Shown piece by piece: positions 1-64,000 of a stretch of DNA of 64,000 nt (position 1 is its first letter; each line of letters begins with the position of its first letter). Location: contig JAFUIR010000014.1 in assembly GCA_017468395.1 (NCBI GenBank), positions 1-64,000 on the forward strand, in the 5' to 3' direction. Both the position numbers and the translations under genes were made by a program. The notes beneath the pieces were generated by a model. It made no database searches. It was not told the origin of the DNA and saw only the letters and a list, made by a program, of their open reading frames with translations. This stretch comes from Lachnospiraceae bacterium. GTDB lineage: Bacteria > Bacillota > Clostridia > Lachnospirales > Lachnospiraceae.

Positions 1-34
1 CCGAATAAATTTCTAAAAATTGTTCTTTGTTCAT
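1..34 (-). CDS. 5' end of a minus-strand gene running off the window
   Basis: The complement of the first 34 bases reads as an ATG start followed by MNKEQFLEIYS with no stop. An AAAGAG-type ribosome binding site lies about 9 bases upstream of the ATG. Only 11 codons are visible, so no family can be assigned. The remaining 200 bases up to the promoter near 242 show no other gene on either strand. Confidence 0.4.
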   Translation of the reverse strand, partial: MNKEQFLEIYS

Positions 35-241
35 TTTTTTTCTCTTTCTATCTACTACCATAATCCCTGAAAACTATCACATTTATGCCACTATCAGATT
101 TCTTTTATTTTTCCAATGGATAATACTTAATTATCAGTACCTTAGACATAATCAGACCAGAGCAATTAAAGAATATTAGTTGCTCTATTTTGCTGATATG
201 GAATATGAGTATTTTTTCTGGTTTCTCCCTACACAGAAAAT

Positions 242-270
242 TTGGCATTTCCCGCAACTTGTGTTATACT
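242..270 (+). promoter_or_regulatory. sigma-A type promoter of the DUF3737-rarA1 operon
   Basis: TTGGCA at 242-247 and TATACT at 265-270 are separated by exactly 17 bases. A transcript would start near 277, giving a leader of about 25 bases before the ATG at 302. Confidence 0.65.
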
Positions 271-301
271 GTTACCCAGACTGCAGAAAAAAGGTGGCAT
301 T

Positions 302-1156
302 ATGAACGAAAAGAACATAAAGATAGAGAATCAGATATACGACGAAGAGAGAGCGCTGTACAATCTGCAAAATGCAGTGGTTTCAGGGTGTACTTTTGCA
401 GGACCTGCGGACGGCGAATCCTCACTGAAAGAAGCCCGGAATGTAGAAGTGGATAATTGCAGTTTTTCCTTGCGTTATCCTTTGTGGCATGTGGAGAATT
501 TTGTAGTATCCGGTTCAACTATGGACGAAAAGACCAGAGCGGCCATTTGGTATGCAAGGAATGGTCTTTTGAAAAACTGCGAACTGGGTGGTATCAAGGC
601 ATTGCGGGAGTGCGATAACATGCGGGTGGAAAAATGTAACGTGGTATCTCCCGAGTTTGGCTGGAAATGCCGTGAACTTCAGATGGAAGACTGTCAAGTG
701 GAGGCGGAATACTTTCTGCTGGACTGCCGTAATGTAGATATAGAGAACCTGCGCATGAAAGGAAAGTATTCTTTCCAGTACATAGAAAATATGGAAATCC
801 GTAATTCTAATCTGGATACAAAGGATGCTTTCTGGCACAGCAAAAATGTGACTGTGAAAGACAGTGTGGTGAAAGGGGAATATCTGGCATGGTATTCGGA
901 AAACCTGACACTGGTTAACTGCCATATTATCGGCACACAGCCGCTATGTTATTGTAAGGGGTTGAAACTGGTAAATTGCACCATGGAAGGTACGGACCTT
1001 TCTTTTGAGTATTCTGAAGTAGAGGCGGATATCAAAGGAAATATTATGTCGGTGAAAAATCCAAGGTCCGGCTATATCTGCGCAGACAGTATTGGTGAGA
1101 TTATCAAGGAAGATTCCATTATGGAAATCAGTGCCAAAATTGAGGTGCGTGGGTAG
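302..1156 (+). CDS. DUF3737 family protein, predicted right-handed beta-helix
   Basis: A 284-residue protein made almost wholly of short repeats of about 20 residues with an N-x-x-V/L-x-N/D-C pattern (for example NVEVDNCSF, NMRVEKCNV, NVTVKDSVV, NLTLVNCHI). This spacing is that of a stacked beta-helix. It matches the DUF3737 family, whose function is unknown. No signal peptide or membrane segment is seen, so it is probably cytoplasmic. The start was set at the ATG with AAAGGTGG just upstream rather than the in-frame ATG at 242, which lies inside the -35 region. It is first in a run with the VanZ-like gene and rarA. Confidence 0.8.
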   Translation: MNEKNIKIENQIYDEERALYNLQNAVVSGCTFAGPADGESSLKEARNVEVDNCSFSLRYPLWHVENFVVSGSTMDEKTRAAIWYARNGLLKNCELGGIKALRECDNMRVEKCNVVSPEFGWKCRELQMEDCQVEAEYFLLDCRNVDIENLRMKGKYSFQYIENMEIRNSNLDTKDAFWHSKNVTVKDSVVKGEYLAWYSENLTLVNCHIIGTQPLCYCKGLKLVNCTMEGTDLSFEYSEVEADIKGNIMSVKNPRSGYICADSIGEIIKEDSIMEISAKIEVRG

Positions 1157-1181
1157 TGCATCGGCGGTAATGAGGTAAAAA

Positions 1182-1616
1182 ATGAAGCGATTATTATATT
1201 TCATGGTTGAGATTATTGCAAAAATACATAGTTATATTTTGCGGCTTAACGATGCCTTTGAGTATGATTTTACGGATAAGGAACTACATTTTCTTATCAT
1301 TGGGTTACTTGGTATGGGCATGATTTTTGTGGTGTACCCGGTGTTTAAATGGCTGGCAAAAAAGGGGCACATTATGACCATCAGTTGGATTTATGTATTT
1401 ACCCTGATTATTGTAATCACCTTTGCCATTGAAATCGGTCAAAAGGTCACAAGCACAGGAAATATGGAATTTGCGGATATTATGTTCGGTGTGGTGGGCT
1501 TCATGACCATGTATGTGATTTTTGCTATTTGCCGCTGGATGTATCATGTGGTTTGCAGATATTTTCAGCGCCGTAAGGAATACAAGGAAAAGTTGAAAAC
1601 AGCAAAACGCCCGTAA
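1182..1616 (+). CDS. small VanZ-like integral membrane protein
   Basis: A 144-residue protein with about three hydrophobic segments (roughly residues 36-54, 65-83 and 95-117) and a basic C-terminus rich in R and K. The stretch FAIEIGQKVTSTGNMEFAD resembles the E-x-x-Q and acidic-residue pattern of the VanZ-like family, though the usual R-D-D-N set is incomplete. VanZ-like proteins are poorly understood; a role in cell-envelope stress is only inference. It has a GAGGTAAA ribosome binding site, starts 25 bases after the DUF3737 gene and ends 33 bases before rarA, so the three are probably co-transcribed. Confidence 0.55.
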   Translation: MKRLLYFMVEIIAKIHSYILRLNDAFEYDFTDKELHFLIIGLLGMGMIFVVYPVFKWLAKKGHIMTISWIYVFTLIIVITFAIEIGQKVTSTGNMEFADIMFGVVGFMTMYVIFAICRWMYHVVCRYFQRRKEYKEKLKTAKRP

Positions 1617-1649
1617 AGTTGCGAATTGTGACGGAAAGAGAGTAAGGAC

Positions 1650-2987
1650 ATGGATTTGTTCGATTATATGAGAAGTACCAATATGGAAAAAGAGTCGCCC
1701 CTTGCCGCGAGGATGCGCCCCACTACTTTGGAAGAGGTTGTAGGGCAGCAGCACATTATCGGCAAGGACAAACTTCTTTACCGGGCCATTAAGGCAGATA
1801 AAATCAGTTCCATCATTTTTTACGGACCGCCGGGAACAGGTAAGACCACACTTGCAAAGGTGATTGCCAATACTACCAGTGCGGAGTTTACCCAGATTAA
1901 TGCCACGGTGGCAGGCAAAAAAGATATGGAAGAAGTGGTGGAAAAAGCCAAGAATTTGCAGGGAATGTATGGCAAGCGCACCATTTTATTTATAGACGAG
2001 ATTCACAGATTTAACAAAGGACAGCAGGATTATCTGCTGCCTTTCGTGGAGGACGGCACTCTTATTTTGATTGGTGCAACCACGGAAAATCCCTATTTTG
2101 AGGTAAACGGGGCTTTGATTTCCCGTTCTATTATTTTTGAGTTAAAACCATTGGAAAAAGAAGATATTAAGGCGCTTTTGAAAAAAGCGGTGTACGATAC
2201 CGATAAGGGAATGGGCATATACGGGGCAGAGATTGAGGAAGATGCCCTGGAGTTTTTGGCGGAACTTTCCGGCGGAGATGCCAGACATGCTTTAAATGCC
2301 ATCGAACTTGGCATTATGACTACCCAAAAAAGCGAGGACGGTAAAATCCATATCACTATGGAAGTGGCGCAGGAGTGTATTCAAAAGCGTGTCATGCGCT
2401 ATGATAAAAACGGCGACAGCCATTACGACACTATTTCTGCGTTTATCAAAAGCATGCGGGGCTCTGACCCGGACGCAGCAGTTTATTATCTGGCACGTAT
2501 GCTTTATGCGGGAGAAAGTATTACTTTTATCGCAAGGCGCATTATGATTTGCGCCGCAGAAGATGTGGGCAATGCAGACCCTATGGCTTTGGTGGTGGCA
2601 ACCAATGCTTCTATGGCAGTAGAGCGAATTGGTATGCCGGAGGCGCAGATTATTCTTTCCCAGGCAGTGTCCTATGTGGCATCTGCACCTAAAAGTAACG
2701 CCGCATGTAACGCTATTTTCGAGGCTGCAGAGGCAGTGCAGGAGACAGGCAACTTGCCCATACCTACCCATTTACAGGATGCCCATTATAAAGGAGCAGC
2801 CAAACTGGGGCATGGAACGGGCTACAAATATGCCCACGATTATCCCAATCATTATGTGGAGCAGCAGTACTTACCGTATGAACTGAGCGGCCGTGAATTT
2901 TACAGACCTTCCGGAAACGGGTATGAAGTGAAAATCAAAGAGCATATGAAGAGAATTAAGGCAGAAGCAAAACAGGAAGAAAAATAA
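1650..2987 (+). CDS. rarA: replication-associated recombination protein A (first copy)
   Basis: A 445-residue AAA+ ATPase of the RarA/MgsA/WRNIP1 family, which acts at stalled replication forks. It starts MDLFDYMRS, typical of the family. Walker A GPPGTGKTT begins near residue 59 and Walker B is LFIDEIHRFNK. The sensor-1 region GATTENPYFEVN and the C-terminal MgsA domain (AVYYLARMLYAGE, SYVASAPKSNAA, HGTGYKYAHDYP) are all present. It is intact and full length. It appears to be expressed from the housekeeping-type promoter near 242. A second paralogue lies at 39400-40722 behind a LexA box. No LexA box was seen upstream of this copy. Confidence 0.93.
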   Translation: MDLFDYMRSTNMEKESPLAARMRPTTLEEVVGQQHIIGKDKLLYRAIKADKISSIIFYGPPGTGKTTLAKVIANTTSAEFTQINATVAGKKDMEEVVEKAKNLQGMYGKRTILFIDEIHRFNKGQQDYLLPFVEDGTLILIGATTENPYFEVNGALISRSIIFELKPLEKEDIKALLKKAVYDTDKGMGIYGAEIEEDALEFLAELSGGDARHALNAIELGIMTTQKSEDGKIHITMEVAQECIQKRVMRYDKNGDSHYDTISAFIKSMRGSDPDAAVYYLARMLYAGESITFIARRIMICAAEDVGNADPMALVVATNASMAVERIGMPEAQIILSQAVSYVASAPKSNAACNAIFEAAEAVQETGNLPIPTHLQDAHYKGAAKLGHGTGYKYAHDYPNHYVEQQYLPYELSGREFYRPSGNGYEVKIKEHMKRIKAEAKQEEK

Positions 2988-2992
2988 TTTTT

Positions 2993-3021
2993 AGAGGTGG
3001 TAGAAGTACCATCTCTTTTTT
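2993..3021 (+). terminator. Rho-independent terminator after rarA1
   Basis: AGAGGTGGTA (2993-3002) pairs with TACCATCTCT (3007-3016) with one G-U pair and a four-base loop, followed by a T-rich run to 3021. It begins right after the rarA stop codon. Confidence 0.8.
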
Positions 3022-3049
3022 CGAAAAATTATAAAATGTGTAAAACGCA

Positions 3050-3067
3050 AACAAAATAGAAACATTT
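3050..3067 (+). promoter_or_regulatory. candidate response-regulator binding site, copy 1
   Basis: AACAAAATAGAAACATTT here matches AACAAAACAGAAATATTT at 6175-6192 in 16 of 18 positions. The first copy lies upstream of the response regulator gene and the second upstream of the last membrane-protein gene of the locus. This suggests a shared operator, possibly autoregulation. No good -35/-10 pair could be fixed here, so the assignment is tentative. Confidence 0.35.
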
Positions 3068-3110
3068 CCATGATAAAATAGAAATGAATATAGTATTTGG
3101 AGGTAGTGCG

Positions 3111-3782
3111 ATGTTTAAGATATTGGTGGTAGAAGATGACAAAGACTTAAATAAGACTGTGTGTTCTTTCTTGAATCACAGCGGTTATGAAGCAATAGGG
3201 TGTCTTAATGCAAATGATGCATATGATGCTTTGACGGATAATATTATTGACCTTATTGTATCGGATATTATGATGCCGGGAGTGAATGGTTTTGAGTTTG
3301 CAGAAAATGTTCGTGAATTGAATGAAGATATTCCGATTTTGTTTATGACTGCAAAGGATGATATTGCGTCTAAGAAGAGAGGTTTTCGAATCGGTGTAGA
3401 TGATTATATGGTAAAACCGGTTGACTTTGATGAATTATTCCTCCGTATCGGAGCACTTCTGCGCAGAGCAAAGATTGCATCCAACAGAAAACTTGAAATC
3501 GGCAGATTTATGATGGATGCAGACGAACATACGTCATATTTGAATGGAGAAGAAATATCTCTGACAAACAGAGAGTTCAGTATCTTATATAAGTTGTTAT
3601 CCTATCCGAAAAAAACATTTACCAGAATGCAACTTATGGACGAATTCTGGGATGCTGACACAGATACGGCACCAAGAGCGGTAGATGTGTATATGACAAA
3701 ACTGCGTACAAAGTTATCAGATTGTGATGATTTTGAGATAGTGACTGTACATGGATTGGGCTATAAGGCGGTGCTGAAATGA
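3111..3782 (+). CDS. OmpR/PhoB-family response regulator
   Basis: A 223-residue two-domain regulator. The receiver domain has acidic residues near the N-terminus (VVEDDKD), the phospho-acceptor Asp52 in VSDIMMPGVNGF and the conserved Lys in MVKPVDFDE. The C-terminal winged helix ends with VHGLGYKAVLK. The start is the ATG preceded by GGAGGT at 3099-3104, not the earlier in-frame ATG at 3084. Its stop overlaps the start of the kinase gene by four bases (ATGA), showing translational coupling. The signal is unknown; the membrane-protein genes downstream suggest an envelope or transporter-linked response. Confidence 0.92.
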   Translation: MFKILVVEDDKDLNKTVCSFLNHSGYEAIGCLNANDAYDALTDNIIDLIVSDIMMPGVNGFEFAENVRELNEDIPILFMTAKDDIASKKRGFRIGVDDYMVKPVDFDELFLRIGALLRRAKIASNRKLEIGRFMMDADEHTSYLNGEEISLTNREFSILYKLLSYPKKTFTRMQLMDEFWDADTDTAPRAVDVYMTKLRTKLSDCDDFEIVTVHGLGYKAVLK

Positions 3783-4852
3783 GAAAAGAAGAGTTAGGGC
3801 ATAAGTTATTACGCGGAGTATACAATTACTTCATGTTTTTTCTATTGGTAGCATTTCTTGTATCGTGTTCCATGCTGTTATTTATAAATGTGATGGCTGA
3901 CTCGCTGAACTTGACACTTACCAGCGAGAATATTGGTCTTGCTGCAAAATTGACCTTTGGAAATGTTGTTTTCCTAAGCATACTATTTACCGTAATCGAT
4001 GCAATTCGTAGGAATCTTACCACAGAGAAAATCACAAAGCATATTGCGGAGGCTGCTAAGAAACTGGTACAGGGGGATTTTAGTGTACGGATTGCTCCGG
4101 TAAACTTCTTAAGTGCAGATGAACATTTTAATGAAATAATTGATTGCTTTAATACTATGGCAGGAGAATTATCGGGAGTGGAAACATTGCGTACTGATTT
4201 CATTGCCAATGTATCCCATGAAATGAAAACACCTCTTTCGGTAATGCAAAATTACGGAACTCTTTTGCAGATGCCGGAATTGGAAGAATCGAAAAGAGTG
4301 GAATACGCAAAGGGAGTAGTTGAAGGATCACGCCGTCTGGCAGATATGATGACTAATATTTTGAAACTGAATAAGCTGGAAAAACAGCAGATTTATCCTA
4401 AAACGGAAGAATATGATTTGGGAGAGCAGTTATGTGAATGCCTGCTTCAATTTGAAAATGTATGGGAAGAGAAGAACATAGAAATTGAAACAGAGATTGC
4501 ACAGACCATAAAAGTAAGCACAGATGGAGAGTTGTTGTCGCTTGTGTGGAATAACCTATTTTCCAATGCATTCAAATTCACGCCGGAATTCGGAAAGGTA
4601 ATAATTGTGTTAGAAGCAACCGAGCATCACATTATTGTAAAGGTAAAAGATACCGGTTGCGGAATATCAACTGAGGTTGGGGCACACATTTTTGAAAAAT
4701 TCTATCAGGGAGATACTTCTCATGCCATGCAGGGAAACGGACTGGGACTTGCTCTGGTAAAAAGAGTGATAGATATTTTAAATGGAGAAATCAGTGTAGA
4801 GAGTGAGATAGGAAAAGGAAGCACTTTTGTGGTAAAACTCCGGAGGATTTGA
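3779..4852 (+). CDS. membrane sensor histidine kinase
   Basis: A 357-residue kinase with two N-terminal membrane helices (about residues 14-38 and 50-72) and a very short loop between them, so there is little extracellular sensor domain. A HAMP-like linker follows, then the HisKA H-box NVSHEMKTPL with phospho-acceptor His147. The catalytic domain has the N-box NNLFSNAFKFTP, G1 DTGCGI and G2 GNGLGLAL. All key residues are present. The tiny external loop is typical of intramembrane-sensing kinases that read partner membrane proteins, which fits the membrane genes downstream. Confidence 0.92.
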   Translation: MRKEELGHKLLRGVYNYFMFFLLVAFLVSCSMLLFINVMADSLNLTLTSENIGLAAKLTFGNVVFLSILFTVIDAIRRNLTTEKITKHIAEAAKKLVQGDFSVRIAPVNFLSADEHFNEIIDCFNTMAGELSGVETLRTDFIANVSHEMKTPLSVMQNYGTLLQMPELEESKRVEYAKGVVEGSRRLADMMTNILKLNKLEKQQIYPKTEEYDLGEQLCECLLQFENVWEEKNIEIETEIAQTIKVSTDGELLSLVWNNLFSNAFKFTPEFGKVIIVLEATEHHIIVKVKDTGCGISTEVGAHIFEKFYQGDTSHAMQGNGLGLALVKRVIDILNGEISVESEIGKGSTFVVKLRRI

Positions 4853-4853
4853 T

Positions 4854-5771
4854 ATGCGAGATTGGAAAAAGATAGGAAAAAAACTTCTATTTCCACCGGT
4901 ATGGATAATTGTTCTGTTGACTGTGACTTGCATGGTTGCACTTACAGAGATATTTTTCAACGGTTGGGAAATGAATCCTTTTGCATATGTAAGTTATGTA
5001 TTGTCTTTTTATACACTAACTGTAATATGTATCTTTTGTTGGAAAGTATTACCCGGTTTTTATAAAAGCGCAAAAAGTAAGATGCACAAGAATAAATATA
5101 TTGACAGATATATGACGGATGCTGTGTTTAAATCAAATGTCGGGCTCTATCGTTCATTGGCAATCAATCTGATTTATATCGTGGTAAATGCAGTATCGGG
5201 ATATATATATCAGACATATTGGTTCGGAATATTTGCGGTTTATTATTCAATCATTGCAATGATGAGATTTTTATTAGTGCGATATGTAATAAAAAATCCG
5301 ATTGGTAATAACTACTTGGGGGAACTGAAAAGAGCAAGGGTATGCGCCTGTATTTTGATGACCGTGAATCTGGCATTATCCGGCGCGGTTTTGATGATGG
5401 TGCTTTTTGACAGAGGATTCCGGTATCAGGGCGTTTTAATATATGTTATTGCTCTGTACACATTTTATATTACGGTGACAGCGGTTATAGATATGGTTAA
5501 GTACCGTAAGTACAAAAGTCCGATTCTATCAATTACAAAAGTGATAAAAATGGCAAGCGCACTGTTTTCCATGCTGTTTTTAGAAACGGCCATGTTCGCT
5601 CAATTCGGAGCAGATACATCTTTGGAAGTAAAGAGGATTATGATAATGCTGACAGGAGCAGGAATCAGTACGGTAGTAGTGTCTATGGCTATTTATATGA
5701 TTGTGAAGACAACCAAGGAAATTAAAGAATTAAAGATAATAGGGAGTGAAGTTGAAAATGGAAAATCATAA
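4854..5771 (+). CDS. polytopic membrane protein of unknown function
   Basis: A 305-residue protein with about eight hydrophobic segments (near residues 16-35, 42-63, 97-118, 120-141, 160-182, 192-215, 233-250 and 270-287). No transporter or enzyme motif was recognised. It starts two bases after the kinase stop with GGAGG upstream, so it belongs to the same transcript. It could be a partner of the intramembrane-sensing kinase or its regulated target; that is inference from position only. Confidence 0.7.
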   Translation: MRDWKKIGKKLLFPPVWIIVLLTVTCMVALTEIFFNGWEMNPFAYVSYVLSFYTLTVICIFCWKVLPGFYKSAKSKMHKNKYIDRYMTDAVFKSNVGLYRSLAINLIYIVVNAVSGYIYQTYWFGIFAVYYSIIAMMRFLLVRYVIKNPIGNNYLGELKRARVCACILMTVNLALSGAVLMMVLFDRGFRYQGVLIYVIALYTFYITVTAVIDMVKYRKYKSPILSITKVIKMASALFSMLFLETAMFAQFGADTSLEVKRIMIMLTGAGISTVVVSMAIYMIVKTTKEIKELKIIGSEVENGKS

Positions 5772-6162
5772 TACGAATATTGACTTTAAATACACATATT
5801 CGGCAAAGGAACAAGACGAGATAAAGAGAATCCGTCAGAAATATCAGAAACAGGAAGAAGATTCCATGACCCGGTTGAGAAAACTGGATGCATCGGCAAC
5901 AAGGAAGGCTACAGTAGCAGCATTGATGTTTGGCGTTGTTGGCGCATTAGTTCTTGGTATTGGAATGAGTCTTATTATGACAGATTTGGCGAAGGTATTC
6001 GGAATGGCTGAAATCGCAAATATGATAGTTGGCATAATTGCAGGTTTGTTAGGTATTATCTTGGTGGTACTGGCATATCCGATCTATAGTAAGGTGCTTA
6101 AGCGAGAGCGTGACAAGATAGCCCCGGAGATTTTAAGGCTGGCGGATGAACTGATGAAATAA
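5758..6162 (+). CDS. small two-helix membrane protein of the kinase locus
   Basis: A 134-residue protein with a charged N-terminal part (TYSAKEQDEIKRIRQKY, residues 11-27) and two hydrophobic helices (about residues 44-68 and 80-102), ending in a charged tail (APEILRLADELMK). Proteins of this type are, to my recollection, often labelled dihydropteridine reductase in Lachnospiraceae genomes, but no reductase or nucleotide-binding motif is visible. The ATG with AGGGAG about 12 bases upstream was preferred to the in-frame GTG at 5746. It overlaps the previous gene by 14 bases. Confidence 0.72.
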   Translation: MENHNTNIDFKYTYSAKEQDEIKRIRQKYQKQEEDSMTRLRKLDASATRKATVAALMFGVVGALVLGIGMSLIMTDLAKVFGMAEIANMIVGIIAGLLGIILVVLAYPIYSKVLKRERDKIAPEILRLADELMK

Positions 6163-6174
6163 AAAATCGATTTT

Positions 6175-6192
6175 AACAAAACAGAAATATTT
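6175..6192 (+). promoter_or_regulatory. candidate response-regulator binding site, copy 2
   Basis: AACAAAACAGAAATATTT, 16 of 18 identical to the sequence at 3050-3067. It lies about 90 bases upstream of the next membrane-protein gene and 13 bases after the stop of the previous one, which suggests that the last gene has its own regulated promoter. Confidence 0.35.
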
Positions 6193-6282
6193 TATAAACA
6201 AGATAAAAACATTGCAGATATATGATAGATACATAAGATGCGAACAAAAAGCGCTCAAAAAAATTATAAGGAGATTAAAATC

Positions 6283-6663
6283 ATGGAAAAGAAAAATTTT
6301 ATTACATTGGTATTAGGCATTGTTAGTGGATTGGTATTTGCACTGGGTATGTGTATGTGTCTTCTTCCTGAATGGAATATGTTTAACATTGGTGTAGGAT
6401 GTACAGCTGTAGGACTTGTTGCAATTATTGCAACTGTCATTGCATATAGAAAAATGTCCGGTGCGGCACCGATTAAGGTAAATATGAAAGTAGTAGGAAA
6501 GGTTGCATATGGAGTTGTTTCTTCTTTAGTGCTTGGATTAGGTATGGCTATGGTCATGGTGTTTGAAGGAATGATGATAATTGGTATGGTGGTTGGCATC
6601 GTAGGAATTGTAATGCTTCTTTTTTTAATCCCTATGTGTGTCGGATTAAAGGATAACAAATAA
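6283..6663 (+). CDS. small four-helix membrane protein
   Basis: A 126-residue, very hydrophobic protein with four predicted helices in two pairs separated by a short basic loop near residues 57-72. G-x-x-x-G-type packing motifs repeat (VSGLVFALG and VSSLVLGLG in the two halves), suggesting an internal duplication of a two-helix unit. It has a good AAGGAG site at 6268-6273, so the ATG at 6283 was chosen over the earlier in-frame start. It lies in the two-component locus and is preceded by a copy of the candidate regulator site. Confidence 0.7.
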   Translation: MEKKNFITLVLGIVSGLVFALGMCMCLLPEWNMFNIGVGCTAVGLVAIIATVIAYRKMSGAAPIKVNMKVVGKVAYGVVSSLVLGLGMAMVMVFEGMMIIGMVVGIVGIVMLLFLIPMCVGLKDNK

Positions 6664-6677
6664 TGTGTTTTTTATTA

Positions 6678-7193
6678 TTAAAACAACTGCGTTGTCAGAT
6701 ATTCATATATTTCCTGATTTTTTTTCTGCCAGTTGTCGCAGATGGCGGCGGCCATTTCCTCGGTGGGAACGGACAAAGTAATTTCCACTAACTTGATACC
6801 TCTGTCTTTTGCTACCAGTTGTGCCTCGTATTCGCCGCTGGTGGATTTGTAGTAATCCCCAAGGACTGACACTTCATTTCTAAGGGCATATTCGTGCTCT
6901 GCAAAGTAGGAGTCGATATCTTTTTTGATGGCTTCACTGATGCGGTTGCCGAAAAAGTCCAAAGTTTCTCTGCCTTCGGTGGTAATTAAAAGGTGTGTGC
7001 GGTTCCGGATGGAATCAGCAGAAATCAGTCCGGCATCAATGAGTTCGGAAAGCACCTGTTGGAAAGTCAGAAAAGTGGTATATTCCTTTCCCAGAACAAA
7101 GTCGCTGACTTGGGATTTGGTCATAGGAAAACTGACACGGTCCAGCATGTACAAAATAATCAGTTTATAGAGGGTTAGCGGATCTTGAATCAT
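6678..7193 (-). CDS. DUF4364 family protein
   Basis: A 171-residue protein. The N-terminus (MIQDPLTLYKLIILYMLD) and the helix-turn-helix-like segment that follows are characteristic of DUF4364, a winged-helix-like family found mainly in Clostridia. The later half is mixed alpha/beta. The function is unknown; a DNA-binding or regulatory role is only suggested by the fold. Its start overlaps the 3' end of the radical SAM gene by 29 bases, so the two are translationally coupled in a minus-strand operon headed by the malic enzyme. Confidence 0.85.
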   Translation of the reverse strand: MIQDPLTLYKLIILYMLDRVSFPMTKSQVSDFVLGKEYTTFLTFQQVLSELIDAGLISADSIRNRTHLLITTEGRETLDFFGNRISEAIKKDIDSYFAEHEYALRNEVSVLGDYYKSTSGEYEAQLVAKDRGIKLVEITLSVPTEEMAAAICDNWQKKNQEIYEYLTTQLF

Positions 7194-8166
7194 AATATAT
7201 TCTCCCTTGATAAGTTTGTCGCCGGCGCAAGGTTTTGTGCAGCGTGTTTAACACATTTCTTTTATTGAGGCTCCATTTAGGCGCCAACAAAATTTCTTTT
7301 GGTCCGTCTCCGGTCAGTCTGTGAATGACGATATCCGGATGAAGTAATTCCAGACAATGAATCACAATGTCGATATATTCCTCCAATTCCAGCACATGAA
7401 AGGGGGGAGGGGCAGTATCTGCGGGAAAGTGCGTAAACGTATCGTCTGTGCTTTCCTTCGTAAATCCATACTGCGCCGCCAACTGTGTGTGCTGTAAAAT
7501 GTGCAATAACTGTAATTTCACTCCAAAAGGACGAAAACCGTTCAAATAAGTAATGGTTTGGTACATATCTTCGGCAGTTTCGCCGGGAAGACCCAAAATC
7601 ACATGGACAATGACGGGAATGCCTGCGGCGGAAAGTGTCGCCATAGCACTTTCAAACACGCCTAAAGGGTAGCCCCTGTGAATAAAATCTGCGGTGCGCT
7701 CATGACAGGTTTGCAGTCCCAGTTCTATCCAGATAAATTTAGGATCATATTCCTGCTTTAATTTTGAGAGCAAATCCACTATTTCAGGGGTGATGCAGTC
7801 GGGGCGGGTGGCAATGGAAATACCGATGATTTTGGGGTGAGATAACCCTTCCCTGTACAGTGCTTCCAAATGGGATAGTTCCCCGTAGGTATTGGTATAG
7901 GCCTGATAGTAGGCTACGAACCGGTCACCTACTTTTTTGTCTCCAAAAAGAGCCAGGCCTGCCTCAATCTGCTCTGCGATAGTGCCTACTTTTCTTGAAA
8001 CGGCGAAATCACCACTGCCTCCGGCGCTGCAAAAAGTACAACCGCCGTAGCCAATCTTGCCATCCCGGTTAGGACAGGATAGTCCGGCATCAATGGCTAT
8101 TTTGTAGCATTTCTCGCCATATTCTTTTTGAAAATAGTCATTTAATGAATAATAAGGCTTGTCCAT
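7165..8166 (-). CDS. TIGR01212 family radical SAM protein (YhcC-like)
   Basis: A radical SAM protein of 333 residues with the unusual cysteine spacing C-x10-C-x2-C (CPNRDGKIGYGGCTFC) typical of TIGR01212/YhcC proteins. HVILGLPGET follows in the barrel. The substrate is not known. The start was placed at MDKPYYSLNDYF, matching the family N-terminus and lying two bases after the malic enzyme stop. An alternative ATG at 8193 would add nine residues and overlap the upstream gene. Neither start has a strong ribosome binding site, which suggests translation coupled to the malic enzyme gene. Confidence 0.88.
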   Translation of the reverse strand: MDKPYYSLNDYFQKEYGEKCYKIAIDAGLSCPNRDGKIGYGGCTFCSAGGSGDFAVSRKVGTIAEQIEAGLALFGDKKVGDRFVAYYQAYTNTYGELSHLEALYREGLSHPKIIGISIATRPDCITPEIVDLLSKLKQEYDPKFIWIELGLQTCHERTADFIHRGYPLGVFESAMATLSAAGIPVIVHVILGLPGETAEDMYQTITYLNGFRPFGVKLQLLHILQHTQLAAQYGFTKESTDDTFTHFPADTAPPPFHVLELEEYIDIVIHCLELLHPDIVIHRLTGDGPKEILLAPKWSLNKRNVLNTLHKTLRRRQTYQGRIYYDSRSANPL

Positions 8167-8167
8167 T

Positions 8168-9319
8168 TTATTTAATATGCGCTTTGACAGCATTTGCTAC
8201 CACATCGGCAACTCTGGGGTCAAAGGGCTGGGGTAAAATATTTTCTTCGTTTAATTCTTCCGCAGATACAAGTCCGGCGATAGCAGTAGCGGCTGCCAGT
8301 TTCATTTCTTCCGTAATCTGTTTTGCACGGCCTTCCAATGCGCCGCGGAAAATGCCGGGGAAAGCAACCACATTATTGACCTGATTTGGAAAGTCGGAGC
8401 GGCCTGTGCCCACCACTTTTGCACCGGCGGCTTTGGCAACGTCCGGCATAATTTCAGGAACGGGATTAGCCATGGCAAAAAGGATGGCGTCTTTATTCAT
8501 GGAGGCTACCATTTCGGCACTTACAACGCCGGGAGCGGAGACACCTACAAAAATGTCAGCCCCTTTCATGGCATCCGCCAGTGAGCCGGTTTGGTTTTCC
8601 AGATTGGTTACTTCGGTCATTTTCAGTTGCATATAGTTAAGACCGGGAGTGTCCTTGGATACAATGCCCACCTTGTCGCACATGGTGATGTGGGGGAAGC
8701 CGTAGGTTAAAAGAAGTTTGGTGATAGCAATACCTGCACTGCCGGCACCGTTTACTACCACGCGGCAGTTTTCTTTTTCTTTGCCAACTACTTTCAATGC
8801 ATTAATAATACCTGCCAAAACGACGATGGCTGTTCCGTGCTGGTCATCGTGGAAAACAGGAATATCCAAAATCTTTTTCAGGCGCTCTTCAATTTCAAAA
8901 CAGCGGGGAGCGCTGATGTCTTCCAAGTTGATGCCGCCAAAACCGGGGGCAAGATAGGTGACAGCTTTGATGATTTCTTCGGTGTCCTGTGTGTCTAAGC
9001 AAATGGGAACGGCATTGACACCACCGAACTCTTTAAACAGAACGGCCTTTCCTTCCATAACGGGCATCGCCGCATGGGGACCGATGTTTCCAAGACCAAG
9101 AACGGCGCTTCCGTCGGATACAACGGCTACAGTGTTTGCTTTCATGGTGTATTTATATACGGTTTCTTTATTTTCGGCAATGACTTTACAGGGCTCCGCC
9201 ACGCCGGGGGTATAAGCAAGTGCTAAATCCTCCCGGGTCTTAACGGGGGTTTTGGAAACGGTTTCCAACTTTCCGTTCCATTTTTCGTGAAGTAACAGTG
9301 CCTTTTCATTTGTTGTCAT
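8168..9319 (-). CDS. NAD(P)-dependent malic enzyme
   Basis: A 383-residue short-form bacterial malic enzyme, which oxidatively decarboxylates malate to pyruvate in the cytoplasm. The N-terminal malic domain contains [26 protein letters not shown] and the metal/substrate region [18 protein letters not shown]. The Rossmann motif is [12 protein letters not shown] (about residues 189-200). It lacks the phosphotransacetylase-like extension of MaeB, as is normal for Gram-positive versions. It is the first gene of a three-gene minus-strand operon with a clear promoter upstream. Coenzyme preference cannot be decided by eye. Confidence 0.93.
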
Positions 9320-9370
9320 GATAATGTCCTCTTTATATTAATATGTATTTTGCGTAGAACTTGCTTTATT

Positions 9371-9399
9371 ATCATATCTGATTTTAGAAATGCCTGCAA
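9371..9399 (-). promoter_or_regulatory. promoter of the malic enzyme operon
   Basis: On the minus strand TTGCAG (9394-9399) and TATGAT (9371-9376) are separated by 17 bases, about 50 bases upstream of the malic enzyme ATG. Confidence 0.65.
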
Positions 9400-9435
9400 T
9401 AGTGAAAAAGAAAAATAAAAAACGGGAAAAAATTG

Positions 9436-9462
9436 TGCGCAAAAAGTGTTAAATTATGCGCA
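9436..9462. promoter_or_regulatory. paired TGCGCA palindromes, candidate operator
   Basis: TGCGCA occurs at 9436-9441 and again at 9457-9462, so the centres are 21 bases apart, two helical turns. They sit in the divergent region between the malic enzyme gene and the surface-protein cassette. The binding protein is unknown. Confidence 0.3.
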
Positions 9463-9554
9463 GAATCACAAAAAAATTAAATAATATGTTATGTTTTTGA
9501 GAAGTGGGCGTGCATTACGGGGCCCCAAAAGAGACACCGGATAAGGGAAAAAGA

Positions 9555-10856
9555 ATGCAGGTAATAAAGCATAGTATAAAGTACATATTAACATTCGTCA
9601 TTACTTTGCTGTGTCTGGCAGGGGGGCTTGTGCTTTGTGCCAAAATCCCGCAGGAGGCCATAAAGCCGAAAGTACAGGAGTCAGCCGTATATTTATGTGA
9701 AGGTAAGTTATTTGGCGAATTGGTTAAGGGAGTAGAAGGCAGCAAAATTGACCGTTATGCGGATTCCATACTTTTGGCAATTGCATATCAATATGACGAT
9801 GAAAATCCCCTTACTTCCGTAATGTGGTCATCCTATTATTATTCGGAATATAGAAATGAAAACCAAAATTTGCTTGATGCAGTGACTTTCGGACATGGTC
9901 CCAATCAGCAATATTTGCGCTATTGGCACGGCTCCAATGTGATTGTTCGTCCTTTGTTGTTATTTTTTAATATTCGCCAGATTTATGTATTAAATGGGGT
10001 GGTTTTGGCGGTTCTTGCAGCGCTGCTTTTGGCAATCCTGGTTAAAAATAAGGCTTATGTGCCGGCAATGGCAGTGGTGGCTGGTCTGGTTTTGACCGCT
10101 TCGTGGTTTGTTCCCTTTTCTCTGGAATATACATGGACTTATCTCATAATGCTGATAGGCTCTATTCTTGGTGTAAAACTTGCCCTTGGCAATAAAAGAA
10201 AGTTTATGGGGCCGTTTTTTCTGGTGGGGGGAATGATAACCAATTATATGGATTTCCTTACTACAGAGACCCTTACACTACTAGTTCCGCTGTTACTGAT
10301 TTTATGGCTGGACATGCACCATAATACAAGCACATCTGCATCCGGTCTATTAAAAAAAGCGGTGAGCCCGGTTTTTGCATGGGGATGCGGCTATGCAGGC
10401 ATGTGGGGAATGAAATGGATTATGGCATCCGTTATCCTAAAAGAAAATGTATTACCTTATGTGTCGGGGCATATTGAAGAAAGACTTGGCGGCGACATAG
10501 GCGTGGGACTGTGGCAGTATGTCACAGATGCGGTATTAAATAATATCAAGTGCCTGTTTCCTTTTGAATATGGGGGGCCCGGATTGATTTGCGGCAGTGT
10601 CCTTTTATTGTTGGTAGCGTATATAGGCTATGTGTATCACAAAAAGCAGGTATGCAAAGAGCGTATCCTGATATATGTGCTTTTGGGGCTTGTTCCTTAT
10701 ATCAGATACATCGTGCTTCACAACCATTCGTATCTGCATTGTTTTTTTACCTATAGGGCACAAATAGCAACCATTCTTGCCATTGCATTTGTACTGGAAG
10801 AAGTGACGGATTGGAGGTGGCTCATAGGTGCAGATACCGGAAAAAGAAAGTCTTGA
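9555..10856 (+). CDS. polytopic membrane protein, possible GT-C-like enzyme
   Basis: A 433-residue protein with an N-terminal helix (about residues 8-28), a hydrophilic loop of about 100 residues, then roughly eight further membrane segments. The layout of one helix, a large external loop and a helical bundle recalls GT-C-type membrane glycosyltransferases, but no signature motif could be confirmed. It overlaps the glycosyltransferase gene by 29 bases. The ATG following AAGGGA was chosen over the GTG at 9504. It probably works on lipid-linked sugars or on the downstream surface protein; this is inference from context. Confidence 0.65.
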   Translation: MQVIKHSIKYILTFVITLLCLAGGLVLCAKIPQEAIKPKVQESAVYLCEGKLFGELVKGVEGSKIDRYADSILLAIAYQYDDENPLTSVMWSSYYYSEYRNENQNLLDAVTFGHGPNQQYLRYWHGSNVIVRPLLLFFNIRQIYVLNGVVLAVLAALLLAILVKNKAYVPAMAVVAGLVLTASWFVPFSLEYTWTYLIMLIGSILGVKLALGNKRKFMGPFFLVGGMITNYMDFLTTETLTLLVPLLLILWLDMHHNTSTSASGLLKKAVSPVFAWGCGYAGMWGMKWIMASVILKENVLPYVSGHIEERLGGDIGVGLWQYVTDAVLNNIKCLFPFEYGGPGLICGSVLLLLVAYIGYVYHKKQVCKERILIYVLLGLVPYIRYIVLHNHSYLHCFFTYRAQIATILAIAFVLEEVTDWRWLIGADTGKRKS

Positions 10857-11532
10857 ACTGTCAATTATCATGCCATGTCTGAACGAAGAAAATACGGTTG
10901 GTCTTTGTGTGGACGAGGCTGGGGAATTTATCCGCAAGTATTGCATACATGGGGAAATACTTGTGGTGGACAATGCATCCGCAGATGCATCCGCCGAAAT
11001 TGCCCGAAAGCATGGGGCAAGAGTTATTACGGAAGAAAAAAGGGGATACGGAAATGCAATCAGAGCAGGCATTGCCGGCAGTAAAGGCAGGGTGCTTATC
11101 ATCGGAGATTGTGATACGACCTATGATTTTTTGCATCTGGAAGAGATATATCAGCCTCTTGCAGAAGAAAAATGTCAAATGGTAATGGGGAACCGGTATG
11201 CAGGCGGCATAGAGGCAGGAGGAATGTCATGGTCCCACAGATGGGGCGTGCGTTTTTTATCCTTATGTGCAAGAATGCGTTTTCACATGGAGGTGTATGA
11301 TTTCCATTGTGGTTTGCGGGGCATTTTGCGCAGTGCGGCAGAGCAACTTGAATTTCGCACAGAGGGGATGGAGTTTGCTACAGAAATGATTGCCAAGGCT
11401 GGTAAAAGCAACTTTTGTATTTTACAAGTGCCTGTTGTGCTTAGAAAGTGCAAACAGGAAAGAAAGTCAAAATTGAGAACGATTCGAGATGGTCTACGCC
11501 ATTTAGGATATATTTTAAGAGGAGATTTATAA
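10828..11532 (+). CDS. family 2 glycosyltransferase, dolichol-phosphate-mannose synthase-like
   Basis: A 234-residue GT2 enzyme with the GT-A N-terminus LSIIMPCLNEENTV, DNASADASAEIA, the basic RGYGNAIRAG segment and the metal-binding-like acidic motif IIGDCDTTYDF. No C-terminal membrane helix is present, so it is soluble or membrane-associated through partners. It starts at GTG with a perfect GGAGGTGG upstream and overlaps the preceding membrane-protein gene. DPM1-like enzymes charge a polyprenyl phosphate with a sugar, which would fit a supply role for the membrane protein. Confidence 0.85.
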   Translation: MQIPEKESLELSIIMPCLNEENTVGLCVDEAGEFIRKYCIHGEILVVDNASADASAEIARKHGARVITEEKRGYGNAIRAGIAGSKGRVLIIGDCDTTYDFLHLEEIYQPLAEEKCQMVMGNRYAGGIEAGGMSWSHRWGVRFLSLCARMRFHMEVYDFHCGLRGILRSAAEQLEFRTEGMEFATEMIAKAGKSNFCILQVPVVLRKCKQERKSKLRTIRDGLRHLGYILRGDL

Positions 11533-11549
11533 GGAGATTTATAAGGAAA

Positions 11550-12599
11550 ATGAAAAGTGAATTAAGAAAAAGAAAAAAACGTTTTTGGGGATTTTGCCTG
11601 GCATTGATGTTGCTGATGGGCAGTATCATACCAATGACAACATTTGCAACAGCATATGATGCGGATGTTGTGTTTACAGAGGGTACTATTGTAAGTGGGG
11701 GAGATTCTATTAAGTTTATGTACGATACAGAACTGTATGATGGTAGTGCAGTGATTCAATATTTTGATTATGGACAACCTTATACGCCCTATTTTTATAT
11801 TACTGCAGGGGATATCAAAACTAATTTGGATGGGGAAGGAAAACATACACATACTGTATTGCCTTACAGCGGAACCGAGCTGGCGGCAGATGAATTTAAG
11901 GAGTGGAAAGTAACCAGTGTATCCAGAAGCGGTGGCAAGATTCAAACTATACAATTAACGGCGGTTGCTGAGATTTGGAGTGATATTACTTATGAATTGG
12001 ACGGCGGAACAAACGGAGCAGGCAATCCGGATAAGTATTGTGAGGGCGTGGGCGTAGCAAGCCTTGCAGATGCAAGTAAGAGTGGCTTTACCTTTGATGG
12101 CTGGTATGCGGATGCAGCGTTTAACATGCCGGTGACATCCATTCCTGCAGTAGCTGTGGGAGATCTGGTGTTATATGCGAAATTCACCCAAAATGTACCG
12201 AATGTCTATGCCATTAATTATGAATTAGACGGCGGAACAAACGGAAGCGGAAATCCCGCAACCTATACAGAGGGAGTAGGGGTAGCAAGTTTTGCAGACG
12301 CAAGTAAGAGCGGTTATACGTTTAACGGCTGGTATGCGGATGCAGGATTTACCACACCCGTAACCTCCATCTCCACAACCCAGACAGGAAATGTGGCCCT
12401 GTATGCAAAGTTTGTGCAAATACCCATCAACGATGATGATACAACAGTTCCCGCAGCCCCCACAACTACCCCTCCCAAACTGGACACGGTACCGAAAACC
12501 GGTGATGAGGGACCGGGGATGGTGATGTTTGCGGTAGCTCTTTTGTCCGGCGCAGCAGTTGTATTTATGAAACATAAGCAAAAAAATGAGCGAGGATAA
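11550..12599 (+). CDS. secreted cell-wall-anchored protein with two InlB-type repeats
   Basis: A 349-residue surface protein. The N-terminus has a basic region (KRKKRF) and hydrophobic core with a likely cleavage after TTFATA. Two Listeria-Bacteroides (InlB B-type) repeats start at ITYELDGGTNGAGNP and INYELDGGTNGSGNP, each ending in LYAKF. A threonine/proline-rich linker leads to the sorting signal VPKTGD, a hydrophobic helix and a basic tail (KHKQKNERG). VPKTG is an LPXTG variant. The class B sortase gene follows nine bases later and is the obvious partner. The ATG is preceded by a duplicated AAGGAGATTTAT. Confidence 0.85.
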   Translation: MKSELRKRKKRFWGFCLALMLLMGSIIPMTTFATAYDADVVFTEGTIVSGGDSIKFMYDTELYDGSAVIQYFDYGQPYTPYFYITAGDIKTNLDGEGKHTHTVLPYSGTELAADEFKEWKVTSVSRSGGKIQTIQLTAVAEIWSDITYELDGGTNGAGNPDKYCEGVGVASLADASKSGFTFDGWYADAAFNMPVTSIPAVAVGDLVLYAKFTQNVPNVYAINYELDGGTNGSGNPATYTEGVGVASFADASKSGYTFNGWYADAGFTTPVTSISTTQTGNVALYAKFVQIPINDDDTTVPAAPTTTPPKLDTVPKTGDEGPGMVMFAVALLSGAAVVFMKHKQKNERG

Positions 12600-12608
12600 A
12601 GCGCCATA

Positions 12609-13541
12609 ATGAAGCTGTATAAGAAGATAAGTATATATCATATATTGCTGCTGGTTTTTATTGTTTCCGCCACGGGGACAATTGGATATATGTTCTCTTA
12701 TTTTCAGCAAAGTACGAGAGCAAGAGAAGTACAAAATGAATTGCAAAGTATGAAAGAGGAACAGGAGATGTTGCTGGCGGTGGTATCGGAGCCGGAAACA
12801 GCGGAACCGGAAATCTCAAAACCGGAGATATTACCGCAAGAGACGTTGGAGCAGGAGACGCTGGCACAGGAAACTTTGCAGCCGGAAATAGTGGAGCCGG
12901 TAATATTACCGCCTGAAATATTACCGAAATATCAGGCTTTATACGAAATCAATTCCGATATGGTGGGCTGGCTTACTATTGAAGATACGAATATCGATTA
13001 TCCGGTTATGCAGACCATGGCAGATGAAGATTATTATCTTTCCTTTGATTTTTACAAGGAACCCAATAAAAACGGTTGCCTCATACTGGATACCGATTCT
13101 GCGGTGGGAACGGGAACCGCAAGTTTGGAATATGCGGACGGCAATGCCCCTTCCACCAATCTTATTATCCATGGGCATACCAAGAAGTCCGGGGACATGT
13201 TTGGAAAATTGAAGTTATATGCTGATGAGGAGTACGGAAAAGAGCATCAGGTAATTTGTTTTGACAGTCTGTATGAAGAACGTGCATATGAACTGATAGC
13301 TGTTTTTTATTCGCAGGTTTTTTATGAAAATGAGGATGTATTTAAATACTATGCTTTTTTTCAGGCGGATACCCGGGAGGAGTTTGATAACTGGTACAGT
13401 AACATCAAGGAAATGTCTTTGTATGATACAGGGGTAACGGCTGAGTTCGGTGATGAGTTTATTACTTTGTCCTGCTGTGCATACCATACGGAAAACGGAA
13501 GATTTGTAGTGGTGGGCAGAAGAAAAAAACTCAACACCTAA
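12609..13541 (+). CDS. class B sortase
   Basis: A 310-residue membrane transpeptidase. A single N-terminal helix (about residues 9-28) is followed by a coiled segment and a PE-rich linker (repeats of PEIL, QETL; residues 58-104). The catalytic domain contains the His motif LIIHGHTKKSG, the Cys motif TLSCC with catalytic Cys290 (in place of the more usual TLSTC), and the Arg in GRFVVVGRR. Class B sortases join a sorting-signal threonine to peptidoglycan. It is directly downstream of a VPKTG protein and ends at a strong terminator, so it is probably dedicated to that substrate. Confidence 0.9.
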   Translation: MKLYKKISIYHILLLVFIVSATGTIGYMFSYFQQSTRAREVQNELQSMKEEQEMLLAVVSEPETAEPEISKPEILPQETLEQETLAQETLQPEIVEPVILPPEILPKYQALYEINSDMVGWLTIEDTNIDYPVMQTMADEDYYLSFDFYKEPNKNGCLILDTDSAVGTGTASLEYADGNAPSTNLIIHGHTKKSGDMFGKLKLYADEEYGKEHQVICFDSLYEERAYELIAVFYSQVFYENEDVFKYYAFFQADTREEFDNWYSNIKEMSLYDTGVTAEFGDEFITLSCCAYHTENGRFVVVGRRKKLNT

Positions 13542-13607
13542 AATTTGCATACCAATGCGTATTAGGAATTTGGGCAACGGACGTAGCCTTGTTAAATACT
13601 AAATCAG

Positions 13608-13640
13608 CCGGCCGGAGTTAATCCGGTCGGTTTTCTTTTT
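13608..13640 (+). terminator. Rho-independent terminator of the sortase cassette
   Basis: CCGGCCGGA (13608-13616) pairs with TCCGGTCGG (13622-13630) with one G-U pair and a five-base loop, followed by TTTTCTTTTT. The remaining bases up to rho hold a possible extended -10 element (TGGTATATA at 13672-13680) but no convincing -35 box. Confidence 0.9.
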
Positions 13641-13778
13641 ATTGAAAAAAGACTTTTCTAATTTCTCTTTTTGGTATATAATGACTTTTGTAATATTCAC
13701 AAATTCATTTGAGCAGTGTTCCTGCTGAAATTCCCATAGAATCTGAGATTATAATTGAAGATGGAAAGGTAAAAAAGA

Positions 13779-15128
13779 ATGAGAGAAAAATATGAATCTC
13801 TGGCATTGACAGTATTAAAAGAACTGGCTAAAGAAAGAGGAATCAAAGGCGTTTCTACAATGAAAAAAGAAGAAGTGGTGGAAGCAATGCTTGCACTGGA
13901 TGAAAAAGAGAAAGCGGAAAAAGCAGTGAGACCTGCAAGACCGGCTCCCACAGTGGACAGGAACGCCGTTTATGACGTAAATACTTTCCCCAAGGAACTG
14001 GACAGCGGCGAAGAGGCAAACGGTATTTTGGAAGTGTTACAGGACGGCTATGGCTTTATCCGTTGTGCCAATTTTATGCCCGGCGAAAACGATGTTTATG
14101 TGGCTCCCACCCAAATCCGTAAATTCGGTTTAAAAACCGGTGATGTACTGATTGGAAATAAACGTATTAAGTCTCCGCAGGAGAAGTTTCAGGCTCTTTT
14201 ATATATTAAGACCATCAATGGTTTTACTGTAGAGCAGGCTATGAAACGCAAAAATTTTGAAAACATGACACCTATTTTTCCGGATGAACGTATTTCACTG
14301 GAAACACCGGGATGCAGCGTGTCTATGCGCGTAATGGATTTAATCAGCCCTGTTGGTAAAGGACAGCGTGGTATGATTGTATCACCGCCCAAAGCCGGTA
14401 AAACGACACTCCTTAAGGATGTGGCAAAATCCATTCTTAAGAATGCACCGGATATGCATATGCTTATTTTGCTGATTGACGAGCGACCAGAAGAAGTAAC
14501 AGACATGAAGGAAGCCATTCAGGGACCTAACGTAGAGGTGATTTATTCCACCTTTGATGAGCTCCCCGAGCACCACAAGAGAGTGTCGGAAATGGTAATT
14601 GAACGTGCCAAAAGGCTGGTAGAGCACGATAAGGATGTTGTGATTTTGTTAGACAGTATTACAAGACTTACCCGTGCCTACAACCAGGTGGTTCCACCCA
14701 GTGGACGTACTTTGTCCGGTGGTTTGGACCCGGCGGCTTTGCATATGCCTAAGAGATTCTTTGGTGCTGCGCGAAATATGAGAGAGGGCGGAAGTCTGAC
14801 CATTTTGGCTACTGCTTTGGTGGATACAGGAAGTAAGATGGATGATGTGGTTTACGAGGAATTTAAAGGTACCGGTAACATGGAAATTGTTCTGGACCGT
14901 AAACTTTCCGAAAAACGTATTTTCCCCGCTATCGACATTCAGAAGTCAGGAACCAGAAGAGAAGATTTGCTTTTGAATGGGGAAGAACTGGAAGCCATCA
15001 ACAACATGCGTAAGGCATTAAACGGTCTGAAAGCAGACGAGGCGGCAGATAGAATTCTTGATATGTTTGCGAGAACAAAAAACAACGACGAGTTCGTTGC
15101 AATGGTCAAGAAGATGAGAATCGTATAA
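13779..15128 (+). CDS. rho: transcription termination factor Rho
   Basis: A 449-residue hexameric RNA-dependent ATPase. The N-terminal Rho_N helical segment ([20 protein letters not shown]) leads through a short charged insert to the cold-shock-like RNA-binding domain ([19 protein letters not shown]). Walker A is [12 protein letters not shown] near residue 203, and [13 protein letters not shown] and [14 protein letters not shown] form the catalytic core. The C-terminus is complete. The order rho, rpmE, DUF1385, prmC, prfA is conserved in Clostridia. A leader of roughly 90 bases precedes the ATG. Confidence 0.97.
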
Positions 15129-15174
15129 AAGAGCGAAAAAAACGTAAAAAATTTGCTTTTTTGTAAAAAATATC

Positions 15175-15203
15175 TTGCATATATATTTTAGTCATGTTAC
15201 AAT
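15175..15203 (+). promoter_or_regulatory. promoter of rpmE
   Basis: TTGCAT (15175-15180) and TACAAT (15198-15203) are 17 bases apart, with TG at the extended -10 position. The transcript would carry a leader of about 70 bases before the rpmE ATG. Confidence 0.7.
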
Positions 15204-15282
15204 AATCACGCTGTTTGTGGTGGCATAAGCAGTGCGGATGAGAACATAGAACAATTGACTTTAATATAGAGAGGTGAAAGAG

Positions 15283-15483
15283 ATGAAAGAAGGAATCCAT
15301 CCCGAGTACTATCAGGCAACAGTAACTTGCAACTGCGGTAACACATTTGTAACAGGTTCTACAAAACCTGAAATCCACGTAGAAGTTTGCTCCAAATGCC
15401 ATTCATTCTACACAGGTCAGCAGAAGACTGCAAGAGCTGATGGACGTATTGATAAGTTCAACAAGAAATACGGCGTTAAATAA
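15283..15483 (+). CDS. rpmE: 50S ribosomal protein L31, zinc-binding form
   Basis: A 66-residue L31 protein. The start [10 protein letters not shown] and the metal-ligand cysteines in CNCGNTF and [10 protein letters not shown] mark the zinc-containing (C+) type. The body ([16 protein letters not shown]) is standard. The ATG is preceded by GAGGTG at 15271-15276; the in-frame GTG at 15274 lies inside that site and is not the start. It has its own promoter and is followed by a hairpin. Confidence 0.97.
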
Positions 15484-15505
15484 GAAAATTGTTGCGATTA
15501 ATTCA

Positions 15506-15535
15506 GAAAGGTTGAGGGTTTACTCTCAACCTTTC
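15506..15535 (+). terminator. hairpin after rpmE, possible weak terminator
   Basis: GAAAGGTTGAG (15506-15516) pairs perfectly with CTCAACCTTTC (15525-15535) around an eight-base loop. Only a short T-poor sequence follows, so it may be a partial terminator or an mRNA-stabilising 3' hairpin that still lets transcription reach the next gene. Confidence 0.5.
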
Positions 15536-15572
15536 TTAAGTCACAGAAGTTTTGCAAAGCAGGAGAACTAAA

Positions 15573-16673
15573 ATGGGAAGAAAGAAGAGACGTACTGTAT
15601 ACTCCGGTATTGGCGGTCAGGCAGTATTGGAAGGCGTTATGATGAAAAACAGCGAGAAATACGCTGTGGCTGTCAGAAAGCCCGACGGAGAAATTGAGGT
15701 TGATATAGATAATTATCAGGGAGTGCTTCATGGAAACAAGTTTAAGGAGATTCCTTTTATCAGAGGTATGTTCAATTTTGTGGATTCCATGAAACTGGGT
15801 ACAAAATGCCTGAATTACTCTGCGGATTTTTATGAAGAGGAAGAGGCAAAGGAAACAGTGGTAGATAAGGCTTTAAACAAAATCTCCGGCGGAAAATCCG
15901 AGAAGATTTTAAACAGCCTTGTGGTCTTCGTGGCCATTGCACTGGCGGTAGGTCTGTTTATTCTGCTCCCCTATTTTTTAACTGCCCAATTTGAACAGTA
16001 TATTGAAAATCATTCTTTGGTTCTGATTATTGAAGGAGCCATAAGAATTGTAATTTTCCTTTTGTATGTGGTTGGAATTGCCGTGATGGACGATATCAGA
16101 CGCCTTTATATGTACCATGGCGCTGAACATAAATGTATTAACTGCATTGAGCGTGGCAAACCTTTAACAGTAAACAATGTTATGAGAAGTTCCAGAATAC
16201 ACAGAAGATGCGGAACCAGTTTTATGTTTCTGGTTATGTTTGTCAGCATCATCCTGTTTTTCTTTATCAGGGTGGAAAATCCGGTGTACAGAATCGGACT
16301 TAGAGTTTTGCTGATTCCCGTGATTGCAGGCATCTCTTATGAGATTATCCGCCTGGCAGGAAGAAGTAACAACTTCTTGGTGACACTGATTTCCCTTCCC
16401 GGTTTGATGCTCCAGAGAATGACCACAAAAGAGCCCACCAGAGATATGGTAAAGGTAGCTATTGCTTCTGTGGAAGCAGTGTTTGACTGGAAAGAATTTT
16501 TGATGGAGAACTTTGAGTATACTGCGGAGCAACTTGCTGAGTATGAGGATGAAACTCCGGCAGATGAAGACAGCGAGGATGTTTTGGAAGAAAAGCAGGA
16601 AGATTCCAAGGCAGATGATTTTGTGTCTGAGGAACCGGAGCAGGATGCTTTTGTCAAAGAGGAAGAGCTTTAA
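15573..16673 (+). CDS. DUF1385 family membrane protein (YqhQ-like)
   Basis: A 366-residue protein of the DUF1385/YqhQ family. The N-terminus has the family signature GGQAVLEGVMMKN, the centre has about four membrane segments, and a conserved polar block contains YHGAEHKCI and HRRCGTSF, whose His and Cys residues could bind metal. The last 50 residues are strongly acidic (DEDSEDVLEEKQED). The molecular function is unknown. The ATG with AGGAGA nearby was chosen. Its stop overlaps the prmC ATG, so the two are translationally coupled. Confidence 0.9.
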   Translation: MGRKKRRTVYSGIGGQAVLEGVMMKNSEKYAVAVRKPDGEIEVDIDNYQGVLHGNKFKEIPFIRGMFNFVDSMKLGTKCLNYSADFYEEEEAKETVVDKALNKISGGKSEKILNSLVVFVAIALAVGLFILLPYFLTAQFEQYIENHSLVLIIEGAIRIVIFLLYVVGIAVMDDIRRLYMYHGAEHKCINCIERGKPLTVNNVMRSSRIHRRCGTSFMFLVMFVSIILFFFIRVENPVYRIGLRVLLIPVIAGISYEIIRLAGRSNNFLVTLISLPGLMLQRMTTKEPTRDMVKVAIASVEAVFDWKEFLMENFEYTAEQLAEYEDETPADEDSEDVLEEKQEDSKADDFVSEEPEQDAFVKEEEL

Positions 16674-17557
16674 TGCAGTACAAGGATTGTTATAAATGGG
16701 GCGTGGAACAACTGGAAACTGCCGGCGTACCTGAGGCAGGACTGGGTGCCAGACTGCTTCTTGAGTATGTATGCGGTACCACGCGAAATGATTTGCTGGT
16801 TCACGGTGAGCGTGAAGTCGCAGAGGATATGGTGCAGAAATACCAAGAAAAAATAGGTCTTCGGGCTACCCGCATTCCTTTGCAGCACATAACCGGCGAG
16901 CAGGAATTCATGGGATTGTCTTTTTTGGTAAATGAGCATGTGCTCATTCCAAGGCAGGATACGGAAATTCTGGTAGAGCAGGTGCTGAAAGTGCTAAAGC
17001 CGGGGATGCGTATTTTGGATATGTGCACCGGAAGCGGTTGCATTTTGATTAGTCTTTTGGCACTTTCCAAGGAATGCATGGGAACCGGTGTGGATTTATC
17101 TGCAAAGGCTCTGGCGGTTGCAGAGAAGAATAGCGTGCGGTTGCTTGGTGTAACCGGCAACGGGGATTCCACCGGTGGAATACTGAAAACCGGCGGGGAA
17201 AAAGTAAGCTGGTTGCAAAGTGATTTGTTTGAAAATGTGGCGGGCGACTATGATGTGATTGTGTCAAATCCTCCTTACATCCGGAGGGATGTGATTAGGG
17301 GACTGATGCCGGAGGTAAGGGACCATGAGCCTATGATGGCGCTGGACGGCACAGAAGACGGATTGTTTTTTTACAGGAAAATCGTTTCACAGGTAGCAGA
17401 TTTTTTGAAACCGGGCGGGTACCTTTTCTTTGAAATTGGGCATGACCAAGGACGAGAAGTGGAAATACTGCTTAAAGATAATAAATTTACAGAAGTGAAA
17501 GTAATTCAGGATTATGCCGGACAAGACAGAGTGGTTTGCGGCAGAAGAGAGGAATAG
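16673..17557 (+). CDS. prmC: peptide chain release factor glutamine N5-methyltransferase
   Basis: A 294-residue SAM-dependent methyltransferase that modifies the GGQ glutamine of release factors. An N-terminal helical domain precedes [12 protein letters not shown], the SAM-binding motif [15 protein letters not shown] and the NPPY motif at residues 199-202, which holds the target glutamine. A glycine-rich insert near residues 160-177 (TGNGDSTGG) is longer than usual. The gene lies directly in front of prfA, encoding its substrate, with only two bases between them. Confidence 0.95.
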
Positions 17558-17559
17558 AA

Positions 17560-18633
17560 ATGTTTGATAAGTTAGATGATTTGCTCAGTCGCTATGAAGA
17601 AATCATGAACGAACTGAACGAGCCTACTGTAACAGAAAATCAGGACCGTTTCAGAAAATTGATGAAAGAGCAGAGCGACCTGACTCCTATTGTTGAAGCC
17701 TATAAGGAGTATAAAAAAAGTAAGCAGGATATCGAAGATTCTTTGGCTATGCTTGAAGAAGAGTCCGATGAAGATATGCGCGAAATGCTGAAAGACGAAC
17801 TTTCTGCAAGTAAAAAGCGTGTAGAAGAATTGGAGCAGGAACTGAAAATTCTGCTACTTCCCAAAGACCCTAACGATGACAAAAACGTTATTGTGGAAAT
17901 CCGTGCAGGCGCCGGCGGCGACGAAGCGGCTCTTTTTGCGGCAGAAATTTACCGCATGCTTGTGCATTACGCAGAAAGCCAGCGCTGGAAAGTAGAAACC
18001 ATGAATGTGGACGATATCGGTATCGGCGGTATGAAGGAAGTTCAGTTTATGGTTATCGGTCAGGGGGCATATTCCAAGTTGAAATACGAAAGTGGTGTAC
18101 ACCGCGTACAGCGTGTGCCCGCAACAGAATCCGGCGGACGTATTCATACTTCCACCATCAGCGTAGCAGTTATGCCCGAAGTTGACGAAGATATTGATAT
18201 TGTAATTGATGAAAAAGATATCCGTATTGACGTAATGCGTGCTTCCGGTAACGGTGGTCAGTGTGTCAATACAACAGACTCTGCGGTGCGTCTGACCCAC
18301 TATCCCACAGGAATTGTGGTTTACAGCCAGACCGAGAAATCCCAGTTGCAAAACAAGGCAAAGGCTTTTGCCCTGCTGAAAGCAAAACTGTACGATATCG
18401 AGCAGCAGCAAAGGCATGATGCGGAAGCCGAAATGCGCCGCAGCCAGATTGGTACCGGAGACCGTTCCGAGAAAATCCGTACCTACAACTTCCCTCAGGG
18501 ACGTGTGACAGACCATCGTATCGGTCTGACATTATACAAACTGGACAAAATCATGAACGGCGACATTCAGGACATCATCGATGCCTGTATCGCAGCGGAC
18601 CAGGCAGCGAAACTCGCAAAGATGAATGAATAG
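17560..18633 (+). CDS. prfA: peptide chain release factor 1
   Basis: A 357-residue class I release factor that reads UAA and UAG stop codons. It has the helical domain 1, the tripeptide anticodon region P-A-T in [12 protein letters not shown], and the peptidyl-hydrolase motif GGQ at residues 232-234 in [19 protein letters not shown]. The Asn before GGQ, where many family members have Ala, is a mild variant. The ATG follows AGAGAGG; the TTG at 17536 inside prmC is rejected. It ends the rho-to-prfA block and is followed by a terminator near 18716. Confidence 0.97.
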
Positions 18634-18645
18634 CACAAACACCGA

Positions 18646-18664
18646 GGAAGTGCGAAGCACTTTC
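18646..18664. repeat. very stable GAA-loop mini-hairpin
   Basis: GGAAGTGC (18646-18653) and GCACTTTC (18657-18664) pair around a GAA loop. The core GCGAAGC is known as an unusually stable DNA mini-hairpin. A related CGAAG hairpin occurs at 38973-38995. There is no T-tract, so it is not an intrinsic terminator. Confidence 0.5.
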
Positions 18665-18715
18665 GAAGGTGAGCGTTCGTGCTATGAGCGCAAAGGTTGA
18701 GTTGAAACAGTTGAG

Positions 18716-18756
18716 TGCTCTATATCAGTTTAAGGTGCTGATATAGGGCATTTTTT
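18716..18756 (+). terminator. Rho-independent terminator after prfA
   Basis: TGCTCTATATCAG (18716-18728) pairs with CTGATATAGGGCA (18738-18750) with one G-U pair, followed by six T residues. Confidence 0.88.
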
Positions 18757-18816
18757 ATGTGGAGTTGAATTGATGGATTTGGTGGGAAAGGGCTACCAGA
18801 GCATCCCCAAATATAA

Positions 18817-18845
18817 TTGCATAAATATTAGGGGTATTTTATAAT
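18817..18845 (+). promoter_or_regulatory. promoter of the 197-residue membrane protein gene
   Basis: TTGCAT (18817-18822) and TATAAT (18840-18845) are separated by 17 bases. The leader would be about 90 bases. The gap between prfA and this gene holds the mini-hairpin, the terminator and this promoter and no other gene. Confidence 0.75.
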
Positions 18846-18940
18846 GAGTTATATAAATTAGAATTTAGCGGCATTGGAGAGGGATATAAAAGGAAATATT
18901 TACGAGAGAATTGCAAAGATAGATAAACAGAGGGGAAATG

Positions 18941-19534
18941 ATGAAGAAATTACTGATGGGACTTGGAATAGGAATTGTTGCGGTATTTGCAATGATTGGA
19001 ACAGGAAATTTGATTGCAACCAATATGATGCCGGAATATCTGGCACCGATAAGGGTAATGAGCGGAGGATTGATGCTTCTTACGCTTATCATTCCGTTTA
19101 TGATACTTTGGGCGGTGGGAATTTCCTTTAAAGATAAAAAAGGAAAAATCAATAAAAGTGTGCTTGTGATTGTTCTGGGGATTGAGATGGTTTGTCTTGT
19201 GTTATGCCTATGGGCGGGAACCAGAAGTATTGGGGCGATTGCGGATATGATAAACGGTCCGACCGAGAAAGTAGTCTATTATGCACTGATAAAAGAAGAT
19301 AGAGACTGGGGATACCGAAGAGGATATTCGACGGAGTATTACTTGGAGGCTGTTTCAATAGAAGGAGAAACAAGAGAAAAACTAAGACTTAGAGTAATAT
19401 CAGAAGATTTAGAGGAAGTGGAAAAAGTTTTAGCTGAGGCAAAATGGGATTATGATATCAGGGCAAAATACATATTGCGTTATTTTGAGAATATAGGTAT
19501 CGTATTTGAGATTGAAGCAATTCCGCTGGAATAG
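18941..19534 (+). CDS. membrane protein of unknown function
   Basis: A 197-residue protein with three predicted membrane segments (about residues 3-24, 39-61 and 71-92) followed by a soluble mixed alpha/beta C-terminal half with many charged residues. No motif was recognised. Two ATG codons are adjacent; the second gives better spacing to AGGGG at 18931-18935. It has its own promoter and begins the AT-rich accessory stretch that runs to about 23.4 kb. Confidence 0.65.
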   Translation: MKKLLMGLGIGIVAVFAMIGTGNLIATNMMPEYLAPIRVMSGGLMLLTLIIPFMILWAVGISFKDKKGKINKSVLVIVLGIEMVCLVLCLWAGTRSIGAIADMINGPTEKVVYYALIKEDRDWGYRRGYSTEYYLEAVSIEGETREKLRLRVISEDLEEVEKVLAEAKWDYDIRAKYILRYFENIGIVFEIEAIPLE

Positions 19535-19612
19535 AGGAGTTTCTGTACGTTATCACATCAACTACAACGCAGGTGTAGGTGCTTGAGGTATCATAAGGCA
19601 ACAGCGAGTTGC

Positions 19613-19641
19613 TTGGAAAAAGATTTATTCAGTTTTATAAT
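19613..19641 (+). promoter_or_regulatory. promoter of the HTH/zinc-ribbon regulator
   Basis: TTGGAA (19613-19618) and TATAAT (19636-19641) are 17 bases apart. The expected start near 19648 would coincide with GGAGGTG (19648-19654), so the mRNA leader would be very short. Confidence 0.65.
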
Positions 19642-19662
19642 ATCGTTGGAGGTGAAATCTAT

Positions 19663-20139
19663 ATGGAAACAAAGGATATTATATTAGAACTCAGAAATAA
19701 AGCAGGTTTATCTCAAGATGAACTTGCAGAAAAAATATTTGTAACTCGTCAAGCTGTATCGCGCTGGGAAAATGGGGAAACAACCCCTAATACGGATACT
19801 TTGAAATTATTATCGAAGTTGTTTGATGTTTCGATTAATACACTTTTGGGTTCACCAAGAGAATTGATTTGTCAGTGTTGTGGTATGCCGTTAAAAGATG
19901 ATGATATTATTAGCAGAGAGGCTGACGGTAGTCCAAATGAAGATTATTGTAAATGGTGCTATGCCGATGGAACATACACATACAGCAATATGGATGATTT
20001 GATTAATGTCTGTGTCGGACATATGGTTAGTGAGAACTTTTCAGAAGAACAGGCCAGAGAATACATGAAACAATTGCTTCCCAAACTGGATTACTGGAAA
20101 AGGTATGAAGAACTTAGTGACGATGGACAGTTCGAGTGA
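19663..20139 (+). CDS. XRE-family regulator with C-terminal zinc ribbon
   Basis: A 158-residue protein. Residues 1-65 form a Cro/C1-type helix-turn-helix (LRNKAGLSQDELAEKI, VTRQAVSRWENGETTP). A zinc ribbon follows with four cysteines (CQCCGMPL and DYCKWCYADG) in the family style often annotated as putative zinc ribbon domain. The helical tail probably aids ligand sensing or oligomerisation. Such proteins are usually metal- or stress-responsive regulators; the target is unknown. The ATG with GGAGGTG was chosen over an in-frame start at 19609. Confidence 0.85.
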   Translation: METKDIILELRNKAGLSQDELAEKIFVTRQAVSRWENGETTPNTDTLKLLSKLFDVSINTLLGSPRELICQCCGMPLKDDDIISREADGSPNEDYCKWCYADGTYTYSNMDDLINVCVGHMVSENFSEEQAREYMKQLLPKLDYWKRYEELSDDGQFE

Positions 20140-20264
20140 TTCTTGCAAACATGGATTTTATTATGATATGTACCTATGAATTATGTGGCAACTAAGGGCT
20201 GAAGAAATATTGTTAGATTGGTATCTGCGTACTTAATAATGATTGTATTAAGGTGAAAGAGTAA

Positions 20265-20432
20265 ATTAGTAATCGTTACCCTGTGTGTATAGATTCGTTT
20301 GTTCTGTGCAGCCGACCAGGCGGTGGTGTGTTTTTGAAACATGTCATCGCTTTTTTTGGGGGCTCTATTTTGGATGCATGTATACCCTCATTTGAAGATA
20401 TTACAGCAAAAAGAACAAATGTTCTTGAATGA
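20265..20432 (+). other. short open frame of unclear status before the KilA-N gene
   Basis: A 55-codon open stretch between stops that contains FLKHVIAFFGGSILDACIPS. It has no convincing start codon or ribosome binding site and overlaps the first LexA box. It could be the tail of a decayed gene. The rest of the gap from 20140 to 20490 holds only the LexA-type promoter. Confidence 0.2.
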
Positions 20433-20473
20433 AAGGGCGAATTGTGGTATAGTGTATTTAGAACAAATGTTTG
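20412..20473 (+). promoter_or_regulatory. LexA-controlled promoter with two LexA boxes
   Basis: TTGAAT (20425-20430) and TATAGT (20448-20453) are 17 bases apart. A LexA-type box AGAACAAATGTTCT (20412-20425) overlaps the -35 element. A second, AGAACAAATGTTTG (20460-20473), covers the expected transcription start and matches the Bacillus consensus CGAACRNRYGTTYG in 13 of 14 positions. Two boxes flanking the promoter imply tight SOS repression of the KilA-N gene. Confidence 0.8.
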
Positions 20474-20490
20474 TGTAGCGGGAGGTTTAT

Positions 20491-21294
20491 ATGAGTAGGT
20501 TGATAGTAGATGATGTGGCAATACAGGTAATTAAATTTGAAGAAGAGGATTATATATCGCTTACTGATATGGTAAGGAATATAGAAAATGGAGTTGTTTT
20601 AATTGAAAAATGGCTGCGAAATAAAAATACAATTGAGTTCCTAGGAATATGGGAAGAGTTATATAATGAGCAGTTTGATTATGATGAATACAATAGTATT
20701 ATGAATGAAGCTGGATTAAATCGGTTTGCTATGTCGGTAAAACAATGGGTGGAAAGAACGAATTCAAAAGGGATTATTGCAAAGGCAGGGAGATATGGAG
20801 GAACTTATGCCTATAAAGATATTGCCTTTGAGTTTGCAAGTTGGGTTTCTCCTAAATTTAAATTATATTTGATAAAAGAGTTTGAAAGGTTAAAGAGAGA
20901 AGAGCAGGAACAACTGGGATGGAATGCAAAACGAGAGTTAGCAAAGATTAATTATAGAATACATACAGATGCAATAAAAGAAAATTTGATTCCAAAACAA
21001 GTGACAAATCAACAAACAGCTATTGTATATGCATCTGAAGCAGATGTTTTGAATGTTGCGTTATTCGGAAAAACAGCAAAAGAATGGCGAGAACGGAATG
21101 CTGAGAAAAGGGGAAACATTAGAGACTATGCATCTATAAATGAGTTGATATGTCTGTCTAATTTGGAAAGTTTAAATGCTGTCTTAATTGAAGAGGGCAT
21201 TTCCCAGAAAGAACGTTTAGTAAAGTTAAATGAGATTGCAATACATCAGATGATTATATTGGAAGAAAAGGCGGAGCATTTGTATTTGAAATAA
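20491..21294 (+). CDS. KilA-N domain protein, SOS-controlled
   Basis: A 267-residue protein with an N-terminal KilA-N domain. The hallmark segment AGRYGGTYAYKDIAFEFASW near residues 96-115 is followed by SPKFKLYLIKEFERLK. KilA-N domains bind nucleic acid and are common in phage antirepressors and in stand-alone bacterial proteins. The C-terminal half is helical and charged, without a known catalytic motif. It has GGAGGTTT upstream and the double LexA box. No phage structural or integrase genes are nearby, so this may be a relic or a domesticated regulator. Confidence 0.88.
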   Translation: MSRLIVDDVAIQVIKFEEEDYISLTDMVRNIENGVVLIEKWLRNKNTIEFLGIWEELYNEQFDYDEYNSIMNEAGLNRFAMSVKQWVERTNSKGIIAKAGRYGGTYAYKDIAFEFASWVSPKFKLYLIKEFERLKREEQEQLGWNAKRELAKINYRIHTDAIKENLIPKQVTNQQTAIVYASEADVLNVALFGKTAKEWRERNAEKRGNIRDYASINELICLSNLESLNAVLIEEGISQKERLVKLNEIAIHQMIILEEKAEHLYLK

Positions 21295-21326
21295 ATTTAA
21301 TTCCCCCGAATTCGGGGGAATTAAAT
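21295..21326. terminator. perfect 32-base palindrome after the KilA-N gene
   Basis: ATTTAATTCCCCCGAA is followed directly by its exact reverse complement, starting one base after the stop codon. The stem is GC-rich in its inner part and flanked by A/T, but no long T run follows. It is most likely a transcription terminator or 3' stabiliser. Confidence 0.6.
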
Positions 21327-21545
21327 CTGGAGAATATGAAGTAAAAGATTCTGCAAGGCAGGGAAAATAAAAATGATTTTGAGTTTTGCTGTGAGAAAAA
21401 AGTTGTGTACATCTGTGGGGGAATTTATAATAAATGATATCCACTTGAAGAGTTAGAAAAGTTGTTATAATAAAATGTTGATTTGCAGAAACTAAAAAAT
21501 CTGGCTAATGTAAGTCAACTATTTGAATTTGGAGAGATGAAACAA

Positions 21546-22115
21546 ATGAAGACTATAAAGCGAAAATCGGTAGGAACTCATTTTTCAATGTGTGTGCAAC
21601 CAGCTTTTATTATTGGTACAAACAATGATGATGGAACATATAATTTCGCCCCAATTACATGGGTCAGCGTTACAAACGAAAAAGGGAATGATTATTTGTT
21701 GACTATCAGTATGTTTGGCACTAAGAGGACCAAGCAAAATGTAATCAGGACTGGGGTTTTAAGTGTAAATCTCGTTAGCACGGATATGATTGAACTTATG
21801 GATTATTTTGGTACACACCATGCGAAAGACGGAAAAAAGGATGAAATTTCATATGCCGTTTGTAGAGGAGAAGTTGTAGATGTGCCTATTTTAGATGCGA
21901 GTCGCTGGGTATATGAATGTGAAGTTGTCAATTCCATTGACATAGGAGAATCTACTACTTTCTTTTGTAAAATAAAAAATGTGCAAATAGATGAACAACT
22001 GGACTGTGTGGATACTTTTGATGTGAATCTGACGAGACTTGACCCTGTAATTTATTCGGGTATGTATCACAGTATCGGAAAATTGCTTGGTAAAATAGGA
22101 GATTTCACGCAGTAG
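21546..22115 (+). CDS. flavin reductase-like FMN-binding protein
   Basis: A 189-residue protein of the flavin reductase/FMN-binding split-barrel superfamily. It shows the family N-terminus with VQPAFIIGTNNDDGTYNFAP and the core TKRTKQNVIRTGVLSVNLV. Members bind FMN and reduce flavin or act as oxidoreductase partners. The ATG nine bases after GGAGAG was chosen over the upstream TTG at 21483 and ATG at 21537. It ends 21 bases before the RES-domain gene, so the two are probably one transcript. Base composition is AT-rich like the neighbours on both sides. Confidence 0.8.
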   Translation: MKTIKRKSVGTHFSMCVQPAFIIGTNNDDGTYNFAPITWVSVTNEKGNDYLLTISMFGTKRTKQNVIRTGVLSVNLVSTDMIELMDYFGTHHAKDGKKDEISYAVCRGEVVDVPILDASRWVYECEVVNSIDIGESTTFFCKIKNVQIDEQLDCVDTFDVNLTRLDPVIYSGMYHSIGKLLGKIGDFTQ

Positions 22116-22136
22116 TCAATTGTAAGAGGGGGACAA

Positions 22137-23393
22137 ATGAAAATGACTTGTATAAATTGTAAAGAAAATAAAATCCTGCAATTGTTTGAAGAATTTATAA
22201 TTTCCAAAGAACCAACGGATTATGACGTTGTAAACGAAATATTTAATCATTTTTCCCAAAAGGCAGTTAATATACCTTACTGTTATAGTTGTTTGAGGCA
22301 GATTTCAGCGGGAGAAAGAGTTTTTGCAAATGATTTTTATAAGGAAAAAATAACATCTTATTTTGCACAAAAAATTATGGACAGTATTGAATGTTGCCCG
22401 GAGTGCGGTCAGGGACAAGATATACAAGAACTTAGATATACTATACAAAGCATCTTTGATGATGAGGATGATGATCCGGATGCAATGTTTGAAAGTTATA
22501 ACACCGCAAGTGCAATAGAAGATTTGTTAAATGAAATTTTTTGTGACAGGGAAGATGAATGGGATGAATTTTATGATAGCATAATAGAAAAAATTCAGTG
22601 CAAATGCGGTGCAGGTTCGGGCGCTGATATGGATGAAAAAAGAGACTATGGAAAATTTGATAGATATTCGGAGGTATATACACAAAGAGATATAAAATTA
22701 TTTAATCATAAGTTTTATGGTGATGATTTGGATAATGCTTCGGACTATATAAATGAATTGGCTAAAGCATGTTCACTGGAACAATTACGTGATTTGAAAA
22801 ATGATTATATTAACAATAATTTATTTGCTTACCAAAATGTTGCTTTTAATAAATTAGTAGATGTTATTACTGGTTTTTATGAAAAAGGTATGTATTATGA
22901 ATTGGGGGCCGAAAGAGTGGTGTATCGGACTAGAACATCAAAATATCCGGAACTATACGATAGAGAGGGGCTGTGGGAACCACCAAATAGTAAGGCAGGC
23001 CAAGGTAGATACAATGGCGTTGGAACAAGCCTGTTATATTGCTCCAATAATATGGATGTTATAAAAAAGGAAGTACCCTTGTTTGATAAAGACATTTATA
23101 ATATTGGAAAATTTGTAATAAATACACCGAGACATTTATTCCCTATTAATTTTGTTTTTAAAGGGGAGTATTCGGGACTTATAGGAGAGGAAGTACCCTT
23201 AGAGGAACAAAATGATTGTTTAAAACAACAATATGTGATATGTAATATTGTTTCTGCTATTTGTGCAAAGATTGGATATGATGGGATTGTTTATAGTTCA
23301 ACCAAAGATAACACATCCGTTGATTATGCTCTGTTTTGTAATTTTGAGAAAGGCAATGATATTGAATGCATTGACGTGGTGTATGAAAAATAG
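22137..23393 (+). CDS. RES-domain protein with cysteine-rich N-terminal domain
   Basis: A 418-residue protein. Residues 1-160 carry several CxxC pairs (CINC, CYSC, CPEC, CKCG), suggesting bound zinc, and a helical segment that looks like the HEPN/RES N-terminal domain. The C-terminal RES domain starts near VVYRTRTSKYPE and holds GRYNGVGTSLLYC with Arg291, Glu312 in VIKKEV and Ser387 in GIVYSST, matching the Arg-Glu-Ser triad. RES toxins degrade NAD+. No partner antitoxin gene is adjacent. It is preceded by a flavin reductase gene in the same direction. An effector or defence role is inferred. Confidence 0.8.
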   Translation: MKMTCINCKENKILQLFEEFIISKEPTDYDVVNEIFNHFSQKAVNIPYCYSCLRQISAGERVFANDFYKEKITSYFAQKIMDSIECCPECGQGQDIQELRYTIQSIFDDEDDDPDAMFESYNTASAIEDLLNEIFCDREDEWDEFYDSIIEKIQCKCGAGSGADMDEKRDYGKFDRYSEVYTQRDIKLFNHKFYGDDLDNASDYINELAKACSLEQLRDLKNDYINNNLFAYQNVAFNKLVDVITGFYEKGMYYELGAERVVYRTRTSKYPELYDREGLWEPPNSKAGQGRYNGVGTSLLYCSNNMDVIKKEVPLFDKDIYNIGKFVINTPRHLFPINFVFKGEYSGLIGEEVPLEEQNDCLKQQYVICNIVSAICAKIGYDGIVYSSTKDNTSVDYALFCNFEKGNDIECIDVVYEK

Positions 23394-23651
23394 AAGTATG
23401 GGAATGGATAAATTGATATTATTTAGCAATCAGAAAATCAATTATGCAGTATAGGATTTAGATAGAAAGAGCAAATCTTTTATATTTTGTCCGCAGTGTA
23501 AGAGCAGGCTTTACAAACATCTGTAAAAAGTGTATCCTTGAGTAAGTGGCAACTAACTGAAAAGGAGAGAACATATACGGTTGCTGCGGCGTGATTGAAA
23601 AGGCAGGGTACACCGTTGTGGAAATCCGGTAGTGAAGTTAGGAGGAAGGAA
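23394..23651 (+). other. gene-free gap with a possible zinc-ribbon remnant
   Basis: Near 23485-23526 one frame reads FIFCPQCKSRLYKHL and then stops, which looks like the tail of a decayed zinc-finger gene. No start codon with a ribosome binding site was found. Nothing else is visible before the peptidase gene. Confidence 0.25.
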
Positions 23652-24881
23652 ATGAAAGCAAATCAGATTAACCAAATGTTTGCTGATGCTGCCTATGTGC
23701 GTATGGGCGGCAGCCAAAGCGAACTTAAATGTGCAAATTATCTGAAAGAGAAATGTGCGCAAATGGGATTGGAAGCACATTTGGAAGAGTTTGAAGTGGA
23801 TATGGCCGATATGGAAGCGGCTGAACTTATAATTGACGGTAAAGTAATTCCCTGTAAAGGTTATCTTTGCTGCGGAAGCGGAGAAGTGACCGCACCATTA
23901 TATTACATGCCCCATGACGATGTTTATTCGTTGTCAGGATGTAAAGGAAAAATTGTATTGAATGACGGTTACATGGGCTATTGGAGGTATCAGGACCTTT
24001 TGGAAAATGGCGCCGTGGGCTTTATTACTTATGATGGAAATGCAAACTATGCGGATGAAGATATTGACCAGAGGGAACTGCGCTCCTATGTCAGCAAGGG
24101 GAACAAAATACTTGGGGTAAATATTAATGCAAAGCAGGCCATTGAACTGGTAAAAGGAAATGCAAAGGAAGCAACCATCCGCATTAAACAAAAGGAATAC
24201 AAGGGTAAATCACATAATGTAGTGCTGGATATTTTGGGCGAAACCGATGAAATTATTGTGTTGACCGCCCACTATGATTCCACATCCCTTTCTCAGGGGG
24301 CTTACGACAATATGTCAGGAAGCATCGGTCTTCTTGGAATTGCAGAGAAATTTGCCAAGGAACCCCACCGCTATGGACTTCGTTTTATCTGGTGCGGAAG
24401 TGAAGAGAGAGGACTGCTTGGCTCCAAGGCGTATGTAGCAGCTCATGAAGAAGAGTTAAAAAATGTTGCCATGAATATCAATCTGGACATGATTGGTTGT
24501 ATCATGGGTAAATTTATTGCCTGCTGTACCTGCGAAGAAAAATTAGTGCATTATCTGGAATACATGGCCTGCGTGGAAAGTTTCGGAATCAGAGCCTATC
24601 AGGATGTGTACTCCAGCGATTCCACCCCTTTTGCGGATAAGGGCGTGCCGGCGGTGTCCTTTGCCCGCATTGCACCCAACAATACCGCAACCATTCATAA
24701 CAGTTACGATACTGCAAAGGTTATGAATGCAGAGCAGATGGTAATAGATATTGACTTTATCAGTCGATTCGTGGCACAGATGGCAAATGCCGGAAAATGT
24801 CCCGTATCTAAGGAAATGCCTGAAAATATGAAGGAAAAACTGGACATCTATCTGGCGAGAAAACGGGATAAGAAAAAATAA
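23652..24881 (+). CDS. M28 family zinc metallopeptidase
   Basis: A 409-residue aminopeptidase-like protein. A PA-like insert occupies the middle of the N-terminal half. The M28 metal ligands appear in order: His and Asp in VLTAHYDSTS, Asp in GAYDNMSGS, Glu-Glu in WCGSEERGLLG, Asp in NINLDMIG and a late His in ATIHNSYDT. No signal peptide is seen, so it probably acts in the cytoplasm on peptides. The ATG with GGAGGA upstream was chosen over the in-frame start at 23595. It is convergent with the next gene. Confidence 0.9.
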   Translation: MKANQINQMFADAAYVRMGGSQSELKCANYLKEKCAQMGLEAHLEEFEVDMADMEAAELIIDGKVIPCKGYLCCGSGEVTAPLYYMPHDDVYSLSGCKGKIVLNDGYMGYWRYQDLLENGAVGFITYDGNANYADEDIDQRELRSYVSKGNKILGVNINAKQAIELVKGNAKEATIRIKQKEYKGKSHNVVLDILGETDEIIVLTAHYDSTSLSQGAYDNMSGSIGLLGIAEKFAKEPHRYGLRFIWCGSEERGLLGSKAYVAAHEEELKNVAMNINLDMIGCIMGKFIACCTCEEKLVHYLEYMACVESFGIRAYQDVYSSDSTPFADKGVPAVSFARIAPNNTATIHNSYDTAKVMNAEQMVIDIDFISRFVAQMANAGKCPVSKEMPENMKEKLDIYLARKRDKKK

Positions 24882-24883
24882 AT

Positions 24884-25696
24884 TTAATCAAATGCAAAGC
24901 CAAAATAGGAGGGCGGTGGGAGTGTATCGCTACATAAAGGACGATACATGGCAAAGGCAGTATCGCAGCCATCAGTATTGTGGCAGTCAGCATGGTTAAT
25001 ATTGTAGCAAGGGAGGCGGAAGCTTCCCTTTTTGCATCCCAGGGCCTGTACAATTTGGGGAGCAAAAGTGGCATCCCCCAGCAGTTCTACGCCCCAAAGC
25101 ATGTCAGACGTAACTTGGGCAGCCAGCAGAAAACCGGTGCCTGCGTAAAATTTTACTTGGGTTTCCAGAAAATCCAAGTTTTCGTTTTCTTGAATGACGC
25201 TTCCGTGAGGCAAAAACTTTCTGCGTAGCTTCGCATATTCAGTTTGGTTAATGCAATGCAAATCCAAATTTAAATTCCCATCTATATCCGCACTTTGGCA
25301 GTGGAGGGTATGGATATAACTACAGGTTTTGTAGCCTAAGGTGCCATAAAATTCAAAGAGGTCTTTGCTGCCCGGAACCAAAACTGCACCGGTATAGCCA
25401 AGGACTGCCAAATGTGCATGGGTATCTTCCATCAATTCGTGGCAAAGCCCTTGCCGCTGATGGGATTTGGCAGTTGAAACCGCATAAATGTATGCCACAG
25501 GCTTGTCCACATATTCGCAGGTAAACCAGTACAGCGCAGCAACAATTTGCCCGTCTATGGTAATACAACGGCAACGCGCAGGGCTGAAGGCATGTTCAAA
25601 AAAAGTATCCAGAAATTCATCGGTATCGCCAAAAGCCTCCTGCCATAAACTGCGGAGCATGGGAATATGATGAGGAAGAGGGGATATGATTCTCAT
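24884..25696 (-). CDS. GNAT family N-acetyltransferase
   Basis: A 270-residue protein whose N-terminal half is a GNAT domain. The acetyl-CoA loop appears as TAKSHQRQGLCHELM, preceded by the strand VAYIYAVST and followed by FEFYGTLGYKTC. The C-terminal 120 residues form a second, more divergent domain. The acceptor is unknown. It is the last gene of a minus-strand set with the DUF2156 protein and the RNA methyltransferase, 27 bases after the former. Confidence 0.82.
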   Translation of the reverse strand: MRIISPLPHHIPMLRSLWQEAFGDTDEFLDTFFEHAFSPARCRCITIDGQIVAALYWFTCEYVDKPVAYIYAVSTAKSHQRQGLCHELMEDTHAHLAVLGYTGAVLVPGSKDLFEFYGTLGYKTCSYIHTLHCQSADIDGNLNLDLHCINQTEYAKLRRKFLPHGSVIQENENLDFLETQVKFYAGTGFLLAAQVTSDMLWGVELLGDATFAPQIVQALGCKKGSFRLPCYNINHADCHNTDGCDTAFAMYRPLCSDTLPPPSYFGFAFD

Positions 25697-25723
25697 AGCA
25701 GTGCTCCAAATTGATTTTTTAGT

Positions 25724-26623
25724 TTAGTTATTCAAAAGTACGGCCCGGCATTTTTCAATCTGGTGATGAGGGTAGTAACTTTGTTTTGCTTTGCGAAGCC
25801 CCTCAATTCCCATATCTTCTTCCCGGTCCAAGTATAAAATGTGAGGATATTTACTGCGGATATATTGTGCAAATTCGCAGTTGATGGCCGCATAAGCGCC
25901 ATCCGCTTCAGGGCGGGCTTTCTCGAAATGCACATCAAAAGTATCTTCGTTCATTTGGCTTCCCAAGGTAAAAGCCAGTACCTGACCTTCGCTTCTCAGC
26001 ACAAGTCCGTCCATGTCCAGCGCCTGATATTGCTCCAAAGCCTTGTAAAGGGCATCTTGTTCCATTTGGAAATCCGCATCGGGATTTTCCCGTAATTTTG
26101 TTTCGTACCATGTATCTATCATTTCACGGACAAGAGGAAGGTTTTCCCCGGAGAGTGGAGCTGCAGAGCATTGCGGGTAGGTTTCCCGGAAACGGTTATA
26201 ATGGTTGCGCTTACGGTGATATTTGCGGCCTTTTAAGTCTGCCAAGTCGTGAATGTCGTAGACATAATCGAAAGCACCCGGGGAGCAGTGATAATGAAAC
26301 ATGCCGGGATAAAGTGTTTCCAGTGTCTGTTTTGCATCCGCATCCAATCCGGTAATATGGCAGGGAATGCCACGCTTTTTTGCATCGGCCATAATAGCGT
26401 CAAGCACTGGCTTTTTGTCGCCCTTTCCCAAGGGGAAGGGATAGACTGTAAGACCGTAAAATTGGGAAAACAGCACCATATGGTTTTCAAAAATAGTAGC
26501 CTGTTGAAATCCCCATAAGCATAAATTGGCAAAGGAAAACTCGCAGCCACGCTTATGTCCGATGGAAAGGTAGGGAGCATAGAGGGCTTTATCCTTTGGA
26601 GTAATTGGTCGAAAGTCAAGCAT
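25724..26623 (-). CDS. DUF2156 domain protein
   Basis: A 299-residue protein of the DUF2156 family, the GNAT-like catalytic fold shared with the C-terminal part of phosphatidylglycerol lysyltransferase (MprF). Motifs include YVYDIHDLADLKGRKYHRKR, in which the KGRKYHRKRNH block is strongly conserved, and YLDREEDMGIEGLRKAK near the C-terminus. There is no membrane domain, so it is a stand-alone soluble version. Its aminoacyl acceptor is unknown. The start MLDFRPIT has AAAGGATG upstream and was preferred to a longer frame beginning at 26662 inside the preceding gene. Confidence 0.87.
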   Translation of the reverse strand: MLDFRPITPKDKALYAPYLSIGHKRGCEFSFANLCLWGFQQATIFENHMVLFSQFYGLTVYPFPLGKGDKKPVLDAIMADAKKRGIPCHITGLDADAKQTLETLYPGMFHYHCSPGAFDYVYDIHDLADLKGRKYHRKRNHYNRFRETYPQCSAAPLSGENLPLVREMIDTWYETKLRENPDADFQMEQDALYKALEQYQALDMDGLVLRSEGQVLAFTLGSQMNEDTFDVHFEKARPEADGAYAAINCEFAQYIRSKYPHILYLDREEDMGIEGLRKAKQSYYPHHQIEKCRAVLLNN

Positions 26624-26637
26624 TTTTGTACATCCTT

Positions 26638-27468
26638 TTATTTTGATTTTCCCAGTTCCCAAAAGGCTACTGCGCTGGCAGCTGCCACGTTCAGCGAGTC
26701 TACGCCGTGGGACATGGGGATTTTAACAGTATAATCACAATCTGCAATGGTGCAGGAAGCAAGTCCGTCCCCTTCCGTACCAAGAATAATGGCTAATTTT
26801 TCTTCAGCCATAAGCCGCGGGTCATTGATAGAAAGGGAATTATCATTTAGAGCCATGGCTACGGTTTTAAAGCCCATATTTTGCAGGCGCTTTATGCCGG
26901 GATTTGGCCATGAGGATTCTTCTCCTTCAAGATAAGTCCACGGAATTTGGAAAACGGTACCCATACTGACTCTGCTTGCACGGCGATAAAGAGGATTGCT
27001 GCAGGCGGGGGTAAGCAGTATGGCGTCCATGTTAAGAGCAGCCCCGGAGCGGAAGATAGCCCCCACGTTTGTAGGATTCATGACGTTTTCAAGAATAGCA
27101 ATGCGGCGGGCACCGGCGCAGACATCTTCCACGCAGGGAAGAGCAGGGCGGTGCATGGCGCAAAGAACGCCTCGGGTCAGTTGAAAGCCGGTCAACTTGG
27201 TCAAAACATCAAACTTGGCGGTGTAAAGTGGGATGTCCTTACATCGGGCAATAATCTCTTTGGCTTCTCCCTCAATGTGCTTTTTTTCCAAAAGGAGCGA
27301 AAGGGGCTTATATCCCGCATCGAGGGCCCGTGAAATCACTTTGGGACTTTCAGCAATGAAAATTCCGCCGTCCGGCTCGTAGTAGTGTAGCAATTGGTTT
27401 TCTGAAAGGCGGGCATAAATATCAAGTTCAGGGGCGCAAAAGTCCGTTATTTCAATGATGTTAGGCAT
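26638..27468 (-). CDS. TrmH/SpoU-family RNA 2'-O-methyltransferase
   Basis: A 276-residue SPOUT methyltransferase. An N-terminal L30e-like substrate-binding domain precedes the SPOUT knot, where ENVMNPTNVGAIFRSG (motif 1), ILGTEGDGL (motif 2) and IPMSHGVDSLNVAAASAV (motif 3) are all intact. The likely substrate is rRNA or tRNA, using SAM. It is the first gene of a minus-strand operon, with TTGTCA-N18-TATAAT upstream. Confidence 0.92.
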   Translation of the reverse strand: MPNIIEITDFCAPELDIYARLSENQLLHYYEPDGGIFIAESPKVISRALDAGYKPLSLLLEKKHIEGEAKEIIARCKDIPLYTAKFDVLTKLTGFQLTRGVLCAMHRPALPCVEDVCAGARRIAILENVMNPTNVGAIFRSGAALNMDAILLTPACSNPLYRRASRVSMGTVFQIPWTYLEGEESSWPNPGIKRLQNMGFKTVAMALNDNSLSINDPRLMAEEKLAIILGTEGDGLASCTIADCDYTVKIPMSHGVDSLNVAAASAVAFWELGKSK

Positions 27469-27523
27469 AAGTATCTCCTTGGATTGCTATTTCTATGTAA
27501 GAAAATTTGTACTTTTTAGGAAT

Positions 27524-27553
27524 ATTATAGGGGCAAGGATGGTGGAATGACAA
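27524..27553 (-). promoter_or_regulatory. promoter of the RNA methyltransferase operon
   Basis: On the minus strand TTGTCA (27548-27553) and TATAAT (27524-27529) are 18 bases apart. It is back-to-back with the plus-strand promoter at 27582-27610. Confidence 0.65.
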
Positions 27554-27581
27554 GAGAAAAGTGAAACGTCAATAGAAATGA

Positions 27582-27610
27582 TTGGCGGTCAAAAATCTGT
27601 GTGGTATAAT
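27582..27610 (+). promoter_or_regulatory. promoter of the DUF6054-PaaI operon
   Basis: TTGGCG (27582-27587) and TATAAT (27605-27610) are 17 bases apart, with TG one base before the -10 box (extended -10). Confidence 0.75.
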
Positions 27611-27652
27611 AGAAAGGTAGTTTGCAAAAAACTGTGGGGAGGTATTATTTTT

Positions 27653-27982
27653 ATGGCAAAGTTAGAGATGAATATCAGGGGGAATTTTTATCAGATTAAG
27701 GAAAAAATTACGGAGGGGATTTTAAAAGGGAGCGTTTCGGCCACATTGGAAGACAGCAGTTTTTTTAATAGTGGGGATGCCAGATGCGGTGTATTGGTTT
27801 TTGAGCGGTATAGTCACATGGGCGGTAACCGTGTCAGTATGAATGTGACCATGTTCCAAAACGGTAATGAAGATGTGCAAATTTCTGCAATCACGTCCGG
27901 CGGAAGTCAGGCGGTATTCTTTAAAATCAACACATGGGGCGAAGAAGCCTTTCTTGATAAACTACGGGAGATTTTGCAATAG
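27653..27982 (+). CDS. DUF6054 family protein
   Basis: A 109-residue soluble protein with alternating strands and helices, and no membrane segment or catalytic motif. It resembles the DUF6054 family of Firmicutes; the function is unknown. GGGGAGGT lies upstream of the ATG. The next gene starts two bases after the stop, which implies coupled expression with the MBL-fold protein. Confidence 0.72.
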   Translation: MAKLEMNIRGNFYQIKEKITEGILKGSVSATLEDSSFFNSGDARCGVLVFERYSHMGGNRVSMNVTMFQNGNEDVQISAITSGGSQAVFFKINTWGEEAFLDKLREILQ

Positions 27983-27983
27983 T

Positions 27984-28796
27984 ATGAAAATTGTGAATTT
28001 AATGGAGGACACGGCGGGGGCGCAGGGATGTACCGCCGAGCATGGTCTGAGTTTTTATATTGAGACGCCAAAACATAAAATATTGGTGGATGCCGGTGCC
28101 ACGGGACAGTTTGCGGATAATGCAAAGAATCTGGGCATTGATTTACGCATGGTGGATATAGCGGTGCTTAGTCACGGTCACTACGACCACGGAAACGGTT
28201 TACTGCGGTTTCGGGAACTGAGCAGTGCGCCTATTTACATCCGAAGGGGTGCTGAGGCGGATTTGTATCATGTAAAAGAGGACTCGGTGCGCTATATCGG
28301 TCTTCCGGTGGAAGTGAAGAATCTGCCGCAAAATGTCTGGGTGGAAGGCGATATACAGATAGATGAGGAACTTTCTGTTTTTACAGGAGTGAAGGGGCGC
28401 AGATGCTGGCCGGACGGCAACCGGGAGTTGATGCGACGACAAGGCGGGGATATGGTGCAGGATGACTTTGGTCACGAGCAGTATCTGGTCATTTCCTGTG
28501 AGGGCGAAAACGTGCTTATATCCGGTTGTGCCCACAATGGAATTTTGAATATTCTGGACTGTTACCGCAGTTTGTACGGGGAAAATCCGGACAAAGTGGT
28601 CAGCGGTTTTCACATGATGAAAAAGCAGGGGCTTACAGAGGAAGATAAAGAGGAAATCCGCCGGACTGCAAGGGAGTTATCGGAAATGGATACGATGTTT
28701 TTTACGGGGCATTGCACCGGTATAGAGGCCTACGAAATCATGAAAGAAATCATGGGAGAAAAACTGCGGTACATACACTGCGGAGAAGTGATTTAG
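27984..28796 (+). CDS. MBL-fold metallo-hydrolase
   Basis: A 270-residue metallo-beta-lactamase-fold protein. The metal motif H-x-H-x-D-H is seen in LSHGHYDHGNGL; later ligands are in VLISGCAHNGILN and FFTGHCTG. It belongs to the single-domain group (Tfx/7,8-dihydropterin-6-methyl-4-(beta-D-ribofuranosyl)-aminobenzene synthase-like), a family with mixed substrates. The start MKIVNLMEDTAG was chosen because the upstream part of the frame overlaps the previous gene. Confidence 0.9.
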   Translation: MKIVNLMEDTAGAQGCTAEHGLSFYIETPKHKILVDAGATGQFADNAKNLGIDLRMVDIAVLSHGHYDHGNGLLRFRELSSAPIYIRRGAEADLYHVKEDSVRYIGLPVEVKNLPQNVWVEGDIQIDEELSVFTGVKGRRCWPDGNRELMRRQGGDMVQDDFGHEQYLVISCEGENVLISGCAHNGILNILDCYRSLYGENPDKVVSGFHMMKKQGLTEEDKEEIRRTARELSEMDTMFFTGHCTGIEAYEIMKEIMGEKLRYIHCGEVI

Positions 28797-28808
28797 AAGG
28801 AGTAAAAC

Positions 28809-29756
28809 ATGGGAATGTTTGATAAGTTTTTGGGAAAAAAAGAGAAAGATAAACCCGCAGAGGCAAAAGTGGATGCGCAAGCAACTGCAGAAACTGAGGC
28901 AGAAACAGCGTCAGAATCAGCAAAGGAATCTGTGGAAGCAAAGGGGCAAGAGGATGCAGCGGCGCCTGAGCAGGAGCCGGCGCAGAAAAAGAAATCTTTG
29001 GATAATTTCCGGCTGAAAGTTCTTTTAAAAGAAGTGAAAGAGAATAAAACAGATACCGTAACAAGCATGGTTTTTGAAGAAATCGTGATGAAGGCAAAGT
29101 TTGTCTCACCCGCCATTTTTGAAAAGAAGGCGGAGAATGCAGGGGAAGATGGCGGCCTTTTTTCGGAAGGGACTATTGTGCGCATGCCCATGATTACTTC
29201 TCCGGAAGGCAAGGGTTTTTATGCCATGTTTACGGATTATGATGAATTTGAGAATTGGACGGCGGTGAAAGGTACGGATACGATGATTCTTTCCTTTGAC
29301 GACTATGCCGCTTTGATGGAAAAAAGTGAACAGGCAGAAGGGGTGGTTTTAAATCCTTTCAGTGATAATTTGGTTTTGAACCGTCAAACTATGGATTATT
29401 TGAGAATCCAGAAAGAATTGAAAACAAAAGGTGTGGCTAAACGTAAAGTGGCCAAGGATATCAGTGTTTTGGTGGGTGAGCCGAAAGAATATCCAAGGGA
29501 ACTGGTAGAGGCTGTGAAACGCTATTTGCCGGATGTGCCGCAGGTGAACAGAGTTTGGGTCAGATTAATGATGAAAAACAACGTGCAAAGCCTGCTTTTG
29601 GTAGTAGACCAGACGGGAGACAAAGAAGAAATTTTCAAGGGAATTGCGCTGGCCGCCAAGCCCTATTTGAATAAAATGTATTTGGATATGGTGTCATATC
29701 AAGACGAGTTCGGCAAAAAGGCGGTGGAAAATAGTGAACCTTTTTATGAGAAGTAG
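28809..29756 (+). CDS. SseB-family protein with acidic N-terminal linker
   Basis: A 315-residue protein. A short N-terminal anchor-like part (MGMFDKFLGKKEKDK) is followed by a low-complexity alanine/glutamate segment to about residue 60. The SseB N-terminal domain contains MPMITSPEGKGFYAMFTDYD, and the SseB C-terminal domain contains LVGEPKEYPRELVEAVKRYL. SseB proteins were linked to serine sensitivity in E. coli and in other bacteria to type III secretion; the role here is unknown. Confidence 0.85.
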   Translation: MGMFDKFLGKKEKDKPAEAKVDAQATAETEAETASESAKESVEAKGQEDAAAPEQEPAQKKKSLDNFRLKVLLKEVKENKTDTVTSMVFEEIVMKAKFVSPAIFEKKAENAGEDGGLFSEGTIVRMPMITSPEGKGFYAMFTDYDEFENWTAVKGTDTMILSFDDYAALMEKSEQAEGVVLNPFSDNLVLNRQTMDYLRIQKELKTKGVAKRKVAKDISVLVGEPKEYPRELVEAVKRYLPDVPQVNRVWVRLMMKNNVQSLLLVVDQTGDKEEIFKGIALAAKPYLNKMYLDMVSYQDEFGKKAVENSEPFYEK

Positions 29757-29784
29757 AGTATAGCAATGGCCGGAGGAGAAAAAT

Positions 29785-30180
29785 ATGGATACACAATTAT
29801 TAGAACAGGTAAGGGATTTTTTTGCAAAGGATAAGTTTGCTACCGACAATGGAGCGGTTATCGAGGAGTTTCGCGAGGGCTATTCCAGATGCAGCATTGA
29901 AATCGACGAAAGACACTTAAATGCTGTAGGCGGCGTGCAGGGCGGCGTGCACTATATGTTGTCAGATTTTGCTTTTGCGGTTGCCACCAACTGGAAAGAA
30001 TGCAAAACCGTGTCCCTTCATTCGGATATTGCATATCTGGGCACCTTGAAGGGTAAAAAGATGATTGCGGAAGCAAACTGCGTAAAAAACGGTAGAAGCA
30101 CCTGCTACTACCGCATAGATGTAAAGGACGAACTGGGCAATATGCTGGCAGTGACCAATATTACAGGATTCCATAAATAA
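29785..30180 (+). CDS. PaaI-family hotdog-fold thioesterase
   Basis: A 131-residue hotdog-fold protein. The family core LNAVGGVQGGVHYMLSDFAF holds the glycine-rich helix start and catalytic Asp position, followed by the strands VSLHSDIAYLGTLKGK. It likely hydrolyses acyl- or aryl-CoA esters. GGAGGAG is found upstream. It ends the operon; a long palindrome follows directly. Confidence 0.88.
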   Translation: MDTQLLEQVRDFFAKDKFATDNGAVIEEFREGYSRCSIEIDERHLNAVGGVQGGVHYMLSDFAFAVATNWKECKTVSLHSDIAYLGTLKGKKMIAEANCVKNGRSTCYYRIDVKDELGNMLAVTNITGFHK

Positions 30181-30191
30181 GTGCGGGAGTA

Positions 30192-30357
30192 AAATTGCCC
30201 CTGTGAGGACATTTTTATTCTATGAAAAACCGTTTTAACTACGTCAGCACTTAACGAGCAGAAATGAAATGCACTGCGAGTTTAGTACTGTTACGTAGTT
30301 AACCGAACGGAAGTGTGTTTTGAATAGAATACAAAATAGTCCTCACAGGGGCAATTT
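30192..30357. repeat. 166-nt imperfect palindrome, MITE-like element
   Basis: The outer 19 bases (30192-30210) pair perfectly with 30339-30357. Inside, ATTCTAT pairs with ATAGAAT, TTAACTACGT (30235-30244) with ACGTAGTTAA (30293-30302), and CAGCACTTAACGAGCAG (30245-30261) imperfectly with CTGCGAGTTTAGTACTG (30274-30290). The two arms are thus related over almost their whole length. It lies between two convergent genes. It may be a miniature inverted-repeat element, a bidirectional terminator or a structured RNA. No second copy was seen in this window. Confidence 0.7.
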
Positions 30358-30373
30358 CAGTTAAAATACATAT

Positions 30374-30694
30374 TTACAGTAATCTCATAATTAATTCTAC
30401 AATATATACGGCTGCGCAGGCGCCTACAGAGACTTTGAAAAGATTGCCGTCCACATAGGCAATAATCACTGCACACAGAAGACCGATGACGCCGGAGATG
30501 AGATTCCCGGTGGCAGTAATGATGGCAGGGAAAGTCATGGCAGCCAAAGTTACATAGGGAACGTAATGCAAAAAGGATCGTATATACACATTTTTAATTT
30601 CTTTTCGCAGCAGTACCAAAGGAAGCATGCGTACTAAGTAGGTTGCCAGCGCCATAACTGCAATGTAAAGATAAACTTGATTATTCATTAGCAC
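30374..30694 (-). CDS. azlD: branched-chain amino acid exporter, small subunit AzlD
   Basis: A 106-residue membrane protein with about four helices. The family N-terminus includes ALATYLVRMLPLVLLRK. AzlD partners AzlC to export branched-chain amino acids and analogues across the membrane. It overlaps azlC by 14 bases. Confidence 0.87.
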   Translation of the reverse strand: MLMNNQVYLYIAVMALATYLVRMLPLVLLRKEIKNVYIRSFLHYVPYVTLAAMTFPAIITATGNLISGVIGLLCAVIIAYVDGNLFKVSVGACAAVYIVELIMRLL

Positions 30695-31421
30695 TTACCT
30701 CCGTTTCTTTGATAGGGAACAGGAAAGCGGCAGCTCCTGCGATGAGTAATGTCAGGATGATGATGCGGATGCCCGAAGATAGTTCACGGACAACGGGAAG
30801 TACTGCAAACAGACTGCTCGCCAGCATGGTCACGATGATAAGCCCTAGGATAATTTTGTTCTTTTTGGCAGCAGGAATAATGATAGCCAAAAACATACCG
30901 TAAAGGGCAACGTTCAAGGCGTTTAATACTGAAATGGGCAGAACGTTTCCAAGAACTACCCCCAGGAAGGTACCCAGTACCCAGCCGGGAGAAGCCACGG
31001 CCATAGCGCCATAGGTATAATAGGGATGCAGTTTGCCACCGCTAAGTTCCGCACTTGCCATGGAAATGCCGAAGACTTCGTCTGTCATGTCAAAGGCAAG
31101 AAAGAAACGGTGAAAAAAGGGCATTTTTGCATCCAGTTTCTGGGACAGGGAGCAGGAAAGCAAAATATAACGCAGGTTTACAATGATTTCCGTAAAAATC
31201 ATTTCCAAAATTCCGGCGTTGGTGGCAATCATGCTGATGGCTGCAAACTCTCCGGCAGAGGCGTGCATAGTAACAGACATTACAGCAGCCTGCAGTCCGG
31301 TCATATTGGCATTTTTTGCAGAGATACCGAGGGTAAAAGCAACCGCCAGATATCCCATGGCGATGGGAATACCATCCCGCATACCCTTTATGAAATAAGT
31401 ACTTTTCTTTTGTTCTTTCAT
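30681..31421 (-). CDS. azlC: branched-chain amino acid exporter, large subunit AzlC
   Basis: A 246-residue AzlC-family permease. The N-terminal part GMRDGIPIAMGYLAVAFTLG and the helix with MHASAGEFAAI are typical, and about six to eight membrane segments are seen. It forms an exporter pair with AzlD and is translationally coupled to it. No regulator gene is adjacent. Confidence 0.88.
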   Translation of the reverse strand: MKEQKKSTYFIKGMRDGIPIAMGYLAVAFTLGISAKNANMTGLQAAVMSVTMHASAGEFAAISMIATNAGILEMIFTEIIVNLRYILLSCSLSQKLDAKMPFFHRFFLAFDMTDEVFGISMASAELSGGKLHPYYTYGAMAVASPGWVLGTFLGVVLGNVLPISVLNALNVALYGMFLAIIIPAAKKNKIILGLIIVTMLASSLFAVLPVVRELSSGIRIIILTLLIAGAAAFLFPIKETEVSANE

Positions 31422-31547
31422 GATTTTCTCACTTTCTATGATTCACACAAATCCCATTTTATAACAGGTAAAAAAGAAAGTAAAGAGAGGAAGTGAGGTT
31501 GTGGAAATTTCTTCGGCGTGATAAAATATACGCGGAAAGAAAACCAA

Positions 31548-31580
31548 GCGGCGCCAAAGGTATAAAACAAGCCGCGCCGC
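31548..31580 (+). promoter_or_regulatory. GC-rich leader hairpin abutting a ribosome binding site
   Basis: GCGGCGC (31548-31554) pairs with GCGCCGC (31574-31580), and AGGAGGGG starts at the next base. The hairpin does not bury the site but sits against it, so it could affect ribosome loading or mRNA decay. Confidence 0.3.
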
Positions 31581-31591
31581 AGGAGGGGACT

Positions 31592-32098
31592 ATGGAGAGA
31601 ATGAGAATCAGACCGTACCGGTCAACGGACTGTGAAAACATTAAAAAATGGATTTCCGATGAGGAAAGCCACATGAAATGGTGTGCCAATTTTCTGCCGT
31701 TTCGTTTTACCACCGAAGAATTTGACCGTTGCCTGGAGGAAGGCTGGGAAAAATGGGGAGAGATGGGCTATACCGCCACGGATGAAAAGGGATGTCCGGT
31801 AGGTTTTTTCAAAATGTTTGTTAATCATGAAGAAAACACGGGCTTTTTTAAGTGCATTATTGTGGATGGCACTCAAAGAGGCGTGGGGCTTGGCAGGAGA
31901 ATGCTGGACAAGGCTGTGAAATACGCTTTTGAAGTGGCGGATGTGGATGAGGTGCGCCTGATTGTGTTTGACGACAATCCGGCAGCAGTTTCCTGTTATG
32001 CTAAAGTGGGATTTGCAGCGGAGGCTACTCTTGAGCCCTTTGAATGGAACGGAAAAAAATGGGGACGGACTCGTCTTCTTATAAAGAAAGATAAATAG
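31592..32098 (+). CDS. GNAT family N-acetyltransferase
   Basis: A 168-residue GNAT protein of the RimI/RimJ-like type. The acetyl-CoA motif appears as GTQRGVGLGRRMLDKAV and is followed by VRLIVFDDNPAAVSCYAKVGF, the standard motif B ending. Substrate unknown. The ATG with a strong AGGAGGGG was chosen over a longer in-frame start at 31493. It ends 12 bases before the M18 peptidase gene. Confidence 0.88.
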   Translation: MERMRIRPYRSTDCENIKKWISDEESHMKWCANFLPFRFTTEEFDRCLEEGWEKWGEMGYTATDEKGCPVGFFKMFVNHEENTGFFKCIIVDGTQRGVGLGRRMLDKAVKYAFEVADVDEVRLIVFDDNPAAVSCYAKVGFAAEATLEPFEWNGKKWGRTRLLIKKDK

Positions 32099-32110
32099 TA
32101 GGAGATAAAA

Positions 32111-33382
32111 ATGAAAAATAAAATAGCGCAAGACATGTTAAAGTTTATTGAAAAAAGCCCCAGTGCCTTTCATGCAGTGGAAAATCTTTGTCAGTTATAT
32201 TTGGATAAGGGATATGAACAGTTGGATGAAAAGGCCGTTTGGGCTTTGAAAAAAGGAGGCAAATATTTTGCGGTCAGAAACCAGTCGGCGCTGATTGCTT
32301 TTGCCATTCCGGACGGAGAAATCTGCGGATTTCATATGACCTCTTCCCATAGCGATTCTCCCACTTTTAAAGTAAAAGAAAATCCGGAGATGGCAGTGGA
32401 AGACCATTATATAAAGTTAAATACCGAAAAATACGGCGGTATGATTCATTCCACATGGATGGACCGTCCTTTGTCCGTGGCAGGCCGTGTGACGGTTCTG
32501 GAAGATGGTAAGGTATTGAGTAAACTGGTCAATGTAGATAAAGACTTGTTAGTAATCCCCAGCGTGGCAATCCATATGAATCGGGAGGTAAATAATGGGG
32601 TGGCACTGAATCCCCAGGTGGATTTGCTTCCTCTTTTTGCAGGAGACGGCAAGAAGGACACTTTCATGAAGACAGTGGCTAAAGCTGCCGGTGTGAAGGA
32701 AGCGGATATTTTGAGCCATGATTTATTTTTGTATGTGAGGGATAAAGGCAGGACTTTGGGAAGGGACGGCGAGTTTGTACTGTCTCCTAAACTGGACGAT
32801 TTGCAGTGTGTATATGCTTCTACTGTGGCAATGATAGAGAGCAAGCCTGTAAATTATATTAATATCTGTGCCGTATTTGACAACGAAGAAGTGGGCAGCG
32901 GAACGAAGCAGGGTGCGGATTCCACATTCCTTGAGGATGTTTTGTGCAGAATCGGCGAAGGATTGGAACTTAGTGGCTCTGAATATTGCAGACTGATTGC
33001 AGACAGTTTTATGATTTCCGCGGACAATGGTCATGCTGTACATCCAAATCACCCGGAAAAGGCAGACCCCACCAACCGCCCGTATATTAACGGCGGTATC
33101 GTAATTAAGTATCACGGAAGCCAGAAATACGCTACAGATGCGATGTCCGCCGGTGTGCTGAAGAGTCTTTGCAAGGAGGCAGATGTACCCTGTCAGACCT
33201 ACGCAAACCGCTCCGACATTGCAGGGGGAAGTACCCTTGGTAATATTTCTACCGCCCATGTATCGGTGCCCACGGTAGATATCGGTTTGCCTCAACTTGC
33301 CATGCACTCTGCGGTAGAAACCGGAGGAACTTTGGATACGCAGTACGCTGTGAAGATGTTTAAAGTGTTTTACGGAAAATAA
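32111..33382 (+). CDS. M18 family aminopeptidase
   Basis: A 423-residue metallo-aminopeptidase of the M18 (aspartyl aminopeptidase-like) family. The metal ligands appear in HMTSSHSDSPTFKV, AVFDNEEVGSGTKQGAD, DNGHAVHPNHPEKADP and the late LAMHSAVETGG. It would cleave N-terminal residues from cytoplasmic peptides. Full length, with AGGAG upstream, and probably co-transcribed with the acetyltransferase. A terminator-like hairpin follows. Confidence 0.92.
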   Translation: MKNKIAQDMLKFIEKSPSAFHAVENLCQLYLDKGYEQLDEKAVWALKKGGKYFAVRNQSALIAFAIPDGEICGFHMTSSHSDSPTFKVKENPEMAVEDHYIKLNTEKYGGMIHSTWMDRPLSVAGRVTVLEDGKVLSKLVNVDKDLLVIPSVAIHMNREVNNGVALNPQVDLLPLFAGDGKKDTFMKTVAKAAGVKEADILSHDLFLYVRDKGRTLGRDGEFVLSPKLDDLQCVYASTVAMIESKPVNYINICAVFDNEEVGSGTKQGADSTFLEDVLCRIGEGLELSGSEYCRLIADSFMISADNGHAVHPNHPEKADPTNRPYINGGIVIKYHGSQKYATDAMSAGVLKSLCKEADVPCQTYANRSDIAGGSTLGNISTAHVSVPTVDIGLPQLAMHSAVETGGTLDTQYAVKMFKVFYGK

Positions 33383-33421
33383 CGTGGTTTTGCCCTTAAC
33401 CCAAGAATGTAAAATATGTGT

Positions 33422-33458
33422 CCCTGCATATCTTTAACAAAGGTGTGCAGGGGTTTTT
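33422..33458 (+). terminator. terminator after the M18 gene, next to the following start codon
   Basis: CCCTGCATAT (33422-33431) pairs with GTGTGCAGGG (33443-33452) over at least seven base pairs, followed by TTTTTT. The GTG start of the next gene is only a few bases beyond, and the only purine-rich ribosome binding candidate is inside the 3' arm. Confidence 0.7.
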
Positions 33459-33461
33459 TGT

Positions 33462-35273
33462 GTGGAAAATCAAAGACTGGAAAATATGCTTAATCTGGCG
33501 CTGGAAACGCCGGAGGAAGAAAGAGCCCAAACAGAGAACTTAAATGTGGGCTATAATTCGGAAAGCAGAAGTTGGGAACTGATTGTAAAGTATAACGGAA
33601 ATTTGGACGAATTGCGGACCATGGGGGTAACGGTGGAAGAACTGATTGCGGGCTATGCCATTTTGCAGGTACCTCAGGAACTGGTGGATGAAGTTTCGGC
33701 AAACAGAGCCATTGAGTATGTGGAAAAGCCCAAAAGGCTCTTTTTTGCGGTGTCAGAAGGGATTCGCAGTTCCTGCATTTTGCCTGTTACCCAAAGAGCG
33801 CCTTTTCTTTCAGGGGAAGGTGTCTTGGTGGCGGTAATTGATTCTGGAATTGACTATACCAGTCGATTGTTTCGCAGGGAAGATGGAACCTCCAGGATTT
33901 TGTATCTTTGGGATCAGTCCCTGCGTCCGGGGAGCGTAGATGCACCGCCCCCGGAGGGCTTTCAAACCGGGGTAGAGTTTACCGCACAGCGAATTAATGA
34001 AGCCTTGGAGAGCGAAGGCAGAGAGAGGGCTTACGAATTGGTGCCAAGCATCGATGTGTCAGGGCATGGAACAGCGGTAGCAGGTATTGCGGCGGGAAAT
34101 GGAAGGCTGGGCGGCATTTTGTATCAGGGAGTGGCACCGGAAAGTGAACTGATTGTAGTAAAACTTGGAGCCCCGGGAGAGACTTCTTTTCCACGCACAA
34201 CGGAACTGATGCGAGCCCTTACCTATGTGGTGCAAAAGGCTCAGGAAATGGGAAGACCTGTAGCCATTAACTTAAGTTTTGGCAATACTTATGGACCTCA
34301 TAACGGAACTTCCCTGTTGGAGCGGTTTTTAGATAATGTGTCGGAAATCGGAAGAAATGTGATTTGTGTGGGAGCGGGAAATGAAGGCGCAGGAAGAGGG
34401 CATGTGCAAGGAAGAATCGGAGAGAGTGCAAAAAACGGAGGCGGCAGCGGGACAAATGCCAATGTCGCCATTGTAGAGTTGGCAGTGGGGGAATACGAAA
34501 CGGTACTGAACGTGCAACTTTGGAAAAATTATGCAGATGAATACCGCATCATGCTTTGCTCGCCGGATGGTACAGAGGCACCGGTTCCGACTCTTTCGGA
34601 AAATGCCGGAAAAAGTGTGGTAAACATAGACGGCACCCGGATACTTATTTATTTGGGAACACCGTCCCCTTATGCTACAGTGCAGGAAATTTATTTTGAT
34701 TTTATACCTCTTGAAAATTATATTACCGCCGGGGTGTGGACTTTTACTTTGGAGGCTGTGAGGAATGTGACGGGGCAGTACTATTTTTATTTGCCCAGTG
34801 CGGCAGTCCGAAACCAAAACACGGGATTCTACAGGGCAACGCCGGAAGTTACATTGACCATTCCTTCCACTTCTTCCAAGGTAATTACAGTGGGGGCTTA
34901 TGATACGGTTTATGACGCCTATGCGGATTTTTCCGGCAGAGGTTATGTTTACGAGAGCCGTACGGTGGGATTGGTACTTCCCGGTGGAGTCAAGCCGGAT
35001 TTGGCGGCGCCGGGAGTGGGAATCATGGTGCCGGATACGATTGGGGGATTTACTACTGTTTCAGGGACTTCCTTTGCCACTCCCTTTGTGACCGGGGCGG
35101 CAGCACTTTTGATGGAATGGGGCATTGTGCAGGGAAACGACCCGTTTCTTTACGGGGAAAAGGTGAAAGCTTATTTAAGAGCGGGGGCAAGGCCTCTTCG
35201 GGGGGAGACGCAGTACCCCAATGCCAGAGTGGGCTATGGGGCGCTGTGTGTGGCGGATAGTGTGCCGGTGTGA
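33462..35273 (+). CDS. S8 family subtilisin-like serine protease (CspABC-type)
   Basis: A 603-residue protease with the full catalytic triad: Asp127 in VAVIDSGID, His202 in DVSGHGTAVAG and Ser537 in VSGTSFATP. A large insertion of about 150 residues sits between His and Ser, as in the CspA/B/C germination-protease group of Clostridia. There is no signal peptide; the N-terminal 90 residues look like a prodomain. It begins with GTG right after a terminator, with its ribosome binding candidate inside the terminator stem. Orthologues may act in spore germination, but the substrate here is unknown. Confidence 0.88.
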   Translation: MENQRLENMLNLALETPEEERAQTENLNVGYNSESRSWELIVKYNGNLDELRTMGVTVEELIAGYAILQVPQELVDEVSANRAIEYVEKPKRLFFAVSEGIRSSCILPVTQRAPFLSGEGVLVAVIDSGIDYTSRLFRREDGTSRILYLWDQSLRPGSVDAPPPEGFQTGVEFTAQRINEALESEGRERAYELVPSIDVSGHGTAVAGIAAGNGRLGGILYQGVAPESELIVVKLGAPGETSFPRTTELMRALTYVVQKAQEMGRPVAINLSFGNTYGPHNGTSLLERFLDNVSEIGRNVICVGAGNEGAGRGHVQGRIGESAKNGGGSGTNANVAIVELAVGEYETVLNVQLWKNYADEYRIMLCSPDGTEAPVPTLSENAGKSVVNIDGTRILIYLGTPSPYATVQEIYFDFIPLENYITAGVWTFTLEAVRNVTGQYYFYLPSAAVRNQNTGFYRATPEVTLTIPSTSSKVITVGAYDTVYDAYADFSGRGYVYESRTVGLVLPGGVKPDLAAPGVGIMVPDTIGGFTTVSGTSFATPFVTGAAALLMEWGIVQGNDPFLYGEKVKAYLRAGARPLRGETQYPNARVGYGALCVADSVPV

Positions 35274-35343
35274 AGGTTTTTCTGTCTTTTTTGTTGACTC
35301 CATAGTATAATATACGGGAGAAACTGACAAGGTGGGGTTAGGT

Positions 35344-36213
35344 ATGCATTTTGTAGATGTGAAGGGCATTTTATCAGCCCAAAACGGCATGAATTTATAT
35401 CGGGGCTGTACTCATGGCTGTATTTACTGTGACAGCAGAAGCAAGTGCTATCAGATACTCCATGATTTTGAAGACATTGAAGTGAAACAAAATGCGCCAC
35501 AACTTTTGGAGCAGGCGCTTCGGTCAAAGCGTAAGAAGTGCATGATTGGGACCGGCTCCATGTGTGATCCTTACATGCACTGCGAGGAGAAGTTAGGACT
35601 CACAAGGCGCTGTCTGGAACTGATTGACCGGTATGGTTTTGGACTCGCCATCCAGACGAAGTCGGACCGGATACTCAGGGATTTAGATTTGCTGAAAAGC
35701 ATTAATGAAAAGTCAAAATGCGTGGTACAGATAACACTTACCACCTTCGATGAGGATTTGTGCCGCATTGTGGAGCCAAATGTGTGCACCACAGCAAGGC
35801 GTTTTGAAGTACTGGAAATACTGCGGGATAACGGGATTCCCACTGTGGTCTGGCTTTCGCCCATTTTACCCTTTATCAACGATACCAAGGAAAATTTAGA
35901 GGGCATTTTGGATTACTGCATCCGTGCCAAAGTAAAGGGAATCATTTGCTTTGGAATGGGCATGACCCTTCGGGAAGGTGACAGAGAATATTATTACGAA
36001 GCCCTGGAAAAGCATTTTCCCGGACTAAGGCAAAAATATCATCAAAAATATGGCTATGCCTACGAGATTGTCAGCGATAATAGTCAGGAACTGATGAAGA
36101 TTTTTTATAAGAGGTGCAGGGAAAATGGCATTATGTGTAAAGCGGATGAGGTGTTTTCCTATCTGCATGAGTTTCCGGAAAATAAGGGGTATGAGCAGAT
36201 GAGTTTGTTTTAG
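35344..36213 (+). CDS. radical SAM protein of the Rv2578c / spore photoproduct lyase-like group
   Basis: A 289-residue radical SAM enzyme with the canonical C-x3-C-x2-C cluster in YRGCTHGCIYCDSRS. The segment GTGSMCDPYMHCEEKLGLTR is typical of the Rv2578c-like group (related to the SplB fold). The function of this group is not established. The ATG preceded by AAGGTGG was chosen over the in-frame start at 35332. A promoter could not be assigned: TTGACT at 35294 and TATAAT at 35306 are too close to be a pair. Confidence 0.85.
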   Translation: MHFVDVKGILSAQNGMNLYRGCTHGCIYCDSRSKCYQILHDFEDIEVKQNAPQLLEQALRSKRKKCMIGTGSMCDPYMHCEEKLGLTRRCLELIDRYGFGLAIQTKSDRILRDLDLLKSINEKSKCVVQITLTTFDEDLCRIVEPNVCTTARRFEVLEILRDNGIPTVVWLSPILPFINDTKENLEGILDYCIRAKVKGIICFGMGMTLREGDREYYYEALEKHFPGLRQKYHQKYGYAYEIVSDNSQELMKIFYKRCRENGIMCKADEVFSYLHEFPENKGYEQMSLF

Positions 36214-36252
36214 ATGGGGTGTCTTTGGGGAGTAGAGCGAGGAATAGGGACA

Positions 36253-37068
36253 GTGGCAGAAGAAAAGAAAAATATTTTCAGAAATAATATTTTTATAGAA
36301 GGCTTGCAGGGTTCCGGAAAAACCACACTTTTGACCAAGATAGTCAAAAAGTGCCCGGACTATAAAGCGTATCGGGAGGGTGACCTTTCACCGGTAGAAT
36401 TGGCATGGTGCAGTTACATGTCGGAGGAAGAGTTTCAAAAAGCACTGGAGCGATTTCCTGCTTGGGAGGAAGAAATACGGAAAAGAACCATGCAGGAGGG
36501 CGAGGCTTATATTACCGCCTACACACTGATTTTGGCAGAAGACAGAGCTTTTTATGAATATATGGAGTCCCATGAAATTTACAACGGACGGGTGGATTTT
36601 GAGAGGTTCCGCCATGTTATTATGCAAAGGTATGCGGATTTTTCAGGAAATGGGAATGTGTTTGAATGTTCTTTTTTTCAAAATAGTATAGAAAGCATGA
36701 TGCTGTTTTACGAGATGCCGGATGAGGAGATTGTGGCCTTTTACAGGGAGGCTTTTGATTTACTAAAGGACAAGGCTTTCAAATTGGTTTATCTGGATAA
36801 TGAAAAAATCCGTGAGAATCTGCTGCAAATTAGGAAAGAACGTTGTGACGATAAGGGAAATGAAATGTGGTTTCCATTGATGATGGGCTATTTAAAGGAG
36901 TCGCCCTACGGAAAGAGTCATGGCTGTCAGGACATGGAAGATTTGATTGCCCATTTTGAGAGAAGGCGGGCTTTGGAACTTCGGATTATCAGGGAAGTCA
37001 TAGGACAGAAAGCCTTGATTTTAAAGGCAAAACAGTATAACGATGAGGAATTGAAGGAGATTAAATAA
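36253..37068 (+). CDS. P-loop ATP-binding protein, kinase-like, unknown substrate
   Basis: A 271-residue protein with a Walker A motif GLQGSGKTTLLTK near the N-terminus and a helical remainder rich in charged residues (RFRHVIMQRYADF, FYREAFDLLKDKAF). It looks like a nucleoside- or deoxynucleoside-kinase-like P-loop protein but no base-recognition motif was identified. The start is uncertain: GTG at 36253 has AGGGA upstream, while an ATG at 36214, immediately after the previous stop, would add 13 residues. It is co-directional and closely spaced with both neighbours. Confidence 0.7.
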   Translation: MAEEKKNIFRNNIFIEGLQGSGKTTLLTKIVKKCPDYKAYREGDLSPVELAWCSYMSEEEFQKALERFPAWEEEIRKRTMQEGEAYITAYTLILAEDRAFYEYMESHEIYNGRVDFERFRHVIMQRYADFSGNGNVFECSFFQNSIESMMLFYEMPDEEIVAFYREAFDLLKDKAFKLVYLDNEKIRENLLQIRKERCDDKGNEMWFPLMMGYLKESPYGKSHGCQDMEDLIAHFERRRALELRIIREVIGQKALILKAKQYNDEELKEIK

Positions 37069-37071
37069 ACG

Positions 37072-37605
37072 ATGGAACGGCTAAAAGGAAGACCGGCGAA
37101 TCCGGAAGGACGCTTGGAAAAAGAACTAAGAGTCTATGATTTGCTGGATAAGTTAGGCATTGAATACGAATATGTGGATCATCCTGCGGCAATGACCATG
37201 CAGGACTGCGAGGAAGTGGACAAAATATTGGATGCCATTACCTGCAAAAATTTGTTTTTGTGTAACCAGCAGAAGACGAAATTTTATCTTTTGATGATGC
37301 CCGGAGAAAAGAAATTTGTGACCAAGGAAGTGTCCAAGCAGATTGGAAGTGCCAGACTTTCTTTTGCGCCGGAGCAATTTATGGAAGAGTTTCTGGACAT
37401 TACACCGGGCTCTGTCAGTGTGCTTGGCTTGATGAATGACCACGAAAACCGGGTGCAACTTTTGATTGACGAGGATGTGATAAAGGCGGAGTATTTCGGC
37501 TGCCATCCATGCATCAATACCAGCAGTCTTCGGATGAAAGTCAGTGATTTGATGGAAAAAATTCTGCCCTATGTGCACCATGAGGCGGAAATTGTGAAAC
37601 TGTAA
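37072..37605 (+). CDS. YbaK/ProX-type prolyl-tRNA deacylase
   Basis: A 177-residue protein of the YbaK/aminoacyl-tRNA deacylase superfamily, ProX/PrdX subgroup. Typical parts are LLDKLGIEYEYVDHPAAMT, the Lys in AITCKNLFL and the C-terminal GCHPCINTSSLRM. These trans-editing enzymes hydrolyse mischarged Ala- or Cys-tRNAPro. It starts three bases after the P-loop gene, so the two are probably translated from one message. Confidence 0.85.
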   Translation: MERLKGRPANPEGRLEKELRVYDLLDKLGIEYEYVDHPAAMTMQDCEEVDKILDAITCKNLFLCNQQKTKFYLLMMPGEKKFVTKEVSKQIGSARLSFAPEQFMEEFLDITPGSVSVLGLMNDHENRVQLLIDEDVIKAEYFGCHPCINTSSLRMKVSDLMEKILPYVHHEAEIVKL

Positions 37606-37658
37606 TGATGTGATAGTTAAATTTGAATAGGTCGAATTGATAAGAAAGGGGCATACAA

Positions 37659-38018
37659 ATGAAAAGGCTCACCTCAAAGCAACTAAGAACCATTCGGATT
37701 TTTGTAATAGTTATTGGAATACTTATCAGTTTTTGTATTTGGTTATTTTTGCCAGATGTAATAAATAATAATCCTCTTTATCATGTAGGGAATGGAAAAT
37801 ATGGCTCGAAGATAGGCGCACTTTTAATATTGTTGATACCACTGTTTGGTTTTTGTCCTTCTGGCTTGAACGAAGAAATTCATTCTACAGACCCAATGGA
37901 ACGGGCTGAATTGCAGGAAAAGTTTGACAAGAGAGCAGAAACAATTCGGCTTTATGTTGCATTGTTTTGTAGTATGGTAATTTGTCTTGTTATGCTTGGT
38001 GGACTTGTTCTTTGCTAG
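37659..38018 (+). CDS. small membrane protein of unknown function
   Basis: A 119-residue protein with three hydrophobic stretches (about residues 12-31, 50-65 and 98-118) and a charged loop between the second and third (MERAELQEKFDKRAE). No family motif was recognised. AAGGGG lies upstream. It begins a small AT-rich interval with the hydrolase that follows. Confidence 0.6.
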   Translation: MKRLTSKQLRTIRIFVIVIGILISFCIWLFLPDVINNNPLYHVGNGKYGSKIGALLILLIPLFGFCPSGLNEEIHSTDPMERAELQEKFDKRAETIRLYVALFCSMVICLVMLGGLVLC

Positions 38019-38037
38019 TATAATTTGTAAAACAGTT

Positions 38038-38051
38038 AGACAACTTCCAAT
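38038..38051. repeat. 14-bp direct repeat flanking the hydrolase, left copy
   Basis: AGACAACTTCCAAT; an identical copy lies at 38933-38946. Together they enclose the alpha/beta hydrolase gene. Confidence 0.4.
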
Positions 38052-38180
38052 ATGTCGAAGAATTAGAAAAATAAAGAATTTGATGAAGATGCGTTTGGAT
38101 GGTGTTATTTTGCTTTTTATATTTGCGAATTTACAATTTCCTGTGGTATTCAATAGTATATATTAAGGAGAGAAGGGAAA

Positions 38181-38927
38181 ATGCCTTACATTAAATTAAA
38201 TGATTTGAATATGTTTTATGAAGAATTTGGTAAAGGAGAGACTGTTCTGTTTTTACACAGCCATTTTAGCAGAGGCTTATTAGCATTTTCGGGACAAATT
38301 CTTCCTTTTGCAGGTCATTACCGTTGTCTTTACCCCGATTTTCGTGGTCACGGGCGTACCATGTGTGAAAATTTAGACTGGAATAGTCGTATGATAGCAG
38401 ATGATATGGCAAATTTTCTTGATGCATTGGAAATAAAAAGTGCCCATTTGATTGGCTATAGTTGCGGAGCATATGTAGGTTGTTATATGGCATCAAAATA
38501 TCCGGAAAAAGTGAAAAGTCTTATAACGATTGGAGGAGGTGTATATCCTAGAGCCGATGGAGCAGAGAATTTCTTGCCCGAAAGTCTTATAAGCAGGAAT
38601 GATACAGATTTTATTGACGATATGAAAATTCGGCATTATGAAGCACATAAAGGTGACTGGAAAACTTATTTAAGAAAAACGGTTTTTGATTGGCAGTCGC
38701 ATCCGAGCCTTACAGAGGAGGAATGGGTTGGGATAAAGTGTCCAGCCTTATTTATTAATGGAGAAAATGACCCTTTTGGAACTTGTGCAGAATTACAAGA
38801 AAAAGTGCCTAATGCAGAAGTTTATGAGGTAAAGGATGGAGGGCATCGTCCGCATTTTGTGGGAGAGCAGATAGAAGAGGTAAATGCAATGATGCTAGAA
38901 TTTTTATCTGCTATTGCTAAAAAATGA
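38181..38927 (+). CDS. alpha/beta hydrolase
   Basis: A 248-residue alpha/beta-hydrolase-fold protein. The oxyanion region VLFLHSHFS is near the start, the nucleophile elbow is GYSCGAYVG (G-x-S-x-G with Ser in GYSCG), the acid is in FINGENDPFG and the catalytic His in DGGHRPHF. No signal peptide. The substrate cannot be predicted. It has AAGGAG upstream and is AT-rich compared with the core genes, which suggests later acquisition; the 14-bp repeats on both sides fit that view weakly. Confidence 0.85.
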   Translation: MPYIKLNDLNMFYEEFGKGETVLFLHSHFSRGLLAFSGQILPFAGHYRCLYPDFRGHGRTMCENLDWNSRMIADDMANFLDALEIKSAHLIGYSCGAYVGCYMASKYPEKVKSLITIGGGVYPRADGAENFLPESLISRNDTDFIDDMKIRHYEAHKGDWKTYLRKTVFDWQSHPSLTEEEWVGIKCPALFINGENDPFGTCAELQEKVPNAEVYEVKDGGHRPHFVGEQIEEVNAMMLEFLSAIAKK

Positions 38928-38932
38928 CGAAG

Positions 38933-38946
38933 AGACAACTTCCAAT
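38933..38946. repeat. 14-bp direct repeat flanking the hydrolase, right copy
   Basis: AGACAACTTCCAAT, identical to 38038-38051. Confidence 0.4.
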
Positions 38947-38972
38947 TGAGCGAGTTCTTTTTGCGAGCGATG

Positions 38973-38995
38973 ACAATTGAACGAAGTTCAATTGT
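38973..38995. repeat. perfect GAA-loop hairpin
   Basis: ACAATTGAAC (38973-38982) and GTTCAATTGT (38986-38995) pair exactly around a GAA loop. No T-tract follows. It shares the CGAAG core with the hairpin at 18646-18664, both placed in spacers after a gene end. Confidence 0.55.
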
Positions 38996-39064
38996 ATGGG
39001 CAAGAAAAAATTGAATTTGTGGAACTAATTTGCTTTGGATAATTAATCGGGGTGAGGAACAAAT

Positions 39065-39225
39065 CCGACTAAAAAAGAAAACCAGAGGATTAGTCGGGAA
39101 AAAACGAGGTTGAACCCCGACTGAAATGGGAAAAACAGCAGGTTAGTCGGAAAAAAACAAGTCGGGCCCCGACTAAAACAAGAAAACAGGTGGACTAGTC
39201 GGGAAAAAGAGGGTTTGCTCCAACT
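39065..39225. repeat. 52-bp tandem repeat, three units plus a partial fourth
   Basis: CCGACT recurs at 39065, 39117 and 39169, exactly 52 bases apart, with a diverged copy CCAACT at 39220. Each unit contains an inverted match AGTCGGG about 25-30 bases downstream, followed by an A-rich run, so each unit can form a stem. The period is not a multiple of three and no ribosome binding site accompanies the overlapping frames, so it is non-coding. It ends about 90 bases before the LexA-controlled promoter. It is not a CRISPR array. Confidence 0.75.
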
Positions 39226-39313
39226 GGACACCAAAATTCCAATTTATACGATTATTTTAGGGAAGTTACATAAAAATTTATTGCATCGTTACGCATACTT
39301 CCCAAAAAAAACA

Positions 39314-39342
39314 TTGTAAATCGAACAAATGTTTGCTAAAAT
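39314..39342 (+). promoter_or_regulatory. LexA-controlled promoter of rarA2 and the GTPase-NYN gene
   Basis: TTGTAA (39314-39319) and TAAAAT (39337-39342) are 17 bases apart. The spacer contains CGAACAAATGTTTG (39322-39335), a full match to the Bacillus LexA/DinR consensus CGAACRNRYGTTYG. LexA bound here would block RNA polymerase, so the operon should be induced by DNA damage. Confidence 0.88.
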
Positions 39343-39399
39343 GATTGTGTGGACAGTGAGTAACAATTGCAAACGCAGAGATAAACAGGAGAGTCGGAT

Positions 39400-40722
39400 T
39401 TGGAACAGATGTCGTTATTTGATTACCGCGGGGACAATGGTCCCCTGGCCAGCAGACTGCGTCCTACGGATTTAGAAGGTTATGTAGGTCAGAAACATTT
39501 GCTGGGAGAAGGAAAAATATTGCGTCAACTCATAGAGCGGGACCAAGTGTCCTCTATGATTTTCTGGGGACCGCCGGGGGTGGGCAAGACCACTTTGGCC
39601 AGAATTATTGCGGGCAAAACCAAGGCTGATTTTGTGGATTTTAGCGCAGTTACCAGCGGTATCAAGGAAATAAAAGAAGTGATGGCCCAGGCGGAGCAAA
39701 GCCGCCATATGGGGAGACGCACCGTTATGTTTGTAGACGAGATACACCGTTTTAACAAGGCGCAGCAGGACGCCTTTCTTCCTTTTGTGGAAAAAGGGAG
39801 TATTGTGCTTATTGGAGCCACCACGGAAAACCCTTCCTTTGAAATAAATGGGGCGCTTCTTTCCAGGTGCAGGGTGTTTGTGTTAAAGCCGCTGGGGGAG
39901 GAAGATCTTACGGAACTTCTGCAAAATGCCCTGAAAAATCCCGCAGGGTACGGTGGGCAGGATATTAATATTACGGCAGACCAACTCAGTGCCATTGCAA
40001 GTTTTGCAAACGGGGATGCCAGAACTGCTTTAAATGTGCTTGAGATGGCAGTTTTAAATGGGGAAATCAGTTTGGACGGTATCACTGTGACAAATGAAGG
40101 TTTGGAGCAATGTATTACCAAGAAATCTCTGTTATATGATAAAAAGGGCGAGGAACATTATAATATTATTTCCGCATTACATAAATCCATGAGAAACAGC
40201 GACCCGGATGCGGCTATTTATTGGCTGATGAGGATGCTGGAGGGCGGAGAGAATCCGCTTTATGTGGCAAGGCGGTTAGTACGTTTTGCCAGTGAGGATA
40301 TCGGTATGGCGGACAGTCAGGCATTGCAGGTGGCAGTGGCTGCTTATCAGGCATGTCATTTTAACGGAATGCCAGAATGTGATGTGAATTTGGTGCATGC
40401 GGTGGTGTATTTGTCCATGGCGCCCAAGTCAAACAGTTTATATGTTGCTTGCGAGCATTGTAAAGAGGATATCCGCACGAAATCTGCTGAGCCTGTGCCC
40501 ATGAATCTGCGCAATGCGGTAACGGATTTGATGAAAGAACTTCATTATGGTGACGGGTACGTTTATGCCCATGATACCAAGGAAAAGGTGGCACGGATGC
40601 AGTGCATGCCGGATTCCATGAAGGATACCATATATTACAGACCGGGGCAGGCAGGAAAGGAAGCGGAGACTGCCGAGAAATTGGAGCAAATCCGCAAATG
40701 GAAGCAGGATGTACAGGAGTAA
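39400..40722 (+). CDS. replication-associated recombination protein A (second copy, SOS-type)
   Basis: A 440-residue RarA/MgsA-family AAA+ ATPase and paralogue of the protein at 1650-2987. Walker A is GPPGVGKTT (about residues 57-65), Walker B is MFVDEIHRFNK, and GATTENPSFEINGALLSRC and YLSMAPKSNSLY complete the family pattern. It starts at TTG with CAGGAGAG upstream, giving the common family N-terminus MEQMSLFDY; an ATG at 39409 is possible. It is the first gene behind the LexA box. RarA proteins act at blocked forks, so SOS control is biologically sensible. Confidence 0.9.
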   Translation: MEQMSLFDYRGDNGPLASRLRPTDLEGYVGQKHLLGEGKILRQLIERDQVSSMIFWGPPGVGKTTLARIIAGKTKADFVDFSAVTSGIKEIKEVMAQAEQSRHMGRRTVMFVDEIHRFNKAQQDAFLPFVEKGSIVLIGATTENPSFEINGALLSRCRVFVLKPLGEEDLTELLQNALKNPAGYGGQDINITADQLSAIASFANGDARTALNVLEMAVLNGEISLDGITVTNEGLEQCITKKSLLYDKKGEEHYNIISALHKSMRNSDPDAAIYWLMRMLEGGENPLYVARRLVRFASEDIGMADSQALQVAVAAYQACHFNGMPECDVNLVHAVVYLSMAPKSNSLYVACEHCKEDIRTKSAEPVPMNLRNAVTDLMKELHYGDGYVYAHDTKEKVARMQCMPDSMKDTIYYRPGQAGKEAETAEKLEQIRKWKQDVQE

Positions 40723-40758
40723 TGGCCGGATGCCTGCTGTGAAAGGATAGACAAGAAA

Positions 40759-43500
40759 ATGCAGAAAATTGTGGCGGGGATTCTGGCGCATGTGGATGCG
40801 GGCAAAACCACCCTTTCTGAGGCTATGCTTTATGAAAGCGGTGCCATTCGCAAGATGGGGCGGGTGGATAACCGGGATGCCTTTTTGGATACTTATGAAG
40901 TAGAACGGAATAGAGGAATTACGGTGTTTTCCAAACAGGCAGTATTTACCCTTCCTGACGTGCAGATTACCCTTTTGGATACTCCGGGGCATGTGGATTT
41001 TTCCGCAGAGATGGAAAGGACTTTGCAAGTACTGGACTATGCGGTTTTGGTAATCAGCGGTGCAGACGGTGTGCAGGGACATACCCGTACTTTGTGGAGA
41101 CTCCTTAACCGATACCGGATACCTGTCTTTTTGTTTATAAATAAAATGGATCAGCCCGGTACTGACAGGGAAGCCCTGATGCGGGAACTGAAGGAAAATT
41201 TATCGGGAAATTGTGTGGATTTTACAAAGATCGGCAAAGCGCAGTGGGGCGGTGACATACCGGAAGAAATTGCAGACGAACTTGCCATGTGCAGTGAGGC
41301 AGCGTTAGAGCAGTTTCTGGAAAGCGGAACCATAGAATTATCACTGATTAAGCAAATGATAAAGACAAGGCAGACTTTCCCCTGCTTTTTTGGCAGTGCG
41401 CTGAAAATGGAAGGGGTAAAGGAATTTATGGAGGGAGTGGAAACTTATGCGATTCCCTCTGATTATAGTGCGGATTTCGGAGCCAGGGTTTTTAAAATAT
41501 CAAGAGATGCCCAAGGCAACCGCCTGACTTATATGAAAATTACAGGCGGCGTATTAAAAGCCAGAGATGTGCTGAAAGGGACTTACAGAAATGCCGATGG
41601 CGACTTGGAAGAGTGGGAAGAGAAAGTCAACCAGATCCGAATTTACTCAGGCGAGAAGTTTGAGGCGGTCAGTGAAGTGGGCGCAGGCAGTGTCTGTGCG
41701 GTGACAGGCCTTGAAAAGACCAGACCGGGGGAAGGTCTTGGAATAGAAAAGGAGGAGGTACTGCCTCTTTTGGAGCCGGTTTTGAATTACCGGATTATTT
41801 TGCCGGAAGAAATAGATGCAGCGGTAATGCTACCGAAACTGCGGGAAATTGAGGAAGAAGAACCACAACTTCAAATCGAGTGGAATGAAAAATTGCAGGA
41901 AATCCATGCAAAGGTCATGGGGGAAGTGCAAATAGAAATATTGCAAGGCGAGATTTTCGACCGATTTGGCGTGAATGTAACCTTTGGCAGCGGAAATATT
42001 GTTTATAAAGAAACCATTGCAGATGTGGTGGAGGGTGTGGGACATTTTGAACCCCTCAGGCACTATGCAGAGGTTCATTTGATTATGGAGCCCTTGGAGC
42101 GGGGGAGCGGCTTACAGTTTGAATCGGCAGTCAGCGAGGATGAACTGGACAGGAACTGGCAGAGGCTGATACTGACTCATTTAGAAGAAAAACAGCACAA
42201 GGGCGTATTGACCGGTTCGGATATCACGGACATGAAGATTACCCTTGCAGCGGGACGTGCCCATCTGAAACATACAGAAGGCGGAGATTTCAGGCAGTCC
42301 ACTTACCGGGCTGTGAGACAGGGATTGATGCAGGCAAGGTCTGTTTTGCTTGAGCCTTACTATGAGTTTCGCATGGAATTGCCGGAGAGGTATATCGGCA
42401 GGGCAATGACGGATGTGGAGCGTCTTTTCGGGAAATGCGAGCTGACTTCCAGCGTGGATGGTATGGCAGTTCTTTGCGGAAAAGGACCTGTGCAAACCAT
42501 GTGGAATTACCAGAAAGAAGTGACCGCTTATACCAGAGGCGAGGGACACTTTTTTGGGGAACTCGGAGGATATGAACCCTGTCATAATACTGAGGAAGTT
42601 TTGGAGCAGATTGGCTACGACTGTGACAGTGACATGAGTAATCCTTCCGGTTCCGTATTCTGCGCCCATGGTGCGGGTTTTGTGGTTCCGTGGGATGAGG
42701 TGCATGATTATATGCATCTGGAAAAGCGGCTGGGTATGCGCGGAAGTAAATGGACCAAGTATGGAATTTTGACCGGAGAAGAAAGCAGCGAAGGTGCATA
42801 TATTACCATGCCTGATGAAATTGATGCAAACTATGCCAGACGCCCGGCGCCGGTTAATCCCAAAAGTCAGGAAATCTGGCTGGGCACGGAAGAAATAGAT
42901 GCCATTTTAGACAGAACTTACAATGCAAACCGCCGGGAAAATGAACGTAACAATAAGTGGGCAAAGACTAAGGCGGCGCCCCAGTTGCCTTCTGTCAGAA
43001 CTTACAGTCCTACGGTAAAAAAGCCGCAGTACCTGCTGGTAGACGGTTACAACATCATTTTTGCATGGGATGACTTAAAAGAACTTGCGAATGTTACCAT
43101 TGATGGCGCGAGAGGTAAACTGTTGGATATTCTCTGCAACTATCAGGGCATCAAAAATTGTGAACTGATTGTGGTGTTTGATGCTTACAGGGTGCAGGGA
43201 CATCAAACGGAAATTTTGGACTATCACAACATTCATGTGGTTTATACCAAGGAAGCAGAAACCGCAGACCAGTATATTGAAAAGTTTGCCCACGAAAACG
43301 GCAGAAAATATGATGTGACAGTGGCAACTTCTGATGGCCTGGAGCAGATTATCATCAGAGGACAAGGCTGCCGCCTCCTATCCGCTAGGGAACTGCGGGA
43401 AGAAATAGACCGGGTGGAAAATACCGTACAAAAGGATTATCTGGAAAGACAGGTAAAAGGTAAAAATCTGCTCGGCGAAAGCATGCCTAAGATGAATTAG
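40759..43500 (+). CDS. Tet/EF-G-like ribosomal GTPase fused to a Rae1-like NYN ribonuclease domain
   Basis: A 913-residue fusion. Residues 1 to about 690 form a translation GTPase of the ribosomal-protection (TetM/TetO) group: G1 AHVDAGKTTL, G2 NRGIT, G3 DTPGH (74-78), G4 NKMD (128-131), then EF-G-like domains. The domain IV loop reads HTEGGDFRQST, unlike the loop I recall for true TetM proteins. After a linker, residues 755-880 match YacP/Rae1: LLVDGYNIIFAW, VVFDAYRVQG, ETADQYIE and VATSDGLEQ, keeping the acidic active-site residues. Rae1 cleaves mRNA in the ribosomal A site. It lies 36 bases after SOS-type rarA with no terminator between. Confidence 0.88.
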   Translation: MQKIVAGILAHVDAGKTTLSEAMLYESGAIRKMGRVDNRDAFLDTYEVERNRGITVFSKQAVFTLPDVQITLLDTPGHVDFSAEMERTLQVLDYAVLVISGADGVQGHTRTLWRLLNRYRIPVFLFINKMDQPGTDREALMRELKENLSGNCVDFTKIGKAQWGGDIPEEIADELAMCSEAALEQFLESGTIELSLIKQMIKTRQTFPCFFGSALKMEGVKEFMEGVETYAIPSDYSADFGARVFKISRDAQGNRLTYMKITGGVLKARDVLKGTYRNADGDLEEWEEKVNQIRIYSGEKFEAVSEVGAGSVCAVTGLEKTRPGEGLGIEKEEVLPLLEPVLNYRIILPEEIDAAVMLPKLREIEEEEPQLQIEWNEKLQEIHAKVMGEVQIEILQGEIFDRFGVNVTFGSGNIVYKETIADVVEGVGHFEPLRHYAEVHLIMEPLERGSGLQFESAVSEDELDRNWQRLILTHLEEKQHKGVLTGSDITDMKITLAAGRAHLKHTEGGDFRQSTYRAVRQGLMQARSVLLEPYYEFRMELPERYIGRAMTDVERLFGKCELTSSVDGMAVLCGKGPVQTMWNYQKEVTAYTRGEGHFFGELGGYEPCHNTEEVLEQIGYDCDSDMSNPSGSVFCAHGAGFVVPWDEVHDYMHLEKRLGMRGSKWTKYGILTGEESSEGAYITMPDEIDANYARRPAPVNPKSQEIWLGTEEIDAILDRTYNANRRENERNNKWAKTKAAPQLPSVRTYSPTVKKPQYLLVDGYNIIFAWDDLKELANVTIDGARGKLLDILCNYQGIKNCELIVVFDAYRVQGHQTEILDYHNIHVVYTKEAETADQYIEKFAHENGRKYDVTVATSDGLEQIIIRGQGCRLLSARELREEIDRVENTVQKDYLERQVKGKNLLGESMPKMN

Positions 43501-43632
43501 GATAAACTGCAGCCGGAAGAATGATATTTCTACATTGTGCCGACTGGAAGTGGTAATTTGAAGTTTCTTGATGGAAGTTAATTTACTACAATATGTCGGG
43601 AAAATTACTTGGGCGATGAAAGGATTGAAAAT

Positions 43633-44442
43633 ATGAAGGGGATATGGAAAGCAATTGCTTATTTTATTTTGTATTTTGGATTAACAATGATGTTCCAAAT
43701 GATGTTATCTATAGTGTTTATGGCAATTGGTGCATTGAGTGGTTTCAATGATGAAACATTGCTTATGGAGTTTGCAAACGACAATATTTTGGGAATGACC
43801 GTGATTTCGGGTATACTTACTGTGTTTGTGCTGTATCTTGTCTTTAAACTCCGCAAAAAACAAGTTAAACAAGAATGGAAGTTAAATCGATTCAAGGTTA
43901 AAGATGTTATTTTAGCATCGGTGATATCATTTTCATTTTCGTTCGTATTTGCTTTATGTACATATAACATATCTATGGAAAACTCTTTGATGATATCAAA
44001 ATCGGTTGATTTTTATAATGAGATAGTTCCTTTGTTTGGCTCAATAATGATGGTGGCAAATTTATTGGTAATAGCCCCTATTACGGAGGAGATTGCACTT
44101 AGAGGAATTGTTTATACAAGAGTTGAAAAAAATGCAACTGCAATAATGGCTATTATAGTGAGTTCTATTTTATTCGGACTAATGCATTTTATGGCTGGTG
44201 GAATTGTACTGGTAATTGGTGCAACATTAATGGCATTGGTTTTTGGCTATATATTTTATAAGTTTAAGTCCTTGTGGGTATGTATTATAGCTCATACTGT
44301 TGCGAATATGCCAGAATTTATTCTTTATAGTAAGCCGGATATTTCAAGTGGCATATTTGGGGTATTAGTAATATTTTTTGTATGTATGTTTATTGTAGGT
44401 GTTTGTGTTATTCAAAAATCAACCCCAAAAGATAACGTATAA
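43633..44442 (+). CDS. CPBP family intramembrane metalloprotease
   Basis: A 269-residue membrane protein with about eight helices. The Abi/CPBP motifs are present: E-E-x3-R in ITEEIALRG (Glu152 and Glu153), F-x3-H in FGLMHFMAGG and the late His in IIAHTVANMPEF. Family members are intramembrane proteases related to Rce1, and several protect against bacteriocins or process peptides. The ATG preceded by AAAGG was chosen over a TTG at 43609. AT-rich. Confidence 0.87.
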   Translation: MKGIWKAIAYFILYFGLTMMFQMMLSIVFMAIGALSGFNDETLLMEFANDNILGMTVISGILTVFVLYLVFKLRKKQVKQEWKLNRFKVKDVILASVISFSFSFVFALCTYNISMENSLMISKSVDFYNEIVPLFGSIMMVANLLVIAPITEEIALRGIVYTRVEKNATAIMAIIVSSILFGLMHFMAGGIVLVIGATLMALVFGYIFYKFKSLWVCIIAHTVANMPEFILYSKPDISSGIFGVLVIFFVCMFIVGVCVIQKSTPKDNV

Positions 44443-44519
44443 TCATGCTCAAATTTTCAGTTTTCCGGGGGGGAATCCTAAGTTGTTGAGTAGCAAAATG
44501 AATTTGATGAGGTGTAAAT

Positions 44520-44906
44520 ATGTTGTTAATTGGAGTTAGAGAAGAAAATGCATGGTTGATTTCAAGATGGAATTTAACATATCGTGTAGGTTGGAAACAA
44601 ATATGCAAAGCTGCACATTCTGTTTATGATTATTACAAAGGTTTAGAAATATTGGTTGATAACAGAGCGGTAGATGCGATAAATAAAGAGAGCATTTTGA
44701 GTCTTGATGAATCGAGAACCCTGACAATAAGAGGCATCTCAACCATTGTTGGAATTCCAATCATGATAACATTTTATAATCAAACCAATATAGTAGATAT
44801 AAATGTGGCGCAAGCAACAGAAGAATTCAAGGGTGCTGATTATGAAAAGTTTAATAAATCTCTTTGTCAATATTTGGATAGTATGGAAATAGCAATGCAC
44901 CAATAG
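44520..44906 (+). CDS. hypothetical protein
   Basis: A 128-residue soluble protein starting LLIGVREENAWLISRWN. It has a mixed alpha/beta pattern with no signal peptide, membrane helix or known motif. GAGGTG lies about 10 bases before the ATG. It is AT-rich, isolated between the CPBP gene and the convergent TetR gene, and could not be assigned to a family. Confidence 0.55.
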   Translation: MLLIGVREENAWLISRWNLTYRVGWKQICKAAHSVYDYYKGLEILVDNRAVDAINKESILSLDESRTLTIRGISTIVGIPIMITFYNQTNIVDINVAQATEEFKGADYEKFNKSLCQYLDSMEIAMHQ

Positions 44907-44925
44907 TTGACCAACTAAAATCAGG

Positions 44926-45489
44926 TTATAGTATTGGTTCAATAGTGGCAATAAAATATTCGGTAATCTGTTCCGGGCTTTCTTTCATGTCAAGTGATAA
45001 CCACCAGCTAACCGTTTCCACAAAAGAAGAGGTTATGTGATTTATAAGATAATCCTCCGGTAATTTAGCATTTTTTAAAAGCCCTTTTTGAGCATATTGG
45101 GAGATTATCAGTTTTTTTAGATTGCTCTTAAAATATTTCAGGAATAAATCGTTGTTCTGAGAAGAAAGAAGTTCCAGTATATGACGGTCATTTTCCTGTA
45201 AGTGACGCAGAAGATGAAGAAATACAGAATCAGCTGTATTACCACAGGAATAATGATCATGACCATGCGGGAGTCCCATTGCTGTATCAATAATATGACC
45301 GAATAATTCTTCGCAAAGGTCTTTTAACAGATAATCTTTAGTCTCGAAATGTGCATAAAAAGTAGTTCTTCCCACATCAGCAGTATCAATGATTTCCTGA
45401 ACGGAAATCTGATTATAATTTTTTTTAGAAAGCAAAGAAGCAAATGCGTTAAAGATAGCTTCTCTGCTTTTTTTCTGTCTTCTATCCAT
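44926..45489 (-). CDS. TetR-family regulator, probable repressor of the P-type ATPase
   Basis: A 187-residue TetR regulator. The N-terminal helix-turn-helix is clear: ISVQEIIDTADVGRTTFYAHFETKDYLL. The C-terminal helical ligand domain contains several His residues around residue 80 (PHGHDHYS), a possible metal site. The gene is divergent from a metal-translocating ATPase, and the half-sites TACAGAACA lie in front of both genes, so it most likely represses both. GGGAGG precedes its ATG. Confidence 0.87.
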   Translation of the reverse strand: MDRRQKKSREAIFNAFASLLSKKNYNQISVQEIIDTADVGRTTFYAHFETKDYLLKDLCEELFGHIIDTAMGLPHGHDHYSCGNTADSVFLHLLRHLQENDRHILELLSSQNNDLFLKYFKSNLKKLIISQYAQKGLLKNAKLPEDYLINHITSSFVETVSWWLSLDMKESPEQITEYFIATIEPIL

Positions 45490-45550
45490 AAAGCCTCCCG
45501 AACAAATTTAAAAAAATGTTCTGTAACAAACAGACATAATTTTTTGATTA

Positions 45551-45602
45551 TTGAAAGTGATAGATGCAATTTATATACTAATACAGAACAAGATGTTTTG
45601 TA
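45551..45602 (+). promoter_or_regulatory. promoter and TetR-type operator of the P-type ATPase gene
   Basis: TTGAAA (45551-45556) and TATACT (45574-45579) are 17 bases apart. The inverted repeat TACAGAACA-AGA-TGTTTTGTA (45582-45602; 8 of 9 paired) covers the expected start site. The same half-site occurs in reverse (TGTTCTGTA) near 45518-45526 in the leader of the TetR gene. Confidence 0.7.
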
Positions 45603-45657
45603 TCAAACACATTATATGATGTAGAATAAATGATGTCAACAAAGCGAGGTTAGAAAG

Positions 45658-47529
45658 ATGTTAAAGAAAATCAATGATTTCCTGGCAGGTGTCCCGGCAA
45701 CACTTGTAGGAGGAGTGTTTCTTGTATTAAGTTTTGTTCTGCCGAGAATTGGAGGGAATCTTCCGATTGATCCTGCGTGGATTACCGTAATTATCAGTGG
45801 AATTCCTCTTCTATATCTGGCAATATGGAGAATAATTTATAATCCGGGTATCAGTAAAATTTCATCAGCACTTTTGATTAGTATTGCCATGTTTGCGGCT
45901 ATTGCAATAGGAGATTTGTTTGCAGCGGGAGAAGTTGCATTTATTATGGCAATCGGTGCAATTTTGGAGGATATGACCACTGAAAGGGCTAAGAAGGGAT
46001 TAAAGAAGTTGATTAGTCTTACACCAACTCAGGGGCGAAAACTTGTAGATGGTAAAGAGGTAATGATTCCGGCAGAAGAAATACGGAAGGAAGATTTGCT
46101 TCGTGTTCTTCCGGGAGAAACAATTCCTGTGGATGGAATTCTTCTTTCCGGTGAAACTTCTGTAGACCAGTCAATTATGACCGGGGAATCTATCCCGGTA
46201 GATAAGGGGGTGGGGGAAGAAGTGTACTGTGGGACGATTAATTGTTTTGGTGCAATAGATATAAAAGCAACGAAGGTAGGAGAGGACAGTTCTCTGCGGA
46301 AATTGATTCGCATGGTGCAGGAAGCAGAAAATAATAAAGCACCAATGCAGCGTATTGCCGACAAATGTGCAAGTTGGCTTGTTCCGGTAGCACTGATGAT
46401 AGCAATTATTACAGCCATAATTACAAAGGACATTGTTAGAGCCGTTACAGTTCTTGTTGTATTCTGTCCTTGCGCATTAGTACTTGCAACCCCTACTGCT
46501 ATCATGGCGGCTATAGGGCAGGCAACAAAGCATGGTGTCATCGTTAAGTCCGGTGAAGCGCTGGAAAAAATGGGTAAGGTAGATATAATTGCTTTTGATA
46601 AGACCGGCACACTTACATTAGGAGAACTTGAAGTTAGTGATATTATTTCTTTTGAAGAAAACTTAGGTGAAAATGATTTATTATCCATGGTAGCATCCGC
46701 AGAGAGTAAAAGTGAACACCCTTTAGGAAAAGCAATTGCAGCACATGCTCAAAACAAAAAGATGACTATCACGGAACCGGGCAATTTCAAGATGGAAAGT
46801 GGTAGAGGCATCTATGCTGAGGTGTCCGATAAACAATTACACTGTGGTAATGAGAGATTTTTGAATGAGAATAGTATTACAATCAATGATAGCGTCCGGA
46901 TAAAATTGGAAAAACTCCGAATGCAGGGAAAAGCTTCTGTACTTGTTGCGGATGGTAAAAAATGTATAGGTATTATTGGGTTATCTGATATACTTCGCCC
47001 GGAAGCAGAAAAAATGGTTAAAATGCTTAGTGAAATAAAAACAGAGGTGGTATTACTTACCGGAGATAATAAGAAAACTGCGGATTACTTTGCTAAGCAG
47101 GTAGGAATACACAATATACATGCCGAACTTTTACCTGAGCAGAAGGTAGAAAATATCAACAGTCTACAAGCGAATGGCAAAGTAGTCTGTATGATTGGTG
47201 ATGGTGTAAACGATGCGCCTGCGTTAAAGTGTGCAAATGTAGGTGTTGCAATGGGAAGTATGGGAAGTGACATTGCAATTGAAGCGGCTGATATTGCACT
47301 TATGAGTGATGATATTACAAAAATTCCATATTTAAAACGACTTTCAAATGCAACAGTAAGTACAATCAAATTTAGTATTACACTTTCTATGTGTATCAAT
47401 TTTCTTGCGGTTACACTTTCGGTATTGGGCGTATTAACACCTACAACCGGTGCTTTGGTGCACAATGCAGGTTCCTGTTTTGTGGTTTTGATAGCAGCAT
47501 TATTATATGACAGAAAATTTGAAAGTTAA
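45658..47529 (+). CDS. heavy-metal-translocating P-type ATPase (P1B)
   Basis: A 623-residue P1B ATPase that pumps metal ions out of the cell. It has the TGE-like actuator MTGESIPVD, the metal-translocation motif CPC (270-272) in VFCPCALVLATP, the phosphorylation site Asp314 in DKTGTLTLGE, the HP motif SEHPLGKA, and GDGVNDAPAL. It lacks an N-terminal HMA or His-rich metal-binding domain, unlike many CopA and CadA pumps. The substrate (zinc, cadmium, copper or iron) cannot be decided. A divergent TetR regulator and operator control it. Confidence 0.93.
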   Translation: MLKKINDFLAGVPATLVGGVFLVLSFVLPRIGGNLPIDPAWITVIISGIPLLYLAIWRIIYNPGISKISSALLISIAMFAAIAIGDLFAAGEVAFIMAIGAILEDMTTERAKKGLKKLISLTPTQGRKLVDGKEVMIPAEEIRKEDLLRVLPGETIPVDGILLSGETSVDQSIMTGESIPVDKGVGEEVYCGTINCFGAIDIKATKVGEDSSLRKLIRMVQEAENNKAPMQRIADKCASWLVPVALMIAIITAIITKDIVRAVTVLVVFCPCALVLATPTAIMAAIGQATKHGVIVKSGEALEKMGKVDIIAFDKTGTLTLGELEVSDIISFEENLGENDLLSMVASAESKSEHPLGKAIAAHAQNKKMTITEPGNFKMESGRGIYAEVSDKQLHCGNERFLNENSITINDSVRIKLEKLRMQGKASVLVADGKKCIGIIGLSDILRPEAEKMVKMLSEIKTEVVLLTGDNKKTADYFAKQVGIHNIHAELLPEQKVENINSLQANGKVVCMIGDGVNDAPALKCANVGVAMGSMGSDIAIEAADIALMSDDITKIPYLKRLSNATVSTIKFSITLSMCINFLAVTLSVLGVLTPTTGALVHNAGSCFVVLIAALLYDRKFES

Positions 47530-47592
47530 AGATATTGTTTCTAAAGTAAAACAGACCTGTGAAATGGAATATGCTTATTTGGCGCAAAAAAG

Positions 47593-47630
47593 CACCCGCT
47601 CACTTTGATATAAGTCAAAGTGGACGGGTG
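47593..47630. terminator. bidirectional terminator between the ATPase and trkH
   Basis: CACCCGCTCACTTTGA (47593-47608) pairs with TCAAAGTGGACGGGTG (47615-47630) over 16 positions with one mismatch and a six-base loop. T-rich sequence lies on the right and A-rich on the left, so it can serve both converging genes. Confidence 0.85.
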
Positions 47631-47640
47631 TATTTTCTTG

Positions 47641-49080
47641 CTAGCGTTTTCTCCAACATGCCGGACTGAACAGTACCAACATGGGAAGCAGTTCTAAACG
47701 TCCTGCCAGCATGTTAAAAATTAAAATAATTTTACTGAAAGGAGAAAAGAAGGCGTAGTTTCCAAAAGGACCTACGGATTCCAAACCGGGACCAATGTTG
47801 TTAATAGAAGCGATAACCGCAGTGACATTGGTTGTAAAATCATAACCGTCAATACTGAGTAACAGTACGGACAAGGACATCATGACAAAGTAAATTGCCA
47901 TATAAGCATTAGTAGAGCGGATGGTATCTTCTGCGATAACATGTCCATTTAAGCGGATTTTGCTGACCTGATTCGGATGGGCGATGGTAGCAATTTCCTT
48001 GCGGATGGATTTAATTAAAATCAGGATACGCGATACTTTGATACCGCCGCCGGTACTTCCTGCACAGGCACCGATAAACATTAAGAGAACCAGGCAACTC
48101 TTGGAAAGTTCCGGCCAACGGTTAAAGTCCGTAGTGGAATAACCGGTGGTAGTAATAACGGAACCGATTTGGAAGAAGGTGTGTCTCAGACCTTCGCCGG
48201 CAGTGGGAAACATTTCTCTAATATTAGAGAAAATAATGCCTCCTGTCACGGCGATAATCCCCAGATACCACCATACCTCTTCAAAGGAAAATACTTGTTT
48301 CCATTTGCGGCGCAGCAGTATAAAAAACATGCTGTAGTTAATACCGCTCATAATCATAAAAATCGTAACTGTATTTTGGATGGCCGGTGAATAACTTCCT
48401 ATACTGTCATTTTTGATGCCGAAACCGCCAGTACCCGTGGTTCCGAAACCGGTACAAAATGCCTCAAAAACAGGCATACCGAGAATGATCAGAATAATAA
48501 TTAACAGTGCGGTAAGAAAAATATAAAGACCATACAAAATAATGGAAGTATCTTTTAATTTTGGTACCAACTTATCTACCGAAGGTCCCGGACTTTCGGC
48601 TTTCATCAGTGTCATGGTGGAACCACCCAGCAAAGGGGTAATGGCAAGGATGAATACAAATACACCCATACCGCCAATCCAGTGGGTGAAACTTCTCCAG
48701 AAAAGGTTTGCATGGGATAGGACTTCCACATCGGTCAATATGCTGGCTCCGGTAGTTGTGAAGCCGGATACGGTTTCAAAAAAAGCATCCACATAAGAAG
48801 GAATATCACCGGAAAACACAAAGGGAAGGGCACCAAACAAACTCATAACCGTCCAGCACAGGGCTACGATAACGAAACCTTCCCGGCTGTAGAGAGAACG
48901 GCTGGTAGGTTTTTTGAGGGTGAGCAAAACACCCAAAACCAGACAGATTGCAGCGGTCCCAAAGTAGGAGATACTGTCTGTCTCGTGGTAAATGATGCCT
49001 ACCAGGGCCGGCAGGCAAAGGAAAGCCGCTTCAAACTTCAGTACCCACCCTGTAATATAGCGAATAATGGAATAGTTCAT
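47641..49080 (-). CDS. trkH: Trk-type potassium uptake protein, membrane subunit TrkH
   Basis: A 479-residue potassium transporter with about ten membrane helices and four selectivity-filter-like loops (for example TTTGASILT, GTTGTGGFG, TTTGYSTTD and GGGIKVSR). It imports K+ with the cytoplasmic partner TrkA, whose gene lies six bases upstream on the same strand. Confidence 0.93.
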   Translation of the reverse strand: MNYSIIRYITGWVLKFEAAFLCLPALVGIIYHETDSISYFGTAAICLVLGVLLTLKKPTSRSLYSREGFVIVALCWTVMSLFGALPFVFSGDIPSYVDAFFETVSGFTTTGASILTDVEVLSHANLFWRSFTHWIGGMGVFVFILAITPLLGGSTMTLMKAESPGPSVDKLVPKLKDTSIILYGLYIFLTALLIIILIILGMPVFEAFCTGFGTTGTGGFGIKNDSIGSYSPAIQNTVTIFMIMSGINYSMFFILLRRKWKQVFSFEEVWWYLGIIAVTGGIIFSNIREMFPTAGEGLRHTFFQIGSVITTTGYSTTDFNRWPELSKSCLVLLMFIGACAGSTGGGIKVSRILILIKSIRKEIATIAHPNQVSKIRLNGHVIAEDTIRSTNAYMAIYFVMMSLSVLLLSIDGYDFTTNVTAVIASINNIGPGLESVGPFGNYAFFSPFSKIILIFNMLAGRLELLPMLVLFSPACWRKR

Positions 49081-49086
49081 AACGAA

Positions 49087-50445
49087 TTACCTCTCCAGTA
49101 TTTCATCAAGATTGTTGATTTTATAGTCTTTTAAAATAATAACTACGGTATCACCGGGCATAATGCAGTCCTGACCGCTGGGAATAATAACCTGACCATC
49201 TCTGTAAATGCAGCAAATCAACGTGTTTTTGCGAATCCGCAGTTGTTGAAGCGCAGTGCCGGTTACAAGGGAATCGTCCTTTACGGAAAACTCCAGTGCC
49301 TCTGCTTGTCCCTCGGCCAATTTATAAAAGTTTTCTACGTCGTTATTCAGTGAGTTGCTGGCGGAGCGGACAAACTTAGTAATATAGTCTGCGGTGATTA
49401 AGCGGGGATAAAGGACACTGTCTAGGGATAACTGGTCTAAAATGCCCGAGAAATTTACCCGATTGACTTTTGTAATGGTTTTGGCGTTGGAGTTACTTTG
49501 GCAGAACATGGAAAGCAAAATATTTTCCTCATCCAAATTGGTCATGGAAACTACTACGTCCGCATCCTCCAAACCTTCCTGCAACAAAAGATTATGGTCT
49601 GTTGCATCTCCGTGAATGATGGTTGCTTTGGGAAGACGTTCGCAAAGTTCCTCACAGCGCTCTCTGTCAATTTCAATGATTTTTACATTCTGTCCGTTTT
49701 TTAGCAGAATTTTTGCAAGGTAATAAGAAGTCTTTCCGCCGCCCAAAATAATGACATCTTTTGCGCGGGTGGTGGAAATCGCCAGTTGTTTAAAGTAGGT
49801 ATTTACTTTGGCACGTTCGGCAACTACGCCAAGGACATCCCCGGCCTGAATGACAAATTCGCCGCGGGGGATAGTAACTTCACCATCACGATTAACCAGA
49901 CATACCAGCATCTGACTTTTTAAGGACAGGCGGATATCCTGTAAGGAACGTCCCACCAAAACGGAATCCGTATCTACCCGGAAATGAACCAGATTGATGT
50001 GCCCGTTGGCAAAAGAATCAATTTTTTGCGCAAAAGGAAAGCGGACAATTTGGGACATTTCCTGAGCCAAAGCGGATTCGGGGTTGATAATCATGGCAAG
50101 ACCGAATTCATTTTTTAAATATTCCACATCGTTGTGATAGATGGGATTGCGGACTCTGGCAATGGTTTTGCAGTTACCTGCTTTTTTTGCAATCATGCAG
50201 CAGAGCAGATTGTGTTCATCGGAGCCGGTTACGGCAATCAAAAGGTCTGTTCCTTTAATGTCTGCTTCTTTTAATATTTCATAACTGACACCGTTTCCTT
50301 CGATGCCGATAACATCAAAGTTATTGGTAACAGCAGTTAATTTTTCCATATTTTCATCAATAGCTATAATATTGTGTCCTTCGGCGGATAATTGTTCTAC
50401 CAAAGTGTAGCCAACTTTTCCGCAGCCGACGATAATAATTTTCAT
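49087..50445 (-). CDS. trkA: Trk potassium channel regulatory subunit TrkA
   Basis: A 452-residue protein with two RCK units. Each has a Rossmann start (IIVGCGKVGYTLVEQL and VIILGGGKTSYYLAKIL) and a TrkA_C domain (LQDIRLSLKSQMLVCLVN; LQQLRIRKNTLICCIY). It binds nucleotides and gates TrkH on the cytoplasmic face. A possible extended -10 (TGGTATACT, minus strand, about 70 bases upstream) precedes it. Confidence 0.93.
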   Translation of the reverse strand: MKIIIVGCGKVGYTLVEQLSAEGHNIIAIDENMEKLTAVTNNFDVIGIEGNGVSYEILKEADIKGTDLLIAVTGSDEHNLLCCMIAKKAGNCKTIARVRNPIYHNDVEYLKNEFGLAMIINPESALAQEMSQIVRFPFAQKIDSFANGHINLVHFRVDTDSVLVGRSLQDIRLSLKSQMLVCLVNRDGEVTIPRGEFVIQAGDVLGVVAERAKVNTYFKQLAISTTRAKDVIILGGGKTSYYLAKILLKNGQNVKIIEIDRERCEELCERLPKATIIHGDATDHNLLLQEGLEDADVVVSMTNLDEENILLSMFCQSNSNAKTITKVNRVNFSGILDQLSLDSVLYPRLITADYITKFVRSASNSLNNDVENFYKLAEGQAEALEFSVKDDSLVTGTALQQLRIRKNTLICCIYRDGQVIIPSGQDCIMPGDTVVIILKDYKINNLDEILER

Positions 50446-50551
50446 GGATACGTCCTCTTTTTCTTAAGATAAAATTTGATTTTGTAAAAATGGATAAAAA
50501 ATAAACCCATGATAAGTATACCACAGGATTTAAAAAAAGTAGAGGAAACTT

Positions 50552-51061
50552 TTATTTGTTTTCAGAGCGGAAAAGAATTGCAAGATATCGCTGGGAATAA
50601 AAAGCGCACAGACCTGTAAATAGTCCGGTCAAAATGCCGCTGATAAGCAAAATAGGCAGATAAGACAGCACGCCTGCAGTGCGGGTAAGGATAAAGGCCA
50701 TTAACACTTGTCCGATATTGTGGAAACAACCGCCCATCATGCTTGTGAGAAAGACAAAGTGGCCTTTCAAAAGACGGTGTACCGACCACATGGCAAGGAA
50801 ACAGAGCAGACCGCCCGCCATACTGTAAAGCAGATACATAGCCTGTCCTGCAAAGAAAGAAGTCAATATAATACGCACCAGCAAAGCAAGGAAAGCATCT
50901 GCCGGTGTGTAATTTAACAAAATAATCAAAGTAATGATGTTTGCAAGTCCCAGTTTGATTCCCGGGATGGGAGCAAGCGGGGGGAATGCTGATTCTATCA
51001 GGGACAAAATCAGCGCCAGCGCTGTAAAAAGTGCTAAAGACACGATTTTTTTTGTTTTCAT
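50552..51061 (-). CDS. Gx transporter family protein
   Basis: A 169-residue membrane protein with about five helices. The sequence SAFPPLAPIPGIKLGLANI with G-x packing is typical of the Gx transporter family, often annotated as heptaprenyl diphosphate synthase component I. It is thought to be an S-component-like substrate-binding membrane protein of unknown substrate. It overlaps the 3' end of the symporter gene by four bases. Confidence 0.82.
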   Translation of the reverse strand: MKTKKIVSLALFTALALILSLIESAFPPLAPIPGIKLGLANIITLIILLNYTPADAFLALLVRIILTSFFAGQAMYLLYSMAGGLLCFLAMWSVHRLLKGHFVFLTSMMGGCFHNIGQVLMAFILTRTAGVLSYLPILLISGILTGLFTGLCAFYSQRYLAILFRSENK

Positions 51062-52557
51062 GAAAGTTTCTCCTGCGCTGCCTGAATTTCAGGGGAGTAA
51101 GAAAGCATAGGTGTAAGGGTAGTATCGGGGAATTTTTGTAAATGACGTTTTTTATAGTTTTTAGTAATGGCCATGACAGTGCCGGACAGAGTCAAAACAC
51201 CAATTAGGTTAGGAATGGCCATAAGTCCGTTGAAAGTGTCGGACAAGTCAATTACCAAATCTGCGCTCAGGGCAGAGCCTGCCAAAATCACAACGATAAA
51301 GATGATTTTGTAAATAAAAGTTGATTTTGCCCCAAAGAGATACTCCCAAGCCTTAGTGCCGTAAAAACTCCAGCCAAGAACCGTGGAGAATGCAAATAAT
51401 GTTACGGCAATAGCCATGAAAATACCGCCGAAAGTGCCGAAACTGTTGGAAAAAGCTTCTGTGGCAAGCCCGAGTTTGGTGGCGCCGCTGATGGAAACAC
51501 CTGTTTCTAAATTTACTACTCCGCTTGTTAAGATAACCAGAGCAGTTAAGGTACAAACAATAATGGTATCAAAAAACACTTCAAAAATGCCCCAAAGTCC
51601 CTGGGTAACAGGTTCTTTTACATTTGCGGTGGAGTGTACCATAACAGAGGAGCCAAGTCCTGCCTCGTTGGAGAATACACCGCGCTTAAAGCCCCAAGTG
51701 ATGGCCTGTTTGATTAATGCACCGCCCACACCGCCTGCAGCAGCTTCCAGACTGAAAGCGTTGCCGAAGATGGATGCAAAAGCAGGGATAATCATGTCAT
51801 AATTCATGACAATAATGGCAACAGAACCTATGATGTAGAAAAAGGCCATAAAGGGAACCAGTTTTTCGTTGGCACTTGCAATACGGTTTAAACCGCCCAG
51901 AATAACCAGTGCGGCAACCACCATAACAACAGCGCCCAAAATCAAAGCATCAGTGGAAGCATTTCCTGTGAAACTAACTACGTTCAAAACACTTTCCTTT
52001 ATGGATACAATCTGTCCCATATTTCCAATACCGAAAGAGGCAAAGACAGCAAAGACGGAAAAAAGTACGGCAAGGATTTTGCCTAACTGCCTGCAATGTT
52101 TTTTGGAGCCCAGACCATCCCTAAGATAGTACATGGCTCCGCCGCACCATTCGCCTTTTTCGTTGCGGCGACGGTAAAAAATGCCAAGAACATTTTCCGA
52201 GTAGTGTGTCATCATTCCTACAATGGCAGCTACCCACATCCAAAATACGGCGCCGGGGCCTCCCATGGTAATGGCATAAGCGATTCCGGCGATATTTCCG
52301 GTTCCGATGGTTGCGGAAAGAGCGGTACAAAGCGCCTGAAACTGGGAAATAGATTTTTTATCTGTATCTTTTGCAGTTTCTTTCTTTTTAAATAAACTGC
52401 CTACTGTTTGGGATAGTGCATAGCCGAAATGACTGAACTGGAAAAAACGGGAGCGTAATGTCATAATGACACCGGTTCCAATAAGTAAAACCAAGGCAGG
52501 AACGCCCCAGACGATGTTGTTTACGGCACTGTTTACCTGTGAAATGATGTCTAACAT
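51058..52557 (-). CDS. sodium:alanine/glycine symporter (AGCS family)
   Basis: A 499-residue sodium-coupled amino acid carrier with about ten membrane segments. The AGCS pattern is seen in VNNIVWGVPALVLLIGTG, TALSATIGTGNIAGIAYAI, GGPGAVFWMWVAAIVGM and the EAGLGSSVMVHSTA loop. It imports alanine or glycine with Na+. The ATG at 52557 follows GAGGAGGC; the earlier ATG at 52572 lies before that site. A good minus-strand promoter lies upstream. Confidence 0.92.
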   Translation of the reverse strand: MLDIISQVNSAVNNIVWGVPALVLLIGTGVIMTLRSRFFQFSHFGYALSQTVGSLFKKKETAKDTDKKSISQFQALCTALSATIGTGNIAGIAYAITMGGPGAVFWMWVAAIVGMMTHYSENVLGIFYRRRNEKGEWCGGAMYYLRDGLGSKKHCRQLGKILAVLFSVFAVFASFGIGNMGQIVSIKESVLNVVSFTGNASTDALILGAVVMVVAALVILGGLNRIASANEKLVPFMAFFYIIGSVAIIVMNYDMIIPAFASIFGNAFSLEAAAGGVGGALIKQAITWGFKRGVFSNEAGLGSSVMVHSTANVKEPVTQGLWGIFEVFFDTIIVCTLTALVILTSGVVNLETGVSISGATKLGLATEAFSNSFGTFGGIFMAIAVTLFAFSTVLGWSFYGTKAWEYLFGAKSTFIYKIIFIVVILAGSALSADLVIDLSDTFNGLMAIPNLIGVLTLSGTVMAITKNYKKRHLQKFPDTTLTPMLSYSPEIQAAQEKLS

Positions 52558-52600
52558 ATTTTGCCTCCTCATATGTAAAAATCACGCAAATAACAGTACC

Positions 52601-52629
52601 ATTGTATAAAATTGCAAAAAAAGCGTCAA
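52601..52629 (-). promoter_or_regulatory. promoter of the symporter gene
   Basis: On the minus strand TTGACG (52624-52629) and TACAAT (52601-52606) are 17 bases apart. Confidence 0.7.
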
Positions 52630-52650
52630 TAGCATTTTGTGAATTAAACG

Positions 52651-52679
52651 TTGTCCTTGGGGGCAAATATTGATATACT
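52651..52679 (+). promoter_or_regulatory. promoter of the TPR lipoprotein gene
   Basis: TTGTCC (52651-52656) and TATACT (52674-52679) are 17 bases apart, divergent from the symporter promoter. Confidence 0.65.
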
Positions 52680-52745
52680 ATGAGTAGGTATGATTTGTAA
52701 AAATCAGGGATAGCATTTTGATTGGCAAAAGAATGGATGAAAACT

Positions 52746-53798
52746 ATGAAAAACAAAAGAAAAATGCTTGCTGCGGCAGTGGCAATATGCCTGTGCGCCG
52801 TTTTGGCAGGTTGCGGAAAAAGTAAAGAAACGGAAAATATAAAGGAAGGCATGGCGGCCATTGAAGCGATGGATTATCAGGGCGCCATGTCCCATTTTGA
52901 GGCAGCCGTGGAAAATGGGGAAGATGCAAGGCTTATTGCCAGAGGTATGGGAATTGCCAGCATGGGACTTACGGATTATGAGGCGGCGGTTTCCTATTTT
53001 GAGGAATGTCTTTCCTACAGCAGCGGTGTGGTTCAAAATGTAGATTTTGATGTCAATTATTATCTGGCGGCGGCACATTGTAAAAACGGCGACTACGGCC
53101 GGGCAGAACAGATTTATGATGCGGTGCTTGCAATGCGGGAAGATGTAGAGGCTTATTTTTTGCGGGGAAATGCCCGTTTGGAGCAGGGAAAAACGGAGAG
53201 TTCCATTGAGGATTTTGAAAAAGTGCTTGCCATGAAGCCGGATGATTATGACATGCTCATTAAGATATATGAGATTTTAGAATCCCATGACATGAAAGAA
53301 AAAGGACAGGTTTATCTTCAAACGGCTTTAAAAGAGCGGGAAAAAAAGATGAGCGCCTATGATAAAGGCAGAATTTATTATTACTTGGGAGATTATCTGC
53401 AGGCCTGCGTCCAACTGGAAAATGCGAAGAAACTGGGAACGGCAGATGTGTACTATTATCTGGGAATGTCCTATGAGGCTACGGGAGATTTTAGTTATGC
53501 CTTAAATAATGTGTATGTAAAATACTTAAATTTAAATGAGGGGGATGCCCGTATTTATAACCAGGTGGGATTGTGTTACATGAAACAGGGTGACTATGCC
53601 CTTGCTCTTGAAGCCTTCCAAAAGGCTATGCAAATCCCGGATAACGGTATGATGCAGACGTTGCAGTTTAATGAAATTGCAGCTTACGAATTTTTGGGGG
53701 AATTTGATAATGCGGCGGCGCTTCTAAACCGTTATTTGCAGACCTACCCTGACGATGCCAAGGCTCTCCGGGAATACGGCTTTTTGTCCACGAGGTAG
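52746..53798 (+). CDS. lipoprotein with tetratricopeptide repeats
   Basis: A 350-residue lipoprotein. The signal peptide has a basic n-region (MKNKRK), a hydrophobic core and the lipobox LAGC, so the mature protein is anchored outside the membrane. At least six TPR-like helical hairpins follow (AMSHFEAAVENGED, GYFEECLSYS-type units, DYALALEAFQKAMQ). TPRs mediate protein binding. The start is uncertain between ATG 52737 and 52746; the latter gives the shorter classic n-region. The GH2 gene follows 41 bases later. Confidence 0.85.
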   Translation: MKNKRKMLAAAVAICLCAVLAGCGKSKETENIKEGMAAIEAMDYQGAMSHFEAAVENGEDARLIARGMGIASMGLTDYEAAVSYFEECLSYSSGVVQNVDFDVNYYLAAAHCKNGDYGRAEQIYDAVLAMREDVEAYFLRGNARLEQGKTESSIEDFEKVLAMKPDDYDMLIKIYEILESHDMKEKGQVYLQTALKEREKKMSAYDKGRIYYYLGDYLQACVQLENAKKLGTADVYYYLGMSYEATGDFSYALNNVYVKYLNLNEGDARIYNQVGLCYMKQGDYALALEAFQKAMQIPDNGMMQTLQFNEIAAYEFLGEFDNAAALLNRYLQTYPDDAKALREYGFLSTR

Positions 53799-53839
53799 GA
53801 TAGGACTGATTATAGATAGACAGTAAGGAGACGAACATT

Positions 53840-56800
53840 ATGAAACAAATATTCAATGCCGGCTGGCAATTTTTAAAAATGGGAATTGATACAAGCATGG
53901 AAGAAATGCGTGCCATGCAGGCAAATTTTGCGCCTGTAGATATTCCCCATGACTGGCTTATTTTTGATACGGCCAATCTCTACGAGGACGGCAGGGGCTG
54001 GTACCGTAAGAAGGTACAGATTGACTATAAGGAAGGGGACCATGTTTTTCTGGATTTTGACGGTGTTTACATGGATACCGAACTTTACATAAACGGAAGT
54101 AAAGCATGGGAGTGGAAATACGGTTACTCCTCTTTTGAAGCGGAAATTACGCCCTATTTAACCGGCGGCGAAGAAGAGATTTTGGTGTCCGTTGCCCACA
54201 GAAGCCCCAACACCAGATGGTACAGCGGCGCAGGTATTTTCAGGGATATTTTCCTGAAAGTGGTGCCGGAAACTTATTTTGTGACAGATGGACTTTATGT
54301 TTCGGCTACTCCTGCAGAAGATTCGGAGAACTTTGCGGCACTTCCTTGGAATGTGAAAATAAGTGCGGAAGTGGCAGGCAAAGCCGCAAAGGATGCACAA
54401 GTAACTTTTTATCTGAAGCGTGAGGGCAAGGTGGTTTGTACTGCAAAAGGGGAGTTGTCTGCAAAAACAGCAATAAATCCCGCAGCGGATACCCCTTGGA
54501 GCAGGCAACAGACTAAGGAGAAGGGCGGAGCAGACGTAAAAGGCGGGGTAGGAGCCCTTATTTTTGAGGCGCATATGGAAGTAGAAAATCCTGACCTTTG
54601 GGATGTTGAGCATCCAAATCTTTATATGGTGGAAGCGCTTTTGGAAAACGGCGAGAAGGAAAGCTGCCGTTTTGGATTTAAAACCACAAAATTTGACCCC
54701 AAGGAAGGCTTTTTCTTAAACGGCAGATGGCTGAAACTTCACGGTGCCTGCGAGCATCACGATTTGGGCAGTCTGGGCGCTGCTTATTACAGCAGTGCCA
54801 TGAGACGTAAAATGAAAACCTTGCAGGAAATGGGCGTCAATGCTATACGCACCACCCACAACATGCCGGCAAAAGATTTGATGGATTTGGCGGATGAGAT
54901 GGGTATGCTCATTGTGGCGGAAGGCTTTGATATGTGGGAGATGCCCAAGACTACTTATGACTATGCCAGATTTTTTAAGGAATGGGCAGAGTCTGACGTG
55001 GCATCATGGGTGCGCCGGGACAGAAACCATGCAAGCCTGATTATGTGGAGTATCGGCAATGAAATTTATGATACCCACTTTAATGAACATGGATTTGAAA
55101 TTACTGCCAATTTGAAAAAATGGGTGGAGGATAATGATTTTAGGGGAAATGCCCCTGTCACCATCGGCTCCAACTTCCTGCCTTGGGAAAACACTCAGAA
55201 GTGCGTGGACCTTTTGAAACTGGCAGGCTACAACTATTTGGAAAAAAAATATGACGAGCACCACGAAAAGTATCCCGACTGGGTGATTTACGGAAGTGAG
55301 ACGGCCTCTGTGGTACACAGCCGCGGCATTTATCATTTCCCGCTGAAAAAATTGCTTCTGGCAGATGATGATGAGCAATGTTCTGCCCTTGGCAACAGTA
55401 CCACAAGTTGGGGCGCAGAAAGCGTGGAAAAATGTATTACGGATGACAGGGATGCCTCTTACTGTATGGGGCAGTTTATCTGGACAGGCTTCGATTATAT
55501 CGGAGAGCCCACGCCCTATAAAACCAAGAACTCCTATTACGGACAGATTGACACCGCCGGATTTCCCAAGGATGCTTACTATACGTTCCAATCGGAGTGG
55601 ACGGATTATCGCACAAATCCCATGGTACACGTGTTTCCCCACTGGGATTTTAACCCCGGACAACTTATTGATGTGCGTGTGTGCAGCAATGCGCCGCAGG
55701 TGGAACTGTTCTTTAACGGACAGTCTTTGGGACGTAAGAATATTGACCACGAAAAGGATAAGAAACTGATTCAGGACTGGCAGATTTTATATACACCCGG
55801 AGAACTGGTGGCAGTTGCCTACGATGAAAATGGAAAGGAGATTGCCCGGGAGAGCAGATGCTCCTTTAAAGACACGGCGGCCCTTACCTTGACTGCCGAT
55901 AGACGCAAACTGCAGGCAGACGGAAGGGAACTTGCTTTTGTTACCATTCAGGCGGTGGATCAGGACGGAAATCCTGTGGAAAACGGTGCGGATTATGTGA
56001 ATGTATTCGTTACCGGAGCAGGCAGGCTCATTGGTCTGGATAACGGCGACAGCACGGACTATGACAGTTACAAAGGAAACAGAAGAAAACTGTTTTCCGG
56101 TAAACTTCTGGCAGTCATTGCGGCAAAAAAAGAGGCGGGAGAGATTTGTGTAAAGGTAACTGGTGACGGTCTTTTGCCTGTGGAGATGAAACTGGAGGCG
56201 GTTTTGCCTGAGGGAGAACTTTATTCTGCGGACGGTATGGTGTGGATGAATCCCAAGGAAGTGCCTGTAGGACTGGAAAATACTGATGAAGTATGTCCCA
56301 GCGATAAAAAATGGATTCGCAAGATTGAAATACTTTGTCCCGAAGGACAGGTGCTTACCGGAGACAAAAAGCAGATGAAAGTGTCTGCAAAACTGTATCC
56401 GGAAGATGCACAGTATACGCAGATTGAGTGGTCTGCGGTAACGGTATCCGGTATAGGGTCTCCTCTTGCCAAAGTGGAAGGAAATGGCACTGAGGCACTG
56501 GTAACAGGCAAAGCGGACGGGGAATTTATGCTCCGCTGCACTGCGAAAAACGGTACCGATAAAGTAAAACTGATTTCCCAGATAGAATTTAAAGGCGAGG
56601 GGCTTGGCAAACCTTTCCTTGACCCTTACGAATTTGTTTCCGGCGGTCTTTGCAACTGCACCGTGGGAGATATCGGAAACGGTAACGAAAAGGGTGTTTC
56701 CTCGGGGTTTGAGAAAAGCCAGATTGGATTTGTGGATGTAGATTTTGGGGACTTTGGCTCCGACGAAATTACCATTCCTATTTTTGCTTTGGATGGAAAG

Positions 56801-57385
56801 CCATACAGAATTGAAATTTGGGAAGGTATGGCAGATGAGGAAGGCAGTGAAAAACTGGCGGATGTTATTTACCAGAAACCTTCCATTTGGGCGGTTTATC
56901 AGCCGGAAACCTATAAATTGTCCAGGAGGATGAAGGGACTTACCACCCTTTGTCTGGTATTCTATGAAAAAGTCCATGTGAAAGGATTTTCCTTTACCAG
57001 ACCCCAAAAAGCATTCTGCCAACTTTGGGCTTCAGATTGTAACAGGGTTTACGGTGACAGTTTTGTAAGAAACGGCAGTGCCATTGAAGGAATAGGCAAT
57101 AACGTGGCATTGGAATTTGCAGACATGGATTTTGGAACGCAGGGTGCGTCCAAACTGGTTATCTGCGGCAGAACTCCTCTGGACAAAAATACCATTCATG
57201 TACGCTTTACAGGAACTTGTGGTACACAAACCCAGATTGTGGAGTTTGCCCATGGCAGTGGCAAAGAGGACGGATACGGCGAGCAGGAATTTGCGCTGGA
57301 AACTGTAAAGGGGGCTAATAAGGTAGAACTTGTCTTCCTTCCCGGCAGCAATTTTGATCTTAAATGGCTGCGCTTTGAAAAATAG
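53840..57385 (+). CDS. GH2 family glycoside hydrolase (beta-galactosidase-like), multi-domain
   Basis: An 1181-residue GH2 enzyme. A sugar-binding domain (to about 200) and an Ig-like domain are followed by a TIM barrel with acid/base Glu408 in IMWSIGNEIYD and nucleophile Glu487 in IYGSETAS. Then come a DUF4982-type beta domain (VRVCSNAPQVELFFNGQSL), another Ig-like domain, a bacterial-Ig-like segment (IEILCPEGQVLTGDKKQM) and two C-terminal carbohydrate-binding-like domains. There is no signal peptide, so it acts in the cytoplasm or is released by another route. The exact substrate is unknown. Confidence 0.92.
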   Translation: MKQIFNAGWQFLKMGIDTSMEEMRAMQANFAPVDIPHDWLIFDTANLYEDGRGWYRKKVQIDYKEGDHVFLDFDGVYMDTELYINGSKAWEWKYGYSSFEAEITPYLTGGEEEILVSVAHRSPNTRWYSGAGIFRDIFLKVVPETYFVTDGLYVSATPAEDSENFAALPWNVKISAEVAGKAAKDAQVTFYLKREGKVVCTAKGELSAKTAINPAADTPWSRQQTKEKGGADVKGGVGALIFEAHMEVENPDLWDVEHPNLYMVEALLENGEKESCRFGFKTTKFDPKEGFFLNGRWLKLHGACEHHDLGSLGAAYYSSAMRRKMKTLQEMGVNAIRTTHNMPAKDLMDLADEMGMLIVAEGFDMWEMPKTTYDYARFFKEWAESDVASWVRRDRNHASLIMWSIGNEIYDTHFNEHGFEITANLKKWVEDNDFRGNAPVTIGSNFLPWENTQKCVDLLKLAGYNYLEKKYDEHHEKYPDWVIYGSETASVVHSRGIYHFPLKKLLLADDDEQCSALGNSTTSWGAESVEKCITDDRDASYCMGQFIWTGFDYIGEPTPYKTKNSYYGQIDTAGFPKDAYYTFQSEWTDYRTNPMVHVFPHWDFNPGQLIDVRVCSNAPQVELFFNGQSLGRKNIDHEKDKKLIQDWQILYTPGELVAVAYDENGKEIARESRCSFKDTAALTLTADRRKLQADGRELAFVTIQAVDQDGNPVENGADYVNVFVTGAGRLIGLDNGDSTDYDSYKGNRRKLFSGKLLAVIAAKKEAGEICVKVTGDGLLPVEMKLEAVLPEGELYSADGMVWMNPKEVPVGLENTDEVCPSDKKWIRKIEILCPEGQVLTGDKKQMKVSAKLYPEDAQYTQIEWSAVTVSGIGSPLAKVEGNGTEALVTGKADGEFMLRCTAKNGTDKVKLISQIEFKGEGLGKPFLDPYEFVSGGLCNCTVGDIGNGNEKGVSSGFEKSQIGFVDVDFGDFGSDEITIPIFALDGKPYRIEIWEGMADEEGSEKLADVIYQKPSIWAVYQPETYKLSRRMKGLTTLCLVFYEKVHVKGFSFTRPQKAFCQLWASDCNRVYGDSFVRNGSAIEGIGNNVALEFADMDFGTQGASKLVICGRTPLDKNTIHVRFTGTCGTQTQIVEFAHGSGKEDGYGEQEFALETVKGANKVELVFLPGSNFDLKWLRFEK

Positions 57386-57404
57386 CATATCATTTTGGAA
57401 AAAA

Positions 57405-57450
57405 GGGCGTATGACCGGAAAAACTTCCGGCCTGCGCCCGCTTTCTTTTG
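57405..57450 (+). terminator. Rho-independent terminator after the GH2 gene
   Basis: GGGCG...GACCGGA (57405-57419) pairs with TCCGGCC...CGCCC (57426-57439), followed by GCTTTCTTTT. Confidence 0.85.
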
Positions 57451-57555
57451 CCGATAAAAAGAATGCAAACAATGAGAAATTCAAACAATTCAAAAGAAAG
57501 ATGTATAATTATGAAGTAAAAATGCAAAAAAATTGTTTTTTTTGTTAAAATCCGC

Positions 57556-57584
57556 TTGTATATTCAGTACTAATTTACTATAAT
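57556..57584 (+). promoter_or_regulatory. promoter of the chemosensory operon
   Basis: TTGTAT (57556-57561) and TATAAT (57579-57584) are 17 bases apart. The transcript would begin near 57591 with GGAGG at 57602 and an ATG at 57612. Confidence 0.75.
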
Positions 57585-57611
57585 TTTAGTATGTGAAGTT
57601 TGGAGGAAAAC

Positions 57612-59060
57612 ATGGAACAGAATGGTTTATTTCAGTTTTCAATAGACAATGCACTGGAACTGATTTTAGTATTTAACGACAGTGGAATAATTACATATGC
57701 CAATCAGGCAGCCAAAAACCAATTGGAGTACGGAGAGAATCTAAAGGGAACTTTGATTACGGAAATTTTCCCGGGAGATTTGGTTATAGAAGACGGATGT
57801 CTTATAAAAAACTGGGAGGATTCCGACGAACTTCGGGAGATGATGGTATACCGCAAAAACCGTACCTGCTTTCCGGCCAAAATGAGAATCAGCACGTACG
57901 GACAGTATCCTTGGGATAGGGCGTATATTTGTATGGCCTACGATATTATTGATACTAACTTGCTCAAAAAGGTGGCTGACCAGGCGGGACAGGAAGCAGA
58001 AGAGGCGTTGAAGGTAAAGACAGAGTTTGTGGCAAATGTGACCCATGAACTTAGAACACCGGTAAACGGCATTCTCGGTAATACGCAGGAACTTTTGGAA
58101 CTGGAAACAGATGCCGGGAAGTTGAAACTGCTGAATCTGGTGGAGCGCGGATGCCGCGATATGCACGCAATTATTAATAATATCTTGGATTTTTCCAAGT
58201 TGGATGCGGGCAAATTCGTATTAGAGCCCAGAAGGTTTCATTTCCGCAATATGATAGATTATGTGAAAGGAAACCACAGCAACCGGATTATAGAAAAAGG
58301 ATTGGATTTTTCCATGACCATATCCTCGGAGATACCGGAGTATATTATCGGAGACGAACTGCGGATTGTGCAGGTTTTAAATAACCTGATATCCAATGCC
58401 TACAAATTTACTTCTGTGGGACAAATTCATGTGGAAGCGGTTAAAACGGCTACTTCCGGCAACAGGATAGAATTGTTCTTTATGGTAATTGATACCGGTA
58501 TCGGTATTGCCAAGGCGGATCAGGAAAAATTGTTTAAAAGTTTTTCCCAAGTGGACGCTTCCATTTCCAGAAAGTACGGTGGTACCGGACTTGGGCTGAA
58601 TATCAGTAAACAACTGGTGGAACTGATGGGCGGTGACATTCATGTGGAAAGTGAAGCGGGAAAAGGCAGTATTTTCTCCTTCCACGTGTGGGTGGAAATT
58701 CCCGAGGAAGATTGCTCAGGGGCAGCCCCGTCGGCGCAGGAACAGACAGAAAGTACCATGGAACAGGAACTTATGCGGAAACTGCAAAGCCTGACGGAGA
58801 GTACAGCCGGTGAAAAGATATTTAAATACGGCGAACCGGAAAACAAAAAAGAACTGGAAAGTAAAATGTCCAAGTTGATTCTCAGTCTGGAAATGGAAAA
58901 CTGGGAGAAAGCAGAAATGTTTACGGAAACTGTAAAACAGTTGGTGGAAGAAGCACCAAGAGAGATAAAGAGCGCAGCTCTCAGATTGAAGATGGCGGTG
59001 CAAAAAGGAGATTATGAAAAAGCGGTGACCGCTTTTGAAACTTTACAGAATTTGCTTTAA
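57612..59060 (+). CDS. soluble PAS-domain sensor histidine kinase
   Basis: A 482-residue kinase without membrane helices. A PAS domain covers about residues 5-115 (ELILVFNDSGIITYANQAA). HisKA follows with His145 in NVTHELRTPV, then HATPase with NNLISNAYKFTS, DTGIGI and GGTGLGLNISKQL. The last 110 residues are a helical extension with heptad-like spacing, possibly for partner binding. All catalytic residues are present. It starts the operon; the next gene encodes a response regulator, the likely phosphorylation partner. Confidence 0.9.
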   Translation: MEQNGLFQFSIDNALELILVFNDSGIITYANQAAKNQLEYGENLKGTLITEIFPGDLVIEDGCLIKNWEDSDELREMMVYRKNRTCFPAKMRISTYGQYPWDRAYICMAYDIIDTNLLKKVADQAGQEAEEALKVKTEFVANVTHELRTPVNGILGNTQELLELETDAGKLKLLNLVERGCRDMHAIINNILDFSKLDAGKFVLEPRRFHFRNMIDYVKGNHSNRIIEKGLDFSMTISSEIPEYIIGDELRIVQVLNNLISNAYKFTSVGQIHVEAVKTATSGNRIELFFMVIDTGIGIAKADQEKLFKSFSQVDASISRKYGGTGLGLNISKQLVELMGGDIHVESEAGKGSIFSFHVWVEIPEEDCSGAAPSAQEQTESTMEQELMRKLQSLTESTAGEKIFKYGEPENKKELESKMSKLILSLEMENWEKAEMFTETVKQLVEEAPREIKSAALRLKMAVQKGDYEKAVTAFETLQNLL

Positions 59061-59075
59061 AGCGTGGAGGAACAA

Positions 59076-60149
59076 ATGGCAGAAGGTGTGTCGAACAAGG
59101 AGATTCCGCGTATTCTGATTGTGGACGATGTGGAAGCGAACAGATTTATTTTGCGGGATATTATAACGGATATGGGGTATTTGCCTGTGCTGACGGAAAA
59201 CGGCTTGCAGGCTATGAAAATGATACCTTACATCAAACCGCAACTTATCATTTTGGATATTGCGATGCCCGGAATGGACGGATATGAAGTATGTCAGGCG
59301 ATTAAGGGAGATGCCGAAACAAAAGATATTCCCATTATATTTATTTCTGCTTTTGATGATCCTGCGGATATTGTAAGAGGATTTGAACTGGGCGGCGAAG
59401 ATTATGTAACTAAGCCTTTTATTCCTGAAGTGGTAAAGGCGAGAGTGGGAACATTGTTAAAGTTGTATGATGCCAGCCGCCGCATGGCGGAGATGAACCG
59501 TCAGTTGCAGATATCCGTCAGTGAGCAGTTAAAACAGATGGAAAGAGAGCGGCAAAGCGTTCTGTATGCGCTAATCAGGGTGGCGAGAGAAAACGCATGC
59601 TATGATGAAGCATATATGGAGAGACTCAGTTATAATTGTCGAAAATTGACGGAAGCCATGCAGTTGTCTGCCATATACGGCAATATTATTTCAGACAACT
59701 ATATTGCAACCATAGAACTGGCAGCGCCTCTTTGTGATTTGGGCAATATGGCAATTCCTACAAATATTCTTCAAAAGCAGGGTGCGTTGGATGAGGAAGA
59801 AAATGCGGTAATGCAAACCCATACAACTATCGGTGCCCGGATTTTGAGGGATGTAGGCGGTATAGGAAGCGACAACGGATTTATCCGTATGGCGGTGGAT
59901 ATTGCTAATTATCATCACGAAAACTGGGACGGCAGCGGGTATCCTTGCGGTAAAAAAGAAAATGAGATTCCGCTTTCTGCGCAGATTGTATCGGTGGTGG
60001 CAGCCTACTGCGCGTTAACCGAAAAACGTACTTATCGTGAAGCCTTCAGCCAGCAGCGCGCGCTGGAAATAATTGAGGCGGACGTAGAGAGAAAATTTAA
60101 TCCGGATATTTTCTGGATTATGAAAAAAATTGTAAGACAACTTCATTAA
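59076..60149 (+). CDS. response regulator with a degenerate HD-GYP domain
   Basis: A 357-residue two-domain protein. The receiver has Asp61 in LIILDIAMPGMDG and a Lys in VTKPFIPE. A coiled linker (MNRQLQISVSEQLKQME) leads to an HD-GYP domain. Key residues are altered: the HD pair reads C220-D221 in LCDLGN, with Asn224 for the usual Lys, and the later D-x-x-D-A-L region reads VAAYCALTEKRTY. HHE (280-282) and GYP (288-290) remain. Loss of metal ligands suggests it no longer hydrolyses cyclic di-GMP and may instead act as a sensor or scaffold. The ATG follows GGAGGA. Confidence 0.88.
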   Translation: MAEGVSNKEIPRILIVDDVEANRFILRDIITDMGYLPVLTENGLQAMKMIPYIKPQLIILDIAMPGMDGYEVCQAIKGDAETKDIPIIFISAFDDPADIVRGFELGGEDYVTKPFIPEVVKARVGTLLKLYDASRRMAEMNRQLQISVSEQLKQMERERQSVLYALIRVARENACYDEAYMERLSYNCRKLTEAMQLSAIYGNIISDNYIATIELAAPLCDLGNMAIPTNILQKQGALDEEENAVMQTHTTIGARILRDVGGIGSDNGFIRMAVDIANYHHENWDGSGYPCGKKENEIPLSAQIVSVVAAYCALTEKRTYREAFSQQRALEIIEADVERKFNPDIFWIMKKIVRQLH

Positions 60150-60194
60150 GGAAGATGGCTTCATTAAGGAAGATGGCTTCATTAATAAATATGG
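60141..60194 (+). repeat. 18-bp tandem repeat carrying ribosome-binding-site-like cores
   Basis: CTTCATTAAGGAAGATGG occurs twice (60141-60158 and 60159-60176) and a third unit, CTTCATTAATAAATATGG, follows. Each of the first two has AAGGAAGATG. The array spans the HD-GYP stop codon and lies just before cheR. Confidence 0.7.
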
Positions 60195-60206
60195 CAGGAT
60201 AATAAT

Positions 60207-61010
60207 ATGACAGATCAGGAATTTCTGCGGATATACCGGTTTCTCAAAGGCAAATACGGAATCGATATGGAGCGCAAGAAAGAGATAGTGCAAGGCAGAC
60301 TGGAAAATTACATACATGCCCACGGCTTTGAAAATTACAGTGAGTATATGAATGCGGTGGAAACAGATATTACCGGCAGACTGGAAAAGGATATGGTAAA
60401 TATCTTAAGCACAAATCACACCTTTTTCATGCGGGAATTTGAGCACTTTGATTATTTGCGGCAAGTGGTTTTACCCTGGCTGAAAACCAAAGAGGAGCAA
60501 AAAAAGGATTTGTGTATCTGGTGCGGTGCGGCTTCCACAGGACAGGAGCCCTACACTTTGGCAATGTTATTAAAAGACTTTTTCGGTCTGGAACATAACC
60601 AGTGGGATACCAAGGTTTTGGCTACGGATATCGCTACCGATGCTATCCGCACGGCGGTGGAAGGCATCTACCATAAAGAGCAGATAGAAAGTCTTCCGGA
60701 GCACTGGAAACGCCGTTATTTTAAAAGTATCGGGGACGGGGAACATTATCAGGTGACCAAGGAACTGAAGGATGAGGTGATTTTCCGGCAGTTCAATCTG
60801 ATGGATCCTTTTCCTTTCAAACGGAAAATGCACATTGTTTTTTTGCGGAATGTTATGATTTATTTTGACAAAGAAACAAAAAGAGAATTAATTCAGAAAG
60901 TATATGATGCGATGGAGCCGGGAGGATATCTTTTTACCGGCAGGACGGAAACGATTGACAGGGGAAGTACACCGTTTACATTAATCCAGCCATCCATTTT
61001 CAGAAAATAA
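60207..61010 (+). CDS. cheR: chemotaxis protein methyltransferase CheR
   Basis: A 267-residue CheR. An N-terminal helical domain precedes the SAM-binding core, where WCGAASTGQEPYTLAMLL is the conserved motif I region, followed by ATDIATDAIRTA and IVFLRNVMIYFD. It methylates glutamates of chemoreceptors. It sits in the order HK, RR, cheR, cheB, cheY, cheA. The pair with CheB indicates reversible receptor methylation. Confidence 0.93.
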   Translation: MTDQEFLRIYRFLKGKYGIDMERKKEIVQGRLENYIHAHGFENYSEYMNAVETDITGRLEKDMVNILSTNHTFFMREFEHFDYLRQVVLPWLKTKEEQKKDLCIWCGAASTGQEPYTLAMLLKDFFGLEHNQWDTKVLATDIATDAIRTAVEGIYHKEQIESLPEHWKRRYFKSIGDGEHYQVTKELKDEVIFRQFNLMDPFPFKRKMHIVFLRNVMIYFDKETKRELIQKVYDAMEPGGYLFTGRTETIDRGSTPFTLIQPSIFRK

Positions 61011-61027
61011 GAGTGGGAGAAAAAAGT

Positions 61028-62056
61028 ATGCGTCCAATAAAAGTATTGGTTGTGGAAGATTCTTTGGTGTTTAGGGAATTGCTGGTAAAGAATTTGAATT
61101 TGGATCCGGCAATCGAAGTTGTGGCTACGGCAAATGATCCTTTTGAGGCAAGAGATGCCATTATTAAGTATCAGCCCGATGTTATGACTTTGGACATAGA
61201 ACTTCCCAAAATGACCGGAATTGAATTTTTGCGGAAACTGATGCCCCAGCATCCCATGCCGGTGGTAGTAATCAGTTCCCTGAGCGATAAAGTATTTGAT
61301 GCTTTAAATGCAGGTGCAGTGGATTTTGTAGCCAAGCCGGCAGGAGCCACCAGAGAACAGATAGCGGCTTTTGTCAGAAATGAGTTGCAGGTAAAGGTAA
61401 AAGTGGCTTCCATTGCTAAGGTGGGGGGCTGGAAAAAAGCACCCATTATTATGCCAAGCCAGCCTTTGCAAGTAAAGAAAAACGATTTGGTGGTGGCAAT
61501 CGGGGCATCCACAGGAGGAACAGAGGCTATTGCCACAGTGCTGAATGAGTTTGGACCGGATATTCCGGGAGTGGTGATTGTGCAGCACATGCCTCCCAAG
61601 TTTACGGAAATGTATGCCAACCGTTTGAACGACAGGTGCAAAATCCGGGTAAAGGAAGCAAAAAATGGTGACCTTGTAGTGCCGGGACAGGTATTAATTG
61701 CACCCGGCGGCGATTCACATATGCAGTTAGTGAAGATTAACGGTAACTACCAGGTGGTAGTAAAACCGGGACCGAAAGTAAATGGGCACTGTCCATCTGT
61801 AGAAGTACTTTTTAACTCTGTTGCAAGCGTAGCGGGAAACAGGGCGGTAGGTATTATTCTCACAGGAATGGGGGGAGACGGAGCCAAAGGCCTTCTTGCC
61901 ATGAGGCAGGCAGGCGCAAGGACAATCGGTCAGGATGAGTCCACTTGTGTTGTATATGGAATGCCCAAGGTGGCATATGATCTTGGAGCGGTGGAGTATC
62001 AGGAAAAGTTGCAGGATATTGCGAAAAGAACATATTCAATTTTAAGCAAAATGTAG
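61028..62056 (+). CDS. cheB: chemotaxis response regulator methylesterase CheB
   Basis: A 342-residue CheB. The receiver domain has Asp56 in TLDIELPKMTG. The methylesterase domain has the catalytic Ser in GASTGGTEAI, His in VIVQHMPPKFTEMY and Asp in TGMGGDGAKGL. The ATG preceded by GGGAG was chosen over the GTG at 61013. It removes methyl or amide groups from receptors, opposing CheR. Confidence 0.94.
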   Translation: MRPIKVLVVEDSLVFRELLVKNLNLDPAIEVVATANDPFEARDAIIKYQPDVMTLDIELPKMTGIEFLRKLMPQHPMPVVVISSLSDKVFDALNAGAVDFVAKPAGATREQIAAFVRNELQVKVKVASIAKVGGWKKAPIIMPSQPLQVKKNDLVVAIGASTGGTEAIATVLNEFGPDIPGVVIVQHMPPKFTEMYANRLNDRCKIRVKEAKNGDLVVPGQVLIAPGGDSHMQLVKINGNYQVVVKPGPKVNGHCPSVEVLFNSVASVAGNRAVGIILTGMGGDGAKGLLAMRQAGARTIGQDESTCVVYGMPKVAYDLGAVEYQEKLQDIAKRTYSILSKM

Positions 62057-62075
62057 AGGACAGGAAGGGAAGAGT

Positions 62076-62468
62076 ATGAAGATATTATTAGCGGAAGACG
62101 ATTTTGTAACAAGAAAATTTATGACAGGCTTTTTGTCAAAATACGGTGAATGTGATGTTACCGTAGACGGAATGGAAGCGGTTGACGCTTTTATGATGGC
62201 GCTGGAGGACGGAGAGCCCTATGACCTGGTTTGTCTTGATATTATGATGCCGGTTATGGATGGTTATCAGGCGCTTATGGGAATCCGCAATCTGGAAAAA
62301 GAGCGTAATATTCCCAAGGAAGAGGCGGCAAAAGTCATTATGACAACCGCACTGAACGCAGAAAAGAATGTAAAAATGGCATTTGATTTAGGATGTACGA
62401 TTTATTCCGGAAAACCCATAGATCAGGAGCGGTTTGATCAGGCACTTCAGAAACTGGGACTGATATAG
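62076..62468 (+). CDS. CheY-like single-domain response regulator
   Basis: A 130-residue receiver-only protein. The acidic pocket is in LLAEDDF, the phospho-acceptor Asp55 in CLDIMMPVMDGY, the Thr position in IMTTALN and the Lys in YSGKPIDQE. There is no output domain, as in CheY. It lies between cheB and cheA, so it is likely phosphorylated by CheA. Flagellar genes are not seen in this window, so its target may be a flagellar motor elsewhere or another output. Confidence 0.9.
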   Translation: MKILLAEDDFVTRKFMTGFLSKYGECDVTVDGMEAVDAFMMALEDGEPYDLVCLDIMMPVMDGYQALMGIRNLEKERNIPKEEAAKVIMTTALNAEKNVKMAFDLGCTIYSGKPIDQERFDQALQKLGLI

Positions 62469-62481
62469 AAAGGAGAGCTAA

Positions 62482-64000
62482 ATGGCAGAAGAGTTTAATG
62501 CACAGGGTATGCTTGACATATACCTGTTTGAAAACGGACAGCTGCTTGAAAGGCTTCAGGAAATAGTGTTGGAACAAAAAGACGAGGATTGTTTTGACGA
62601 GGACAGCATCAACGAAATTTTCCGTGCGATGCATACCATCAAAGGTTCTTCCGGCGTCATGATGTTCGACGAGGTCACAAAAGTATCACACAAACTGGAA
62701 GATGTTTTCTACTATCTCAGAGAAGCGCATCCACAGAATGTCCCCCATCTGGAATTGGTGGAACTGGTTTTGCAGGTAGCAGACTTTATTTCGGGAGAAA
62801 TGGAGAAACTGGAAAACGGTGACTCGGCAGACGGTATGTCCGGCGAGATAGTCGGACAAATTGATAAGTTCCTGACAGCGCTGAAAGGCGGAGACAACGA
62901 GAAGGAAAAAGAAATTGAAGAGAATGTGCATGTGGAGCCCCAGCAATTTTATATTGCGCCTATGGCAACTAGTGCAAGCCGTTTTTATAAAATTTATATT
63001 ACATACCAGCCGGACGTACAGCTTGTAAACGTCCATGCGTATAAAGCGGTTTATTCTTTAAGGGAAATTGCAGAAGATTTACTTCACTACCCGGAAGACG
63101 TTATTTCCGATGATAGCAGTGAAAAAGAGATTCTGGAAAATGGTTTTAAAATTTTATTGCAGGCACAGTGCAGTGAAGCGGATATCCGTGAACTGATTCA
63201 GGAAGGCTACGATATCAAAAAAGTAGAAATCGTAGAATGCAGTGCCAAGGAATATCAGCAGGGATTTGAAAGTATCGGTTCCGAAATCCGAATTGATTTA
63301 GACTCCAGCGTAGAGGAAATTCAAAAGAAGGCGGAAGGTCCCGGCAGTTTTATCATTGCTCCGGCCGGAGAACCTCAGGCGGCAAGCAAAGCCATTGCTC
63401 CCGGTGACTTCGTCATTGAGTCTAAGGAAGTCGGTAAAGGTAAGAAACTGGCGAAAGACAAGCCTAAAAAGCAGGAAAAGACAGCTTTTATCAGCGTGGA
63501 TGTAAATAAAATGGACATGCTGATGGATTTAATCGGGGAATTGGTAATCTCTGAATCCGTAGTATTACAGAATCAGGATTTGAAGGTACCCGGCTTGAAA
63601 CTGGATAACTTCTACAAGGCAGCATCCCAGATGACCAAAATTTCAGCCAGTCTGCAGGACGTTATCATGAGCATGAGAATGATGTCCCTGACAAACACCT
63701 TCCAAAAAATGAACCGAATTGTTTTCGATGTATCCAGAAAATTGGGCAAAGAAATTGAATTTGAGATGATTGGAGAGCATACGGAAGTTGATAAAAACGT
63801 TATCGAAAAGATTTCCGATCCTCTCATGCATCTGGTTAGAAACTCTGTAGACCACGGTATTGAAACTCCGGATGAGCGCGCAGCCAGCGGCAAGACCGAA
63901 AAGGGTAAAGTAACCCTTTGGGCGAAGAAAGAATCCGGTAAAGTTTTAATCGGTGTGCAGGATAACGGTAAAGGTCTTAACCGCGAGAAAATCATGGAAA
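62482..64000 (+). CDS. cheA: chemotaxis histidine kinase CheA, 5' part
   Basis: The gene runs off the window after 506 codons. Residue 51 is the Hpt histidine in AMHTIKGSSGVMMFDEV. The P2-like region (about residues 160-270) and a Lys-rich linker follow. The dimerisation domain begins near VDVNKMDMLMDLIGELVISES, and the ATP-binding domain starts with DPLMHLVRNSVDHGIETPDE. The ATG is preceded by AAGGAGAG. It is the central kinase of the receptor array and ends the visible cluster. Confidence 0.94.
   Translation, partial: MAEEFNAQGMLDIYLFENGQLLERLQEIVLEQKDEDCFDEDSINEIFRAMHTIKGSSGVMMFDEVTKVSHKLEDVFYYLREAHPQNVPHLELVELVLQVADFISGEMEKLENGDSADGMSGEIVGQIDKFLTALKGGDNEKEKEIEENVHVEPQQFYIAPMATSASRFYKIYITYQPDVQLVNVHAYKAVYSLREIAEDLLHYPEDVISDDSSEKEILENGFKILLQAQCSEADIRELIQEGYDIKKVEIVECSAKEYQQGFESIGSEIRIDLDSSVEEIQKKAEGPGSFIIAPAGEPQAASKAIAPGDFVIESKEVGKGKKLAKDKPKKQEKTAFISVDVNKMDMLMDLIGELVISESVVLQNQDLKVPGLKLDNFYKAASQMTKISASLQDVIMSMRMMSLTNTFQKMNRIVFDVSRKLGKEIEFEMIGEHTEVDKNVIEKISDPLMHLVRNSVDHGIETPDERAASGKTEKGKVTLWAKKESGKVLIGVQDNGKGLNREKIME

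Follow-up and report, generated by a model that had tools for sequence, protein, structure and literature searches.

A LexA-type operator before a second rarA gene, and a GTPase–nuclease fusion gene behind it, in a Lachnospiraceae genome

The second rarA gene (rarA2) of a Lachnospiraceae draft genome has a LexA operator that fits the LexA motif of its clade and overlaps the promoter, and is closely followed by a gene that joins an EF-G/Tet-type GTPase to a Rae1-type NYN_YacP nuclease domain. We think it probable that rarA2 is a true SOS gene and that the fusion gene is a recently acquired passenger, probably co-induced with it, the two having no dedicated joint function. LexA would sit on the box between the −35 and −10 elements and block RNA polymerase; upon DNA damage LexA would be cleaved and RarA2 made; this clamp-loader-like AAA+ ATPase with an N-terminal sliding-clamp-type motif may act where forks stall or gaps arise. 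The next gene would be the clade's Rae1-type (ribosome-associated) endonuclease joined to an EF-G-like GTPase, which a lineage-specific rearrangement would have placed 36 nt behind rarA2. All coordinates (Table 1) are those of the window, that is, the whole stretch of DNA analysed (64,000 nt; GCA_017468395.1, contig JAFUIR010000014.1, positions 1 to 64,000, forward strand).

Table 1. Features of the rarA2–fusion region and the other rarA copy
Feature	Position	Strand	Remarks
rarA1, other rarA copy of the genome	1650–2987	+	
−35 element TTGTAA	39314–39319	+	Upstream of rarA2
Spacer between −35 and −10	39320–39336	+	17 nt
LexA box CGAACAAATGTTTG	39322–39335	+	Inside the 17-nt spacer; 2 nt past −35, 1 nt short of −10
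−10 element TAAAAT	39337–39342	+	57 nt from its end to rarA2
rarA2, RarA/MgsA family AAA+ ATPase paralogue	39400–40722	+	440 aa, TTG start
QMSLF codons	39406–39420	+	RarA2 residues 3–7; clamp-type N-terminal motif
Intergenic spacer rarA2/fusion	40723–40758	+	36 nt, without terminator
Shine-Dalgarno-like AAAGGA	40742–40747	+	In the 36-nt spacer
trGTPase-Rae1 fusion	40759–43500	+	913 aa; EF-G/Tet-type GTPase residues about 6–610, linker, C-terminal NYN_YacP
NYN_YacP (Rae1-type) nuclease domain	43033–43479	+	Fusion residues 759–907; Pfam 5.1e-51

The rarA2 promoter and its LexA box

The rarA2 box is the sole exact CGAACN4GTTYG match within the window and, as the earlier note had claimed, lies in full within the spacer of a good promoter. 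With one mismatch allowed, the window yields five matches against 4.81 expected from shuffling, and this relaxed count therefore carries no signal. The box scores 20.8 bits on a matrix from boxes near the lexA starts of relatives, a matrix that leans to the core because its source boxes were chosen by core match. A GAACN4GTTY operator over a sigma-A-type promoter is likewise the arrangement of the LexA (DinR) SOS regulon of Firmicutes/Clostridia, and recA and dinB carry boxes in the present genome.

Genome-wide there are four exact CGAACN4GTTYG sites (6+2 for the backwards-pattern control), and the wider pattern VGAACRNNYGTTYK gives 18 strand matches at 12 sites against 31 for its backwards control. 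Since the control yields as many or more, the number of LexA-like sites alone is not above chance; such counts were dropped as proof of a regulon, and placement and orthologues are used as evidence instead. Specifically, seven of the 12 VGAACRNNYGTTYK sites lie at most 100 nt upstream of recA (two sites), dinB, a TIGR03916 radical-SAM gene (two sites), a UvrD-like gene and rarA2, while two further sites lie upstream of a KilA-N gene. In the dinB promoter (TTTACA-17-TATAAT) the position of the box matches that in rarA2 to within 1 nt. The boxed TIGR03916 gene is a DNA-repair gene, and the UvrD-like gene is a helicase.

Among relatives, removal of six duplicates from 122 left 116 distinct rarA2 upstream regions, 115 of them long enough to score. 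Nine of the 115 carry a strong box (at least 16 bits), where base shuffling predicts 0.10, and in six of the nine its place in the spacer differs by no more than 1 nt from that seen here; the other 106 regions are without a strong box. The promoter layout seen here recurs in G025, the genome with the nearest RarA2 relative. Fourteen further rarA2 loci, some on the same contigs as named loci, were given the simple core test only, with a box in one (L319) and none in 13. A LexA box of 10 bits or more is absent upstream of relatives' rarA1 (0/18) and of related GTPase genes (0/60); the six rarA2 duplicates were kept in this earlier matrix scoring, as in the count of RarA2 N-termini below. We consider the rarA2 box very likely to be functional and the predicted control of rarA2 by LexA well supported, orthologues with the same promoter layout being part of the basis. 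The gene would thereby be a new member of the SOS regulon, presumably repressed by LexA and induced by damage. The rarA/MgsA gene is not known as one of the standard targets of LexA. The main text of a survey of C. difficile LexA genes (PMC4234289) contains neither ‘rarA’ nor ‘tet’.

Two RarA paralogues

The genome does encode a second RarA, as claimed at the outset. RarA2 exceeds the Pfam cut-offs for AAA, AAA_assoc_2 and MgsA_C, the domains common to RarA/MgsA/YrvN, and its top structure match is 3pvs, Replication-associated recombination protein A (E 2.4e-126). It departs from the usual members of that family in being a second paralogue, sharing 46% identity with the genome's RarA1, in having a LexA box, and in its clamp-type N-terminus with invariant Q3/F7. 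Its orthologues, 59–80% identical, occur in 44 of the other 98 genomes; a quick rarA tree kept 77 of 135 rows and omitted L169, where a contig end truncates rarA2. RarA is described as conserved, with an unclear role at stalled forks, in passages of a recent account (PMC12448304).

Residues 3–7 of RarA2, QMSLF, match what we take to be the beta-clamp-binding consensus. Q3 and F7 are present in all 117 rows kept of 122, only rows with an alignment start at residue 1–3 being counted; of the five dropped rows, three have the motif farther upstream, two of the three representing one and the same contig, and the two from family f19 are without it. The peptide EQMSLFDY was among the six seeds of the scan that supplied 80 of the 122 rows; in the subset found without this peptide, both residues occur in 38 of the 38 rows kept (of 42). 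None of 18 RarA1 proteins (8 of them with the N-terminus listed) has the Q3/F7 motif. Judged from this N-terminus, RarA2 may bind the clamp. Where a clade has two RarA proteins, of which one bears a clamp-type motif and has an SOS-type promoter in several of its lineages, RarA work could divide naturally, and testably, into a constitutive and a damage-induced part.

The GTPase–NYN_YacP fusion

The NYN_YacP domain of the fusion matches the YacP structures 5mq8/5mq9 (E 1.4e-25), and its acidic motifs are conserved in the alignment, as in the A-site endoribonuclease Rae1/YacP of B. subtilis. The B. subtilis protein is stand-alone, whereas here a translational GTPase carries the domain at its C-terminus. 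Passages of PMC6613710 state that Rae1 cleaves mRNA at the A site in a ribosome-dependent manner, and the fusion may be an A-site nuclease as well. The same domain fusion was described in 2015 for clostridial Tet-NYN proteins, in ten Clostridiales species according to passages of that paper (Atkinson, PMC4342817).

NYN_YacP was found in 84 of 99 genomes (our own included), as a fusion in 61 (some cut by contig ends), stand-alone in 21 and too broken to tell in two. The fusion is the only NYN_YacP match of our genome, and no genome was seen with both a fused and a stand-alone form; G008 and G054 have two fusion-type matches each, and G080 has a second match of 26 residues. Among same-genus genomes the domain is present in 54 of 60 (52 fused, two undecided). 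That genomes have one form or the other and never both argues that Rae1 may act jointly with an EF-G-like GTPase, an idea that is testable in species with separate genes. The tree with the fusions comprises 29 rows, of which two are identical; L070 and L359 are not in it, having yielded no usable protein, and fusions were truncated at residue 760.

The gene pair and alternative explanations

A terminator scan gave no plus-strand site between rarA2 and the fusion, and RNA folding of 40680–40790 is no better than that of shuffles (z 0.19), in agreement with the earlier claim that 36 bases without a terminator separate the genes. This layout makes co-transcription of the fusion with rarA2 plausible, and we infer read-through into the fusion from the SOS promoter.

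The pairing was not found in relatives. There is no rarA near the related GTPase genes at 60 loci fetched (54 fused and six unfused, the latter L090–L094 and L097), a selection from the matches that mostly left out contig-start or broken ones and that covers 2.8–3.9 kb of upstream DNA except in L050 (989 nt) and L053 (129 nt), nor is there one at four further fusion loci. Similarly, no GTPase-NYN gene lies near rarA2 at 42 loci, or at 80 named rarA2 loci with 6 kb downstream for most and as little as 2–221 nt in L295 and L292. Not one of the 40 genomes that have both genes carries them on a single contig; these are fragmented drafts in which separate contigs alone do not exclude adjacency. The closest fusion relative found (L316, 71% identical) has a gene other than rarA upstream. 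In G025, rarA2 runs off the contig end and the fusion gene begins at the first bases of another contig; this genome could also have the pair. The neighbours of rarA2 differ widely among genomes, and relatives' loci show no general conserved neighbour of either gene. The two genes seem to have come together locally by chance, not as parts of a dedicated system. The earlier note had proposed an SOS system that pairs fork repair with A-site cleavage: its LexA control of rarA2 is well supported, in part by the layout of orthologues, but its functional pairing is unsupported because the genes are apart in every readable relative and related GTPase genes lack a LexA box.

A dedicated SOS operon, in which damage would co-induce RarA2 and a GTPase-delivered A-site nuclease and fork repair would be coupled to ribosome or mRNA clearing, for example in replication–transcription–translation conflicts, would suit the short spacing without terminator, the real SOS-type promoter, the fusion's status as the genome's only NYN_YacP match and a pair that may be common to G025, where the rarA2 promoter layout matches. 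We nevertheless think it quite unlikely, as the pairing is absent from all readable relatives, no LexA box precedes the related GTPase genes (0/60) and rarA2 neighbours vary so widely. Slightly less doubtful, though still unlikely, is that in this lineage (possibly also in G025) the only NYN_YacP nuclease of the cell, joined to a translational GTPase, has come under the SOS promoter; damage to DNA would then turn on mRNA cleavage at the A site by the GTPase-delivered nuclease along with clamp-bound RarA, and the SOS response would be wired directly to translation quality control. Somewhat more room must be left for the possibility, a minor one, that rarA2 alone is SOS-controlled and transcription of the fusion is driven chiefly by a promoter of its own within rarA2, without meaningful damage induction. 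A promoter-like ATGATA-17-TATAAT lies at 40136–40164, and relatives have neither rarA nor a LexA box ahead of the fusion gene; the scan, however, often gives such sites by chance (15 found in the region, 9.6 expected), and some 600 nt lie between this one and the fusion downstream.

Two further readings concern the parts rather than the pair. That the fusion confers tetracycline protection and cleaves RNA besides, as passages of PMC4342817 suggest for clostridial Tet-NYN proteins, would accord with its homology to TetO and TetM, but is very improbable here. It scores 431.1 bits on NCBIfam tet_protect (cut-off 775), whereas another protein of the same genome (L350) passes (834.5 against 775 and 1283.5 against 1100); its domain IV tip loop is LKHTE, not the SPVST of TetM/TetO and L350; and NYN_YacP in 54 of 60 same-genus genomes is unlike a sporadic resistance gene. 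The resistance role suggested in that paper also differs from what is seen here in that no stand-alone NYN_YacP was seen in genomes with the fusion. Neither the curated cut-offs nor the domain IV loop mark the ‘Tet-like’ part as a tetracycline-protection protein. We give equally little credence to loss of LexA from the lineage, the box being a relic or chance match and nothing SOS-controlled. A Pfam PF01726 search found no lexA in the draft genome (best 16.2 bits), a search with a relative's LexA protein, run without positive control, was also empty, and site totals do not exceed the backwards-pattern control. Yet the draft, which is 92.7% complete, also lacks a recombinase gene that adjoins lexA in seven of 18 loci from the same genus, a finding consistent with an assembly gap; boxes persist before recA, dinB and others; and the promoter layout is common to rarA2 orthologues. 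The absence of lexA is probably such a gap.

Downstream of the fusion, a TrkH gene is common to this genome, G025 and G106.

LexA box and probable SOS control of rarA2

As the earlier note had it, a full LexA box lies in the 17-nt spacer of the promoter of rarA2, the window's RarA/MgsA paralogue gene. It begins 2 nt past the -35 element and stops 1 nt ahead of the -10, whose end is 57 nt from the gene.

Features of the rarA2 region (window positions)
Feature	Position	Description
rarA2 promoter, TTGTAA-17-TAAAAT	39314-39342	Holds the LexA box within its spacer
LexA box CGAACAAATGTTTG	39322-39335	Perfect match, Firmicutes type
rarA2	39400-40722	440 residues, RarA/MgsA family; second of two such genes in the genome
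Fusion gene	40759-43500	913 residues; EF-G/Tet-type GTPase domains and C-terminal YacP/Rae1-type NYN nuclease

The count of sites alone gives no support for a real box: in the 2.6-Mb draft the exact LexA pattern occurs at 4 sites versus 8 for a backwards control, and a wider one has 18 strand matches (12 sites) versus 31. Judged by the placement of the sites, the box is real. Seven of the 12 wider-pattern sites lie no more than 100 nt ahead of recA (two), dinB, TIGR03916 (two; a DNA-repair radical-SAM gene), a UvrD-like helicase gene and rarA2 itself, and the dinB promoter (TTTACA-17-TATAAT) carries its box within the spacer, which is the layout of the rarA2 promoter. Two further sites precede a KilA-N gene in the window, and the last three fall ~160 nt ahead of a gene of unknown type, within a reading frame, and near no clear gene. 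The two boxes before the KilA-N gene (20412-20425 and 20460-20473) stop 65 and 17 nt short of it, and this gene (20491-21294) is likely a further SOS gene.

Relatives were scored with a matrix derived from boxes close to their lexA starts, where most of the loci hold several; the window box reaches 20.8 bits. A score of at least 16 bits is reached by 9 of 115 distinct rarA2 upstream regions (0.10 expected from base shuffles), and the other 106 have no strong box; rarA2 thus looks to be truly under LexA control in several lineages, but far from all. Six of the nine have a window-like box, 2-3 nt past the -35 in a 17-nt spacer (five exactly, one off by 1 nt), and in three it lies elsewhere. Box-bearing rarA2 genes are scattered, with at least seven gains or losses for nine tips in a quick tree (locus L169 left out), and no box of 10 bits or more was found upstream of rarA1, the genome's other rarA copy (18 regions), or of related GTPase genes (60 regions). 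Box placement and the shared layout at some relatives' rarA2 thus uphold the proposed LexA-controlled SOS reading of this gene.

Neither Pfam nor a relative's LexA protein detected LexA in the genome itself, and for the latter search an empty result alone shows nothing; 67 of 99 genomes have a match over the Pfam cut-off. With recA still bearing two LexA boxes, the absence most likely reflects an assembly gap. Also missing is the recombinase that adjoins lexA in seven of 18 loci from the same genus, only 27-31% identical proteins being present. In those 18 loci (among L197-L216) a tyrosine recombinase is nearby in seven, most have at least two LexA-like boxes near the lexA start, and 14 encode a small protein near lexA with a LysM-like end, by our own reading YneA-like.

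The RarA2 family and its N-terminus

Among the other 98 genomes, 44 encode a RarA2 orthologue (59-80% identical). Of these 44, 41 belong to the same GTDB family and 37 also have a RarA1 match (~44-47% identity). Sliding-clamp-binding peptides follow the consensus QL[SD]LF, which the RarA2 N-terminus fits: Q3 and F7 are present in all 117 RarA2 rows retained, and in 38 of 38 of the subset not found via that peptide; the positions between them are mostly M/L, S/T and L, and those that follow vary. RarA2 may therefore bind the clamp. None of 18 RarA1 proteins has such an N-terminus, and at least eight of them start (M/T)DLFEY, without the Q. The same clamp-type motif is seen near the end of the TIGR03916 protein with the SOS box (RQISLFDD; locus L004, 1606-2955) and at the C-terminus of a radical-SAM protein in the window (EQMSLF; 35332-36213).

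Pairing of rarA2 with the fusion gene

The 36-nt gap between rarA2 and the fusion gene holds no detected terminator, as previously described; the proposal that the two form a dedicated system coupling fork repair to A-site mRNA cleavage or ribosome clearing is not supported by comparison with relatives. The rarA/Tet-NYN neighbourhood proposed as a check was sought there: 60 loci of related GTPases (54 of them fused) and four further fusion loci (L313, L315-L317) hold no rarA match, and neither 42 rarA2 loci nor the sequence, up to 6 kb, around 80 named rarA2 genes holds a fusion gene. Where a genome has both, they lie on different contigs (40 of 40), and a DNA-level search across 138 genomes of the genus gave no joint match outside the window's own genome among the matches listed. 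Genome G025 has the nearest RarA2 relative (80% over 216 residues), with the SOS-type promoter retained; both genes reach contig ends there and may yet be adjacent. The nearest fusion gene found (71% identical; G106, locus L316) has another gene upstream. The fusion gene has TrkH downstream in all three genomes, adjacent in G025 and G106 and ~4 kb off in the window, which suggests that rarA2 entered upstream of the fusion in the window's lineage, where damage-induced expression of the Rae1-GTPase fusion is possible.

Judged from titles and abstract openings, no description of a LexA-controlled rarA or of the rarA2/GTPase-NYN pair was recognised in the literature searched; the portions seen of PMC4342817, PMC12448304, PMC4234289, PMC6613710, PMC13335488 and PMC13220808 describe neither.

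The GTPase-NYN fusion

NYN_YacP is present in 84 of 99 genomes, the window's own included: in GTPase fusions in 61 (some cut by contig ends), stand-alone in 21 and too broken to assign in two. None of the 84 has both forms, and two (G008, G054) have two fusion-type matches each. The 14 fusions in a 29-row tree group into a single clade (100/99), adjoining unfused GTPases; in the families of these, Rae1 is encoded separately wherever it was found. For B. subtilis Rae1, PMC6613710 describes endoribonuclease action in the A site, and we read these data as Rae1 acting with an EF-G-like GTPase, to which it is fused here. The fusion protein lacks the SPVST loop and fails tetracycline-protection cut-offs; the genome's own Tet protein (locus L350) passes them and is placed elsewhere in the tree, away from the fusions. 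L350 is a TetM/TetW/TetO/TetS-class protein on a 4.1-kb contig (C22). The fusion is of a type already in print: PMC4342817 reports a YacP-like NYN domain in ten Tet proteins of Clostridiales, for which it suggests a role in resistance. The fusion also carries a tail motif, GSVFCAHGAGFVVPW, at about residues 630-646 (window ~42646-42696); absent from the Tet and EF-G rows, this type of motif is weaker in the clade's unfused GTPases and kept in the fused ones.
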